From contig JASANG010002252.1 in NCBI GenBank assembly GCA_030248215.1, positions 107,994 through 171,993 of the forward strand: 64,000 nt of DNA, written 5' to 3'. Positions 1 to 64,000 of the stretch are shown piece by piece (position 1 is the stretch's first letter; each line of letters begins with the position of its first letter). The notes below the pieces were generated by a model. The model had not been told where the DNA came from. It was given only the letters and a program-made list of their open reading frames with translations, and did no database searches. The position numbers and the translations under genes were made by a program. The DNA is from Enoplolaimus lenunculus (lineage: Eukaryota > Nematoda > Enoplea > Enoplida > Thoracostomopsidae).

Positions 1-1178
1 GAGCCAGGGACTCCGTTAAGGTGTGGTTTTGATTTAAGGTTTTATTTTATATTTTAGTTTTTAGTTTGAAATAGGTTTAAGTGTGGCACAGCCACCTACA
101 TCCCCCCTTCGGCACAGATGCCGACCCTGGCATCGAACAAATTTTATGGCCCTATTTACTGCCTTAACGCGCGGATATGTACGACCGGCTGCAGGGTCGG
201 TGGTGAGTAAAATCGGACCGAGGCAGGCGAATCCGGTGTATAGTGCATCGGCTGTGCGATCACAGACAGCGCCTGGGTACCGGGGATCTGGAGCGGTAGC
301 GCAGAGGGTGGCTGGTAGTCCACCAGCTGGGTCGTCAGGGGTACGGCCACGTGTCCGGCAAGTGTCGGACGAGCGGTACCCTGTACGAGTTGGCGGTCGC
401 GTGGGACAACCGCAAGCGGCGTCTGGACGTGGCTACTATAGTCAACAAGTGGAGAACGTACGACAGGCAATGCGAGAAAGTTGTCAAGTAGAACGACAAC
501 AGCAGCAACAACGGGCGTCGCGATCGTTGGGACGCGACAATCCGTGGGTGACACAGGAAGAATTGGACGCCTATTATGCAGACGTCCCTCGTGAGCTGCG
601 GCGGAGACACTTTTAACGGATCGGTAATAGACGTTTATGGGGGATTCGTAAGGTGACGTTCGGTGGTGATGTTGTGGGGTGCTGGGGCAGGACTGGTACG
701 CCGGGTCGTTTGGGGTAGACTAATCGTGGATTGACTTTATTGGAGGTTAGTATTTGGGTCGCTAGTTTGGTAATGGTTCTTGGGGTGATGTTAAACGGGT
801 GCTGGGGGTGCGCTGGTACGCGGTTTCGTTATTGGGACTATTGGACGCATTGGCAATATTGTCGTGGGTCGTTAGATGGTTCGTTATTGTTACATGGCAA
901 AAAGAACTTTATAAATAAATAAAAATTATTAAAAGGAAGAAAAAGGAATAAAAATTGTTGTTTGTTATTGTTAAGTTTGTTGTGTGGATTTACGCTTTTT
1001 AGCGACGGCAAAAAATGCAGTAAATAGGGCCATAAAATTTGTTCGATGCCAGGGTCGGCATCTGTGCCGAAGGGGGGATGTAGGTGGCTGTGCCACACTT
1101 AAACCTATTTCAAACTAAAAACTAAAATATAAAATAAAACCTTAAATCAAAACCACACCTTAAGGGAGTCCCTGGCTC
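1..1178. mobile_element. Long-TIR DNA element, about 1.18 kb
   Basis: Bases 1-162 are the reverse complement of 1017-1178 with a single mismatch (base 15) and no gaps, so this is a transposon-like unit with nearly perfect 162-bp terminal inverted repeats and probably a recent insertion. The ends read GAGCCAGGGACTCC. Because the window starts at the first TIR base, the true outer edge and any target duplication on the left cannot be seen. The interior has a GC-rich half with an ORF (146-616) and a G/T-rich half with a diverged direct duplication (about 666-712 against 782-834). No transposase motif was recognised, so it is either non-autonomous or of an unfamiliar type. Confidence 0.85.
146..616 (+). 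CDS. Hypothetical 156-residue protein inside the TIR element
   Basis: This open frame starts at an ATG inside the left TIR (MALFTALTRGYV) and ends just after the sequence PRELRRRHF. An in-frame GTG at 83 would extend it. The frame is clearly richer in GC than its surroundings. The protein is Arg/Gln/Ser/Gly-rich and low in hydrophobic residues, has a short glutamine run (QQQQQ) near residue 120, and ends in a more ordered-looking acidic/aromatic stretch (WVTQEELDAYYADVP). I do not recognise the family. Position and composition suggest a protein of the mobile element, perhaps nucleic-acid binding, but that is inference. It could also be a chance ORF in a GC-rich tract. Confidence 0.35.
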   Translation: MALFTALTRGYVRPAAGSVVSKIGPRQANPVYSASAVRSQTAPGYRGSGAVAQRVAGSPPAGSSGVRPRVRQVSDERYPVRVGGRVGQPQAASGRGYYSQQVENVRQAMRESCQVERQQQQQRASRSLGRDNPWVTQEELDAYYADVPRELRRRHF

Positions 1179-1352
1179 CACCTAGTCTCTCTTAGAACTT
1201 AAGTTAGGCTTAGGCGTTGCTACAAGGCGTAGAAATGTGAAATCGATGTTATGGCGGCAGTGTCCGCAATGTAAACTTACCTGGGCCCTGCGTGGCCATG
1301 TAGTACTCGTTGAATATTGTTGCATTCAGAGTTGGCTGGATCTGCTACTAAG

Positions 1353-1388
1353 GACATAGCTAGGCTATGTCAGCACCAATATGGTGCT
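1353..1388. repeat. Two abutting perfect hairpins
   Basis: GACATAGC-TAG-GCTATGTC (1353-1371) is followed directly by AGCACCA-ATA-TGGTGCT (1372-1388). Both are perfect palindromes with 3-base loops. They lie in the gene-free stretch between the TIR element and INTS2. Function unknown. Confidence 0.7.
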
Positions 1389-1843
1389 TTGTGATATGAG
1401 TGTCTAATATTGTTGTTGTTGTTGCGGAAGTGTACCGGGTGTGTGGCTCTCGACCTCAACCGCATAGCGTACACACAATTGTGGGTGTCGGCGAAATGCA
1501 AATGAGGTCGAGATGCCGAAAAGGGTAGCCAGGACCGGAATCAGTCTTGGTTTTGGAGCTAGTCAGATCGGTTGTTCAATTTTCTGCGTTAAGTGTACAC
1601 CTTATACCTATAGTTTTGTGAATTGCGTTGGCGTATCTTGGTTAAAGGCGGAAGTTATTGGTAAGTAAGGTTGAATTGAATTCGTGTAAGAATAGTCACG
1701 GTGGCATAGGATGTGAAGGAAATTACGGCGTTGCGGATTTAATCGGCATTGCGCAAGGCGCGGAATTTACCCAGTATCGGATACTGGTGTTATGTGTTAA
1801 ACGGGAAACTTCGGAATTACCGGAGAACCTGGGAAAAGTAGTC

Positions 1844-1993
1844 TAATAAATCTAACGGGGTTAGATTTATTATTCTACAACGGCTGGGCCAAATCTAACG
1901 GGGTTAGATTGGTCGGAAATTTGGTGTAACTCTAACGGGGTTAGAGTACACGGTTTAACAGGGTGTAATTCTAACGGGGTTAGAATTGCACGG
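1844..1993. repeat. Four stem-loops sharing the core TCTAAC-GGG-GTTAGA
   Basis: The 15-base core TCTAACGGGGTTAGA occurs at 1851-1865, 1894-1908, 1931-1945 and 1970-1984. In each copy the flanking bases differ but still pair with each other: TAATAAA with TTTATTA, AA with TT (then CC with GG past an extra A), AC with GT (then TGTA with TACA past an extra A), and GTGTAAT with ATTGCAC including one G-T pair. The stems therefore extend to about 8-15 bp with different sequences around a constant GGG loop. An unrelated minus-strand ORF across them looks incidental. Confidence 0.75.
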
Positions 1994-2236
1994 ATTCTGG
2001 AAAACGGCAAAGACATTAGTAACGGTAAAGCCAGTGGCTGGATTAAACCAGATTCAGACGTCGGCTTTAAGGATTCCGGCTCCGGTTGCCAGTTAAATTG
2101 CATAACCTGTGATTTGCTGGTATTGAATATTGGATATTTGGTGTTATACGGGTTTTGGGTTGGGGTTTTAGTAAACATTTACCGGCCGCGTTTTACTAAA
2201 TCAGAGCGATAAGCATACATCGAGAAAAGATGACAT

Positions 2237-2353
2237 TTATGGACTCTAATTAGGGTTTAAGGACTATATCCGCTTACGGACTCTTATTAGGGAAACGGAC
2301 TCGTATTGATTGGGACTCAAAATGGGGACCCCCTCTTATTCGGGTCAATACAG
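2237..2353 (+). mobile_element. 3' fragment of the TA-flanked CTGTAGTGACCCG family
   Basis: It matches the last ~115 bp of the elements at 45353-46052 and 27344-27723, ending in CCCCTCTTATTCGGGTCAAT-ACAG followed by TA. The left part is missing, so this is a truncated copy. Confidence 0.65.
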
Positions 2354-2757
2354 TACGCAAATTAAAAAATTCATAGGAAATTTTAAAAATTTTGTTGCAT
2401 CCACTATTTTTCCTTAAATTTTTGAAAGCCTAGTGAATATATGAATACCTCAATTGTGCTGGCAAGAAGTATAAGACATCTTTGAAAAGAAAAAACTTGG
2501 GCGGGCAATGGTGGGTGGGTAAAAAATGAAAATTCCATAGGTAACGTGCAGCGTGGGCAAAAATCGGAGTGTTTTTCACAAAAGTTTTAGCTTGGAATTT
2601 GTGATTATACAAGATTTTCACAAACGTTTTAACCTATTTACAGCACAGTCCTTTGAAAATTGCCGCAAGCGAAAATAGCAGTCACCGCCCGACAGTGGCA
2701 AGAAAATCAGCAATAATTATATTAAATGTCATTCCCGTATGATTTCTACGTGTGAAT

Positions 2758-3428
2758 CAGGGTGCAACCGGAATTACAATTCCGTGGAACCGGAATTTGA
2801 AAAAATTAACGGAACCGAAAAGTGGAAAATGGATGTCGCCGAAAAATTCATTTTAAATTTTCTTTTCTGCTGTATTATCAATGAATAATCTTAGCTGAGG
2901 GTATGACTTTGTATTTTTAATTTTCCTCATCAACTGAAGCGAAATCTTCTTCGATGTTTATTTTTTTGTGATACTATACTAATTAATCTAGCCAATGTTA
3001 CTTTAAAGGCCGTCCCATTTTCCCGGGACAGAAATGTACCAGGAGTACCCGTCCCATTTTCCCGGGACAGCAATGTACCAGGAGTACATTCAAAAAATAT
3101 AATTGGGACAGATTGGACAGATGGGATAGATGGGACAGTTGGATACAACTTCTGGCAAAGGTTCCGGCAATTTCAGTGTTAAAATTTCGCGTAGTTCTAA
3201 GCTTTTACAAAATTTATTTTTTGGTGCGTTTAATTTTAAATTTTGGTACAATTTGGGAGAAAATTGACAAGAAATTGTAAAACAAAAAAAAATTTAACAA
3301 TACCTCATAGATATTTCCTAGAATTAGCAAATTAAACATCATTTTAATACCTAATTTTGCGTCACCTCCGGCTCCGGCAAGTTTTGTTGATCTCCAGCTT
3401 TAATTTCTTCACCCCCGATTGCACCCTG
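2758..3428. mobile_element. CAGGGTGCAACC-ended element (hAT-like ends)
   Basis: The left end CAGGGTGCAACCGG and the right end CCGATTGCACCCTG form a short TIR around ~670 bp of sequence dominated by variations on CCGGAACCGGAAT/CTCCGGCTCCGG. CAGGG-type ends are usual for hAT elements, but I see no clear 8-bp target duplication. Similar ends occur at 18070-18415 and 61989-62397. Inside it, 3009-3047 and 3048-3086 are a 39-bp tandem duplication containing the palindrome TCCCGGGA. Confidence 0.55.
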
Positions 3429-3652
3429 AGGAAAAGTTGGGCGTGATATAAGCAAATTTTAAAAATTGCGCTGGGAACGCCGCCAATTGTATATTTCAAC
3501 GCGAATACAGTTCGCAAAGTTACCGCACATATAAAAGTTCTCACTAAGGAACAGGACTTTTAAAATGCTAAAAAAATCGTGTCAATCGTTGGCCCTTTGT
3601 GCTTCCGTTTCAGTTGTAATCTGATATTATTTCTTAAACATTCTCTTTTCAT

Positions 3653-6600
3653 TCAGACATCACATCCGCTCACATTTCGCACCAGTTTTGTTTTAACGCC
3701 ATTCACAATTCGTTTCAGAAGACGTGCTTCGCCGCACGCAACATCACTGCTATTATCATTTACTGCCACGTCAAGCACGCGATCGAGTTGTTTTGGATCA
3801 GCGGAAAATCTTGCAAAATCTGTAAACCAGCAAAGAAAACAAAGGTCAAAGAATATCAAAGTTTTTTGATATATTAGGCATGTACAAGATTTGTACTGAT
3901 TCTCTGTAATTTTAAAAGGGCTAATGTAATAACCGGATATAAAATTAACAGAAGTGGTTACATACTTCCAGCAGTTAGATTATTTTTAATTTTTGTAAAA
4001 GTTCGTTACCGGACGAAGCTGAATCTGCTCGAGGTTTGCTCATAGTATTTATTTTAAAAGGCATTTAAATACTACTACCATATATTTCCTTGCATTTCTA
4101 CACACCTGTCACATTTGTTGGTGAACTATGTCCCAAAAATGCTAGTCTTGAAACACAAATTTGAGCGACTTGATAAAGAATTGACACTATTTCTGACAAC
4201 AACGGCGGAAACACACGCGCGATGCGAAAAAATCCGTCTAGTGTCACGCTGAACAATGCGATAATTTGATCGGTTGTTAAAACTGTTAAACAAAATATTG
4301 CTAAATATGTATACGTAAATATGTAGCTAAAAACCGCTGCCAAAGTAGCTAAAAATCGCTGCCAAATTATAATGTGATAGCAACAAAACTAACGAATTTT
4401 TGCAATAAAAATGACTTAAGAACAAAGCTCAAAAAGCAATTTACTCAGAAAAGCATTCACCAGACAAACAGTATTCCCGCCGTTAACCTGTGCAGCACAG
4501 TCAACAGTAACTTACGCGGTGTGCTTGATTTTGAGCTCAAAAACTTTGAATTTAATGCCGACCCCAATTAGTTGCTGGAGGATTAAAAACTTTTCTATTT
4601 TCACCGTAAAGGACGGCTCAATATTAAGAAGATCAGTTTAAAAAAGTTGGGAAACAGACGTGACGAATGAGACTAAATTCCATCTACACTAAAGTATTCA
4701 AGCAGTAATACCTGTCAAATGAGTATTCATAAGACTGACGCCAAGCCGAGCACAACTTAACGCCTTTGTAATCGTATATTGTTCGCAGAGGTGAGACATT
4801 AGATTAAAGCCAAAAATCTAAACAACTGATACACCAAAGTAAAGGATATATTTATTACTACACCACGCCGCATCGTTCACAAGTTTTAAAGATGTAAATG
4901 GCACATGTTATTTTAAAACCGCTTTCTGCTAACATAAAGATATAACATTTCGTTCCGTTGTATGCCATGTATTTAGCTAGCACAATCGTAACGTTTAGCT
5001 ACAGTACTAGATGTTTGATCTTAATAATATGTTAAAATATTACGATTCCAAATTAACCTGTTTAGTTAAATCGGGCTGTTGAAACAATTCAGGAATAAAA
5101 TCAAGGCAAATGTGCATTGAAGGAATACCGGCAACTGTCACTGGTAACAGATCAAGATGGTAACCCTGAAATATAAAAGAGAACGCGTACATATTTACTT
5201 TTGACGACAACGAAAAACAATTCCCGACCAACGACATTCTAAGTGAAATACATTAGTGATACGTTAAAGCTTTATCAGCCAAGTGCGAGATTAATGGCCC
5301 ATGTTAACGATAATGAAGTCCACAGTAAGTCTGCTACACTCCCAGTGTGCCGGTTTCTATTATTACAACGTACCCATCTCACAATCAAACGATATCCAAA
5401 TCTCGAAAAATGCCGAAGCCATGATTAGCGCCACTCTATTATAGTAATATCGCCGACCGCTGCCCGAAATGCAAAAGAAGTGCCCACGATGTGCCACACT
5501 CATTCAATTGTCCCGCGGACACAACGAATCTCACGGTCCAGGATCTATGGCGTAATGCGCCGTTCACATTAATTTTGTCAACGGTGCCACAAAATATGCC
5601 ATAGCCCAAGGCTATCACGAGGTCATTTCGCTTATAGCTCAGGGCTATCACGTGTCAGCCCCGTCCTCGAAACTCGTGATAGCCCTGAGCTATCACAAAA
5701 TTTCCTCTTCTATATATATTTATATTCATAACACACATATGTTTATGTGTGTTATGAAACTTGATACCAATAAATTTGATTTTAGAATTTTAATCCTCTG
5801 CCCTGCACGCTAGCTCAGTGCTATGAGGAGTTTTGTGGCAAACCTCAAATTTTGGAACACTGAGTGGACTTGGGAAAATTTTCACGCTTTTGAACAATTT
5901 TCAGGCGTAAGGGTGTCTAAAATATTTATTGTGAACAGCGCATAATAGTGTTAATTGTTTGGATAATTTTAATTATGCGGCCGTGCCTACTAAGTCTACG
6001 CGTAAGTATAGACATACGTCTGAGACTACCAGTCTCTAACATTTTGTTATGTGAACTTTGAAATACACAGGTCATCTTTTGTAAGGTCACACTGCTTTCA
6101 TATTTTATTGCAATTGTATTAATGTATTGGAAACAAGGTCCAGCAAACGGGTTATGTTTATGCAAATATAGCCCTAGTCGGAAAGTGGTGGTTTTACAGT
6201 TTACAATAAGCTAATCTCGGCGCAAACTGTGTACGCAAAATGGGAGATGAAATTAGGCGACCGGCAGCCGACCCGCTTCGATCGACGAGGGATTCTTTCA
6301 TGCCGCTCCATGGGTTGCCCGCGAAAAATACCGTATCCCAAGTGCCGTACAAAACAGCAATTGTATAACAATGATGCAATATTTTGCAACGTTTCAATGA
6401 AAATGGAACAGTGCCACAAAAGTTGCCCTAGTTCAGGGCTAAAACGAATATTTGAAAATTTTACAATATGTAACTTGATAAGTTTGTGTGTTGTTTGTGT
6501 GTTAATTTGCGTTGTGTGCGTTTGTCTTGTGTTTGTGTATGTGTTGTGTGTGGCTAAATTCGAGGAGGTTTGTGATAGCTCAGGGCTATCACGAGTTTCG

Positions 6601-9600
6601 AGGAAGGGCCTGACACGTGATAGCCCTGAGCTATAAGAGATTTCTCTTATAGCCCTAGGCTATCACGAGGTCATTTTGAAAATGACCACGTGATAACCTT
6701 GGGCTATGGCATATTTTGTGGCACCGATGACAAAAATATTGTGAACGGCGCATAAACCTAAAGGTGTGGCGGTGTTCCTGAATCTCCCATCTGATGATGA
6801 CAGTCCGTTCCAAAACTAGCGATGCGGGAGAGGCAAATCAATCAATCAATCAATTAACGTACCGTCAAAAACTGAGAACCGCTTGTCATGTTCAGTCTAT
6901 TTTTTTCAAAATAACTACCTGAAAATGAACCAATTTCGACAGCATCGGATCCGAGATGAAGACTTGGTGCAAATGAGAACAAATCGTACATTGAATAGCA
7001 CGCAAAACCGAGAACCCAGGCATGACTACGCAATCCTGAAACAAGATAAAAGACATTACATGCAATCACTGCTGTAAAACATTGCCCACTGCGTTAAATG
7101 TTTGAGCAAACATTTTTGCGTCAATATACTGTGCTTCAACAACTGCTAATATAGCGAGCTCAATTTTTAAATATTACAAAAGCACTTCACTTCAAGATTC
7201 AACAAGCACAACTATAATCAACGTATACTATTCCTTCACACACGGTCCATAAATAAATAAATAATCTTTTCCTGCAAAATACCTTTGTTTTCTCTGTATC
7301 GGTAGGCAAGCACGCTTCTAGCAATATCTGAACTGCGGTTGATTCTTGTGCTCCAATCATGGCATTAACCAATTCTTCTTTTTCGCCAGGCGCCACTGAT
7401 GGTAAAGCTCCAGCTTGAGTAGATGCCTAAAACTCATATTCATAAGCAAAGTTACGACACAAAGTATTATGCATATTAAGTTGTTGCTGCTGGTGCAGAT
7501 GAAATAGATAAACACAGACAGTTTGACTGTTGAAACACCTTCAAAGCTAATATTCTGACGGTGAAAGAATATGTAGTTTTACGTTTGAGATATGATGTTT
7601 TCAAAGAACCTAACAGATTTTCTACATAATATGCAAAAAGGAAAACTTTCAGAATAAAAAATTTTACGGTTCCCTTTATCTAACCAGTACCTGCTTCGCA
7701 ATCAATTGTCGTTGAAGATCCATCCTACTTGCAAGCAAATAACAGGAGAGAATTCGAAGCACAATCTCAAGAATTGGAACACATCTGAAATAATCCTACA
7801 AATTATTCATTCCATTTCGACCTTAATCACTGTACGCTGATATCAGTATGTAGTTTTCTAGATTATAGGCAAATGTGTTAAAATCAATGGCAAAAACACA
7901 TTCCATTAATGATGTTATAAATTGCTATAAAGAAACAATTTTCAAAATTGCAGCACCTGAAAACTCGTTTATCGCACCGCAACACTAGCAATGGGTCGTT
8001 GCACAACTCTTGATGAGTTAATTTTTTTGCATCTAGCGATTTAGCAGTAAGCAAATGTCCAGAAGGGGTTACATTTGTCGGATCAAAAAGCAATGCCGAC
8101 ACTGTATGACGATAGAGCCTGAAATGACAAATTATTACTTTCGATCACAATGCGTTCACGTGGCGTTACAGGCTATACTGCTAATTTCAGTTCGGTTCTA
8201 AAATTTTACGCAAATTTACTGTCGAATAACAGGTTGCGTCTCTAATCTGAACAGAGGTTTAAATTATGTCTATCTTAATTTATCAGGAACCAAAGCGATG
8301 TATTCCAAAATTATTTTTATTGAAGAGAACAAAACTATGTGATTTTCACTGTCCTATAGACATCGACGCTATCAAAAAATTAGATTTTGTGCATAAGAGA
8401 AAAATTTCTCAAGCACAATCGGATATAAGCGTAAAACGCATTATACCGTAATGCATTGTTTAATTTGCACAAACTTTCTGCCTTTCTTCACCCCTTAAAC
8501 ATTTGTCAATTTCAAAATTTTGCAAAAAATTGCCTTTCCAAAAATTCTCGCCGAGCGCTGAATTTCGCGTCTACTCCTTCCTTAGCCATGTGATAACCAG
8601 TGGTAGTAGAACTATATACATGTACTGAGCGAAGCACGAACATAATTTTTAATCAGTCTAGTTAAACAAACTCTTAATTTAGGCTTAATTAAGCTAATAT
8701 GCAAATTAGCTAACAGCTAACTATTCAATTATCCGCTTAGGATGTTTATAAACACTTTATTCCGATTGCTCGGACCCAAATAACATTCAGTAACTCTAAT
8801 AATCAGCGCAATAATTTAAAAAGTCGTAATGTAAGATTAATCAATTAAGGTAATATGTAAAATCAATTAAGGTAATATGTAAATTAGCTATTAGCTAACT
8901 ATTCAACTATCAGTTTTAGAGGTTTATAAACTACTTATTTCGATTGCTCGTACCCAAAAACCTGCAATACCCCTAATAATCAGTGAAATAATTGCAAAAG
9001 ACCTAATTTAGGCTGATTAGTTACGCTAATCTGCGAATTAGCCACTAGCTAACTATTCAATTATCAGTTTTGAAGGATTGTAAACAATTTATTCCGATTT
9101 CTCGCACCCGAAAACATTTTAGTACTGAGGATAATTGCTTGTAACCCTAATAATTGGTGAAATAATTTAAAAAGCCCAAAGTTATGCTTAACAAATTAAG
9201 CTAATATGCAAATTAGCTATTAGGTAACTATTCAAATATCGGTTTTAGAGTTTAAAACAATAATTATTCATATTCCTTGTACCCAACATTTCAGTACTGA
9301 AATTTGAATAAGCTTTCAAACAAAAATGTTAAATCTGTCAAGCGGTTCCTGAGCTAATCTTCGGACGGAAATCCACCTATCAACCCCAGTACAAAACATA
9401 AAACGCTTCGCGAAACTTCGAGTTTCGCTCAATAAAAAATAAAACGCCGTAACGACTAATCACTATGATGAAAATGCTGTATATAAATTCCATTTCTGTC
9501 CTGCTCCAGGATCCACTCACTTCCGGGGCAAAATAGCTTCCGTCTTTGCCCATAGCACTACCGCCGCGGCCAAGAGACGATGTGGTACAGATGGATCGAG

Positions 9601-12600
9601 TAAGTACACAAGACACCGTGTAAGTTCGTCAAGGTAAACAATAAACGCGGACGGGGGTAACGAATGATTAATTGCATTCAAAAGCAAATATGCCCGAGTC
9701 GGAAATGTTGCTGCGTTTTTCATTGCTGTTGGCAAATAATATACATTTATAGTGAACGACTTACAATGAAGTTTCCCTTTTCTTGACAAGCTGACCACCG
9801 ATACACATAACACTGCTGAATTACATAGCAGGTTCTGTTACGGTTGAGCCAAACAGCAAAATTTCACACAACTTTACATATATGTTAAAAACGCATAAAC
9901 ATAAGATTCAATTCTAACATTTCAATGCCATTTAACAAACCCATACATGTTCAAAATAAAAAATTTAAAATATAATTTTAAGTCAGATACACAAAAAATT
10001 TCATTCTAATATTTCACAACTACAGAGTTAATACTTAAAACCTCAATACCATCATAAAACTCTTTCCTCGAAATGCGCATCGTCGATGTTTGCCGGCTTT
10101 GTATATCGCCTGTCACCTCAGTGAACCCCGAATCACCGACACCTATATTGAGCCGTGTTCCTGTGAGCGGCCTGCGACCTGTCAGTCCCCCTTTAAACCC
10201 AGGTACTGGTGACATTAACATCGGCCTTCGAAACAACTCCTCCAGCGGAAGTTGCAAAGAAATGTCATCAAAATTGCCCAAAATTTCTCCGTCACCGCCG
10301 CTTGAAAACGTCGGAAGTGTAGACAAAGGTTCTTGTACGAGAAACAAATACTGATATTGCGATGTGACCAACCTTCAAACAGGACAAAAATACGCAGAAA
10401 CAAAGTTGCCGAGCAACACTTCCAACGCGATACTACAAATCTAAGACAATATTATACAATCGTGTTTTTATAATCGGCATGACATCTTTGCAATAAACGA
10501 ATCTTGCACTTTTTATCTTTGCGCAATTAGTTAACGGCTCATAACAAATGATGTCATCTACCAATCCTTACCCACTTGATAACTTACTTAAGTAAGGACG
10601 GATGCAGACAAGAGTATTGGTCGCTTTCAATGGACACATGATTCATTAAAAATCGAATCGGGATTTGCTCAGGAACATTTGAATAATTCGGCAGGTTGTG
10701 GCTTCCTAAAACCGATAGCAGCGTAACCAAATAAAAAATAAAGGATAACTTCTTGCATCAAAATATCTTTATGACTCAAAACGAGCGACTTAAAGCTTCT
10801 GCTCATAATAAACTACTATGCATTTTAATAAAACTAACTTCAACTTATTCTAATTTTTTAACCAACACTCACCTGCAAGATTTCGCACTTGCGTCATCCA
10901 AACGTCATCATAAAACAGAACGTAGTACATCAGCAAAACACGGAATGTTAACTGACTTGAGTCGGTGGGATTATCAACAAAGTAACTCTAAAACACATTT
11001 TTGCGAAAATAGAGAAATCAAAAACACATCGCTAACCCAGTAATTGGCAATTATTAATATACTCTAAATTGCACTAAACGTCGTCCAGTAACACCATAAG
11101 GGGCGCTGAATCAGAATCTGAGTGGGAGTTAACCAGTCAAAGTCAAACACAAAAGTTTTTCGTTCAATCATCGGAACAAATAAGCAAGATTTACAAATCT
11201 TTTCAACTTAATACAACTTTCTTAATTTTACAACAAAGTCACTGACAAATAAAAATAAGACAGTGAGTGTTCAACGCCTCCTCTAATACCAATATAAACA
11301 TAATTTCAATTAAATATCAAAATGGCCAGAACAAATTTAATTACCTGCAGTTCGCTTTCGGCCAACGGCATATTGACCTGATCAAAACTGTATCCACTAA
11401 CAGGGATGAGACAACTGCGAACAAATGCTTCAATAAGTTGGGGGACAATCGGATGTAATGGAAGGCGGCAACATCGTAACTGGTTGACTATCCAGTCCTA
11501 GGAGAATTCAAGGCAAAGGATATTGATGATGAATAAAACATACAAAATGGATTATTGAAAATGTTGCCCGCATGGTGTCGTTTAGTATGCATTTTAGATT
11601 AACCATTTCCTGACAATGCGGAAAGTATATACAGCCTGATAGTTACATTAATTTAAACCTAACTGAATACATGAAATGTAATCGTTATCTAAAATTAAGT
11701 TTTCTATACGATCAGTCACGCGCTTATTGATAAGGATTCGCGTATAAGACACATCAAAACTCTAAACAGAGCAAAACCGAAATGTTTAGTTTTGAAAGGC
11801 TATAATAAAAGCTCCATATTTGTTTGAAAATACCAGCTTATCAACGGCAAATCACCTTGATAGTAACTTTATGCTTCGTGAAAATCCGGCTCTGCAATAA
11901 ATGTTGGACACAGTGCGCAGGCAAAAACGCTGTTTGTGACGCAGTCAGATTTGGAGTAACAGGAATAAGAGCTGCACGTTCTGCAACAACCTGAAGCATC
12001 ATAACACTGAATACTAACAGTTCATAATATTACTGATTGAAACATTCAGAACAAAAATATTCCTGATAACTGTTTAAATTCACACGAGCAGCTTTTGTAT
12101 TTTCTTAAACGTGCCGCGTTTTAATGATGTGATCAACCACTCTGCAATCTAAGCAGTAAAACATTCTTAAGGTTTTCAAAACTTAACGAATTTTAAGGTA
12201 GACTAAAATCTCAAAGAAATTAGACGTATACACATAGCTTCCTATGCTTGCAAACAAGCAGGTATTTCCGTTGTAGCGTTGGTGGTTCCGTTGCAGTGGT
12301 CAAAATAACAATATTATTATAGCTTCTTTACCGATTCTGGAAAAATATCGTTGACAAAAATTGTTTTCAGTTTTCCGACGTTGTTTGCTCTGATTTGGCA
12401 CTGAAAATAAACGCTCAGCAACCAGTGTAATAACCAATGCTGCACCGATATTTCGACATGAATAGTTTTAAAAGCTACTATTCTAGATTTATAATTTTAG
12501 GATATTTAGGAAATAACCAATCAAACAGTGGATTTGATAATTTATCGAAGGCCAGGCACGAGTCGACAACCTATCCCAACGTGCGCACATAACAATTACG

Positions 12601-15600
12601 TTGGATTGCTTTGCTAATACGGATAGCTGAACCCAATGTATGTGTTCAAAAGTAATCTTGCAAAGACATTTTTATTTTTCAAGAAAGATGACCGAGGCGA
12701 GATAAGTTTTCTTCGCAAACATAGTGTAAACAGCTGTATGATTGGTCAATAACTCTAGGCAAGCTAACTGTAAACTTTATATACATAGTTGTCTTATTCT
12801 TCCGCAGATTTTGTTTAAGACAATCTTCTTGGAAACCACCACTTTTGTGTGAATATTTCTTGTCATTTTACCTACGCTTGTAAACTCTATCGCTGCAACG
12901 ATACAATTTTTCACAAGTTCACACTGTTTTGTAAACTATCACCCCCATACGCACACATTGGTATAAGCTCACCTTTAACCCAAGTACGCTGGATACGAGT
13001 GACGTAAGCTGATTGTACTGTCCAGAATGAAAATGTAACGCCATTAAAAACAGCATATTCTCATAACCACGTTCGTCACGATCAGTTGTGGTGGTTGTCG
13101 CACTTAAAGTCGCAGGAGACGTCGCCCGAGAAGAAGTTCTACAAAACAAATAAATTTAATGTTAATCCACATAAAAGGCGTGTAAAAACGCGTGCAAAGC
13201 CATGCCCTTGCCTCCCCGCAGGCGTAGACCACGTTCTTCTGAAAAAACCTCTGGTGCCAAGCGAGTCTCGAGCAATTGGAAATATCTAGAACGCCGCAGG
13301 CTTGAGGATTAAAAATTTTTTATCCAAAGGTTAACAGTTAACAACCCCGGCCACAAAAGCTATCTAGTAGGCGACATACCACGAAAAGTCAACCGCTTTA
13401 AGGCTTTTTAGCCTGAATGGCTACCGTCTACAACACGTGGTTGTAGTCCTAATTGGAGTTCGCCTTTGTATTGGTTGCAATTTGTTCACCTTTATATCGG
13501 CGTATATACGCGCCATAAAAACCAATTCTGGGCACAACTGTCGGATGCCGCACTGTCTGATCTCGCTGGTGACAGTATCGTCATAAGTGGCGACCTAAAT
13601 GGTCACGTAAGTAAAAATTCCAAAGGGTTCTCTGGAGATCACAGTGGTCAAGGATATGGTGTACGGAATACAGATGACGAACAGATGCTAGAATTTACCG
13701 AGAGTCCGATCTGTTTGCTAAAAGACAGGTTTAGGAAGTCGCTATAGCACAGATTACATACAAAAGCACACCGGCACTGTGTCAAATCCACTGAATAGTG
13801 ATTCACTGACGAATCAGCCAAAAAAGTTCTCGACACGAAAACAGTGCCAAGTGAAGCTTGTACTTTGCAACATATCTGGTGGTAAGCGATCTAGCGCTAC
13901 ACCCGCATTCTCAACTAGCTGTCCACAAGATACAGATCGGGATATGATCACAGAAACTTCGTGAACCCAGAATCAAAATGAAGTATCAAAATTTGGTCAC
14001 TCACCAACTAGCGAACGAGATGATCAATGTTGGCAAACATAGATGTCAAGTCTTTTGAACGGCTAAGGCAGTCTGTCGAAAACAGGTAGTAAAGAGGAAC
14101 ACAAGCAGCAAAGCCGGTCGCAGAACTTAGCAGTGCAAGGATCTACATCTTAAGTAGTAAAAGAAAAGCTGCCTTGAATCCGGCCACCTTATGTACTGCG
14201 CTAAAACGCCACAGCCAAGCGCCCAGTTGCTATTGCCTGAGCAAATAAAGGTCAAACTGGCTTACGGCATCAAGACTTGGACAGACAAAAACAATGTACA
14301 GGGCAGCGCAATCGCAGAAGGATATGTCAGACGCGTCGTGCATCCAGGCGGTGGTTAACATACTTTCAGCAGCTGCTGAACTAAACCAAAACTCATGCAA
14401 CTAGCTTTAATTTAGATACCGGTGAAAGAAACTATACTGCGGCAGGCTTTGAGTTCGATAAAAGATGGTAAAGCTGCTGGTGCTGCTGCTCTTGGTCTCA
14501 CCTCTGACATCTGTCAATAGTGTTCTCGATAACTTCTAGCTACATTGGTGCAATTTTTAGCAACTGAGGTGATACCGAGCGACTGGAAAACAACCACAAC
14601 AATTAAGGGTACTCTTTGAGCTGTTATTCCTTGAATACGGCATGAAGGTTGTTGGGGAAATTTTAGAACAGCGGCTTCGTGACCACGTGGTAATCGGCGA
14701 TTACTAATTTGGGTTCAGTCCGGAAAAATCAACCGCAGACGCCATCTAAACGCACGTCTCCAAAAGCGGAAACTGGTCCACACGTTTGTTGCTCAACAAA
14801 CAGCGTTGATCGGGTGCCAACAGCTGCAATAAGCAGGCTTTGTGAAAACATAGAGTACCGAGCATGGTTCAATATCCGGTAAAAGCTGATATCCATAGCC
14901 GGCTACGTGATATTTACGGTGATGTTCTCAATTTCTTACAAATGCTTTTTACACGTAAACCTCTTTAGCATTTTGCTGCGATCGCATTAAAGCGTAAGTC
15001 AAGAAGTTCAAGATTACATACGCTTAAGCAAAAATTAAAAATTCAAGCTAAAATTAATCCTAAACCTGTAAACATATTTTACGCGACTCAAATTCTTGTA
15101 ACAGAGAACATTTTACATGCTATATTCGGTTATAGACCGGTTCCGGTCTGGCCTTTGCCAAAGCGGCGACGCTCTAATAAAAATCGACTGCGATGGTATG
15201 GACATGTGGCTCGAAGCGAAAAGTCGTCCATTAAGTCCATAATGAAGCTGAAAAGGCAACAGATTAGGAGGGCAGCCGAAGAACAATTATCAAACTACGT
15301 ATATGATGTTGTGGCAAACTGATACATCTATTATGTACTACTTCAGTAAAACTCTGGCTCATGACACTACAAAGTCTATAGCTAACAATGTCTAGTTTAG
15401 TTGGCTTATCCCTTTTCGAAAAAACTTATTTGCTTTCGCGTACTTGTGGCGCAACTTTTTAGGGAACTCGTTCTGCTTCTAAACTTACGAACCCATTTGA
15501 GTCAACAATTTCTGGCGAAGTCGGCAGTGACCTCATTAGCCAGCGAAGCCAATCAACCACGATTAATTCCAATTCGCTTCCTGAGGGCTCACCGGGCACA

Positions 15601-18600
15601 CTGAAAGTACAATTTGATTTTACTGTTACATGAGAAACTAGTAATTTTCAATAACGTTGCACGCTTAATAAAAGTTTCACAGAAAAACATAAACATTTTC
15701 AAGATGACAATACATTAATACACAAAACTGAAAGAAATGGTGCAATGGGTAAGGAAAAGAACTCGAGAGTAGTTATGTGCCGACACCAAAATTATGCCGT
15801 TGGCGATTATTGGTAATTTTTAGCAGTGTCGATGCCTATACATGAAACGGTCGATATTACCGATGCCGATTAACCAGCACTTAGATGCAACCAAATAGGC
15901 TAAACTCTCACATCATAGAATCTAATCTTCTTACCCTAGCATACTCTGGCATGCGGTCAACGTTGCCAATCCAAGGCAAATAAATTTGGACCCAAGTGGA
16001 CTCAATTCAATAAGCCGACTACATAGCAATCGCACTGCAGTATTGATTTCGGCATCTTTCATTCTAAACAATAATAGGAGAAGCAATGTCTTATCGGTTA
16101 TGAATCATTAAATGTTTTAAAAACTAAAAACATTTCAAAACTTTAATACTTTATCTCGTTTGTGAGTTCAGATTTCCATCTGAAAATGACTCGAAACACT
16201 GCTGTCAATGTTCAGTAGTCGCTACTGATTGTTATGATTGGCGTTATCGTCCGTTACCTTGCGGAATCTTAGGATAATTGCTCGCAAACTATACCACACG
16301 GTGACAGAATACTGACGAACAGAGACGGACAGTGCCGCATGATAACTATAGCTTTATTCTTAGAGATACCGAAATTATGCTAAATAAATAATTTATTTTT
16401 GAGCGAAGCTCGGAGTTTCGCGAAGCGTTTTACGTTATTTACTCTGGGGTCGAGCGGTGGATGCCCCTCCGTCCGTCCGTCTGACAAGAATCTCAAGAAC
16501 GGCTAAACCGATTTTGATAAACTTTTTTTATTTGAAAACCAATTTTCCTTTATTAGGTACAGGCTAATTTGCATTATTAGTTAAGCCTAAATTAGGACTT
16601 TCTACATTATTTCACTAATTATTACAGTTACAAGCAATCTGATTTCAACACTAAAGGGTTTTCGGGTGCGAGGAATCTAAATAGACTGTTTACAAACCTC
16701 CAACACCGACAATCGAGTAGTTAGCTAATAGATAATTTGCATATTAGCATAATTTATAAGCCTAAATTAGGACTTTTTACAATATTTCACTAATTTTATT
16801 ATGTTTAAAAGTAATCCAATTTTAGCACTAAAGAGGTTTTGGGTGCGAGAAATTTGAATAAATTGTTTACAAACCTCCAAAACCAATAATTGAACAGTTA
16901 GCTAATAGCTAATTTGCATATTACCTTAATTGCTGACGTGTGCTCGAGCTTCGCTCAATATATGCAGTACGACTGGTTATGAACTAACCACAACATACAC
17001 ATAACATACCTAATATTTCCTAAACACTTCAGTATTGAATAAATTCGAATCAATGAATACGCTTCTGCTGTATTCGACACCGTCATCAAATATCCACCCC
17101 CAGCAGTTCGTTTTTGAATTAAAGTCTCCATAAAATCGAATATTTTCGTTTTCAAAACAGTAAGCGACGAGTTAGACATTTTTGAGTTAGAAATTGCCGA
17201 AGATGTACCAGAAACACCAGGTCGTTGCTAGAATAGAACGTAATAAAATTAGTGAATATCAAGAACCAAACAAACCAGCAAACATTAACCTTAACGGAAT
17301 GTTATATTCCGCAATAAACTTAACATTGCGAACAACTTCATTTGCACAGCTTCGAGCTTTCTAATTGACATTTTGCAACCCGGGTCGCCCAGGTGAGCAT
17401 TTTTAAGCCTTAACGATTAAAACTTTTGTGGTCATTAAACACTTCTTTTCAATAATTTTTCAGTTGTAATGTAATAAATAAGCGTGCAAACGATTGATCA
17501 GGCATGTTTAAATGCGACTTTGCTCTCAAAGTCAGTAATGTTGTTGATGAATATTACCCCTCCAAGATTTTCATGAAGCCCCACACTTAGTCAGGAACAA
17601 CCGAATCCCTGGTAAGCTGTTAACTTACTCCTTGAACATTGATAAAATGTTGACTCAACCACAATCGACCGGCATTATTTGAGCCGCGCAACACACATGA
17701 CAAAACAGCAACAACATCCTTTAATTCATCACTTGAGTTGATATCGATCAGTCGCAGCACGAGGCCAGGCAGTTTCAAGTTATCAATCTAAAATGCAAAA
17801 AGATAGTTACAAAGTGTTCAGAAATGCATGCTAGATTTTTCTCAAAATTTTTAGCTTCAATACTCCAACAGCACAATGCAACGTTTACAAATTTGGTGTG
17901 GCCATTTTTTTAATTTCACAGCGAAACTTTTTCCTGCAGTAAAGAAGAGAAAAAGGTAAATGATCATTTAACTAAATCACAACAAATATTTTTAATAAAA
18001 TCGACTAACCCAGTAAACAATCAACCATTAAACATCATTATCTAACAAATAAGATACGTATTTACCGTTCAGGGTTCAACCGGATACCTAAAAATACCGG
18101 AACTGTATCCACATATTAAAGTGCATATTTAAACAAAAAAATTAAACTTAATCACCCTTATTTAATATATATTACTTGCTTATAAGTCATACTTTTGCTT
18201 CCGTAAAAGTCTTAGCATTAACTCATCTTCCTGAAACCCTAATTTTTACTATTTCGAAATAAATTCACAGCAAAATATTCTAAATTTTGGTCATAAGTAA
18301 TAGTATAATACAAAGTTATGTTATACATTTCAGCTATAAATATCCGGTAATGTAGAATACCGGAACCGGATGTCGACTTTTGCCGGAACCGGAGTCAGAT
18401 ATTTGGTTGCGCCCTGCCATCGTTGTAGTTTTTATTATCGCTTATAAGATATATACTCGGTACTAACACAGTACTGCCGTATGTACTGCTTGTATGTCGG
18501 ATCCAGCTCACACAGAGCTTCAAGCAACCGCGAGCGTTGCATCGGAATAAAAGAACCGTCTTCATCTTGCGCTTCAGCATGATTCAACAATGCGTTATCG

Positions 18601-21600
18601 ACAACTATAAAATCAAATAATGACATGTTAATAATGGTGAGCTGGAATTCAACAAAAATTATACAAAAAATAGTATATCTGAATTCAGAAGCCTGAAATT
18701 ATTCTGTTTTGATACATGTGTTGAAGATAATGTTCTAGTAAAACAGCATTTTCAGGCGGAGAATGGAATACTTTTAGTCTATGACAGTACTTTGCTTTTA
18801 GTATCCAACTAGTTTGCGGTGAAAAAGACAAAAACAAAGTAGTTAATTCATTTTATCATGTTAAAAATAAAAAACGGGATAAAAAATTCAATAAACATGA
18901 GTTAACTTATTTATGTAAAGCTTAATTAAAACATGCAATCATTAGGCCTGTGTTTATTGTTTACTTACCCATCCGAAACCGATACGGCATATTGGCAATC
19001 ATACGTTGAATAATAATGTCAGACGAAGCGTAGTGAAGCAAAATACGACATAATGAGCACAGATCAAGCAAACTTTGCGGTAATTCTACAATTCGCACGA
19101 AAATGGAAAATATGCGATTTGTAACAAATATAAACTAACTACAGAAAGTTTATTTACGAGCCAGCGTAATGCTAAACCTTAGAGGAGATATCGGGTTATA
19201 TCCTACTTCCTTTAAAGTAAAGAAACTACGAATCGTGCATCTAGAATCATTTAAGTATGTAAAATCACGAAAGCACCGCGCAAGCAGGAATTTGAATAAT
19301 GCTGTCCCGGTGTAAATACGATTCAGAACTTTATTCAGAACTTAAGTTAAAACATAGAATTAAAAAAATTCATAGCCTACCAATGACGGCAATGATCAGC
19401 AAATAGCTAACGTGTTCGTGAAAACTCGGATTGTCAAATAATTCAAACTGCCGCCATGGTGGCACAGGATGACATTCAGATTCCTAAATCATAAATTATA
19501 TTTGCTGCAGTAAACTACGCCTGTCAAACCAAACGTTCTCGTGTATTTTTAACTTGAAAAAATGATTAGACAGTCTAATGTTATTGTAGTAAACGTTAAA
19601 TTTTTAGTTAAACTAGGCTATATTTATACGAAGTTAAAAGAAAGCATAAACAAGAAATACATTTGAAAATCCTGGCAAACAATAGTTACCCAGAGTTTGA
19701 AATACAGCAATTCGCTTAACAAAATGCGAAACTTCTCTGCGCTTGATCCTTGTTCAAATCGTTTCGCGCAGCCAACCAGAGGAGGCTCCAAACGTGGCGC
19801 TGAACTCGATAGAGTTTTTCGTCTGAAATTCAAGGATATCCGTCTGAATAGAAAATCCTAATTAATCACATTATATAATTTATTGTATACCTCAACAGTA
19901 CAAACCACGTTATTAGCACATAGCAGAACGTGCTGCAAACCTTAGCAAACAACAGTTTTCAACAAACGACAAAATGTGATTCGCTGATACTCATCTCCGG
20001 TTTAATTCAAACATGCGGTCTTGTGCATGGTTTGTAATGGTTGATCACGAATGTATATTGTACGTTAAAGTGCCATACGTATATAAGTACTTGGCTTTAC
20101 ATATCAAGGTGCATTCTAGATCGGATACAAAACAACTTTAGCGGTACTTTAGTATGACGTCTTTTTGTAGATCATTTATGAGCATTTCAAAATCAACGGA
20201 CCAAAAGTCAACAATAGTATTTGCACGAGGACACTGCGCCAGCCACACATCCACTGCTGATGCATATTTATCTAAAACCGTTTATCACAACACGTATAGT
20301 GTATATACAAACAAATTTATTTAAAGCAAAAGCTCAATCCAGGGTATTTCATTAAAACGGGTTAATGAATTATAACTGTTACCGAATTGAAAATTCATTT
20401 TAGTACAAGTTGACGTAAAATATCATGCATCGAACACGTTAGCAATTAGCGTTAATACTGCTTGACGGCTCCGGCATTTTTGGTATCCGGTTGAACCCTG
20501 ATATATACATATATAATATATTATATAATTGGCAAGCATCTACCCTCGCATAGCAATTACTTAGTCAAAATTAGACACGACCATAATCGATAGTTTTCCT
20601 GAGTATTATGGTGGCTATGATTTAAGTCGTCTAATTATGTAATCTATTTTCAAAACTAAAATCGGTATCGGCACTGTCAAAGATTTTGGTACCGGCACAT
20701 CCCTAGTCAAAATTAAGAAATTTAAATTTAGCCTTTGAAACAATATGCCTATATGTAGTTATGTCTGACATATACTTTATTACTGTGTAACGTCCATCTC
20801 TATCCCCACGAATATACACGCATAGTGGAGTTAATATTGAGGGACGATTAGTCGGCATCGTCACTGCAAAAAATACCGATTCTTTGCTGACACTTTTTGC
20901 ATATAACAGTCAGTTGGAATGCTATCAATTTTAATTCTTGGCAATTTGACATATATCATTGCTTCTGATCAGAAAAACTGTTATATCTCTTGCTTTTGTG
21001 TTTGAAAAGATCAGTTGAAATGAACCGTTCTAATCAAATTACCAGTCGTAGTGGAACATGTATTGAACGAAGCTCGAACATATTTTATAATCCGTCGAGT
21101 CAAACATTTCAAGCTTATAACGCACATTTAGCACGCCTACTTTCTTTTAGTAATCAGTGAAATGATTTAACAAGTCCCAATTTTAGTTTAGGCTTATCAA
21201 TTATGCTAAAATGCAAATTAGCTATTACCTAATTATTCCATTATAGGCTTTGGAAGATTGCTTGTAACCCTAATAATTAGCGAAATGTTGTAAAAAAAGT
21301 CCTAATTAAGGCATATATATTAATTATGCGAATATACAAATTAGCTATTAGCTAAGTACTCAATTATCGGACAATTTATTCAGATTTCTTGTACACAAAA
21401 ACCTTTTAGACAGAAATTAGATTGCGTTTAATCCGAATAATTAGTGAAATACAGTAAAAAGACCTAATTTACGCTTAGCCGATTATGCAAATTAGCCTGT
21501 AGCTAATACGCATGTAAAATTTTAAGAACCCAATACGAAGTTAACACTAACATGACCGGATAATAAGCATTCAAACAAAAAATGTTGATCGAAATCGGTT

Positions 21601-22392
21601 CAGTGGTTCCTGAGATTCTTTCCGGACGGACAGACGGCCGGACATCCACCTCGGCGTTTCGCCTCGCTCAATAATCGTTTGTGGTTGTTTGGGTTTAAGT
21701 TTTCGCATTTATAATGCTAATTTATAATGCTATAAATTTGTACCCTATCCGTTCTTTCAGCACCGCATACTAAAATTGAAATCAGTATCGCCTTCGGCAC
21801 CGCCATATATTCCAAATAAAAATCGACATCCGCAAAAATTGATACAGGCGAATTTCTAGCCGATACTAAAATTTTTGCCAATGCCGCTACCTATGCCGAT
21901 CTTTATTTTTAAAAGGCGCCGATACCGATTTTACTTTTAAATCACGATGCTTGAAGAACAGATAGAATGCAACATTATATCATTATAGCGACATAACAAC
22001 CATAAACCATTCTGATTTTACGAGAACGGTTCATTTCTATTAATTTTTCAAACACAAACTTAAGAGAGATAATAGTTTCCTCATCAGCCGCACAGATAAC
22101 TGCCAAAAAGTGAAACTGGTAGCATTTCATTGAAACTGACTGTAATGTGCAAAATATATCAACAAAAAATCGGCAATTTTTTTGCAGTGCTGATGCGGAC
22201 ACTTACGAAAAGTGCCGATTATTACCCGATTAATTGTCGTATCCCTAGAAGTAGAAGTTTACCATTTCCAAACAGAGACAGCCTGACAAGAGACGGCAAA
22301 TATGGAGCAACAAATTGTTTCTTCAATCGTAACAATTCATCAACTCGTCCATTAGAAAACAGCTCAAACGCCTTAGCTATGCTTTCGTTCAT
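3653..22392 (-). CDS. INTS2: Integrator complex subunit 2 (about 25 exons)
   Basis: INTS2 is a helical-repeat scaffold of the nuclear Integrator complex, which cleaves snRNA and attenuated mRNA transcripts with RNA polymerase II. Exons, high to low: 22392-22263 (ATG), 20271-20148, 19843-19690, 19483-19381, 19085-18969, 18604-18468, 17787-17629, 17227-17010, 16063-15935, 13138-12973, 12400-12332, 11990-11856, 11497-11345, 10987-10873, 10705-10588, probable 10432-about 10143, 9725-9521, 8118-7957, 7784-7691, 7426-7283, 7035-6919, 5165-5058, 4817-4712, 4282-4106, 3819-3653 (stop). Each has GT/AG borders and phases join throughout. Diagnostic matches to known INTS2 are FLPAHCVQHLLQSRIFTKHK, NDPLLVLRCDKRVFRC, QESTAVQILLEACLPT and VAGIPSMHICLDFIPEL. 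Total is close to 1190 codons, near the human ~1200. The weak point is exon 16, which carries an in-frame TGA and has an uncertain donor. Its introns hold several transposons. Confidence 0.93.
5555..6753. mobile_element. 1.2 kb foldback element with nested GATAGC palindromes
   Basis: The left arm (5555 to about 5703) and right arm (about 6565-6753) are inverted copies starting ATGCGCCGTTCACA and sharing GGTGCCACAAAATATGCCAT. Each arm contains several smaller palindromes of the form GTGATAGC-CCTGA-GCTATCAC; the right arm has one extra. The middle holds AT-rich sequence, another copy of the terminal motif (about 5930-5946) and a 135-residue ORF (6229-6636) with no recognisable family. The element sits in the INTS2 intron between exons 7035-6919 and 5165-5058. 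A fragment of the same end lies at 58462-58502. Confidence 0.75.
8626..9433 (+). mobile_element. Tandem-unit element, copy 1
   Basis: Four diverged tandem units of about 155-175 bp, each containing variants of ATGCAAATTAGCTATTAGCT, are bounded by TGAGCGAAGCACGAA on the left and GAGTTTCGCTCAATA on the right, an inverted pair. A CGGACGG-rich segment precedes the right end. It lies in the INTS2 intron 8119-9520. Related copies are at 16400-16960, 21062-21673, 50015-50593 and 59960-60123. Confidence 0.7.
10351..10380 (-). other. In-frame TGA or 30-nt micro-intron in INTS2 exon 16
   Basis: Reading exon 16 from acceptor 10433/10432, the frame gives IALEVLLGNFVSAYFCPV, then TGA at 10377-10375, then stays open to 10006. 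The 30 bases 10380-10351 begin GTTTGA and end ATCAG, are a multiple of three and would remove the TGA without changing phase. Whether this is an extremely short intron, a real stop, a readthrough codon or an assembly error cannot be told from the sequence. Confidence 0.45.
13440..15330 (+). mobile_element. Decayed RTE-like non-LTR retrotransposon in INTS2 intron
   Basis: The plus strand shows broken pieces of a LINE polyprotein in order. An endonuclease fragment (about 13440-13745) carries the conserved GDLNGHV segment. A reverse-transcriptase fragment (about 14440-14750) shows KAAGAAALGLTSDI, IPSDWKTTTTIKG, GMKVVGEILEQRLRDHV and FGFSPEKSTADAI. A 3' piece (about 15195-15240) shows RLRWYGHVARSEKSS. 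Stops and frameshifts separate the pieces, so no intact protein is possible. It lies antisense within the INTS2 intron 15934-13139 and accounts for most of that intron's length. Confidence 0.8.
16400..16960 (-). mobile_element. Tandem-unit element, copy 2 (inverted)
   Basis: Same family as 8626-9433 in opposite orientation: GAGCGAAGCTCGGAGTTTCG at the left edge, CGAGCTTCGCTCAATA at the right, about two internal units in reverse complement, and the CCGTCCGTCCGTC segment next to the left end. It fills most of the INTS2 intron 17009-16064. Confidence 0.7.
18070..18415. mobile_element. CAGGGTTCAACC-ended element in INTS2 intron
   Basis: Left end CAGGGTTCAACCGGATACC and right end GGTTGCGCCCTG form short inverted termini. 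The interior is AT-rich with CCGGAACCGGAT motifs near the right edge. About 346 bp. The flanking 8 bases (TTACCGTT and CCATCGTT) match at five positions, a possible decayed target duplication. Confidence 0.5.
20845..22247. mobile_element. Two CCGATGCCGATA-type elements split by a third
   Basis: The left part (20845 to about 21060) starts GGGACGATTAGTCGGCATCG. The right part (about 21880-22247) is an inverted copy ending CCGATTAATTGTCGTATCCC. Between them sits tandem-unit element copy 3. The same family is seen complete at 57593-58003. All of this lies in INTS2 intron 1. Confidence 0.5.
21062..21673 (+). mobile_element. Tandem-unit element, copy 3
   Basis: Starts TGAACGAAGCTCGAACAT, ends GCCTCGCTCAATA, with three diverged internal units and the segment CGGACGGACAGACGGCCGG before the right end. 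It interrupts other repeats in INTS2 intron 1. Confidence 0.7.
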
Positions 22393-23139
22393 CGTTCAAC
22401 TTCGCGATTGATGAGCAGACTAGATAGGTAACTAATAATAGTTCAATTTTTCTTTTTACACATTAAGAAATATACATGAATATCTGACATAACCCAGAAC
22501 ATATAGGTACACTAAGCTAACATGTGCGTTCGTTCGTCATCTTTTGGAATTCAAGGTAGTTTATAATTGATAATATGAATAAAAAATCACCTTATTAAAT
22601 TCTCAACGATTTACTGTAAAATTCGCTTTTACATTTTGTTAGGAATAATATAAGCGGTTTATCCATTTATCTCTTTTGGAAATTTAGTGTTACTAAGGAC
22701 ATCATCCGTTGCAGTATTTGACTGCGTAGTATGATGTTCTTCCAAACGTATCATTTTTACTGTTTTGCGAAACAGTAACAAAACGAAACCGTTTCGTATT
22801 GTCCGGTGGGCCCTACTCGTGCACTCTGTGTTACACTATTGCTCACCATCTGCTTCCCCTTTATTAGACCTAGATGTTGCCCCTAGGCCTCTGTTATCTA
22901 TTAGCAGTCTTGCGTATGATAAATATAACCTTGTCATATACTGGTAAATTAACTTAGTTTCCGGCCGAAGTCTGCAATAATTCACGTGCTTTCCGTTTGC
23001 AGTGCCCGACTCAGTGAGACCTCCATATTGGAACCACCCGGTTACACGAACCCTGTTCAAAGTTTTGCCGAAAGTTGAGTACCGCCGCCGGGAAACGAAC
23101 TTTTGACAATGTCGACGATAGAAGCAGTTTGAGAGGAAA

Positions 23140-23252
23140 GCTGTGTGGCGCAATGTTAACAGCGTCTGCCTGACACAGAAGGGTGCTAGTTTGAAACTAA
23201 CCGTAAACCGCATTTCCAGCTGCTAAAAAATGTCTGAACTCCCGGTTCCTAC
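23140..23252 (+). repeat. tRNA-headed SINE-like fragment
   Basis: The head GTGTGGCGCAATGTTAACAG resembles a tRNA A-box, followed by TCTGCCTGACACAGA (anticodon-arm-like, GAC in the loop) and a degraded B-box AGTTTGAAACTAA. The tail TTTCCAGCTGCT matches the two units at 63328-64000. It lies about 750 bp upstream of the INTS2 start, on the opposite strand. A degraded copy. Confidence 0.55.
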
Positions 23253-23931
23253 CTCCGGCCGGACCTTACGATTTGCAAAAGCATTGTATGTTTAGAATGG
23301 ACAGATGCTGCAATAACTTTATAAGTGTTCAATACTTGATTCCTGACTTAATTAAAAATCGTTTCTCTAGAGTTACTAGCAGATGATATATAATAACTGC
23401 TTTGTTAGAACTGGATCCTTATCCCACAAACTAGCAAAGTAGTTTGCATAATAGAAACGGTTTTAACAACAGAATAACAAACCATAGGGAACAAAATATC
23501 CACACTATACATGGACCAAAATGGTTTTAATGACGAAAACTGGAAATAACACTGGAGCCGGTCCTTTTGCTGCTAATACAGCAAGAGTCACACCTTTATT
23601 TACCTTTTTTACGTAAAGTAAATAGGATGTTTGAAGAAATACAGTCAAGATTTGCTGCAATAATCAAAAGACGGGAACTACAGGATGTCAAGGTGCAACC
23701 AAAAGTGGAAAATGCGAAAGCCACAGGCAGAACCGCAGGTGAAGAGAATTTTAACAATAATGTGTCTCTTGCTAATTTTAGCGCATAATAAAAGTTTTGA
23801 ATTCACACTCTTAAAATGAAACGAAAACTTGTAACCAAACTCAACAAACGTTGCAATTTTTATACTATGAAACTTTTTGGCCCATGTTGTTACCTTTTTG
23901 CCGTCCCGTAATCCCACCATCCTATCCAGAA

Positions 23932-24510
23932 AAATGTGAGGGATGGTGGATGGTGATATTTTGGGACATTTGAATGTCGTGTGATGGCCAAAGGTGGGAT
24001 TTTGTATATAGAGCTATGGTCAAAGGTGGGATTTTGCAATTTTGTGATTTCAGGATATGGTTGAAGTTGGGGTTTCGGGATGTATTTTGGGATATGGGCG
24101 AAGGTGAGATCTTGCTATTTTGGGAATTCGAGATATGGTCGAAGTTGAGATTTGCGGATTCTGGGATTTTTGGGATATGGTCGAAGGTTGGAGTTTGAGA
24201 TTCCGGGACATGATTGAAGGTGGTATTTTGAGATTTTAAGGTTTCGGGATATAGTCGAAGGTTGGATTTTGAAATTTTTTTCGGAAAAATATGGTCGGTG
24301 GGATTTTCGGATTTTCGGATTGTGGGAGACGAAGGTGAGATTTTGGGTTTCGGGATACGGTAGAAGGTTCGATTTTGGGACTTGGAGTTTTCGGAATACT
24401 TATGTTCCAAGGTGGGATTTTGGGATTTTGGGATTTCGGGAGTCGAAAGTGGACTTTTGGAAGCTCGGGATATCTGGGGTGTCGGGATATGGTGGAAGGT
24501 GGGACTCAAA
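23932..24510 (+). repeat. G/T-rich minisatellite (GGGATATGGTCGAAGGTGGGATTT-like)
   Basis: Imperfect tandem repeats built from GGGATATGGTCGAAGG and TGGGATTTTGGGATTTCGG run for nearly 600 bp with strong strand asymmetry: guanine on the plus strand, almost no plus-strand cytosine. The 197-residue minus-strand ORF across it (repeating SQNP/FDHIP-like) is a by-product of the repeat. Confidence 0.75.
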
Positions 24511-24513
24511 CAC

Positions 24514-24722
24514 ATGCCTAAGGCTAAGCCTAAGCCTAATCCTAAGCCTAAGGTTTAACCCATTAGTCATTTAAGGTTTAATCTTTGTTTAAACCATAAC
24601 ACTATTCCTCAAGCCTCAACATAACCCTAAGTCTGAGATTTAGTAACCTACGCCCAAGCCTAAAGCCTAAGCCTAAGCCTAAGCCTGCGCCTTAACCTAA
24701 GCTTAAGCCTATTAAGCCCAGG
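24514..24722 (-). repeat. Degenerate TTAGGC array
   Basis: Runs of CCTAAG/GCCTAA (minus strand TTAGGC) at both ends of a ~200 bp block with unrelated sequence between. It directly follows the G-rich minisatellite. No 8-bp target duplication was found around this copy. Confidence 0.6.
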
Positions 24723-25291
24723 AGTAAGGGTCTATGTCTAATAGTGATGGGCATGGAATATTTTATCATATCCAGATATTGTAAAAATTATTGTCGTATC
24801 CAGATATCCGGATATCCGAAATTAAATTTTGCTTTCGCGTTTCCGAATCTCAATTTTCGTTTCTCAAACACTTGTTTTAACCTCTTGCTCTATAAAAGGG
24901 AAGTGACCCACAAGCTGATTGCTATGAGCGTAAAACATACAATTCATAAAATAGTTTTTTATATATGCAACTGCTTCAATAGTGGTGGTTATTCGGTTTA
25001 GAAGATTGTAATTACTAATAAATACTTGTGTTCGTCTCCTGCTCGATTCAATCGAACGTCACCCTTTTCTCGACAAGGACCGTACTAGTTTATTACAAAA
25101 ACGTTCCTGACGAGGTGGCGTACGCCGCCCCGCCATCTTTTCTCTGAATTCACTAGTTTCCGCTTTCTCGCTAGACCACAATAGAGTGGGCATAAATTTT
25201 AGACTATTAGTTTTTGCTATGGCTTAGGCTTAAGCTTTCCTTTAGACTTGTGCTATTTTAATACGCTGAGGAGGCTTAAACTTTGGAGCAT

Positions 25292-25412
25292 GTTTAGGTT
25301 GTTAAAAGTAATATTTGCCGAACCTTTAGGACCGTCTATAGTCTTAAAATATATCGGTACTTAATGCCGATTTGGCTCCTCATAAAATCTTCCCGAATAC
25401 TTTCAATTAAAA
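25292..25412. repeat. Dispersed repeat, partner at 55333-55450
   Basis: GGTTGTTAAAAGTAATATT through GATTTGGCTCCTCATAA is a diverged copy of 55333-55450 in the same orientation. No termini recognised. Confidence 0.5.
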
Positions 25413-26520
25413 TTCAATTTTTAAAGACTTAATATATAGTTTCACAAATTTTGGACTACAGCGGATCCAAAAATGTATTTTAAACAGTTTAGAAATCTGT
25501 GTTTGTTCATGTATATATTTTACTGTGTAAGCACTGCGCTGAGTTTAATTGTGTATTTTTTGCGTTTGATGATTGGTATAGCGCACCGTATTAATATCAA
25601 TTTCATGACACAAATGTAGGAGAGGTAAGTTTCTGTAACAGCCAAACTCTTTGAATCAATTTTGTGCCTTTTCTGAATCTTTCGCATTTAGAAAAGACGC
25701 TAACTAAGATGGAGTTGTCGCCCGCTAACCCCACGCTAAGCTGTTTATTATTCAGGATGACAGACTCGCTATGAGTAGAAAGTCACATAGCGTGAGGGAA
25801 GGTTTGGATTCAAAACTTGTGAGCTCATGGGTTTTGTGTTATTGGAAATTCAAATGTGCCCTTTACAGATTGCCAGATTTGAAAGCTAGCCTTTCACTAA
25901 TTAGCACCATATATGTTCGGCGTCTTCTTGAATCAAGAGCGACCGGAATTTAAAGTGACGCCTAGATTGTAATCTCGCGACGCGACTCGGCATATGCACA
26001 TATATTAAGTATAACGTATTTAGTACTTGACGGTGCGTATTCGAAGCAAATTTTCCACTGGGCTAATTTTGAGATAATTTATAAATACAAAGTAAAAGCT
26101 ATCAATTTTTTTAGCTGGGACGGTGGGATTTGGGTTAGCAGTACCTAAAGTGTACATGATCCAAAGTTTTTAAGGCCGAAAACGCTGGAGCCTCAACCAA
26201 AAATTTTAACGGAGCCGGAGCTGAACTTGGAGGTCGATCTTATGCCGGAGCCGAAGACAAGCCTCATGTTGTATACCCTATCGGTCGTCTTTGTCATTTA
26301 CATCCCATCCTGTTTTAGCGCACAGCACAGCCGGGCACAACTTTTCTGCTATAAGATATATTTGGCTTAACATAAACAAACAGCGAAATCTCCAATTTCT
26401 TATATTAAAATGCTGAAGAAGACATAAAATTTCAGTTTTTTATTTGTATGCCTGCATCACCTAAAAGATTCTGCGCTGGCTCCTGTGTGTACACGCATTC
26501 AGCCAGAACAAAACACAGTA

Positions 26521-26800
26521 AAGGGTTGCGCTATACGTGACGTCCGGCACCGTGCGTCTACGCGCATCACCCGTACTGCGCCGTCCGTCACCATGCGTCA
26601 TCCGTACGGCGCCGTCCGTCACCATGCGTCATCCGTACGGCGTCGTCCGTCACCGTTCGTGCTATGAGTTATCGTGCGTGAGTTATTTGCGTACGATACC
26701 GCACGGTGACGGGCGGCGCCGTACGGCGAGACACGGCGACGGACGGCGCCAAACGGGTGGCGGACGACGCCGGACGCCAATAAAAGTATAGCTCAATCCT
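26521..26800. mobile_element. TA-flanked MITE of CCGTCCGTCACC motifs
   Basis: Flanked by TA on both sides (26519-26520 and 26801-26802). Ends AAGGGTTGCGCTATAC and GTATAGCTCAATCCT are inverted. The interior folds back on itself: CGTCCGTCACC units on the left and GGTGACGGGCG units on the right around GAGTTATTTGCGTACGATAC. Same family as 32179-32317, but with extra copies of the internal unit. Confidence 0.75.
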
Positions 26801-27343
26801 TACCAAATGACCGATAACAATGTATGGAATAAATCGCCGGGCGTATCTCAGAATCTTATATCATTGTAATTAAATCAAAATGGTATATATAAATTATTCG
26901 ACAATAGCAGATCAGATATTGCTTTAACTTTTTGTTCATTTGAAAAATTTGACTTCGCTTTATTTGTTGAATAATTAAAATGAACCGCTATATACTACTG
27001 TAGTATCCCAAAATCAACAGACTATAAATTGATACCCATTATATATATTTTTTGATAAATCGTAATACAAGCAACGCACACAGCATACGGTCTTAATAGA
27101 CAGTTTCTGTATAAATGAATTTAGAGCACGCGATTTCCGTTCCGTTCCTTAAAATAGCGTCAAATGATTTAATTTGATGCAAAAGATGGTTTGAAAGAGC
27201 AAATTTGTTATTTCAAACTCGGTTCAAGTAATAGCCTTGGCATTGAAAAACTATAGTTTAAATTTTACAAAAATTTCAGCACAGTAAGACTGCATAGGTA
27301 CTTGATTTTACTAGTCAAATATTTCTATAGCCAAAGCTTTGAA

Positions 27344-27723
27344 CTGTAGTGTCCCGAATAAGAGGTGTTATTGATATTTATTTGGGCTCTCCAGAGGGTA
27401 GCCCCCAGTTATTCGGTTACGAACTTTTATTTGTGTCTAACCCGCCCTCGTCCGCCCTTCGTTACTGATATGCGATATTGCAACTATCCACTGAATTAAG
27501 CTGGTTATACCTACTAGTGTTCTTTCAAAACTTAAGTAAACTTTAAAGTTTCGACCTCAACTGTTTGGTCCAGAAGTCATTTATGCACTCAATTACGGAT
27601 AATTGACACTAATAGGTTTTAGGAACTATCCGCTTACACTCTTATTAGGGTACGGATTTCTATTGATTGGGACTCAAAATGGGTGACCCCTCTTATTACC
27701 CCCTCTTATTCGGGTCGCTACAG
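27344..27723 (+). mobile_element. CTGTAGTG(A/T)CCCG MITE, shortened copy
   Basis: Inverted ends CTGTAGTGTCCCGAATAAGA and TCTTATTCGGGTCGCTACAG. The interior matches the family reference at 45353-46052 with a central deletion. TA follows the right end. Confidence 0.7.
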
Positions 27724-27934
27724 TAATATTACAAACCAAATTAATATGTAGGTAACGTAAAACTAATTATGCGCTATGGTATTTATATTCACCACATACT
27801 GCAGTGACTAGAACATGAGGGGGCTAGTGTTATTTATTTTACCTCTTCATAATGTGTACAAACGATATACGAGAACTTACTGTTATTTATTTCTCAATCC
27901 ACCCCCTTCCCTTTATTTGGGCTCCACAATTTTT

Positions 27935-28320
27935 AGGCGGCGCGATACTCGTCGCAGCGCTGTCCTCACCCGTACAGCGCCTCCCGTCACCCTGCGTCAC
28001 CCGTACAGCGCCGTTCGTCACCGTGCGTCACCCGTACAGCGCCGTCCTTCACTGTGCGTCATCCGTACAGCGCCGTCCGTCACCGTGCGTCACCCGTACA
28101 GCGCCGTCCGTCACCGTGCGTCACCCGTACAGCGCCGTCCGTCACCGTGCGTCACCCGTGCCGCGCCGTCCGTCACCGTGCGTCACCCGTTCGGCGCCGT
28201 CCGTCGCCGCGTGTCACCCGTACGGAGCCGTCCGTCACCGTGCGTTGTCGTACACAAATTACACACGTATGATACCGTATTGTGACGGACGGTGACACGG
28301 TGACGGACGTGACGGACGGC
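27935..28320. repeat. 31-bp GC-rich minisatellite with inverted tail
   Basis: About nine tandem copies of a 31-bp unit (GCCGTCCGTCACCGTGCGTC plus ACCCGTACAGC) run from about 27960 to 28250, in one place exactly 31 bases apart. They are followed by an inverted tail (GTGACGGACGGTGACACGG). The unit is the same motif that builds the TA-flanked MITEs at 26521 and 32179, so the array probably grew from a member of that family. All three frames are open, giving the spurious 147-156 codon ORFs here. Confidence 0.8.
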
Positions 28321-31300
28321 CTTTATATCGTTTCTGAGTTAAAAAATAAAGCTTAGATTTTAGTTTTAGACTAAAAACCCAATCTGTTTATCGCAAAGAT
28401 CCTGCCAGAATTTGCAATTGCTATTTTTGTCTTCGCCATTTTAAAATGGAAGATACACATGGACACTTATATTTAGAACGTAAAGGTGTTGCATATTGAT
28501 AAGAAAAACAAAGATAACATGCGCGCAATAGCAAAAGATATGACTATCAAACATAGGAACTGCAACAGGCGCCGCCGTCGAGCAGATTGTTGGCAAATTA
28601 ATTTGCAGGAACGCTGAGTAAATGCCGGTTCGGTAGGGTTCGACTCAAGCTTGCGGCTCTACCTACCTTTCCTTAAAACACTTTTAAATCACATACTTGT
28701 AACATTCTGTTTTTCACTTTTGTGGAACCATCAAATGGTAAGAAATCTTACAAACGCAATGAACCAGATAATTATTCGCCCAACGCTATTTGTTTTTAAC
28801 TTTCTTCAATGATAAAATCCGAAAAAGATGCAGGATATGTGTGGCCCAGGGACAGTGGTGGATTAAAAATTTATAAGGAGGGCGCGCGAGATACAATAGC
28901 GGAAAAAACACTTGCGAGTCAAGCGAACAAGAAGCTGAACGCCATTTTAGTGCTCAACCTCACTATCTTAGCATTTGCCCCTCTTTTGTTAAATGTAAAA
29001 AAGCTTCTCAGCAAATGAGTTCATACCTCATAAAAAATTTTACTTAAAATATTTGGTAATCTTTTGTAAAAGATTTTTATTTGTCTTGTGTCAATAGCTT
29101 GACCGATAAACGCAAGGTTATACTTAGGAATGTACTTTCAAATGGTTTTGATCCATACTAAATAGTATATAGACTGGGGTGCAATGCTATTCGATCCGCC
29201 AGTGACCATTCTCGTATAGAGAGGAAATCATAGTGTCCATCGCGCAATTGAAGGTCATTACGGTCACAGGTAGACGCTAATAATTTTTGAATTTTGTTTG
29301 AAATGAACCACATTTCTCGGCAGCGCGACTGCGGGCGTGGTTTGGCCGTTTCTCTGACCATTTTAGGGTCTGCTTGTTTATATTAAATCCTGCATTGCGA
29401 ATTTGATAAATGAAGAGTGTGTGTTTTACCATTAAAAGTAAATGTAATATATACTACATATGTCTCTGGTATATCGCAGTGAGCTATATGTATCAGGCAC
29501 TGGCGGTATTTGGTCGAGACGGAAGCATCGTGGTCCGGTAAGTATATTGCTTGTTTCAAACAATACATATCTGATCCAACTCTGAAGGGTACACCAGTTA
29601 CTCGCGGGACCACAAAAGGTTCGGAGTGCAACGGTAAACACTTCTGCACTTATAATTTGTTGGGGCGTCGAGACAGTTTCAATCTACTATTTGTGCTCGG
29701 GCATGTGGGATTGATTCGAACCAGCGTTCGCCGGATCGGCATGGTCAGCTGGCGGGCCCGCCGCCAAGCTCCCAGTTGCCACCAGAGGCAAATAGCTGTT
29801 TGGGGTACGACTGAAATTATAAATTCTGTTATCAGGTTTCTTGCTGAGCTCAACTCAGTGCGTACATTTTATATGCTACAGGCGTTTTCAAATCTTCAGA
29901 CCAATGTATAGATCAGGGCCGTAACAGTAGTAAAAAAGCATATTCTTAATTCTAAACTTAAAACTATGCTTAATCGTAAGTATAAAGCCTACACCTACGA
30001 CTAATCCAAAGGATAAGCCGATGTTCAAATATGTAAAATTGAGGTAGGTATACTCATAAAAGCTAAACATAAATTCAATATACCATATACAGCATGTACC
30101 ACAAATTCTTTAGCTTTGCAGGCAATGTTGACATTGAAAATTTGTTTGATATAATTTAGAAATTTAGTTCAGAAACATTCTTAGACATAAAGAAACAGTA
30201 TGCTGTTGTTCTGAGATTACAGGAAGTAAGGTTTTTTCAACCTAAATATAGGTTATGTGCATGATGGTACAAAATGAGTTCAATGTTACTACGCTTTTAT
30301 TTCCGTTTCTATTGCGTGCGTAGGTATACAGCTTTTTTTTCAACGTACGCATATCTAAATTTAAAAAATGTTTTGGTCAGCAACGCTTATTCTCTGGTTT
30401 CGTAATCAGAGTTTAACGTAATGTATTGCTGAATAGATGCTTAATGATTTTTCAGCAATGTATACTCAAGCTTCAGTTAACGGTTGATTTAAATATCAAT
30501 ATTTTGCTATAAAACAAACGTTGGATGATATATAACATAACAAGAGTGTGCAACTGGGTACATTCTGTGTACAAAACAACGTGCTCAGCGCACGTTGCGT
30601 TTTTGGCCGACCCCCTCCATCTCATATTTAGAGGGGGGTTGAAATTTGCACAGAGCCAAAGAAATACATAATATGCCATGCCAAAAAGTGTTCCGTATAT
30701 TGTCTAAAAACTACAGAGTATTATATATTGAGACATCGTCCCACCCTTTAATTAAGGTGGCCGGTGGGGGTACAGAAAATATGCCACGCGTGTTGGTACT
30801 TTTGGTGCCATGTGAAATCCGACTGCTTCATACTCTTGTCCGTGATCATCCACTCTTGCTATAATTAAAAACTGTACCGATACTTTTCCTGTATACTCCG
30901 AAACAACAGTATAATAATTCTGAGGTACCTGTTACCAATTGCTGATAGATGCCGGTAGCTTTGTAACCATAGTGAATGATTGGCAATTTTCACACATATT
31001 GCGGGTTTCAATTTGTACTATTATGTAAAAAATTTTAAGATAACACGGTTTTGCTGGACCGAAAATTTTACTCCAACAAGATCAACAATAAAAACGATCG
31101 CAGGTTTTGGAGTTGAGAGATTGAAATTGTGTAATTTCAACATCATTCAAGTATACTGATTGACGAGGTATAGACAAATAACTGTTTTTATCGCTGTGTC
31201 AGCTGCATGCACGGCCGCCCCAATCTATTTCACGTAACTTGTCAGCCATTAACTCAATCGCAAGGAATTTGACCCCATTTAACTCAGCTTCACAAAATAC

Positions 31301-32178
31301 GTCGAACGGTAAAAATTAAAAGCCACGAAAAATGGAAATTTAAAAAATAATCAAATTTGTCAATAAAAAACCGCAGGTGGTCATTTAAACCTGAAATATG
31401 CAACAAAAAAAATTTGAAATCCGCTCTTTTTGGGCAAGTGTCGTCGAATGGTAGGAACAAAGAAGAAAGACGTAATATACGTTTTAACGTTTAGAAACAT
31501 GGAAACCAAAATAATAGCATCGAACTACTCGCCCATGTTAATGATAAGGGTATATCCACTGGATGATGCGGGGCGCTAGAACTTAGAGATGGGAAGATTA
31601 GGCTTGTATCTAGGCTCAGGCTTAACATTAGGTATGCTTGTGCTTTTAGGCTATGGTTAGGCTTGAGTTTAGCTTTATGTTTATGCTCAATTATAGTAGG
31701 CAGGCCCCCAATGGTTAAAATGTGTCCTACCTACCAATAGTCATTTTATCGACAATTAAAATCAACTATACTGTGTCTCATTCGACATATTTTAGTTGTC
31801 TTCAAATTTAAAAATTTCTGGTTAACTTCAACCGTGTAAGCCACAAAAACTGGCTCATATCGCAATAATTATGCACGTTTTTAAAAGATTAAACTTTTAC
31901 TGTAAGACATATTTTTAAACGGTCTTATTGGCCAAAAGTTATTGCGTTGGTACTGGGTTTGACGTTCATAGCACAGGCACTGGTCGTGTGTCGTACGAAA
32001 AAGCGCTGGTCAATTTTATTTTTGTTGAAATTGATTTTGTGACAAGTTGCACTTAATTATGACGTAAAATGTTCAATTAAGTGCATTTCTTATTGTAATT
32101 AATATTGCCTTTAGAATGCATCTAGGTTTTGAATTTTAAAAATGTTGAATTTTTCAATAAAAAATTTAGTACACCATA

Positions 32179-32317
32179 AGGGTAGCTCTATACTTTTGAC
32201 GACGTCCGTCGCCGTCCGTCACCGTAGGTTACCGTGCGGTATCGTAGGTGAATTTACTCACCTACAATATCGTATGGTGACGGACGGCACTGTACCACAC
32301 AAGTATAGCACCACCCT
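32179..32317. mobile_element. 139-bp TA-flanked MITE, simplest copy
   Basis: TA at 32177-32178 and 32318-32319. Ends AGGGTAGCTCTATACTT and AAGTATAGCACCACCCT are inverted, and the whole unit is a near-palindrome centred on GTAGGTGAATTTACTCACCTAC, which pairs as GTAGGTGA with TCACCTAC. Looks like the basic unit of the family seen at 26521-26800 and 27935-28320. Confidence 0.8.
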
Positions 32318-32714
32318 TAATTACTTTACAAAAGTCATAAAGTAATAGCGTTTTTGCAGCATGCGAACGAAAAATATTTTCAACGCATCAACCATGTTTG
32401 TCGGCTACCCATGTTTCCTTCTGGCGGCGGACACGATCATAAATTTAGTCATGTATATTTGAATAAAGGTAAGCGATTACGAAAAATCGATAATGCTATT
32501 TCATCGGGGGTATATTTTCAGGCGTCCACTACTTTTGCTGGAACAGAACAGGGCCGGAGCAGCCACCTCCCATACCCCCCATTTGGTTGGCCCCACTCCT
32601 AAAGGGGCTCCCGCTCTAACCGGTTAAAACATAAACCGCGTAAATTTTAAAATGCTTATGACTATTAAGCAACTTTAAAGAACTAAAACCACGAAGTTTA
32701 AGAATATTTGCAAG

Positions 32715-32760
32715 ACAAACAAACAAACAAACAAACAAACAAACAAACAAACAAACAAAC
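32715..32760 (+). repeat. (CAAA)n microsatellite
   Basis: Eleven or so perfect CAAA tetranucleotides. Confidence 0.95.
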
Positions 32761-33203
32761 GGCTCTTTCTTTTGTATACTTTACAACATTTGTCAGATGT
32801 ATAAACTATCTGCTATCTCATCCGGTTCATTTTACGTACAGTACGTCCCATATGTATATTCATGAGTAGAGTTTATACCTACATCCGCTCAATTCCGATC
32901 ACTTCAAACACCCCTATTTAAAATTAAGACTTATAGTCTCTTAAGCATATGTAAAAGCTTAGGGAACGGCTTAGGCTTAGGTATACGCTGAGGAAAGCTT
33001 TCGTCGAAACCTATGCATAGATTAAGCGTAAACCTATAGGCCTAAGCCTGTTGGCGAGGGTTCTGCAAAAAACATACCTCGAATTTCCTAAACACAGGGA
33101 AGTCAAATTGTACTTGGCTTCTTAAATAATTTCTTGTCTTGGTGACTGGATATTGAATTGGATGTATTTTTTGTACACAGAACAAAAGCATATTTCACCA
33201 TCG

Positions 33204-36200
33204 ATGTTTCTGTACTACGTGGCGGCGTTGGTCAAAGGCTTATATCCGCGATGCGATGACGATTTTGTTGACAAGCTCAACTATTATTACACATCAGCGG
33301 TGTTGTTTGCGTTTGCAATTGTTGTCAGTGCAAAACAGTATGTCGGCTATCCAATCCAGTGCTGGGTGCCAGCACAGTTTACTGGTGAGTGTGTTAATTT
33401 TTTCTTTAATGTTTGAAGCCTGGTTGATTTAAACTATCGAATATCTCACAGAACAGATTCAAAGTGAACGCCGTAAATTCCAGTTACTTGATTTTAATTC
33501 AAAATGAGTTGAATCACTGCTTGAATTTGGTCTTTCAGAACTCAGAATTGTGAATGAACTGAACTTCATTCTGAGTTAATTAATCAACTCACAATGAGTT
33601 AATCAGCTCATAGCGAGTTATTGTTTACTGTTAACTCAGAAATAACCAGGAATCACAAATTCAGTCTCTGAGTTGATTAATCAACTCAATGTAATTTACA
33701 GTGCACGCACAAAATCGTAGGTTAGAAACCTGAAATACAGCTGAAAACGAAGCCAGCCATAAACGATCGTGAACCTAAAATTTGATCATTTGTCTGTATC
33801 AAAGCTTCATAAGCGGATAGAGTCTCGAAACCCTAATTAGAGTCCATGAATGTCAATTAACCCTAATTGTAGCGCATAAATGACTTCAGGGCCAAATAAT
33901 TTGAGTTCGAAACTTTAAAGTGTACTTAAATTTTGAAAACACATTACTAAAGTATAACCTTGTATTATCGCTCAGGCTGATGAAACAAGACAAATAAACG
34001 TTTAATTGAACGGATAATTGCAGTACCGGATATATATCAGTCACGAAGGGCGGCGAAGCGTGGTTTATAAATAAACAACAGTCCGTAACCGAATAACAAG
34101 GGGGGGTCCGCTCTGGAAAAGCCAAATAAATATCAGTCCCCCTCTTATTCGGGTCACTACAGTATATATAAGTGGCCAAAAACGCAACGTGTGCATGGTA
34201 TATTTTTTCTACACAGAATGCACCTAGTTGCATGCTCTTGTCATAGCGTAAATCATCCACTCCTTGCTTTTACTAAGTAAATGGCCCATGCTTAGAACAG
34301 GGTCATATCGTTTTCCGGAGGGGCTACAATAGAGTCACTTTAAGCTTTAGACTAATTTTTTGCTTAGGCTTTAGGCTTAGGCTTAGGCTTAGGAATAGGC
34401 TCATCCATACGCATAGGCTTAGGCTTAGGAATAGGCAGGCCTAGGAATATACTTACACTTTTTCCGGCCCTATTCTAAACATGGGCCAAGTAAATAATAT
34501 GTTTAGATGCATGGGAACAATATACAGAAAACTATTGCTGGGTCCAATCGACATACTATGTGCCACCTCGTAGTACAATCACAACTCCGGGCGGAACCAA
34601 GCATCCCTTCAGTCCACATCCGTACCGTAGAGTTGGTTACTACCAGTGGGTTCCATTTGTGCTCGCTCTTGAAGCATTAATGTTCTACATTCCGTGTCTG
34701 ATGTGGCGCGGTCTTACAAATATGTACTCTGGTAAGCATTCAATGCCCTCCTCTCAACAGACAGTTAACTTTGATTGAGAGTTACAGTAAACCGATTTTT
34801 GCTTTGCGTCAAACATGAAAATAACATATTTTGCATTCGCTGTGAATCAATATTAAGTAGAGCCATTGAAACCGGCAGATCAATCAGACCTGTAACCAGC
34901 CAAATTTGTTACGGTGGTTAAACATTTTTTATGGAGGGGATTAGAAGGGTTTTCGTTGACTTACAAGCAAGGTTGAAAATTTTCTAGTAGGGGGTTTTTC
35001 CAGCGGGGCTGAGTCCCCCTGACTCACATCCCTTGGTTACTGGTCCGGGATCAGCAACTCAGAGAACTGTCATGTTTAGTAACATAGTGATTAAAAACTG
35101 CTTCAAAATTTTGCAAGAAGCGCCGGATTTGCGGATACAGTTTTGATCGCCAGCGAGAAGTCAAACGCAATTTTAGTACGAAAGCTTAACAAAAAATCTG
35201 TTTTGACCTCTGTTCGGGGCCTCTGTCTGCGTGCCAAAGAATTGCCTAATATTCGGTTATGAAATAATATTCGATGCCCGCCACTACAATGAAGTCTGTG
35301 AACCATTTTCAGTCATGATGTAATCACATTGTAGGTATTAGCATCCAAGGAATCAGTCAAATGGCATGCGATGTGCGACTTCTTGATCCAGAGCGGCGGT
35401 CGCGTTCAATCCAAACGATTGCGTCGCATATTGAAGATTCATTGACAATTGGCGATAGGCTTGCTGCAGCGCAGGCGGAAGGAACTGTCCTGTAAGCATT
35501 TTGTATAAAATTCAAGATCTGTATACGGATTTCAGTCCATGCAATTGTCGGTTCACTAAGCCTAAACCTCAGCCTGAGCATACGCCTAAGTCTAAGCCTA
35601 ACCACAAGCTTAAGCATAGCCCAATTTTAATCCGAAGCCTACTAACCTCTAAGTATATAAGTCCGCATGTATCCACATCTCCCAATCGCCAGGTCCCCAT
35701 TGAAGACGTTATGACATGCCTTCAGGTCAGTAGCAATAGATGCGATATAAACTCAAAGCCCTCAGAACATATTTGCTCAATATATTTGAAGAAAATTACT
35801 TTGATTTTATTAAGTAAGTAGTGTGCACAGTTCATAGGTTTGCTACTTTTTTGCTTATATACTAACGGGTAAGAATTGATTTAAACGTAACCAATGACCC
35901 ACGTAGACTATAGAGGCCTGCCTACTAAACTGAAGACTAAATCAAAGTTTAACAAATATAAGCCTAATGTTAAGATTAACCCAAAGCCTGAGCCTAAGCC
36001 ATAGTATTCCATATGCTTAACAGGAGATAGTTTACCACATTGTTTCTAAATATTTTATGTACCATAACATCTATGCATTTGAAGTCTTCCCGCTGTTCCA
36101 CAGTCTCTCTATGAGAATATCACAATAATTAACGTAAAGCGTATCCAATTAAAATTTCCCACGGCATATTGTTCCACAGATGACAGCTATTTTCAGAAGC

Positions 36201-39200
36201 AATTTTGCTGCGTCACTGCAGTTGCGAACTGGATGGTTGAGTGCAGCTTATGTTTCAATCAAATTGTTATACGCTGCAAACGTCAGTGGCCAACTTTTGC
36301 TGTTGAGCGAATTCTTGGGAGCTCATGATATTCTTTATGGTTTGCGTTTACTGCGAGAGTTGTGTTTTGGTGAATCGGACGCCGTTCGACAACATGTCGG
36401 AGGTGTTAACTTTCCTCGCATTACACTGTGTGATTTAGATGTAAGCAGATCTAACGAGGCATCAGTTTCGGCGCTTTGCCGCTTTGAGTACTCAAATCGC
36501 GTAGTGTACGTTATTTGGTCCATAAACCAGCTGCTAAGACTTTTCGACTATAACCATTTGCGGATTCTATTTCCGGATATAGGCCGTTTTGATTCAGATT
36601 AAAATAGGGACTTCTCATATTGTTCCGCGTTTATCTGATCCTAACTCAGCTATACGAGTTTGACTCGCAGTGATGGTAAATTGAAATCAGCTATGTTTTA
36701 GGTTCGCGTCCTAGGCAACGTTCAACGTCATACCGTGCAATGTGTATTAATGATCAATTTATTCAACGAAAAAATATTTTTATTTTTATGGTTTTGGCTC
36801 GCGTTGATGTCAACAATATCAACTGTTTCCATGTTTCACTGGTTAATTGTCACCGTTATTCCGAGTAAAATTTTTAATTTTAGCTTTTGCAGTTTGCCCA
36901 GACAGCAGGGATTGGTTTGTAAAGGTTACAGGTCAAGCTTAGAGTTATCTCTGAATTATACACTACAAAACTACCTTGACTTTAAAAAATATGATATTAT
37001 GAGAAGTATAAGGGTGCAGCAAGAAGGAGAGCTCACAAGATTTGGACTGTAGGCATTTTATACTCGCTACGCTCAGATGGTTGCATCTGTTATATTTTTC
37101 AACCCTCCATACGTGACCGTCCCGTTTTCGAAAAACTAGAAATACTCTAAAATAAAAACGGCAATGATATTTGTCAAAGGATAACAAAACTGCTTTGCTT
37201 TTAGGTACTTACAAAGGAAATTTTCTACCTCTAAATATACAGAACGCTTCAAATATCTGCGACTCATGAAACATAATGTTAAACTTAATTTAAATTATAA
37301 ACAATGAGGGCCCATGTAAAGATCAGGGGCTGATGTTTTTCCGTGAACCTGCAATATAGAGTAAGATTAAGCTTTAGACTTATTTTTATTGCTTGGCTTT
37401 AGGCTTAGGCTTAGGCTTAGTACTATGCTCATTCTTACGCTTAGGCTTATGTTTATGCTTAGGAGTACGCTTATAAAACTGTTCGGTCTCTGTTCTTTAC
37501 ATTGGCCACAATGAGTAATAAAAGTTATATACGGAACTCGTTTATGCTTTCTCATTTAAATATTGTGTCTGGGACTATAATTTAAAATGTTGGCAATCTA
37601 TATTCAGATTGTCTGCTTAAATTTCCAGGTCAAAAGGAACGCTTCATTAAGCGATATTTGAAAGCGTCTGAAGTTGCGCTAGAAAGTCAAGCAACGCGAA
37701 AATTTGTTCATTGCTTTCTTGGCTCGGATGCTGTTTTTTGTTTGAGGATGGTTGCGTTACACGCCGGCGACTCGTTGACGTCACAGGTGAAATTTTAGTG
37801 CCAACAAAGATACGTTTGGATTCTCTCTCGCTCGATAAGATTTTTAATATAATGCATATTGCACGCTCTCTCCGTTAGAAATTTCTAGATCCGCTACTGA
37901 TACCGCTCGTACAGTTTCCGAGAAATGTATAGATGTTACAAAATTTACGTAAAGATTTTAGTGTTCTAAAGTTTAATCAGTGCCTTGCTTAGAGTTCTTC
38001 ATGCCTTCCAAATAGGAATCCTCGTAAAACCGACCCAAGGGACACTCACAAAATTTTTAAATACCTAATTTTACCAGTAAACTGGCAGCTTCGACGTAAA
38101 TACTAAAATTGTTTCTGTCTCTTCGTTCGCTGACACTCACGGCGAAAATAGCGATGTATTTATCAAAAAACAATTTTGAGATGTTTCCATTTTGGGCCCC
38201 CCATACTTACACTGGCATCAGGGAAACCCCCGTACTTACACGACCGGCCACAGGTTTGAATCGTTTTCAGTTTCCAGTATTCGAAATTTTAAAAATCAAC
38301 TTTCTTGTGTTGTTACTCATTGTTCATTTTTTACGCGAGTTAAGCTTCACTTAATGAGAGGTTTTCAGTATATATAATACCGTAATTGCAGGTTTTGTTT
38401 AATTTAACCGAATATGAACAAAATAGTGCGTAATGCTTTGTTTCAAAGCAAGTAGCGCTCCAAACTTATATACACTGACCAATTATGTGAACCAGAATTT
38501 TGAACTAAGAGTTTATCTTAACAATTTAGACAAGCGTTTGCAACCTGGTATGTACCAGCACGTGTTCCGTTATGTGCTAATCCCTCCCAACGATTTATAT
38601 GCAGTTTAACAAGTTTCTTCGTTACATTTTTAAAGCCTTTCTTTACTGTGGTGTTTCAAACCCCCCTTGAAAATATGGTATAACAAAAAAATGGACAGGC
38701 TTCAGTAGCTATGCTACCAAATAGGCAGGTTACATACATTTGTCCAACGAGTCGACATCAACTTTTTTAACTTACAAACTTTCCGGTCCATGTTACTTTT
38801 AGGCCGTTCCGTTTCGCGCAAGACTGCAATAGAGTATTGATTAGATTTTAGACTATTTTTTTGCTTAGGCTTAGGCTTATAGGATTAACACTTATTTCTA
38901 CGCTTATGCTTACAAATATGTTTAATCTAGAGTAACGGCCCTAAAAGTAGTAAACATTAATCAACTTTCCAGCTAATTGTAACCCTTTGGCACAACTTCT
39001 ATGATCATATTGGTGGAACCGGTGGAGGCTACAGTCAAGGTGAGAGCTGCGCTACTGGGCACACAATTGCATTCAATACTTGTGAACCAATTTTGGGTGA
39101 TTTACCGCTGATGTCATCGACAATATTTGGCAATCTGGCTTCGCATCATGCAACGTTAGGTGTCCAGCATCAATTTCAACGGAGAGGTTCGTCTAGGCGC

Positions 39201-39377
39201 AGTAGTAATGCGAAACACAGTCTTTCCGGCACACTGTCACACGATAACCCAGGGGGCTTGAAACCGTCAGGTCATCCAAGTGGAAGTGGATCCGGATACG
39301 GGACTAGTTTCAAGCGGAATCGTAGCACTCGTCGGACTGGACATAAAAGATCGGACGCCTACGTTTCATTCAGTTGA
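33204..39377 (+). CDS. Innexin gap-junction channel protein (7 exons)
   Basis: Exons 33204-33384, 34507-34731, 35335-35491, 36197-36440, 36702-36864, 37629-37786 and 38973-39377 join with consistent phases into 1533 bases (510 residues plus stop). Innexins have four membrane spans and form invertebrate gap junctions and hemichannels. The family signatures are all present: [14 protein letters not shown] before span 1; [17 protein letters not shown] and ENYCWVQ, the two cysteines of extracellular loop 1; YYQWVPF in span 2; [10 protein letters not shown] then [20 protein letters not shown], the two cysteines of loop 2; and [12 protein letters not shown] in span 4. The last exon is a Gly/Ser/Arg-rich cytoplasmic tail. 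The first exon starts at ATG 33204 after an acceptor-like site (33180), so a further 5' exon is possible. Introns contain MITEs. A stomatin gene follows 4.6 kb downstream on the same strand. Confidence 0.95.
33464..33709. mobile_element. Palindromic MITE in innexin intron 1
   Basis: Diverged inverted ends (GTGAACGCCGTAAATTCCAG and CTGTAAATTACA in reverse) enclose several GAGTTGATTAATCAACTC-type palindromes and ACTCAGAAT/ATTCTGAGT pairs. Confidence 0.55.
33806..34162 (-). mobile_element. CTGTAGTGACCCG MITE, inverted and 3'-truncated
   Basis: Reverse-complement copy of the family at 45353-46052, with the intact end TCTTATTCGGGTCACTACAG at the right followed by TA. The opposite terminus is missing. 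Lies in innexin intron 1. Confidence 0.65.
34283..34487 (+). mobile_element. GGCCCATG MITE with TTAGGC array and 8-bp duplication
   Basis: Perfect 8-bp duplication AAGTAAAT at 34275-34282 and 34488-34495. Inverted ends GGCCCATGCTTAGAACAGGG and CCCTATTCTAAACATGGGCC. The body holds AAGCTTTAGACTAATTTTTT and several TTAGGC units. It ends only 19 bp before innexin exon 2 (34507), and its duplication abuts the acceptor TATGTTTAG. Confidence 0.9.
37309..37507 (+). mobile_element. GGCCCATG MITE with TTAGGC array and 8-bp duplication
   Basis: Perfect 8-bp duplication ACAATGAG at 37301-37308 and 37508-37515. Starts GGCCCATGTAAAGATCAGGG and ends TTCTTTACATTGGCC. Same body as 34283-34487 (AAGCTTTAGACTTATTTTTA then TTAGGC repeats). 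Lies in the innexin intron 36865-37628. Confidence 0.9.
38785..38955 (+). mobile_element. GGCCCATG-family MITE before innexin exon 7
   Basis: Starts GGTCCATGTTACTTTTAGGC, ends with the inverted GGCCCTAAAAGTAGTAAAC. TTAGGC units lie after TTAGACTATTTTTTTGC. The right end is worn. It stops about 18 bp before exon 7 (38973). Confidence 0.6.
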
Positions 39378-39432
39378 TAAATGCGAGCGAAAAAATGACG
39401 CATAGCAACATATACAAGTTTTAATAGTCAAG

Positions 39433-39438
39433 AATAAA
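39433..39438 (+). terminator. Polyadenylation signal of the innexin gene
   Basis: AATAAA 56 bases after the stop codon, in AT-rich 3' sequence. Confidence 0.5.
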
Positions 39439-39530
39439 AAATGTAAAATAATCCTTGTTCTTGGAACTTTTATATTTCAAAAATAAATGTTGTTGATTCA
39501 AACTGTATAAAAATTAAACGAATTAGGGCT

Positions 39531-39779
39531 TAGGAATGCCAGGTTATACTTAGGAATGAACTTTCAAAACTTAAGTATGCTTTAAAGATTTGAAGTCAAC
39601 TTTAGTTGGTTCTCGAGTCATTTATGCGCTACAATAAGAATAATTGACTTTTATGAACTCTAACTAGGTTCAGGAACTCTATCCGCTTACAGATTCTTAT
39701 TAGGGATATTGACTCTTATTGATTGGGAATAAAAATGGGAACCCCCTCTTATTACCTCCTCTCATTCGGGTCATTACAG
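39531..39779 (+). mobile_element. CTGTAGTGACCCG MITE, 5'-truncated
   Basis: Right half of the family ending CATTCGGGTCATTACAG then TA. The left half is missing. Confidence 0.6.
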
Positions 39780-40403
39780 TAGGTATCATGGAGTTGTGAT
39801 TTAACATAATGTTGGCACATATTGCGCATAAAACGAAATTCGGCCTATGTCAACTATTGGGGTCCGTCCATTAGTAAACAGGGGAACTGGCAGACTGAAA
39901 GACTGGAAAGCCTAAGCTTAGGCTTAGGCTTAGGACTATGCTTATGTTTACATTTCGGCTCAGACTTAGATATTTAAGCTTAGACCTTATCATTTTTGTC
40001 ACAAAAAATTCTGACGGGGGCAAACCTCCCGCCCTCCAGCTAGTACAAACAATTTCACAGTTTTCTAAATCTTCATTCGTGTTACCCAGTTTTTAGTTTA
40101 ACAGCGGAGATTCGCATGAAAACGAAATCCCCTTTGATGTCATACACTGATATTTTTTGGCCGTTAGCGCTCAGTGGTTTGAACTGTTAGAATATACAGA
40201 ACTTTCCAAACTACCTTAGTAACCGTAGAACAGCTATAGTTTTATGAGCTTGGACCTTGTTTTTAATTACTCAATTAAGGCTTTCTTTTGTTTGATGAAT
40301 TAAAATTCGGCTCGTTCTTCTAGAACACTATTAATAACTTTTAAGGAGGTACTAGTGTAGCTTAAAACGAAGCCAGTACTTTCTGGTCATTTCTTTTACT
40401 CTT

Positions 40404-41297
40404 CAGGGTGTAAACGGGTAGTAAAAATAACGAAACCGGAAACGGATACTGATCATAATAAACAAAAACCGAAAACGGGTATTGGAATATGAAAGTTTCA
40501 GAGTTTGTATTTTTCTGTCAATACAATTGAGGCGTGCAAATATTCACCGGGCTTTCTCAAGTATTAAACAAAAAGTAACGGATACAGTATAAACGGGACG
40601 GCTCTCAGAGTGAAATGGGCCGATTCGTTTAGTAAACCAAAACCAAAAACCGTTGCTTTCAAGACATTCCCAGCTTCCAAATTTCAAATGCTTCAAACGT
40701 GATATCTGGCACGATTTTGACATTGACACTTTTGTTGACATTTTAAAAACATCCCAAAATTTTATTCAAACAATAATCGGTGTCTAAATCTGGCATCAAT
40801 CAATGAAAACGAAAACATAACGTTTTAGCTTTATGTGGCCAAAAAAACGAAGCAAACTTGTGAAGCCCTGAAAAATATTAAGGTACTGGCTGTAAACGGT
40901 TGATGATATATTTGGTTAAAATGCCAAAAAAACTGGGGAAATCAACAGATTTTATTAATATAATGTTTGACATTTCAGAATTTTTGGTTCTGCGAAATTT
41001 TAGTGTCAAATTTGCTGTGCGTTTTTGCGTTTTATAAACAATTTTTATTGCGTAATAATAATGTATTGATTTTGAAACTTAACAGTTTTCGGCTGGTACA
41101 TAGTACATATGTTAAAAGAATGTAGGATGATTTGCTCGGCAGGTATTAATAGGGTGTGAACGAGTAGCAAAAGTAACAAAATCGAATAGTGATCAAAATA
41201 ACGGGAACGGAAACGAAAGACGGATATTGAAGTAAACAAGTTTCAAAAATATTATATTTTTTGCTAACAGAATTGATTGACGAAAACATTCACCCTG
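40404..41297. mobile_element. CAGGGTG-ended block, possibly two overlapping insertions
   Basis: Left CAGGGTGTAAACGGGTAG and right CATTCACCCTG are inverted. A second left-end-like motif (AGGGTGTGAACGAGTAG, about 41152) suggests a second insertion. The interior repeats GGAAACGGATA-type motifs. No clear target duplication. Confidence 0.4.
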
Positions 41298-42225
41298 CAT
41301 TGGCAAATTTTGAAGATACAATGGTAGGTGGCTCGAACTTTTCGAGATTTTGGATGAAATTTGTAATTTTTGTATCATTTCAAACAGTTGCATGTTGCAG
41401 CAAATCCGTATTGAAAAATTGCGACATATATACGATTATAATTAATTTTGCACGTAAAACTAACCGAATTTCCGGTATTTCTATAACGAAAATGGAAACA
41501 GACACCGATTTTTATCAGAAACGGATATATTTTGCGAATTATGGAAGAGCAGACCAAACCTAATTTTAGTTCTGTCTGAATGCTCACTTTTCGCGATTTA
41601 AAGATGATATTTCAAAGATTATACATGTTTGAACGTCCCTATGCGACGCTTAAAATGTTATATTCAGTCTTATTGAGTATTCTGAATAAGTTTTCGGCCA
41701 ATTCCTGGCCGAAGCGTATTCAAAGGAATTGAAATTTACAATATGGTGCAGTGCATCTTAAGGTTGTAAAAAGTATGACGTGCCAATACCATTAAAACCA
41801 AAATATACGTCTGCAGCGCTAAGCATAAATATTGGCTGAAACCCGCAGATTTGATGAAATATATAACATTATGTCTGACCTTGTGGTATGGAGAACAAAA
41901 CGAGAACCAGGGCTAACAATATCGGTTTTCAAAATGCGTTTGACGCAATAAAGAGATATACCCATTTTTGTCGCCGTGAGAAATCTTTGTTTTCGCCTGT
42001 GACGTGCGGCGTTGTTTTTAATACGATGTTTGGGTGAAAATAAACCAATGATGGGTCTATATGGGTTGTCGAAAGCCAAAATTTTTTCAAAGAACCCCAT
42101 ATTTCTTTTGACAAGGTATACGATATTGAATATCAGAATCATATTGTGTCTTCAGCTGTTATAAATGATACCAGCCATAAAGTATAGTGTTGTCCTGGAT
42201 CAGAAGATTTTAATTTGGAGTCACG

Positions 42226-42449
42226 GGCCAGTGTAAAGACCAGGGGCGGAACAGTAATAAGCATATTCCTAAGCCTAAGCCTAAGCCTAAGCCTAAGCCT
42301 TAAGCCTAAGCATAAGAATGTGTTTATTCCTAAGCCTAAAGCCAAAGTCTAAGCCTAAGCCCAGCAAAAAAATTAGTGTAAAGCTTAAGCTTACTCTATT
42401 CTAGTCCCACAGAAAAATGTTCCGCCCCTGATCATTATATACATGGGCC
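42226..42449 (-). mobile_element. GGCC-ended MITE with the longest TTAGGC-like array
   Basis: Starts GGCCAGTGTAAAGACCAGGG, ends CCTGATCATTATATACATGG plus GCC. The body is at least five consecutive CCTAAG units followed by AAAAAAATTAGTGTAAAGCTT, the reverse orientation of the family body. The flanking octamers GAGTCACG and GGATCACG match at six of eight bases. Confidence 0.8.
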
Positions 42450-44006
42450 GGATCACGGAACAGCATCTGTGTGAATGTCACTTTTGAGCTAAAGACTGTT
42501 GATGTTTTTGAAATATAATTATAATGGATTGCTCGTGTAAAAAATAACCAAAATCCTCCTCTGTTAAACAAGAGAAAACTTGAGTTTTATTTTTGTTGCG
42601 GCAAAAATTATGCTAAGGTTAAACGAAATTTTGTTTGCTTAGTAGTCCTCTTTGCAGAAAAGTTCGCGAAACTAGCTGATTAATCGTTGATTCACAAAAA
42701 ACAATATATTCAGTCGACCTTCATTTGCTACTTTTACAACAATGCATCGACATATGAGCCATCGTGACGTGCGTAATTTTGGCATTGCAAAACCTACGAG
42801 TGACTTTATTATTCACTTTTAAACCGAATAATCAAAATTGGAAAATACAGAATTTTTCTTCTGGTGTAGACGAGCTCTATTATATTACACAAATGCTTAA
42901 AACTACCAAAAATGTCAAACCAATGCTGGCACAAAACCTACAAGACGTACCAACCCGAAAAAAACAGTTTCATACACACCTAGTTGTAGACTCTAAGGTT
43001 TTACGTTTCAAATTTATATATTTCACATTTGAAAGCATTTATATACAGCCCTATTGCTTTAATATTTAGCCAGTTAGGCAGACTTAAAGAGAGTTCGATT
43101 CATAATCTTATAATCTTCAATTTAATACGCTTTAAATTTACATTCTATAATTATTCCTGGGACATAGTCGAAGTCGCTTTTAAACTGAATCATCCTATAA
43201 GCAAAGAATATACGTATAAGGTCAAAACAAGGTAATTTTGCTTTCCAAACATTTTCAAATGTAAATCCACCTGACATAGAATATGAATAACAGTTGGTAA
43301 CATGCAATCTGTTCTTGCTGTACTTTATTCTGAAAAAATTAACCGCCTAAACAGTTGACGAGCCACTGAAAGTAATTGATCTTGTGTAAACTAACAGTTC
43401 TAAAATAGGTATTATACGCTCTGGTCTCTCTAAGACTGTATATATCGCTTCTTGATATAAGGCAACATTATACTGTTTCTTCTTGTCGCACAGGCATCTA
43501 ATTGGCAATTCTCTGTTTTTGTCCGAAAAGCTAAATATATACAAAAGTCGGCCACTTAAGCAAAACTTAAGTAAACACTTAGGATTTCAAAAACCCAGCC
43601 AATGTCTTGTTCACATTCCTATGCTAGTTTTTCCATCTAAAACAAATAGTAGGTACAAGGTTTCGAGGCGCAAATTGCAAGTCCAACTAACTAGTACGCG
43701 GTATTTTTATTTAAAAAACTTTGTAATAACATGCAACTGCAATTTATTCATAACGCAATAGATATATAAATTAGTAAATGCCTATGAACCGACATGAAGA
43801 TTGATTGGCTCTTACACCGAAAGTTTAGCCGACGCCAAAACATTTACCCTCGCGTAAGCCTTAATCTAAATGTGGGGGGAAGCGTACAATAGCGAATCAA
43901 TTTTTGTAAAGGAGTTTGATCGTTTAGTAACAAAAATAGAAGCTTTAGCGCTTTTTGCACTGTTGTCAATCGAAAAGTAACGAACTGTTCTTAATATCGA
44001 TACAAC

Positions 44007-44185
44007 ATGTTGCCGCAAGTAGGTAGTCGTGGCGGGTACCAGCCGATGTCCCCTCCGCCCGGTCCACATGTCCCACCACAACAACCTCAATCACAACCAC
44101 AACCACAGCAAATGCAACCGCAGCAACATCCGCAACAACAACAACAACAACAACAACCGCAACAACAACAACAACAACAACAACC

Positions 44186-44245
<60 letters not shown>

Positions 44246-47200
44246 GAAATCAGTCCCACAGTTACCAGTTCAGCCTCCGAAATCTGGCGGACACGGACAC
44301 CACTCTGGTATGTTTATATAAAGTGTAAATCTAAATTCATGCTTGAACCTTTCGTAAACTTCTTGCTTTGCACGTTTTAAGGAACAATTCGGTAACGCAG
44401 AGAAATTTTGGAAGAGGTAGGCGGCAGTTGCAGATCCAAAAATATACTGAGGAGCATATGCGATGAGGTAATTTAGAGATTTACTAAAGCAACCTCGCGA
44501 GAGTAGCGAGCTTGAAGCCAAGCACATTTTCAAAAACAATACCGAAATTTGCGTTCAATAAAGCAACAATATATTAATTATAAAATCACAACTTTTATAA
44601 TATTGCTTTGTGCTCAACGAGTTTATATATTTCGTGTTTAACATTTTCAGAAATAAAGCAGACTCTGAGGCCGGCAACTACCAAAGAGACGATGGCAATT
44701 GCTACGTCTGCTAAAATGACTCATTAGAAATAAGGTTCCATTTTCAGGTCCGCAACACAAACACGAACCGCTGCAGCACTGTTGCATATTCGCACTAACG
44801 ATGCTGTCATATTTGTTGATCGCACTGTTGTTTCCTTTATCACTATTTCTAACGATCAAAGTTGTCAAAGAATACGAACGCGCTGTGATATTCCGACTTG
44901 GCCGTTTGTTACCAGGTGGCGCTCGTGGTCCAGGGCTGTTCTGGGTGATGCCATGCATCGATACGTTTCGAAAAGTTGACCTTCGCGTAGTTTCGTTTAA
45001 CGTTCCACCTCAAGAAATACTGAGCAAAGATTCAGTAACCGTTTCTGTCGACGCTGTTGTCTATTTTCGAACGTCGAATCCGATCATTTCAATCACAAAC
45101 ATTAACGATGCTTCGTATTCGACAAAGTTGCTCGCGCAAACAACCCTACGCAACGTGCTTGGAACAATGGATTTGGCCGAAATGTTGTCGAAACGCGAAC
45201 AAATTTCACATATTATGCAAACCGTTCTTGACGATGCAACAGAAGCATGGGGTGTCAAGGTATTTTTGCGCTGTGGTTAATATATTCTGGCCAAAGGTTC
45301 CAATTTAATAATGAAAAACAAAAATTCTGTCCCAAAAACTACGTATTGTGTACTGTATTGACCCGAATAAGAGGGGGGACTAATATATTTATTTGGCCTC
45401 TCCAGAGGGTACCCCCCTTGTTCTTTGGTTACGGACTGTTATTTATTTTTAACCCACGCTCCACCGCCCTTCGTTACTAATATATATCCGGTACTGCAAT
45501 TATCCGTTGAATTAAACGTTTATTTGTCTTGTGTCAATAGCTTGAGCGATAATTCAAGGATATACTTAGGAATGTACTTTCAAAATTTAAGTACGCTTTA
45601 AAATTTCGAACTCAAATTATTTGGTCCTGGAGTCATTTATGCGCAACAATTAGGATTAACCCTTTCTCACATGAATATTTTCTATTTCCCTTGAGACCTA
45701 CTTTTATGCTAGGATCCGAACTCCAGTGACCTGAGTGGGAGGCGTATACCATCGCCACTCAGCTATAGGAGCGTGACGCTCGAGCCCGAGGGGGCTCTCA
45801 CGTCTTGTGATGATTTAGCACTATGTATACCTACGTGTTGTAATTGTTAAACACGGTGCGATATATACCATTTAACGTATATACACTGCGCTGAGTTGCC
45901 TATAGGCAACTCAATATGAGAAGGGGTTAATTGACATTTATGAACTCTAAGGGTTTAGCGACTCTAACCGCTTACGGACTCTTATTAGGGATACGTGTTC
46001 CTATTGATTCAGACCCAAAATGGGGACCCCCCTCTTATTCGGGTCAGTACAGTACTCAAAAGCTAACACAAACTCGAGTCTAAAACTTTAAACTTAAGAA
46101 TATTTATTGTAACAGTTCCGTCAGTGGATTAAAGTTGGCAAAATATTGCACCTAAAGTAAGTTTCTTATCCCAGTCAAATATGGGAATGGTTGAGGAAGT
46201 AAAAACCTCTTGACTAAAGCTATTTGCAAGCAAAACAATGTCCTTCGCGTGTTGTTAAAAACAATACGATTTTACTAAAATAAAACAACAGCCAGTTTTT
46301 GCATGCGAGAACTCACAGCTGCAACTGACACGTGCAATTTTTTTGCAACAAGAACTTTACAGCAGCAACCAGTTGCAGCTGCAAGTTCTCTATCAAAAAA
46401 TTGTATATATGTGCAAACTGCAGCAGGTAGTTTTCGCTGCAAAAACTTGCACGCGTGAATGAATGGAGGCTGCAGTAAAAAATGGCATCGTGTCACTCTG
46501 TGTCTGTAGGACTGTTGCTAAAAATACATTTTATCTTTACGAATAACACATTTTTACAGGTTGAACGCGTTGAGGTAAAAGATATTCGTTTGCCTGAGCA
46601 ACTGATGCGTGCAATGGCGGCAGAGGCTGAAGCATCTCGAGAAGCCCGGGCTAAAGTGATTGCGGCCGAAGGCGAACAAAAAGCATCCAGAGCACTCAAA
46701 GAAGCAGCTGAGGTCAGTCTGTTCATGTTGCTTTCACGGGGAGCCTCGTTTTCTTTTTTTGTTGTTGGTGGTGATGTTGTTGTTGTTGTTGTTGTTGCTG
46801 TTGTTTATTTGGGGTTTGGTTACCAAGACCGTTTAGTACGAAGGCTTTGAGAACGGCACCCCCCTCCTGTTTAAAATCTTTCCAACTGACCCTATAAAAT
46901 CCCATAAAAATATTGTTGTCCCGTTTTCCCCGGGAAAAAATATAACTCCCCCATTTTCGCGGTTTCCCAAAGAAAGCATATTGCTGTAAGGGCGTCCCAA
47001 CGGTGGTATTGGGGGGCCGTGCCCCCAAATTTGGCATATACCAACAAAATAGACTTGGGTCAGCCACCGTGATTAAAATTGATTCTTCGATCCATTGCGC
47101 ATCCCCTCGTTCAGACATTTTCAAATCCACCGGTGTTTGGCACGAGAAAAATTCACAGTTTTATTTATTATGTTTCCCGTTTTCCCTGCGAAAATCTGCA

Positions 47201-48263
47201 GCACTCCAATTTTCGCATTTGCCCGAAACAAGCCTGTCCCATCTTCCTACTTTCTCAGTAAAATTGTATGGCTGTCCCATTTTCCCAGCGAAAATTTGCA
47301 GCTCTCCCATTGTCACATTAGTCCGAAACAAGCCTGTCTCATTTTCCTGTTTTCTCAGTAAAAATGTATCGCTGTCCTATTTTCCAGGTTCCCCATCAAA
47401 ATAGTGCAGCTGTCCTATTTTTCCATTTGCCCTAAACGAGCCTGTCCCATTTTCCCATTGAAAATTTGCTGCTGTCGCATCTTCCCTGCGAAAATTTGCA
47501 GCTGTCCCATTTTCCCAGCAAAAATTTGCAGCTGTCCCATTTTCCTAGCAAAAATTTGCAGCTGTTCCATATTCCCATTTGCCCGAAACAAGCCTGTCGC
47601 TTTTCTCCAGTGAAAATATTCGCTGTTCCGTTTTTCCAGCGAAAATTCGCAGCCGTCCTATGTTCCATTTGTTTCCCAGGGAAAATATACCGCTGTCCCA
47701 TTTTCATGTTTTCCCATCGAAAATTTGCAGCTGTCCCATTTTCCCGAAACAAGCCTATCTCATTTTACAGTCTTCCGTTTGCACTCCTGCGTCCTGCTGT
47801 CCCCCACTAAAACGGGACGCCCCTAAAAATAACATTGGCCGCCTTTTCAAAACCATTTCAGTGAGTTTTGTAAAGAAATTTGGGAATGAGAATACTTCAT
47901 TTATTGGTTCATATCTTGTATAATTCATCAGTATAAAATCGGTTTTCGCATTATCTAACGATACACCCAGTCCACGTCGCGACGCACAAAAACTTACATT
48001 TAAAACTGAACTTTGTGTTAGGCTTATACACATTTAATACGATAAATGTGTCTAATTCTTCGCTCGCATGGTCAATCTACGTAGGGCAGTCCAGAGTCTA
48101 AAATTGTTTAATTTATTTTAAGGTGATATCTCAATCACCGGCAGCGTTACAGCTGCGTTATCTACAAACGCTAAACGGAATTGCGGCAGAGCACAACTCA
48201 ACAATCGTTTTTCCACTGCCAATCGATATTATCAGCAGTTTTATCAACATTCAAACTGCCTGA
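44007..48263 (+). CDS. Stomatin, MEC-2/UNC-1 type, with polyglutamine N-terminus
   Basis: Exons 44007-44307, 44748-45259, 46560-46712 and 48123-48263 join in phase to 368 residues. Stomatins are cytoplasm-facing hairpin proteins of the inner leaflet that oligomerise and tune ion channels. Residues 1-100 are low complexity: Pro/Gln-rich, with a glutamine tract at roughly residues 40-80, then a His/Cys stretch (CC before the membrane segment, possible palmitoylation sites). About residues 114-140 form the hydrophobic hairpin with its central proline (LLFPLSLF). The PHB domain follows: [96 protein letters not shown] and [20 protein letters not shown]. Close to C. elegans MEC-2 and UNC-1, from recall of those families. 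Introns 2 and 3 contain nested transposons and a minisatellite. Confidence 0.95.
44130..44246 (+). repeat. CAA/CAG trinucleotide tract in stomatin exon 1
   Basis: Almost uninterrupted CAA codons with occasional CCG/CCA encode the glutamine run. Antisense and shifted frames give the poly-Val and poly-Asn ORFs here, which are not genes. Confidence 0.9.
45353..46052 (+). mobile_element. CTGTAGTGACCCG MITE, full-length copy with insertion
   Basis: TA duplications at 45351-45352 and 46053-46054. Inverted ends CTGTATTGACCCGAATAAGA and TCTTATTCGGGTCAGTACAG. About 430 bp of family sequence plus a 266-bp nested TTAA element at 45661-45926. Lies in stomatin intron 2. TA target and size suit a Tc1/mariner-type MITE. 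No transposase frame. Confidence 0.8.
45661..45926 (-). mobile_element. TTAA-flanked MITE containing a tRNA-like core
   Basis: TTAA at 45657-45660 and 45927-45930. Ends CCCTTTCTCA and TGAGAAGGGG are inverted. Comparison with other copies of the host MITE shows uninterrupted sequence at this point, so the nesting is real. TTAA duplication and CCC-type ends fit piggyBac-like elements. On the minus strand, 45790-45705 reads like a tRNA: TATAGCTGAGTGGCGATGGT (A-box region), a CCT-CCCACTC-AGG anticodon-like arm, and GGAGTTCGGATCC (B-box). A perfect hairpin GAGTTGCC-TATA-GGCAACTC lies near the right end. Confidence 0.75.
47190..47770 (+). repeat. Minisatellite in stomatin intron 3
   Basis: Tandem imperfect units of CAGCTGTCCCATTTTCCCAG plus CGAAAATTTG (about 31 bp), interspersed with CCCGAAACAAGCCTGTC. 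Flanked by GGGCGTCCCAACGG (about 46990) and its inverted relative CGGGACGCCCC (about 47815), so it may sit inside an old MITE. Several 100-codon ORFs on both strands are repeat by-products. Confidence 0.75.
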
Positions 48264-48316
48264 ACATCGAATTTAGATTTTGATATCTTTTAGTACAAAT
48301 TTTTCGATAAAACATT

Positions 48317-48322
48317 AATAAA
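48317..48322 (+). terminator. Polyadenylation signal of the stomatin gene
   Basis: AATAAA 54 bases after the stomatin stop codon. Confidence 0.5.
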
Positions 48323-48938
48323 AGCAAACTCCTCTTTATACAAATAGATACATATTCGAATCAGCAACTGTACCAAAAAATTTTAGGGTTTTCACCTTAT
48401 CCTAAGCATATTAACATGTTATCCAGAATACTAAACACTCTCGATACTCATTCATTACAATCAAACCACAACATCACCATAAACAGTTTCAATTGATGCC
48501 CAAGAAAGTTAACAATTTTATACAAAATTTAAACATAAATAAGTATATCACTTACGAAATTTCTAAAATTTACATTCGAATTTACAGTCTAGAATTTTGA
48601 TAACAGATAAACCAATCAGACGCCGTTGCTACGATTTCTAGCACTCACGACAATTGGTACAGTAGCTAGCAATATTGGTGATATGCAAGGGCCCCAAGGG
48701 CGATAAGTAGGGGGCAGTTGGCGCGCTTCCCCCATTGGTCCGAGCCGACGAAAATTTTTTGTTTAGTTTGTATTAAGTTCGGTCATTTTTCTGAAAATGT
48801 TAGAAAATTATGATGTCTGAGATTTCAAGTATACTCATGAGTACCTGTTTCCGAGATTTTGACTATTCGTTTTAACCCTCTGCGTGTTAACCATCAGAAA
48901 CATTGCAATAAACTGCCATAACAGTACATCAAACAAAA

Positions 48939-49119
48939 GGCCAATGTTGCTTCAAGGGGCGTAATAGTTTTTCCGCGCGACTGCAATAGTGAAAGCTTTC
49001 GCTTTAGACTAACATTTTTTGCTGAGGCTTAGACTTAGTAATATGCTTATCCTTACTCCGAGGCTTAGGCTTGAGAATATACTCATATTGCTATTACGCA
49101 AATCAAAGTAACATCGGCC
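48939..49119 (+). mobile_element. GGCC-ended MITE with TTAGGC units
   Basis: Starts GGCCAATGTTGCTTCAAGGG, ends CAAAGTAACATCGGCC. Flanking octamers AAACAAAA and AAACACAA match at seven of eight bases. The body has AGACTAACATTTTTTGC then degenerate TTAGGC units. It occupies the ~870 bp gap between stomatin and DPH6, ending 15 bp from the DPH6 stop. Confidence 0.8.
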
Positions 49120-49133
49120 AAACACAATCTACC

Positions 49134-49913
49134 TCACTTCGGTTCTAAATGCATTTTATTCAACTTCAAATATCCAACAGGAGCAAAAGCATCCGCTGAA
49201 TGTATCACCGTTTCTGCATCGTCAATCACAATCCGTCCTGCAGTGAACAGAGGGCAATCAAGCACGAGTGATTCAAATTCACCCCCTTCACCGCACTCAT
49301 TTAACCCATATTTCGCATTCATCTGAGTCATATGCGGCGCAATTTCTTCTAAAGTCAGACCCAAATGCACCACGGGATCTAATCCCATAGCGGCGACTTT
49401 AATGACAATCGCTTTAATATCTGCCGAAATCATTTCTTCCAACAATTCCTTTTGAGGTCGATGCCACAAGTACGCCAACACGTTGAGTCCCAGACGCTCG
49501 GCAACATTTTCAACTCTGACGCGTTGATAATCGGAAAATATCGCTCCAACTGAAATGGCGTCAATGAATTCACTAGCGATAACATCTTTCAGTAACGCTG
49601 TTAAATCTTCAACTTCGTCCCTGGATCCAGCAGAATCGGTGTCCATATCCGGTTCATATTGTTCTTTGAGTTTCAGCGGCGCGCCTTTGATCTCTCGACG
49701 GTACAGAGGCAAGCCTCCCATCGCTTTACTGTATAGCTCGATTGCATTTGCACCTACTGATTGATACATATACGAGTCGAGTTCGTCAACATCTGGTGGT
49801 GGATGTAAATTCGCAAGACAAACTAATTCGTGTCCATCGGCAAAACACTTCATCGCGTTGTAGCAACTATCTTTACCGCCGCTAACCAATGCGCATACGC
49901 GATATTTTTTCAT
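49134..49913 (-). CDS. DPH6: Diphthine--ammonia ligase, single exon
   Basis: This is a complete, intronless 259-residue protein, close to the usual ~265 of the family. DPH6 catalyses the last step of diphthamide synthesis, ATP-dependent amidation of diphthine on elongation factor 2 in the cytosol. The N-terminus VCALVSGGKDSCYNAMKC carries the ATP-pyrophosphatase P-loop SGGKDS (residues 11-16). Other family blocks are SVGAIFSDYQRVRVENV, LAYLWHRPQKELLEEMI and the C-terminal NECGEGGEFESLVLDCP with EGGEFE at 209-214. An inserted acidic stretch (MDTDSAGSRDEVED) lies in the middle. Lack of introns among intron-rich neighbours could mean an old retrocopy or simple intron loss; the frame is intact, so it is probably functional. 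Confidence 0.95.
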   Translation of the reverse strand: MKKYRVCALVSGGKDSCYNAMKCFADGHELVCLANLHPPPDVDELDSYMYQSVGANAIELYSKAMGGLPLYRREIKGAPLKLKEQYEPDMDTDSAGSRDEVEDLTALLKDVIASEFIDAISVGAIFSDYQRVRVENVAERLGLNVLAYLWHRPQKELLEEMISADIKAIVIKVAAMGLDPVVHLGLTLEEIAPHMTQMNAKYGLNECGEGGEFESLVLDCPLFTAGRIVIDDAETVIHSADAFAPVGYLKLNKMHLEPK

Positions 49914-50014
49914 TATGTACTGTATGAGTTATTACACGACCATAAAGTAGCAAAGAGCGAATCAAAATTAAGGCTACCCATAAGTAGATGAGGGCCGGAC
50001 CTTCCGAGGGAGTT

Positions 50015-50593
50015 ATACGCTTATATGCAAATTAGTTATTAGCTAACTATTTAATTATCGGTCCTGAAGGTTTATAAACAATTTATGCCGAATGCTCGCA
50101 CCGAAAAACTTTATAGTACTGAATTTGATTGCTTGCAACGCTAATGACCAGTGAAATAATTTAAAAAGTCGTAATTTAGGCTTAACTAATTAAGATATTA
50201 CGCAAATTAGCTATTAGCTAACTATGCAATTATCGGTTTTGGAGTTATATAAACTATTTAGAATTCTCGTACCAAAAACTCTTTCGTACTGAAATCAGAT
50301 TGCTTTTAATCCTAATGATTAGTAAAATAGAGCGAAAAGCCTTAATTTAGGGTTAACCAATTATGCAAGTTAGCTTGTAGCTAAAAACGGCTTCAACTTT
50401 TAAAACACTAATGCGAGATTAACACCACAGGATAATACGCTTTGAAGCAAAGAAGTTTATCAAAAGTGGCTTCAGCGGTTCTTGAGATTCTTTCGGACTG
50501 ACAGACGGACATCCACCTTTCGACCCCCAACTACAAAACAATAAACACTTCCCGAAACTCCGAACATCGCTTGGAGTATCGCTTAGCTCAATA
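50015..50593 (+). mobile_element. Tandem-unit element, copy 4 (left end missing)
   Basis: Two to three diverged units of the 8626-9433 type followed by CGGACTGACAGACGGACATC and GCTTAGCTCAATA. The left terminus is absent. About 100 bp upstream of the DPH6 start. Confidence 0.65.
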
Positions 50594-51132
50594 AATATAT
50601 AGTATATAAATAGTACCAAAAGTGTCACTATACACACAACGCGTGAGAAAATAAATTTTGATACATATACCATTAAAAAGTAATGTTGGATAAGAATAAA
50701 CATGCACCAACAACTAGTATGTGGGAATAAAACGTACAGGAGATCATAATTTTGCAAACCAATGGGAGCTGGATTCTAAGCGGGCCGGGCCGTGGCATGG
50801 GCCCAGACTTTGGGCCCGCGAGCCGAAATAAATCGAACTAGTGCGTCACCTCTTTTTGTCCCACGAACCCATGAAATAGAATAGACCGCTAGTTTGATAT
50901 TTAAGTAATATAATCAACATAAAAAGCTATCTTTCCATCTTAGCTACTAAAAACCCAACTAAACTAGGGGGCGAAAAAACTAGTCAATAAATCCGTCGGA
51001 ACGTGGCCAATTGTTCAAACCCGTTAACCGCTCAATAGCATTTAAACAGAGCCGTCATGGTTAGAGACACTCTCCAGCTCAGGCGGTTTCGCGGCGTATT
51101 CATATACGTATCTTGTAGTACCAAACTCACGG

Positions 51133-51266
51133 TATATAGAGCCATTGTAATGCAGTTTGCAATGGCTGCGTAGCTCAGTGGTTAGAGCAGCGGACTGGTA
51201 CTCCGTACGTCGTGGGTTCGAGCACCACTACATCAGCAGCAAAATTTTCGTGAAGGGCTCTATATA
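51133..51266 (+). pseudogene. tRNA-like sequence inside a small inverted repeat
   Basis: 51165-51240 resembles a tRNA: A-box TAGCTCAGTGGTTAGAGC, anticodon arm GCGGA-CTGGTAC-TCCGT (GGT in the loop, threonine-like), and a B-box-like GGGTTCGAGCA. Acceptor pairing fails, so it is unlikely to be a working tRNA. It is enclosed by TATATAGAGCC (51133-51143) and GGCTCTATATA (51256-51266), as if carried by a short MITE. Confidence 0.55.
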
Positions 51267-51419
51267 GTACTGCTTCTTAGAATTACCAATTCTTATAGCA
51301 GGGTCATGGTGACCCACTAGGTCTATTCCGGTTCGGAGAAAATTAGATTTTCGGCTGTGGCAGAATTTGTGTATGAAGTTCTGGTAGTTGTGGCAGCGAA
51401 ATTATTGGTATTTTGTATA

Positions 51420-51590
51420 ATGTATAGAACAGGGCAGTTACAGTAGAACAAGCATATTCCTAAGCCAAAGCCTAAGCGTAAGAATGAGATCATAGCTAAT
51501 CCTAAACAAAAAATTAGTCTAAAGCTTGCTTATTCTATTGCAGTACCGCAGAAAAACGTTCCGCCTCTGATCTTTACATCGACCGGTATT
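51420..51590 (-). mobile_element. GGCC-ended family MITE, worn copy
   Basis: GTATAGAACAGGGCAGTTAC at the left and CCGCCTCTGATCTTTACATC at the right. Degenerate CCTAAG units and AAAAATTAGTCTAAAGCTT in between, as in 42226-42449. Confidence 0.6.
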
Positions 51591-51754
51591 TTTATATAAG
51601 TTCTTTCTAACGGACATGAGTTTGTTAATAACATCAACAGATTTTACCCGGGTATCCTTTTCCATTTCCGGTAACAATCGGTGCCAATTTCCGTTTCAAA
51701 AATTTCGGTCATTACGTTATTTTTATGCTCATAATTGGTTATAAATAACGTATA

Positions 51755-52177
51755 TTATAGTGACCCGAATTAGATGTGGACTGATATTTATTTGGCCTCA
51801 CCAGAGAGAACCACTCTGTTATTCGGCTACGGACTGTTATTTATTTTTAACCCGCCCTCCGTTGCCCTTCATTACTATTATATATCGGTATTGCAATTAT
51901 CCATTGAATTAAACGTTTGTCTTGTATCAAAAGCTTGAGGGATGATGCAAGGTTATACTTAAGAATGTACTTACTGTCACAACTTAAGTATGCTTTAAAG
52001 ATTTGAACTCAAATTTATTTGGTCCTGGAGTCATTTATGCACCTGAATTAGGGATAATTGACATAATTATGGATTTTAATTAGGGTTCAGAGACTATCCG
52101 CTTACGGACACTTATTAGGGACACGGACTCGTATTGATTAGGACTCAAAATGGGGATCCTTTTATTCGGGTACCTAC
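51755..52177 (+). mobile_element. CTGTAGTGACCCG MITE, diverged copy
   Basis: Starts ATAGTGACCCGAATTAGATG, ends TTATTCGGGTACCTACA. The interior follows the family without the nested insertion, confirming the empty site of 45661-45926. Confidence 0.65.
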
Positions 52178-53065
52178 AACTGTCGACATTCCTCGTTTAT
52201 TGAACACAAACACCAACGCATTAAGGAATGCTAATAATTTGTCGAAATCACTATATTATATTATAGGCCCATGTTACACTCAGGAGTACACACCACAAAT
52301 ATAATTAGGACAGTGGGGACAGTCTAGACAGCGTGACAATTGGAACAATGAGATAACCTGTATCTTAACATGGGCCATATTATATACATCTTTGGGGAAA
52401 CGAATTTTTTCAGAGCATATTAATTCAAAAACTCGTCCAAAATGATCACAAACAAAACAAGATAGTTTCACATATTCTTCATCTTTCTTTTGTAGGATAG
52501 AACATTTGTCACATTTTACGCAGCCCCAAACCAAAATTGTGAACCATGCGCTCTATAAAAGGATCGCGAACAAAATCGAAGTAAACAAAACTTTAATATA
52601 TATAAGTACTAACTATTAATAGCAGTAAACACAATGTATAACAGTGGAACAAAATATGACGCGTTTGAGTTGCGCCAAATAATTGTCAGTACAATATGTT
52701 TTGTTTTTGTTCGACCTCACGCTAATTTTAAGGGATACTATCTAAATAAATTTTGCATTGCCAACGCAAATGTTCAGCCTAACTTGTGTTACGTATATAC
52801 ATCTATTCAATACCTTCATAATGCATAAAATGAACCAACTCAGCTTGCACTCAGCGTAATTCCTGCACACACCGCAAACCACTGCTAAAGATTTTTGACT
52901 ATAATGATTTTCTGTTAAGCTTAAATAAAAATATAAGCAAAAACATGGTATACCACATGCAAAACGGGAAACATTTGAGATACCTAAAACGAAACGCTAG
53001 TATACACCATTCAAATATTTCTAAGCTCAAAACTCGTTAAACCAGAAAACACCCACCCATTTGCT

Positions 53066-54040
53066 CTAACTCTTGGACTTATACTGCACTTTATTTGCTA
53101 AAAACCAAAGAACAGCGGCCATAAATCCAGACGGTTTCGGAATGTTTTCATCATATAAAATATCAATAAGCTCGGAAACAGGTACGTATACAACTTCAAT
53201 AAGCTCCCCTTCGCTGGGATTACCACCGCCATGTGACACCTTAATGGAATCATCAACTTCAGCGTAGAAAAGCACTGATCGTGCACCACACGTCCCAACT
53301 GATCGAAGAGTTGTGATGCGTTGTATCTTTTTTGAATCCAGCTGATACCCACATTCTTCAAGAACTTCTCGACATGCAATTGCTTCATCGCTCCAATTTG
53401 GAGTGTCCACAATACCAGCACATAGTTCGTACGTGTACCCAGTGGGATAAGGAGGATATTTATTGGTATCTACGCGAAGCGATTGTTCATTACTTCCAGC
53501 ATCACCTAATCGATCCAATAGTTGCTGTCGAACATCGCAACCATTATCGCGTACACATGACTCAGCTGTCACCGCATTTCGTGGACATTTCATTGCTTCA
53601 TTTTCGCCGTTTTCGCAACCGGAAACAGTCGTTCGTGCTTTTTTCGATAATGGTTCCGCATCAACCATTGCAAACGCTTCCGGCGGAAGACTGTTAAAAT
53701 ATACTGCAGGTCTAAACTGTCTGACGAATATTGCACAATTGCGAGTTGTATGGTACAAAAATATAGCAACATTATCGTGTTCTTGCACCATGTCCCACGA
53801 ACGCGGCCGCCCATTGTGTGTAAAATGCATTCGCCAAGGTACCATATAACGTGAAGATTTAACGCGCTCAACATGCACGTCGGTGACTATTTCAGATGCT
53901 ACGCAATGTGGCGGTTCATTAGGCTTCGAATTACAGTTACATTCGTGTCCAGACATTATCAACTTTAACGCAATACAATGGTCGCTGAAAAACAGAGCAT
54001 TAATTTTCATATTATGTAAATGACTACGCGCAGGACACAA
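53066..54040 (-). CDS. NUDT14: Nudix hydrolase, NUDT14-like UDP-sugar diphosphatase
   Basis: A 324-codon open frame without introns. NUDT14-type enzymes hydrolyse UDP-glucose to UMP and glucose-1-phosphate in the cytosol. Conserved parts: RSWDMVQEHDNVAIFLYHTT, FVRQFRPAVY, YELCAGIVD, the Nudix helix CREVLEECGYQL (residues 223-234), GELIEVVYVPVSEL and a C-terminal AAVLWFLANKV. Between FVRQFRPAVY and the YELCAG block there is a much longer Ser/Asn/Cys-rich linker than in the human protein, which may be disordered. The start is uncertain: the frame opens at 54040, but Met29 (53956, MSGHECNC) is an equally good start, and an upstream exon cannot be excluded. Confidence 0.9.
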   Translation of the reverse strand: MCPARSHLHNMKINALFFSDHCIALKLIMSGHECNCNSKPNEPPHCVASEIVTDVHVERVKSSRYMVPWRMHFTHNGRPRSWDMVQEHDNVAIFLYHTTRNCAIFVRQFRPAVYFNSLPPEAFAMVDAEPLSKKARTTVSGCENGENEAMKCPRNAVTAESCVRDNGCDVRQQLLDRLGDAGSNEQSLRVDTNKYPPYPTGYTYELCAGIVDTPNWSDEAIACREVLEECGYQLDSKKIQRITTLRSVGTCGARSVLFYAEVDDSIKVSHGGGNPSEGELIEVVYVPVSELIDILYDENIPKPSGFMAAVLWFLANKVQYKSKS

Positions 54041-54802
54041 ATGAAGACGAAAAATACCAAAACCGCCGCAGCCAAAGACAAAATACTGTAACGCAAGTAT
54101 GGGAATCTTAAGTTTAGTAATAAGTTTGTAATATCCGGAAAAGGTTTTAGTTCAAGCAACGTTTCCCAAAAAATACAAACAAGATCGCTGAACTGTGCAA
54201 CTTGAACTGTACAAGTAGCATGATCGAAAATTAATGGTCAGGAGCTGAAAAATACCACAATCGGAGGTCGATTCAATTTACAGCAGGCGGAGGTGAAGTA
54301 AAACATAAGCAGTAAAAATTATGCTGAATTCGCTAACTTTACAAACAAATTATGCAGTCAAAAATTAGTTTTTGCGCTTCTTTCGGTGCCTCAAAGTTTA
54401 CAGCGTCGCTGATCGACATCAGGATTGTTGAGAATTCCATCGGAGACGGGTTCGATTTTCTGCACATCAAGACGTTGAATTCTAGCTTTCAAAATTAGGA
54501 ACTTCAGGTAAAATTTATTTACTGGAGCCGGAGATATTACTTGTCTACGTTTTCAAGAATGTTTACCTCAATCTGAACCCAGCATCAATTCGTAAGAATA
54601 TTAAGATGGGTCGCTGTCGCTCGCTCCTGAAGCTGTCTACTACACAATCTTGATAAATTCTAATAAAGTTTACAAGGCTGCGTTTTTCGCACAATATGAA
54701 AACCGCTTAGTGCAAGGTGCTTAGGCGCGGTAACGGCAATCTTTTTAGACCAATTTTAAATTATGGGGGAGAGGGAGCTTCAGAGAGGCCGCAGCGCTTA
54801 TG

Positions 54803-54920
54803 GCCCATGTAAAGATCAGGGGCGGAAAGATTTTGTGGGACTAGAATAGAGTACGCTGAAGCTTGAGACTATTTTTTGCTTGGCTTAGGCGTAGCCTTTG
54901 GCTTAGGAATATGGTATAGT
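54803..54920 (+). mobile_element. GGCCCATG MITE, left half only
   Basis: GGCCCATGTAAAGATCAGGG followed by AGCTTGAGACTATTTTTTGC and two TTAGGC-like units. The right end is lost. Confidence 0.6.
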
Positions 54921-57592
54921 ACGATCATACGCACAGATAACTTGCTGATCATCGACAGCAAGTAACCAACTAAGTGAGGTGTTGTATTTTTAAACAAGCG
55001 CCATATATAGATTTCCATCCGTTAATATCCTACGGTCCAATGCGCTCAAAATGCTGATTACGATAACATTTATTATGACAAGACGAATTCACCTGACTAT
55101 AGTGAGTGCACCACAGACGTATGCTAATAGAGGACCTGCAGGATTTAAATACGGATATTTTGGCTAAGTAAAGGTAGCTAATTCTAGGGTTTATAACTAA
55201 TATTCTGCGATACGTGCTGTCTCGGTTGAACACTAGTCTCGGATAACATCTAATTCGAGCCCACGGACAAGCTACATCAGCCCTTATTACTTTTAATGGA
55301 ACCCCACTTTTAATAAAGATCCGTGTTTTGGTTGTTAAATAACTAAAAGTAATATTCGTCGAAGTCTTCAGGAACTACTCTAGTTTTTGTGTAATATTGA
55401 AACATAATGCTGATTTGGCTCCTAATAACCTCCCCTGAATTTCAATTGCAGTGGCTTAAATCAGACGGAGACAAACGAAAACGACTCAAATTAAGAATGC
55501 TAACGCAAGTATTTGTCTTCTAAACCGAATACCCAGAACTATCGAAGCAGTTGCATAGTAAATAACGATTTTTAAAATTGTTTTACTCTCATAACAATCA
55601 TCTTATGAGTCAGAGTACTTCCTTCAGAGCAACAATTGAAAACAAGTGGTTAAGGAACTGAAATAAAAACTCAAAATCGAGCTTCACACATCACAAATAG
55701 AATATATGTGGCTACGGTAGAATTTTTGCCAGAGGTTCTGGCACTTTCGGTAGCAAAATTTTACAAAATTTAAATATTGGCTAAAATTAATTAAATATCA
55801 TTTGTACTACTAAGTACTTAATTTAGCCTCACCTCCGTCTCCGGCAGGTTTCGCTGACCTCCGGCTCCGGTATTTTACACCTCCAGTTGCACCCTACCGG
55901 AAAAATATCCGGCAAGAATTACCACATACCCCGATATGAAAAAATAACCGATGCCCATCACTAACCCTGATATACATATGATTGATAACAACTAACACGT
56001 CACACTGATATACCCAGCTCGAAAAAAACGCGATAACTGAGAAGTTTACTGTTCAAACACCTGCTATACATTAGTGGATAAATAGACCAATGAAAAAGTG
56101 TTAAGAAGACTGAAAAACATTCAACTTCATTGGAGTGGTGTGCCATATGTTGTGCATGAAACTGCATAAAATCTAAACAGCCACTTGTAAGCAGTACTTA
56201 TTTTAGAACTCGTTCGGGGTTTACAATATGAAAACTGGGAGTGCTATGGTTATATTTTGTCGTACAGTGAATTGTAACTATGTAATTCTTCCGATTTCCA
56301 ATTGCACCTGTTATAATAGTCTACACAGATCTTGTAAGCTTTTCCGCCTGATCTAAAATTAAGGCTTTCGGAAATCTAAATCTAGGCTTGTGAGGTCTAG
56401 GCTTGTATTCGAAGGTAGACAAGTGTATATACAAGAGCCGTGCTGCCTGTCAACATAAACAGACCTGACCTAATTAACTGAATGACTTTTTGTCCGTTTT
56501 ATGAACGCCCAGTCATACTGTTGTTCTACTATTATACCGTCCCAAATGTACGCAGCTTGTAGCATCAACTGTTGCTCTGCAATATACACTTCGTGCAAGT
56601 ATATAAAACGGGGCGTTCGTGAAAAATGTAAAACACGTCGACTATTCGTGGAGCAAATTTCACTTTTAAAAAGTTTAAAACATCAAAGAATGTGCCTGCA
56701 TGGAAAGATTATTTACAAAAAATCACACATCGTGTACAAATACCTTAAACTCACAATGTAAAAACACACACAGCACAATTTTATGTTGTACTTTGTTGAC
56801 ACAAGAAATTGATAGAAACAAAAACACAGAAAAATATATTTTTAGTGCATACACAATGTGTATGTATCAGGCTGTCAACAGGTTCTAGCAATTTTGGTAG
56901 TGCATATTCTTCGCTTTTCTGTAAGTTTTATCGTTCAGTGACTTTGTGTTGGCAAGTTTCGTACAACTTTCTAAGTTTTAATGACCCTGATTTTTCATTA
57001 CAAAATTATTATAAAATGTGTTTTGTATTTTTGGTAACGGATTACAAATTGACGTTAAAATAAGCATATCCAACATTATTTAAAAAACCTTAATTGGATT
57101 CATCCCCGGGCTCCAATTTCGGCTCCGCAAAACATCGCCGACCTCCTGGTTCGGTCTTTTCACATCCCTCACACAGCTTAGACGCGTTTAAAATTGCAGT
57201 TAAAGACGCGGTTCAAATCGCCACTCCGACATAATTAAAATCGCGACTAGGAAAAATAAAATGAGTCTAAAGTTGAGTTATTAATTCAATTTCTGCAGGT
57301 AAAGCCAAGAGTTCCGTTGTGGACACACTGCTGCAGTAGCGAAATAACCTAATGGCATAGCCAATATAAAAATGCGTAACGAACCAGATACTAAATAACC
57401 TGAACTCTGTGTAACTTGCAGTATTAAGCAACATCTGAATGGTAAATACATAACAAAATCAACAAGGTATAAAAAGTTGAAGTAAACTCTCCAATCGTTA
57501 TTCTGACTTAGTTCAGATTAACTCAGCGTCAGGAACTCGCGCCTAAAATTGTCGTGTCCAGCAGCTAAACAATATTTTTAGTTAATTCCAAA

Positions 57593-58003
57593 TAGGGATG
57601 GACCAATTAGCCGGCATCGGTAATAATCGTACTTTTCTTGTCGTGAGTATCGGCATCGGCTCCGCAAAATTGTCAATTCTTTGCCGATACTTTTTGCACA
57701 TAACAAAAAGTTGGAATACTATCAATTTCACTTGTTGGAGTATATCAATGTGTCTGTTCTGATCAAGGAAACTGTTATCTCTCTTGCGTTTGTTTAAAAA
57801 ATTAATTGAAATGAACCGTTCTCATAAAAGTATAATCGTTTATGGGGTTAGATTATCAGTCTTCGCACAATAATGTAATGTTGCATCCTATTTGTTCTAT
57901 AGGCATGTTGTACTAAAATTGAAATCGGTATCGGCATCTACATATTTTCAAAATAAGAATCGGCATTAGTATCGGCAAAAATTTTGGTAGCGACACATCC
58001 CTA
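57593..58003. mobile_element. TAGGGATG-ended element of CCGATGCCGATA motifs
   Basis: Ends TAGGGATGGACCAATTAG and GGTAGCGACACATCCCTA are inverted, consistent with TA flanks. The interior is full of CGGCATCGG/CCGATAC variants near both ends. Same family as 20845-22247 and fragments near 15780-15890 and 62850-62895. Confidence 0.65.
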
Positions 58004-58083
58004 ATAAATTCCAAACCACTGATGTTTCCGCACCATTAAAATATATAATTAAACATATTTTATGCAAAAATCGAGATTCTAGT

Positions 58084-61000
58084 TTAGCACTGTACCGCAA
58101 CTGACAATTGTTTGACCGGGGAATGCGGCTCAAACTCGACAAAATTGACGTTTTCACAAGAGCGTCGTCGCGCGCTCCGAGCTGAAAAGGAATATTATTA
58201 AAATCTATAATAGTGCAGAACATTAAGCGCTGTTACTTAATACTGCATATAGCTTTTGCGTAGCATATAATTTCGGCAAAATTTGGCTAAATTCAATTAT
58301 ATATAATGCAACTTCATTACAGTAAAAAGGCTTAAGATTGCAAAAAACGTGTGTCAGTACAGCGGCAAACCGCTACTACAGATGCTTAAACTAATATCGG
58401 TCACGAGTAAAATAGCTCAATGAAAGTTTATAAATTACTCTACAGCCACCAGTGTTGCATTAATGTGCCGCTGACAATAATCTTGTCAACAGTGCCACAA
58501 AAATTTTCAGACCAGAGCTGCCACAAAATCGTTTGAAACTGAACTCGGCACAGCCATTTTCGATAAAAATAGCGGTACCGTTGACAGAATTATGGTGGAC
58601 GGCGTATATCTATTTCAGTCAATGTCGGCACTTACCTAGTCGGATACGAAACACGTTTGCATCATCAGTCCGCAGATCAAACGTTCGCTGCTCATTCGCG
58701 TTCGCCGCCGCCATTGCTTGTTTCGCTTCGTTCAGAATTTTTGTTATCAACTGCCGGTTTCGTTTCAATAAATACACTCGAAAGCCAGCACATTCGTCTT
58801 GAATTGTCCATGATTGCATGTATCCGTGTACGTCATTGTCGTCGTCCTGGGCAGAAGAACCACGCGTAAGATCGCCAGCTACATGCCAGTGTTCTGCAAC
58901 TGTTGACACATTCGACTCAAAGTAGTTTTTCTGAAAGACAACATACCTATGTAGCTAATGATGCTGAAATACGCACATAGAATTACGTTTCGGGGTGCCT
59001 ACCTGTTGTAGTAGTGACGAGAATTAGGTGTCATACTGGCAGACAATAGTGTAAAATTAACTCAAAAATAAACCTTTCGGGCTGAGCGCAATACACCTTA
59101 ACCTATTCATACCTCTATGCACTAATGAAAATCACCGCTAAAATTAAGGATGACACCAGTAGGCAGGTATGTCGAGGCATGCACAGCCTAAAATTTATTC
59201 GCGGAATTTACAACCAAGTGTAAAAATTAGCTGATTCAGAGTATCGTAATTCGCGAAATCTCATTAGAAAAACGTGTTGATTATGGTACTAGATGTAAAA
59301 TCAGCGCATATCGTTTGATAAACTTGAATACAAATGTTGCGTAAATATCGAATCTTGTAGCAACATTTAGCCAGCCTGGAATTTTAGCAGACCACAGAAA
59401 CAATAAAAGTTGAAGCAACAAAGTAAACGTCAAGATTTGGCTGCTGAAATGCCATTGTTTGACTAGGGTACTTTATGAGTAAACAGAGTTCAAACTAAGC
59501 TATCAACTTTGTATTATAATCTAATATAATGTCTCATTAATTGAATGGTAAGGAATATATGAATGAAACTGAGGGCGTTTGAAAAAATCTTGAAAATACA
59601 CACCTGAGACATCAATAATAGCTGGTTCACTACGTGATTTGCGCTTATACAACGTGAATATAACATGATTTTGGCTTAGATAGAACAGTACTTAGCAACA
59701 AACCTGAAGAGGCATCGTTTGAGGACCCGTTTACGGTAACCGCGGGAAAGGAGCGGCCAATGTTAGAGCGTACTGGATTTGTTTTAGAGCACTTAATTAA
59801 CAATCTTATCATCTTTGTCAAAGTCTGGCTACCACAGAAACAAAGCTGTTTTCTGCTCATAAATCACTGCAAGATCATTTTGATACTTGAATCAAAAAGG
59901 CGAAACGTAGTTAAATTATATACTCAACCTAACAAACACCCTCAACGCTAGTACTGAGCTTGAACCCCCAATGCGACGTTAATACCCCAGCATTATCAAA
60001 ATCGGTTCAGTGGTTCCCGATATTCTTTTCGGACGTACGCACATGTACCTTTCGACACCCGAGTACAAACATAAAACAATTCGCGAAATTCCTAACTTCG
60101 TTCGAGTTTCGCTTCGCTTAATATTGTCTTGTTACAGTTGTACAAGATTCTCAGTTTGCATAGCAGTACGCTCGGAGTTTCGCTTCGCTCAACGATATTA
60201 TCTTGCTAGTGGTACAAGAACCTCAGTTTGCATAGCAGTAATTACACTGTCCTTAAAACACCACGGTGGTCCGTTTTATTGAAACATACTCCAGCTTTAG
60301 TCAGCAAGTCCGAAAAACCTTGCGGAGACAACATTGTGCGATCAAGTGGCTTGACAAAACATCGCCGTCCAACTTTATCAACAATTGCAGTGACTTTCTT
60401 AAACAAAACATGCCAATAAACGTATTATGAAGCTACACTTGCTTTTCTTCGACTTGGAAAACAAAACAATACAACTTTTGCACTGCAATTCGTTTGAGCA
60501 AACCACACATACAACGGACTCGCTCCCTTCACACTCTATGGAACTAATCCGTGAATCACAAAGTCAATCAACGACATCACTTCGTAAACCGCAATATACA
60601 CGAGTCAGAATCGTTCAATCAAAGCAGATCTCATTTGCATTTTATTGATGCAGCTGTTTCCATCCTTTGCTTCGACCTGGCATTCAGCTTTGAGCTTACT
60701 TACCTGTTTAAAATCATGAATGAATACAGCAGGTCGATTGCTGCCAATTCTTGGAACATCCAGCCGTGCAAATCCTTCTCCTGGATTGAGGGTGACGCGT
60801 TGTATAAGTCGACGTGTAACTGGCCCTTGATCAGAGGTTCGGTACCATCCTAAATATCCCTTGCTATCATCATCTTGATGAATAGCCATTGTTTCGTCAA
60901 GCATATCTGCGCCGCAAAAACCGTAGACAACGTGCTTAAATAATAAACAAAACAAACTGACATAAGGTTCCAATCAAACATATGCATCCAAAGGTTTCTT

Positions 61001-61746
61001 AAAAACTATTACTAGCATCTGAATATAATTTCGAATGAAATCCAGCTCCAATTCCAATTTCAGGTATAATCGGAATTGCAATAGTAATTTCTCGTCGTTT
61101 CTAACTTGTATTATTACAATTGGATGAGAAAATTGCCTGCGGTTCGAGTTCAGTTAAGTTTTGTAACAACGGAGTTATATCAGTTCTCATCCCACATTTG
61201 GAACTTCGAAAGAATAAAGGTTCGAACAGAAATAGCACTCCGATTAACAATATAAAATATCACGTTTGAGATGCATTAAAATATTAATTTTCAAACATTT
61301 CTTACTCGGCGATTAAAAAACTGAATCAACAACACAGTCGCGATCAACGTTGCCATTAGCAGCCAAAGAATGGTCAGGATAACACAAACCGATGACAGAA
61401 AATATCTGCGTTTGCGGCCCATCGCAGTGGGTCTCCCTAGCCAGCGAAGGCCAACCGGATACCAAGCACGGTCATTGGACCCGACCTCGTCATCATAATT
61501 TTCACTTTCAACATACGCCGGAGGACCTCCGTACTTGTGGCCTTCGAAACCATCGAAATTCTTCCCGCCACCATATCCACTGTCAATACAAACAACTGTC
61601 GGATTTTGCTTCTCCTGGTCAACGTGTTGAGCATCAACTCCATTAATGTCGACCTTAAATAGCTCGCTAAGGTACAGCAGGGACGCAACTATGAAACATG
61701 AGGGGCCGCGTTTCGAAACACATACTAAATTAGCGCTGAAAAGCAT
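58084..61746 (-). CDS. ITM2/BRI-like type II membrane protein with BRICHOS domain
   Basis: Assembled from exons 61746 (or 61653)-61306, 60934-60704, 60397-60290, 58930-58636 and 58181-58084, all with GT/AG borders and joining phases. Order: a Gly/Tyr/Asp-rich cytoplasmic part with PPAY; a membrane span after GRKRRY (SSVCVILTILWLLMATLIAT); a short linker with YGFCG; then the BRICHOS domain with PAVFIHDFKQKVTAIVD, GRRCFVKPLDRTMLSP, AEHWHV and DECAGFRVYLL, which supplies the two expected cysteines. The final exon gives RSARRR followed by a 25-residue C-terminal peptide with cysteines at its second and last positions, the layout of the furin-released peptide of BRI2. BRICHOS proteins act in the secretory pathway as chaperone-like pro-regions. 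The N-terminus is uncertain: TTTAAG/GTCGAC at 61653 is an acceptor like others in this gene, so an upstream exon may exist. Confidence 0.8.
58462..58502 (+). mobile_element. Fragment of the 5555-6753 foldback terminus
   Basis: AATGTGCCGCTGACAATAAT continuing to AGTGCCACAAAA matches the outer part of the 5555 arm. Lies in the last intron of the ITM2-like gene. Confidence 0.5.
59960..60123 (+). mobile_element. Tandem-unit element, right-end fragment
   Basis: AAAATCGGTTCAGTGGTTCC through TTCGAGTTTCGCTTCGCTTA is the right terminus of the 8626-9433 family. A second short terminus (CGGAGTTTCGCTTCGCTCAA) follows at about 60173. Intronic in the ITM2-like gene. Confidence 0.55.
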
Positions 61747-61947
61747 GACATAACTGTGAACACTACCCCATTATGACACAACACTGTGCCCGACAGCCAC
61801 GGTTTAACGTGCACTTGCCATCCCTTGTGCCCGAGAAAGGTAAATTCGAGTCATGTGCAACCACGACACACAGCCTTGTCTCTTATAACTATATTTAAAA
61901 TCCGTTGTATATTAAGCTACATGCTACGTGATTGGCAATGATGTATT

Positions 61948-61988
61948 GGTCAAGCCTGGAGTCGAACCCAGGCCTTCAGCATGCAAAC
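61948..61988 (-). pseudogene. tRNA-like T-arm remnant
   Basis: On the minus strand GCCTGGGTTCGACTCCAGGC is a strong T-arm/B-box, preceded by TTTGCATGCTGAAGG. The 5' half is missing, and a CAGGGTG-ended element starts at 61989 where the anticodon arm would continue. Confidence 0.4.
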
Positions 61989-62397
61989 CAGGGTGCGAAT
62001 GAATATTAATTTATCAGTTACCGGGACCGGGTACGGATAGTGAATTTTTTTTACCGGAACCGGATATTAACCAGCTATATAATCTAGACACTTATACGCT
62101 CTTAAATGTATTTGAGTAGCGCAAATACTATGTTTACAGAATTAGAATTAACTGTTAACTTACATTTATTTTTCATTTTCACTTCAGCGTATCCAAACTT
62201 TAACTTTTTGACTTGCCCAGAAATGCATTGCAACAAGATGTTAAAGACGCTCACATGTAAAAAGCAGTTTTATGAAGTTCGGAACCACCACCGTTAATAT
62301 CCAGCATCCGGAAGGTTTATACCGAATACCGAAACCGAATACGGATATATGTTTCAACCGGATATTAAACCCGATCCGGATATCCGGTCGCACCCTG
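61989..62397. mobile_element. CAGGGTGCGA-ended element
   Basis: Ends CAGGGTGCGAATG and CCGGTCGCACCCTG are inverted. CCGGGACCGGGTACGGATA and GATCCGGATATCCGG lie near the two ends. No clear target duplication. Confidence 0.55.
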
Positions 62398-63327
62398 TTA
62401 CGCACTCTAAACTGCTATATATACGTAGTACAACGCATGTTGTGTGCGGTAATTTATATATGTCAGAAATGGGGCGCTAACACAATATGTACATTTTGCC
62501 CAATTTAGTTTTGGATCCGAGCAAACAAGGCGCAAAATGGTTGTTACAGGCATGAATCATATTACCTCGTTTACTTTGTCATCATCGGATTTATTAGCCG
62601 GACCATTCCTGGTCGGTATTGTCATGAGTACTACCTAATTACTACTGAACTATTAATATCTGTTGTCTAAACAACAAACATACACATAGACTTAATTACA
62701 AACAGCGGTAAGTCTGGTCGTATTTGTAAGGATATTTCCTCAGGTTCGGGGTGTCCGGGGATAGGCAGCACAAACGCACCCCACCTCCCAGACACGACTG
62801 TGCGCGAGAGACACGAGACATTGGTTTATTTTTAGCATAGAAAACGGCATCGGTATCACATCGGCAAGATTTTGGTATCGACACATCTCTAATCACCACA
62901 GCACATTTCGGGCGTTGAGTTACTAAATACGAATAGCTAAAGTAAATTTGGCAAGAACACATTAGCAAAAATTAAAAATGCTAGTGAATAAAACCAGACT
63001 ACCAAGTTTTATTAAAGTTGTCAAATTTTTAAAAAATATAACAGTTAATTAAAACTTAGTTTTGTTTGCAAAATGGTTATGAATTCCTTACTTGCATCAA
63101 AAATCAAATAGCCATTAAGCACTCGCCGGATAGCCAGATATCCGTAGAATTCGGATGAAACTTCCTTTAAGCCGGATATTTACCCGGATATCCGTACTTT
63201 AGTTTTCTACTTCGGATATACGAAACTCGATTTTCTGTTTTCTGGGTTTCCAAACATCCATTTTTGCTTCTTAAACACTTGGTTTATCAAATTGCTCCAA
63301 AGAAAATACACTGACACACAAGATGAC

Positions 63328-64000
63328 TGTCAGTCTAGGTTGGAACTGAGAGACATCACACCTTTTACCAAGCAGCTGGAAAAGCGGGTTACGTGTGGTT
63401 TCGAACTAGCGAGCTTCTGCGTGTCAGGCAGACGCTGTTACCACTGCGCCACGCAGCCCGCCTGTTCAACTGCATTTTTCATCTACTATATGTGTCGACC
63501 GAACAACACAATGTGCATTGCATTTATTGCATATGCACCAGCACAAGCATGTCTCGCATACTTACATGCCCTTATTTTCAACAAAGTTGTCCCTTGACCG
63601 TCCATCCTATTTTCGACTAGATACCGTGCTCATACCGCGGCAATTTGCCATTGCGCTCCCGGTGTAGCCCCATGTCAGTCTAGGTTGGAACTGAAGGACA
63701 TCAGACCTTTTACTAAGCTGCTGGAAAAGTGGGCTAGAGCGGGGATCGAACTCTCAGCCTATGGATCCTTAGGCGAGCACTCTACCACTGCGCCACGTAG
63801 CCCGCCTCTCCAATTTCATATGCATTGGGACAAGCATGTCCCACATGCTAACAGTGACTGTTGAGCGTAAATTTCACACACAAGTCCCACCACAGCACCT
63901 GCTGCATGCCGCGGTGATAGTGTGACTATTTACAGTTGCCTGCTATTTCAGCTGCTTAGTCAAAAGTGTAGAAGTTACAGAAATATCCTACAAATATCCT
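63328..64000 (-). repeat. Two tandem ~345-bp units with tRNA-like heads (SINE-like)
   Basis: Starts at 63328 and 63673 share TGTCAGTCTAGGTTGGAACT and GCTGGAAAAG, then a minus-strand tRNA-like head ending CCCGCC at 63462 and 63806. Downstream parts also match (CATATGCA, ACAAGCATGT, CCGCGG), so a larger unit of about 345 bp is duplicated. Heads: TGGCGCAGTGGTAACAGC with TCTGC-CTGACAC-GCAGA (valine-like GAC), and TGGCGCAGTGGTAGAGTG with GCCTA-AGGATCCA-TAGGC. The second B-box is GAGTTCGATCC. The second unit runs to the window edge. The gene-free stretch 62398-63327 shows only a BRI-unrelated fragment of the CCGATA family (62850-62895) and a TATCCGGATA block (63110-63300) related to 24730-24890. 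Confidence 0.65.

Follow-up and report, generated by a model that had tools for sequence, protein, structure and literature searches.

A high-copy MITE family spreads arrays of the telomere-like hexamer TTAGGC in the genome of the nematode Enoplolaimus lenunculus

A MITE family spreads an array of the hexamer TTAGGC by transposition in the genome of Enoplolaimus lenunculus. The unit is short (~200 bp), has 27-bp terminal inverted repeats (TIRs), is flanked by target duplications (TSDs) of a fixed length of 8 bp and is present in high copy number. TTAGGC caps most nematode chromosomes, and a high-copy MITE with a telomere-like hexamer array inside is a real, if unusual, form of a known class, MITEs with tandem cores. 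Taken as a whole, the evidence is very probably best explained by a non-autonomous, TTAGGC-carrying MITE family that is moved by a transposase with an 8-bp stagger and whose array changes by slippage or exchange. The family was characterized from a window, the whole analyzed stretch of 64,000 nt (positions 107,994 to 171,993 of contig C507), and from the genome that contains it (296.3 Mb in 3,185 contigs).

Copies and arrays in the window

The element at 34283-34487 (Table 1) has the coordinates, letters and ends given in the initial annotation and a perfect 8-bp TSD. At least 40 further genomic matches to this copy (including a 55-bp fragment) were scored at 81 to 89% identity among at least 1,948 candidates. 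The second perfect TSD claimed, at 37301/37508, agrees at 8/8 positions, and those described as imperfect agree at 6/8 (42226-42449) and 7/8 (48939-49119). The worn copies reported near 38785, 51420 and 54803 are also real, as they were recovered by a profile of 44 aligned copies that included none of the three; the reversed window gave no profile match.

Hexamer pairs greatly exceed the chance level: the window contains 35 matches to TTAGGCTTAGGC at ≤1 mismatch, versus 0.21 expected from dinucleotide shuffles, and these hexamer-pair matches form 13 blocks. The statement that most blocks lie inside the repeated unit was too strong, since only 6 of the 13 are in copies that keep an arm; the remaining 7 are array only, and some of these (e.g., 39909-39983) resemble eroded MITE interiors. 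Exact hexamers number 67 in the window, where ~29 are expected by chance, and 20 lie within the eight copies found by the arm search.

Table 1. MITE copies, their parts and TTAGGC arrays in the window
Feature	Position	Strand	Evidence
MITE copy, subfamily A, 205 bp	34283-34487	+	Ends GGCCCATG/CATGGGCC; read directly; TIR pair and TSD
Left 8-bp target duplication AAGTAAAT of copy 34283-34487	34275-34282		Read directly
Right 8-bp target duplication AAGTAAAT of copy 34283-34487	34488-34495		Read directly; perfect
Left TIR of copy 34283-34487	34283-34309	+	Inverted repeat; TIR-A pattern
Right TIR of copy 34283-34487	34461-34487	-	Inverted repeat
Constant body AAGCTTTAGACTAATTTTTT	34342-34361	+	Read directly; family consensus
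TTAGGC array, two blocks with decayed spacer	34364-34430	+	5 exact hexamers
MITE copy, subfamily B	37309-37507	+	Perfect TSD ACAATGAG (37301-37308/37508-37515); profile match
MITE copy, subfamily B	42226-42449	-	TSD GAGTCACG/GGATCACG, 6/8; profile match
MITE copy, divergent ends (GGCCAATGTTGCTT...)	48939-49119	+	TSD AAACAAAA/AAACACAA, 7/8; profile match
Worn MITE copy, divergent left end (GGTCCATGTTACTTTTAGG)	38785-38942	+	Profile E = 7e-14 over 38803-38942
Worn MITE copy	51419-51583	-	Profile E = 2e-36; flanks agree at 3/8 only
Truncated MITE copy	54802-54933	+	Profile E = 4e-27, profile positions 1-136
Worn MITE copy	25161-25296	+	Profile E = 2e-13; arm match
Worn MITE copy, right half	29900-30022	-	Profile E = 6e-17; arm match
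TTAGGC arrays without MITE arms	24516-24682	-	Hexamer-pair matches; arm search
TTAGGC array without MITE arms	35556-35601	-	Arm search
TTAGGC array, possibly eroded MITE interior (no arms)	39909-39983	+	Profile and arm searches

Evidence for transposition

Copies were sampled genome-wide at the first 70 exact B-end places in contig order, chosen regardless of array content. Two members of a tandem trio were dropped, and 55 of the remaining 68 places had a partner end within 345 bp; anchoring on exact ends favors well-kept copies. Some of the 13 ends with no partner within that distance were displaced by an insertion or a longer array. Perfect 8-bp TSDs flank 19 of the 55 anchored copies, compared with a mean of 0.34 and a maximum of 3 in 2,000 shuffles of partners. 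Agreement was at least 7/8 positions in 34 copies and lower in 21, and TSDs of 4 to 7 and 9 to 11 bp were found zero times or once each. This excess over shuffles, confined to one length, indicates transposition with an 8-bp stagger.

A sample selected for similarity to the window copy comprised 28 copies from 26 loci, two of the copies being B-like; 12 had perfect TSDs and 20 agreed at ≥7/8 positions, and an earlier mixed set gave 18 perfect TSDs among 52 copies. TTAGGC is present in 54 of the 55 anchored copies, and 50 have two or more; GCCTAA occurs at all in a single copy. The claim of the initial annotation that the element spreads the hexamer through the genome is borne out by the TSD, copy number and orientation tests. 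A search for empty sites, which it had proposed, found none among nine joined flanks (55 bp per side) in the one assembly.

Family size and density

With ≤3 mismatches, the TIR-B pattern has 19,578 genome matches (9,824 forward and 9,754 reverse) and the TIR-A consensus pattern has 12,956 (6,360 and 6,596); controls gave none on either strand. The two match sets share members, since the B pattern differs by three mismatches from the right end of subfamily A. As a rough estimate, the family probably comprises tens of thousands of copies. The window has eight copies, or one per 8 kb. Another 42 loci, covering 127,937 bases, yielded 52 copies in addition to the anchors, or one per 2.5 kb, a density biased upward because these loci were fetched for holding a copy or array or as transposon loci. 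Median arm divergence from the consensus is 0.064 in subfamily B (n = 51) and 0.049 in subfamily A (n = 28).

Structure of the element and its array

The left part of the consensus consists of the end GGCCCATGTAAAGATCAGGGGCGGAAC, an arm (GTTTTTCTGTGGGACT...), the body AAGCTTAAGCTTTAGACTAATTTTTTTGC and an array (TTAGGC)n. The right part consists of the spacer AATATGCTCATTCTTACGC, a second array (TTAGGC)m, the arm AATATGCTTATAATACTG and the end TTCCGCCCCTGTTCTTTACATTGGCC. Both consensus ends begin with GGCC, and a further end type, GGCC(A/C)ATGTTACTTTAAGGGGCG, was recognized by eye at 38785, at 48939 and at L011:2133. The array runs in the direction of the body in 44 of 45 mixed-set copies with a recognizable body; seven more copies lack one.

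The interior itself resembles the hexamer. The final 18 letters of the spacer correspond to three hexamer lengths, and 12 of the 18 match in the register of the array, a level reached by 0.00135 of dinucleotide shuffles. Decayed hexamer is also indicated in the left body, by a score that none of 20,000 random sequences and 0.0285 of dinucleotide shuffles reached. The right body gives a weaker signal (0.019 of random sequences and 0.08 to 0.16 of dinucleotide shuffles), and the two ends are not hexamer-like, as 0.92 to 0.96 of random sequences score as high. Since spacer and body resemble decayed hexamer and the ends do not, an old hexamer array between two ends seems to make up much of the interior. 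Capture of the interior from telomere repeats is therefore plausible on the basis of sequence likeness, the stretch between the arrays being itself similar to decayed hexamer.

Array length varies between copies. Exact hexamers per copy have a median of 4 in subfamily B (maximum, 13; n = 51) and of 6 in subfamily A (maximum, 9; n = 28), and block duplications were seen in L139 and L011. One copy (L135) contains 65 perfect units between both arms and has a perfect TSD, AGAACAGG. Another (L050) has 78 perfect units, the right arm, both ends and a TSD of 7/8, with the left body missing, and a third (L139, fetched on the right side only) has 11 perfect units and the right arm. Array purity and length showed no correlation with copy divergence and therefore do not date the dynamics of the array. 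At one further locus (L031; C9:1093-1195), the MITE left end is present in three head-to-tail copies, 38 bp apart, before one interior, possibly the start of satellite formation from the end.

TTAGGC arrays outside the element

Long arrays were sampled as 11 arrays of ≥9 perfect units from the first places listed (L039, L041, L050 and L133 to L140). Three are in the arm-bearing copies described above (L050, L135 and L139) and eight have no arm at the array; for five of these eight, 140 to 240 bp of flank was inspected per side. The armless pure arrays contain 98 (L134, on C86), 78 (L133, on C379), 35 (L136, on C84), 33 (L137, on C47), 20 (L138, on C5) and 9 (L140, also on C5) units, with further pure arrays at L039 and L041 on C1. 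Some edges form sharp, abrupt junctions to other DNA and others are degenerate. A MITE end or copy lies near two of these arrays, ~115 bp from L136 and ~400 bp from L133. The armless long arrays may be independent interstitial arrays.

Genome-wide, perfect (TTAGGC)8 has 1,525 + 2,125 overlapping matches on the two strands, perfect 33-unit arrays have 73 + 434 and 50-unit arrays have 3 + 257; the controls gave none, and (TTAGGG)8 is absent from the genome. Among the matches listed (the first 100 overlapping places), the longest perfect arrays are interstitial, with the exception of that on C379. There (L133:1-500), 78 perfect GCCTAA units in telomere direction begin 18 bp from the contig start; 11 bases outside them are foreign, so the array is not proof of a chromosome end. 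Both a chromosome end and a contig broken beside an internal array are possible.

Candidate transposase

A transposase making 8-bp staggered cuts would recognize the ends and move the unit, and the features of the element are closest to those of the Merlin superfamily. Merlin elements are marked by 5'-GG ends, TSDs of 8 or 9 bp and TIRs of 24 to 462 bp (PMC8101967); the MITE shares the GG ends and the 8-bp TSD, and its 27-bp TIR is within this range. Unlike Merlin transposons, the MITE encodes no transposase, and its ends were not shared by any of the Merlin-domain loci found here. Merlin-domain sequences with open frames are present in the same genome. The MITE ends were absent from the stretches fetched around 15 loci with the domain DDE_Tnp_IS1595, six with ~0.5 to 1.5 kb on each side and nine with 1.1 kb downstream only. 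One of the Merlin transposons (L167:149-2297, on C872) has 417-bp inverted ends beginning GGCAAAGGTACGGAATATCGAC and an 8-bp TSD, AAGTTTGT, which indicates past Merlin activity in this genome with different ends. Related stretches, 94 to 99% identical, are found in L168, L169 and L171. The balance tips slightly towards a partner of Merlin type, which would have been lost, left unassembled or missed. Two other Merlin-domain loci (L163 and L164, on C1378 and C1711) are 98% identical over 2.9 kb, each with the domain, and are possibly retained haplotypes or a segmental duplication.

A direct search for longer relatives covered 243 TIR-like ends in the fetched loci. In nine, the next 80 bp did not score as MITE body, and most of these nine are MITE derivatives, as judged by eye. 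The lone non-MITE sequence behind a TIR-A end (L003:987) was rejected as the end of a longer element: its interior is another dispersed repeat, other matches of which start beyond the end sequence, and no partner end was assignable to it in the next 5 kb downstream.

Alternative explanations

The initial annotation had placed the element in the hAT type, by which the 8-bp duplications would be the work of a hAT transposase. This assignment is unlikely. Its appeal lies in the length of the TSD, in the remains of hAT transposases in the genome (45 domain matches) and in CAGGGGCGGA within the MITE ends, which we take to resemble a hAT terminus; the element ends, however, lie outside CAGGGGCGGA, at GGCC, and so start with GG. 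The hAT target signature is nTnnnnAn (T second, A seventh), whereas position 2 of the MITE TSDs, symmetrized over 34 sites, is A in 35 and T in 18 of 68 cases. The autonomous hAT partner with the same TIR expected by the initial annotation was not found: none of the 24 hAT-domain loci examined of the 45 (4 by stretches of 4.2 to 4.3 kb and 20 by ~750 bp downstream) has the MITE ends as its own. End-like matches at three of them (L072, L146 and L151) belong to MITE copies or to forward-facing ends in the vicinity, and the hAT element at L070 carries ends of another kind, CAGGGTTCTGGTTTGGAACC. The TIR length of the MITE agrees with the 5 to 27 bp that, together with 8-bp TSDs, is given for hAT elements (PMC2874221), but the GG ends, the different target bias and the lack of a partner among the examined loci set the MITE apart from them.

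Two further alternatives concern the hexamers. That the arrays are ordinary interstitial telomere sequence from telomerase-healed breaks or fusions, with flanks shared through later duplication, is very improbable. The long pure arrays that stand apart from the element (L039, L041, L133, L134, L136, L137, L138 and L140) favor such an origin, and stand-alone arrays may well be ordinary interstitial telomere sequence; for the MITE-borne arrays it is refuted by the TSD test, and it cannot yield their constant inverted ends, fixed orientation and 8-bp duplications. A greater, though still limited, chance is given to the expansion of a fortuitous TTAGGC-like motif in the MITE body as a microsatellite, with the stand-alone arrays as eroded MITEs or products of independent slippage. 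This account, which differs from the best explanation solely in the origin of the array, is in line with the degenerate edges and pure cores of L137 and L140, such as slippage gives, and with the long TTAGGC arrays inspected, none of which could be placed at a chromosome end. MITEs with riding microsatellites are also known (PMC6947457). Against it, the exact nematode telomere hexamer would be a notable coincidence, and the spacer too resembles decayed hexamer in register.

In the preferred explanation of a transposed, TTAGGC-carrying MITE, inverted ends of ~27 bp (GGCCCATGTAAAGATCAGGGGCGGAAC and relatives) would enclose a partly decayed, partly fresh array in fixed orientation. At least subfamilies A and B probably inherited the array from a common ancestor, because these two share body, spacer and array direction. 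As for the entry of the hexamer, a telomeric or interstitial array may have been captured between two ends, or a chance hexamer may have grown. Slippage or unequal exchange, acting both on hexamers and on the block of hexamer plus spacer, would account for the observed length variation. A still bolder reading casts the MITE as a vehicle that disperses telomere DNA: its interior would stem from a captured telomeric array, and its thousands of copies, including the 65- and 78-unit arrays, would be seeds for protein binding or for break healing by telomerase or recombination. This reading is quite unlikely to hold in full.

Relation to known systems

No case of telomere-like repeats inside MITEs was found among the entries listed in searches of the open-licence PMC literature. 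MITEs with hitchhiking tandem repeats include insect (GTCY)n MITEs, Xenopus Xstir and the MITE-linked satellites of oysters and other bivalves, as listed in a review (PMC6947457). These are likewise short non-autonomous elements linked to a tandem array, whereas here the unit is the nematode telomere hexamer, the interior is largely hexamer-like and the copy number is high. The microsatellite-associated MITEs of pineapple are also high-copy elements tied to simple repeats, but they insert into microsatellites (PMC8449440), while the present MITE carries the repeat inside. Two nested cases involving TTAGGC arrays (L113 and L132) bear on an insertion preference for such arrays.

Interstitial telomere sequence in Caenorhabditis elegans comprises 1,229 tracts, and telomerase mutants can copy such tracts to their telomeres, according to a review (PMC9071541). 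These tracts are similar in being internal, degenerate TTAGGC; many of those in the present genome differ in having been delivered by transposition within a defined element with its own ends. Internal telomere-like sequence thereby gains a concrete, testable source besides chromosome fusion and break healing, namely, transposition of a hexamer-carrying element. A transposon can also inflate counts of interstitial telomere repeats and the output of hexamer-counting telomere finders. If TTAGGC is the telomere repeat of this species, each copy could serve as a binding site or as a seed for healing, and the genome would offer a natural test of the effect of such sites on chromosome stability.

Genes and other repeats around the element

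Animal genes encoded in the window comprise a diphthine-ammonia ligase (DPH6), two Band 7 (stomatin-type) stretches and one innexin stretch. The closest relative of the DPH6 protein is that of Plectus sambesii (64%), followed by those of corals and spiders (61 to 62%), Romanomermis (59%) and Ascaris (58%), and a 23-row tree gave it no placement. The canonical nematode SL1 leader was not found in the genome at ≤1 mismatch, so that the animal may be a nematode from outside the groups that bear SL1. The MITE copy at 48939-49119 lies 14 bp past the stop of the DPH6 frame (49134-49928), and because of this position its array is probably in the DPH6 3' untranslated region. A GC-rich 31-bp minisatellite (TCACCCGTACAGCGCCGTCCGTCACCGTGCG) is located at 26567-26654 and 27966-28245 of the window, with similar repeats again at L133.

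Other dispersed units are nested in copies of the TTAGGC MITE. One (L017:1556-1754) is a MITE-like unit with CACTGCA...CAGTG ends and apparently a TA duplication; it is rich in GAGTCAAATTYGACTC palindromes, and similar sequence is found in L026 and L039. Another (L030:1611-1879) has TTAACCCTT...AAGGGGTTAA junctions, which are presumably piggyBac-like, and contains a stretch that looks tRNA-like by eye, in which ARAGORN calls no tRNA. A third such unit ends in CTGTATTGACCCGAATAAG/CTTATTCGGGTCATTACAG, apparently with a TA duplication; it is present at 33880-34165 of the window and at L028:2100-2520, where it is nested inside a TTAGGC-MITE copy.
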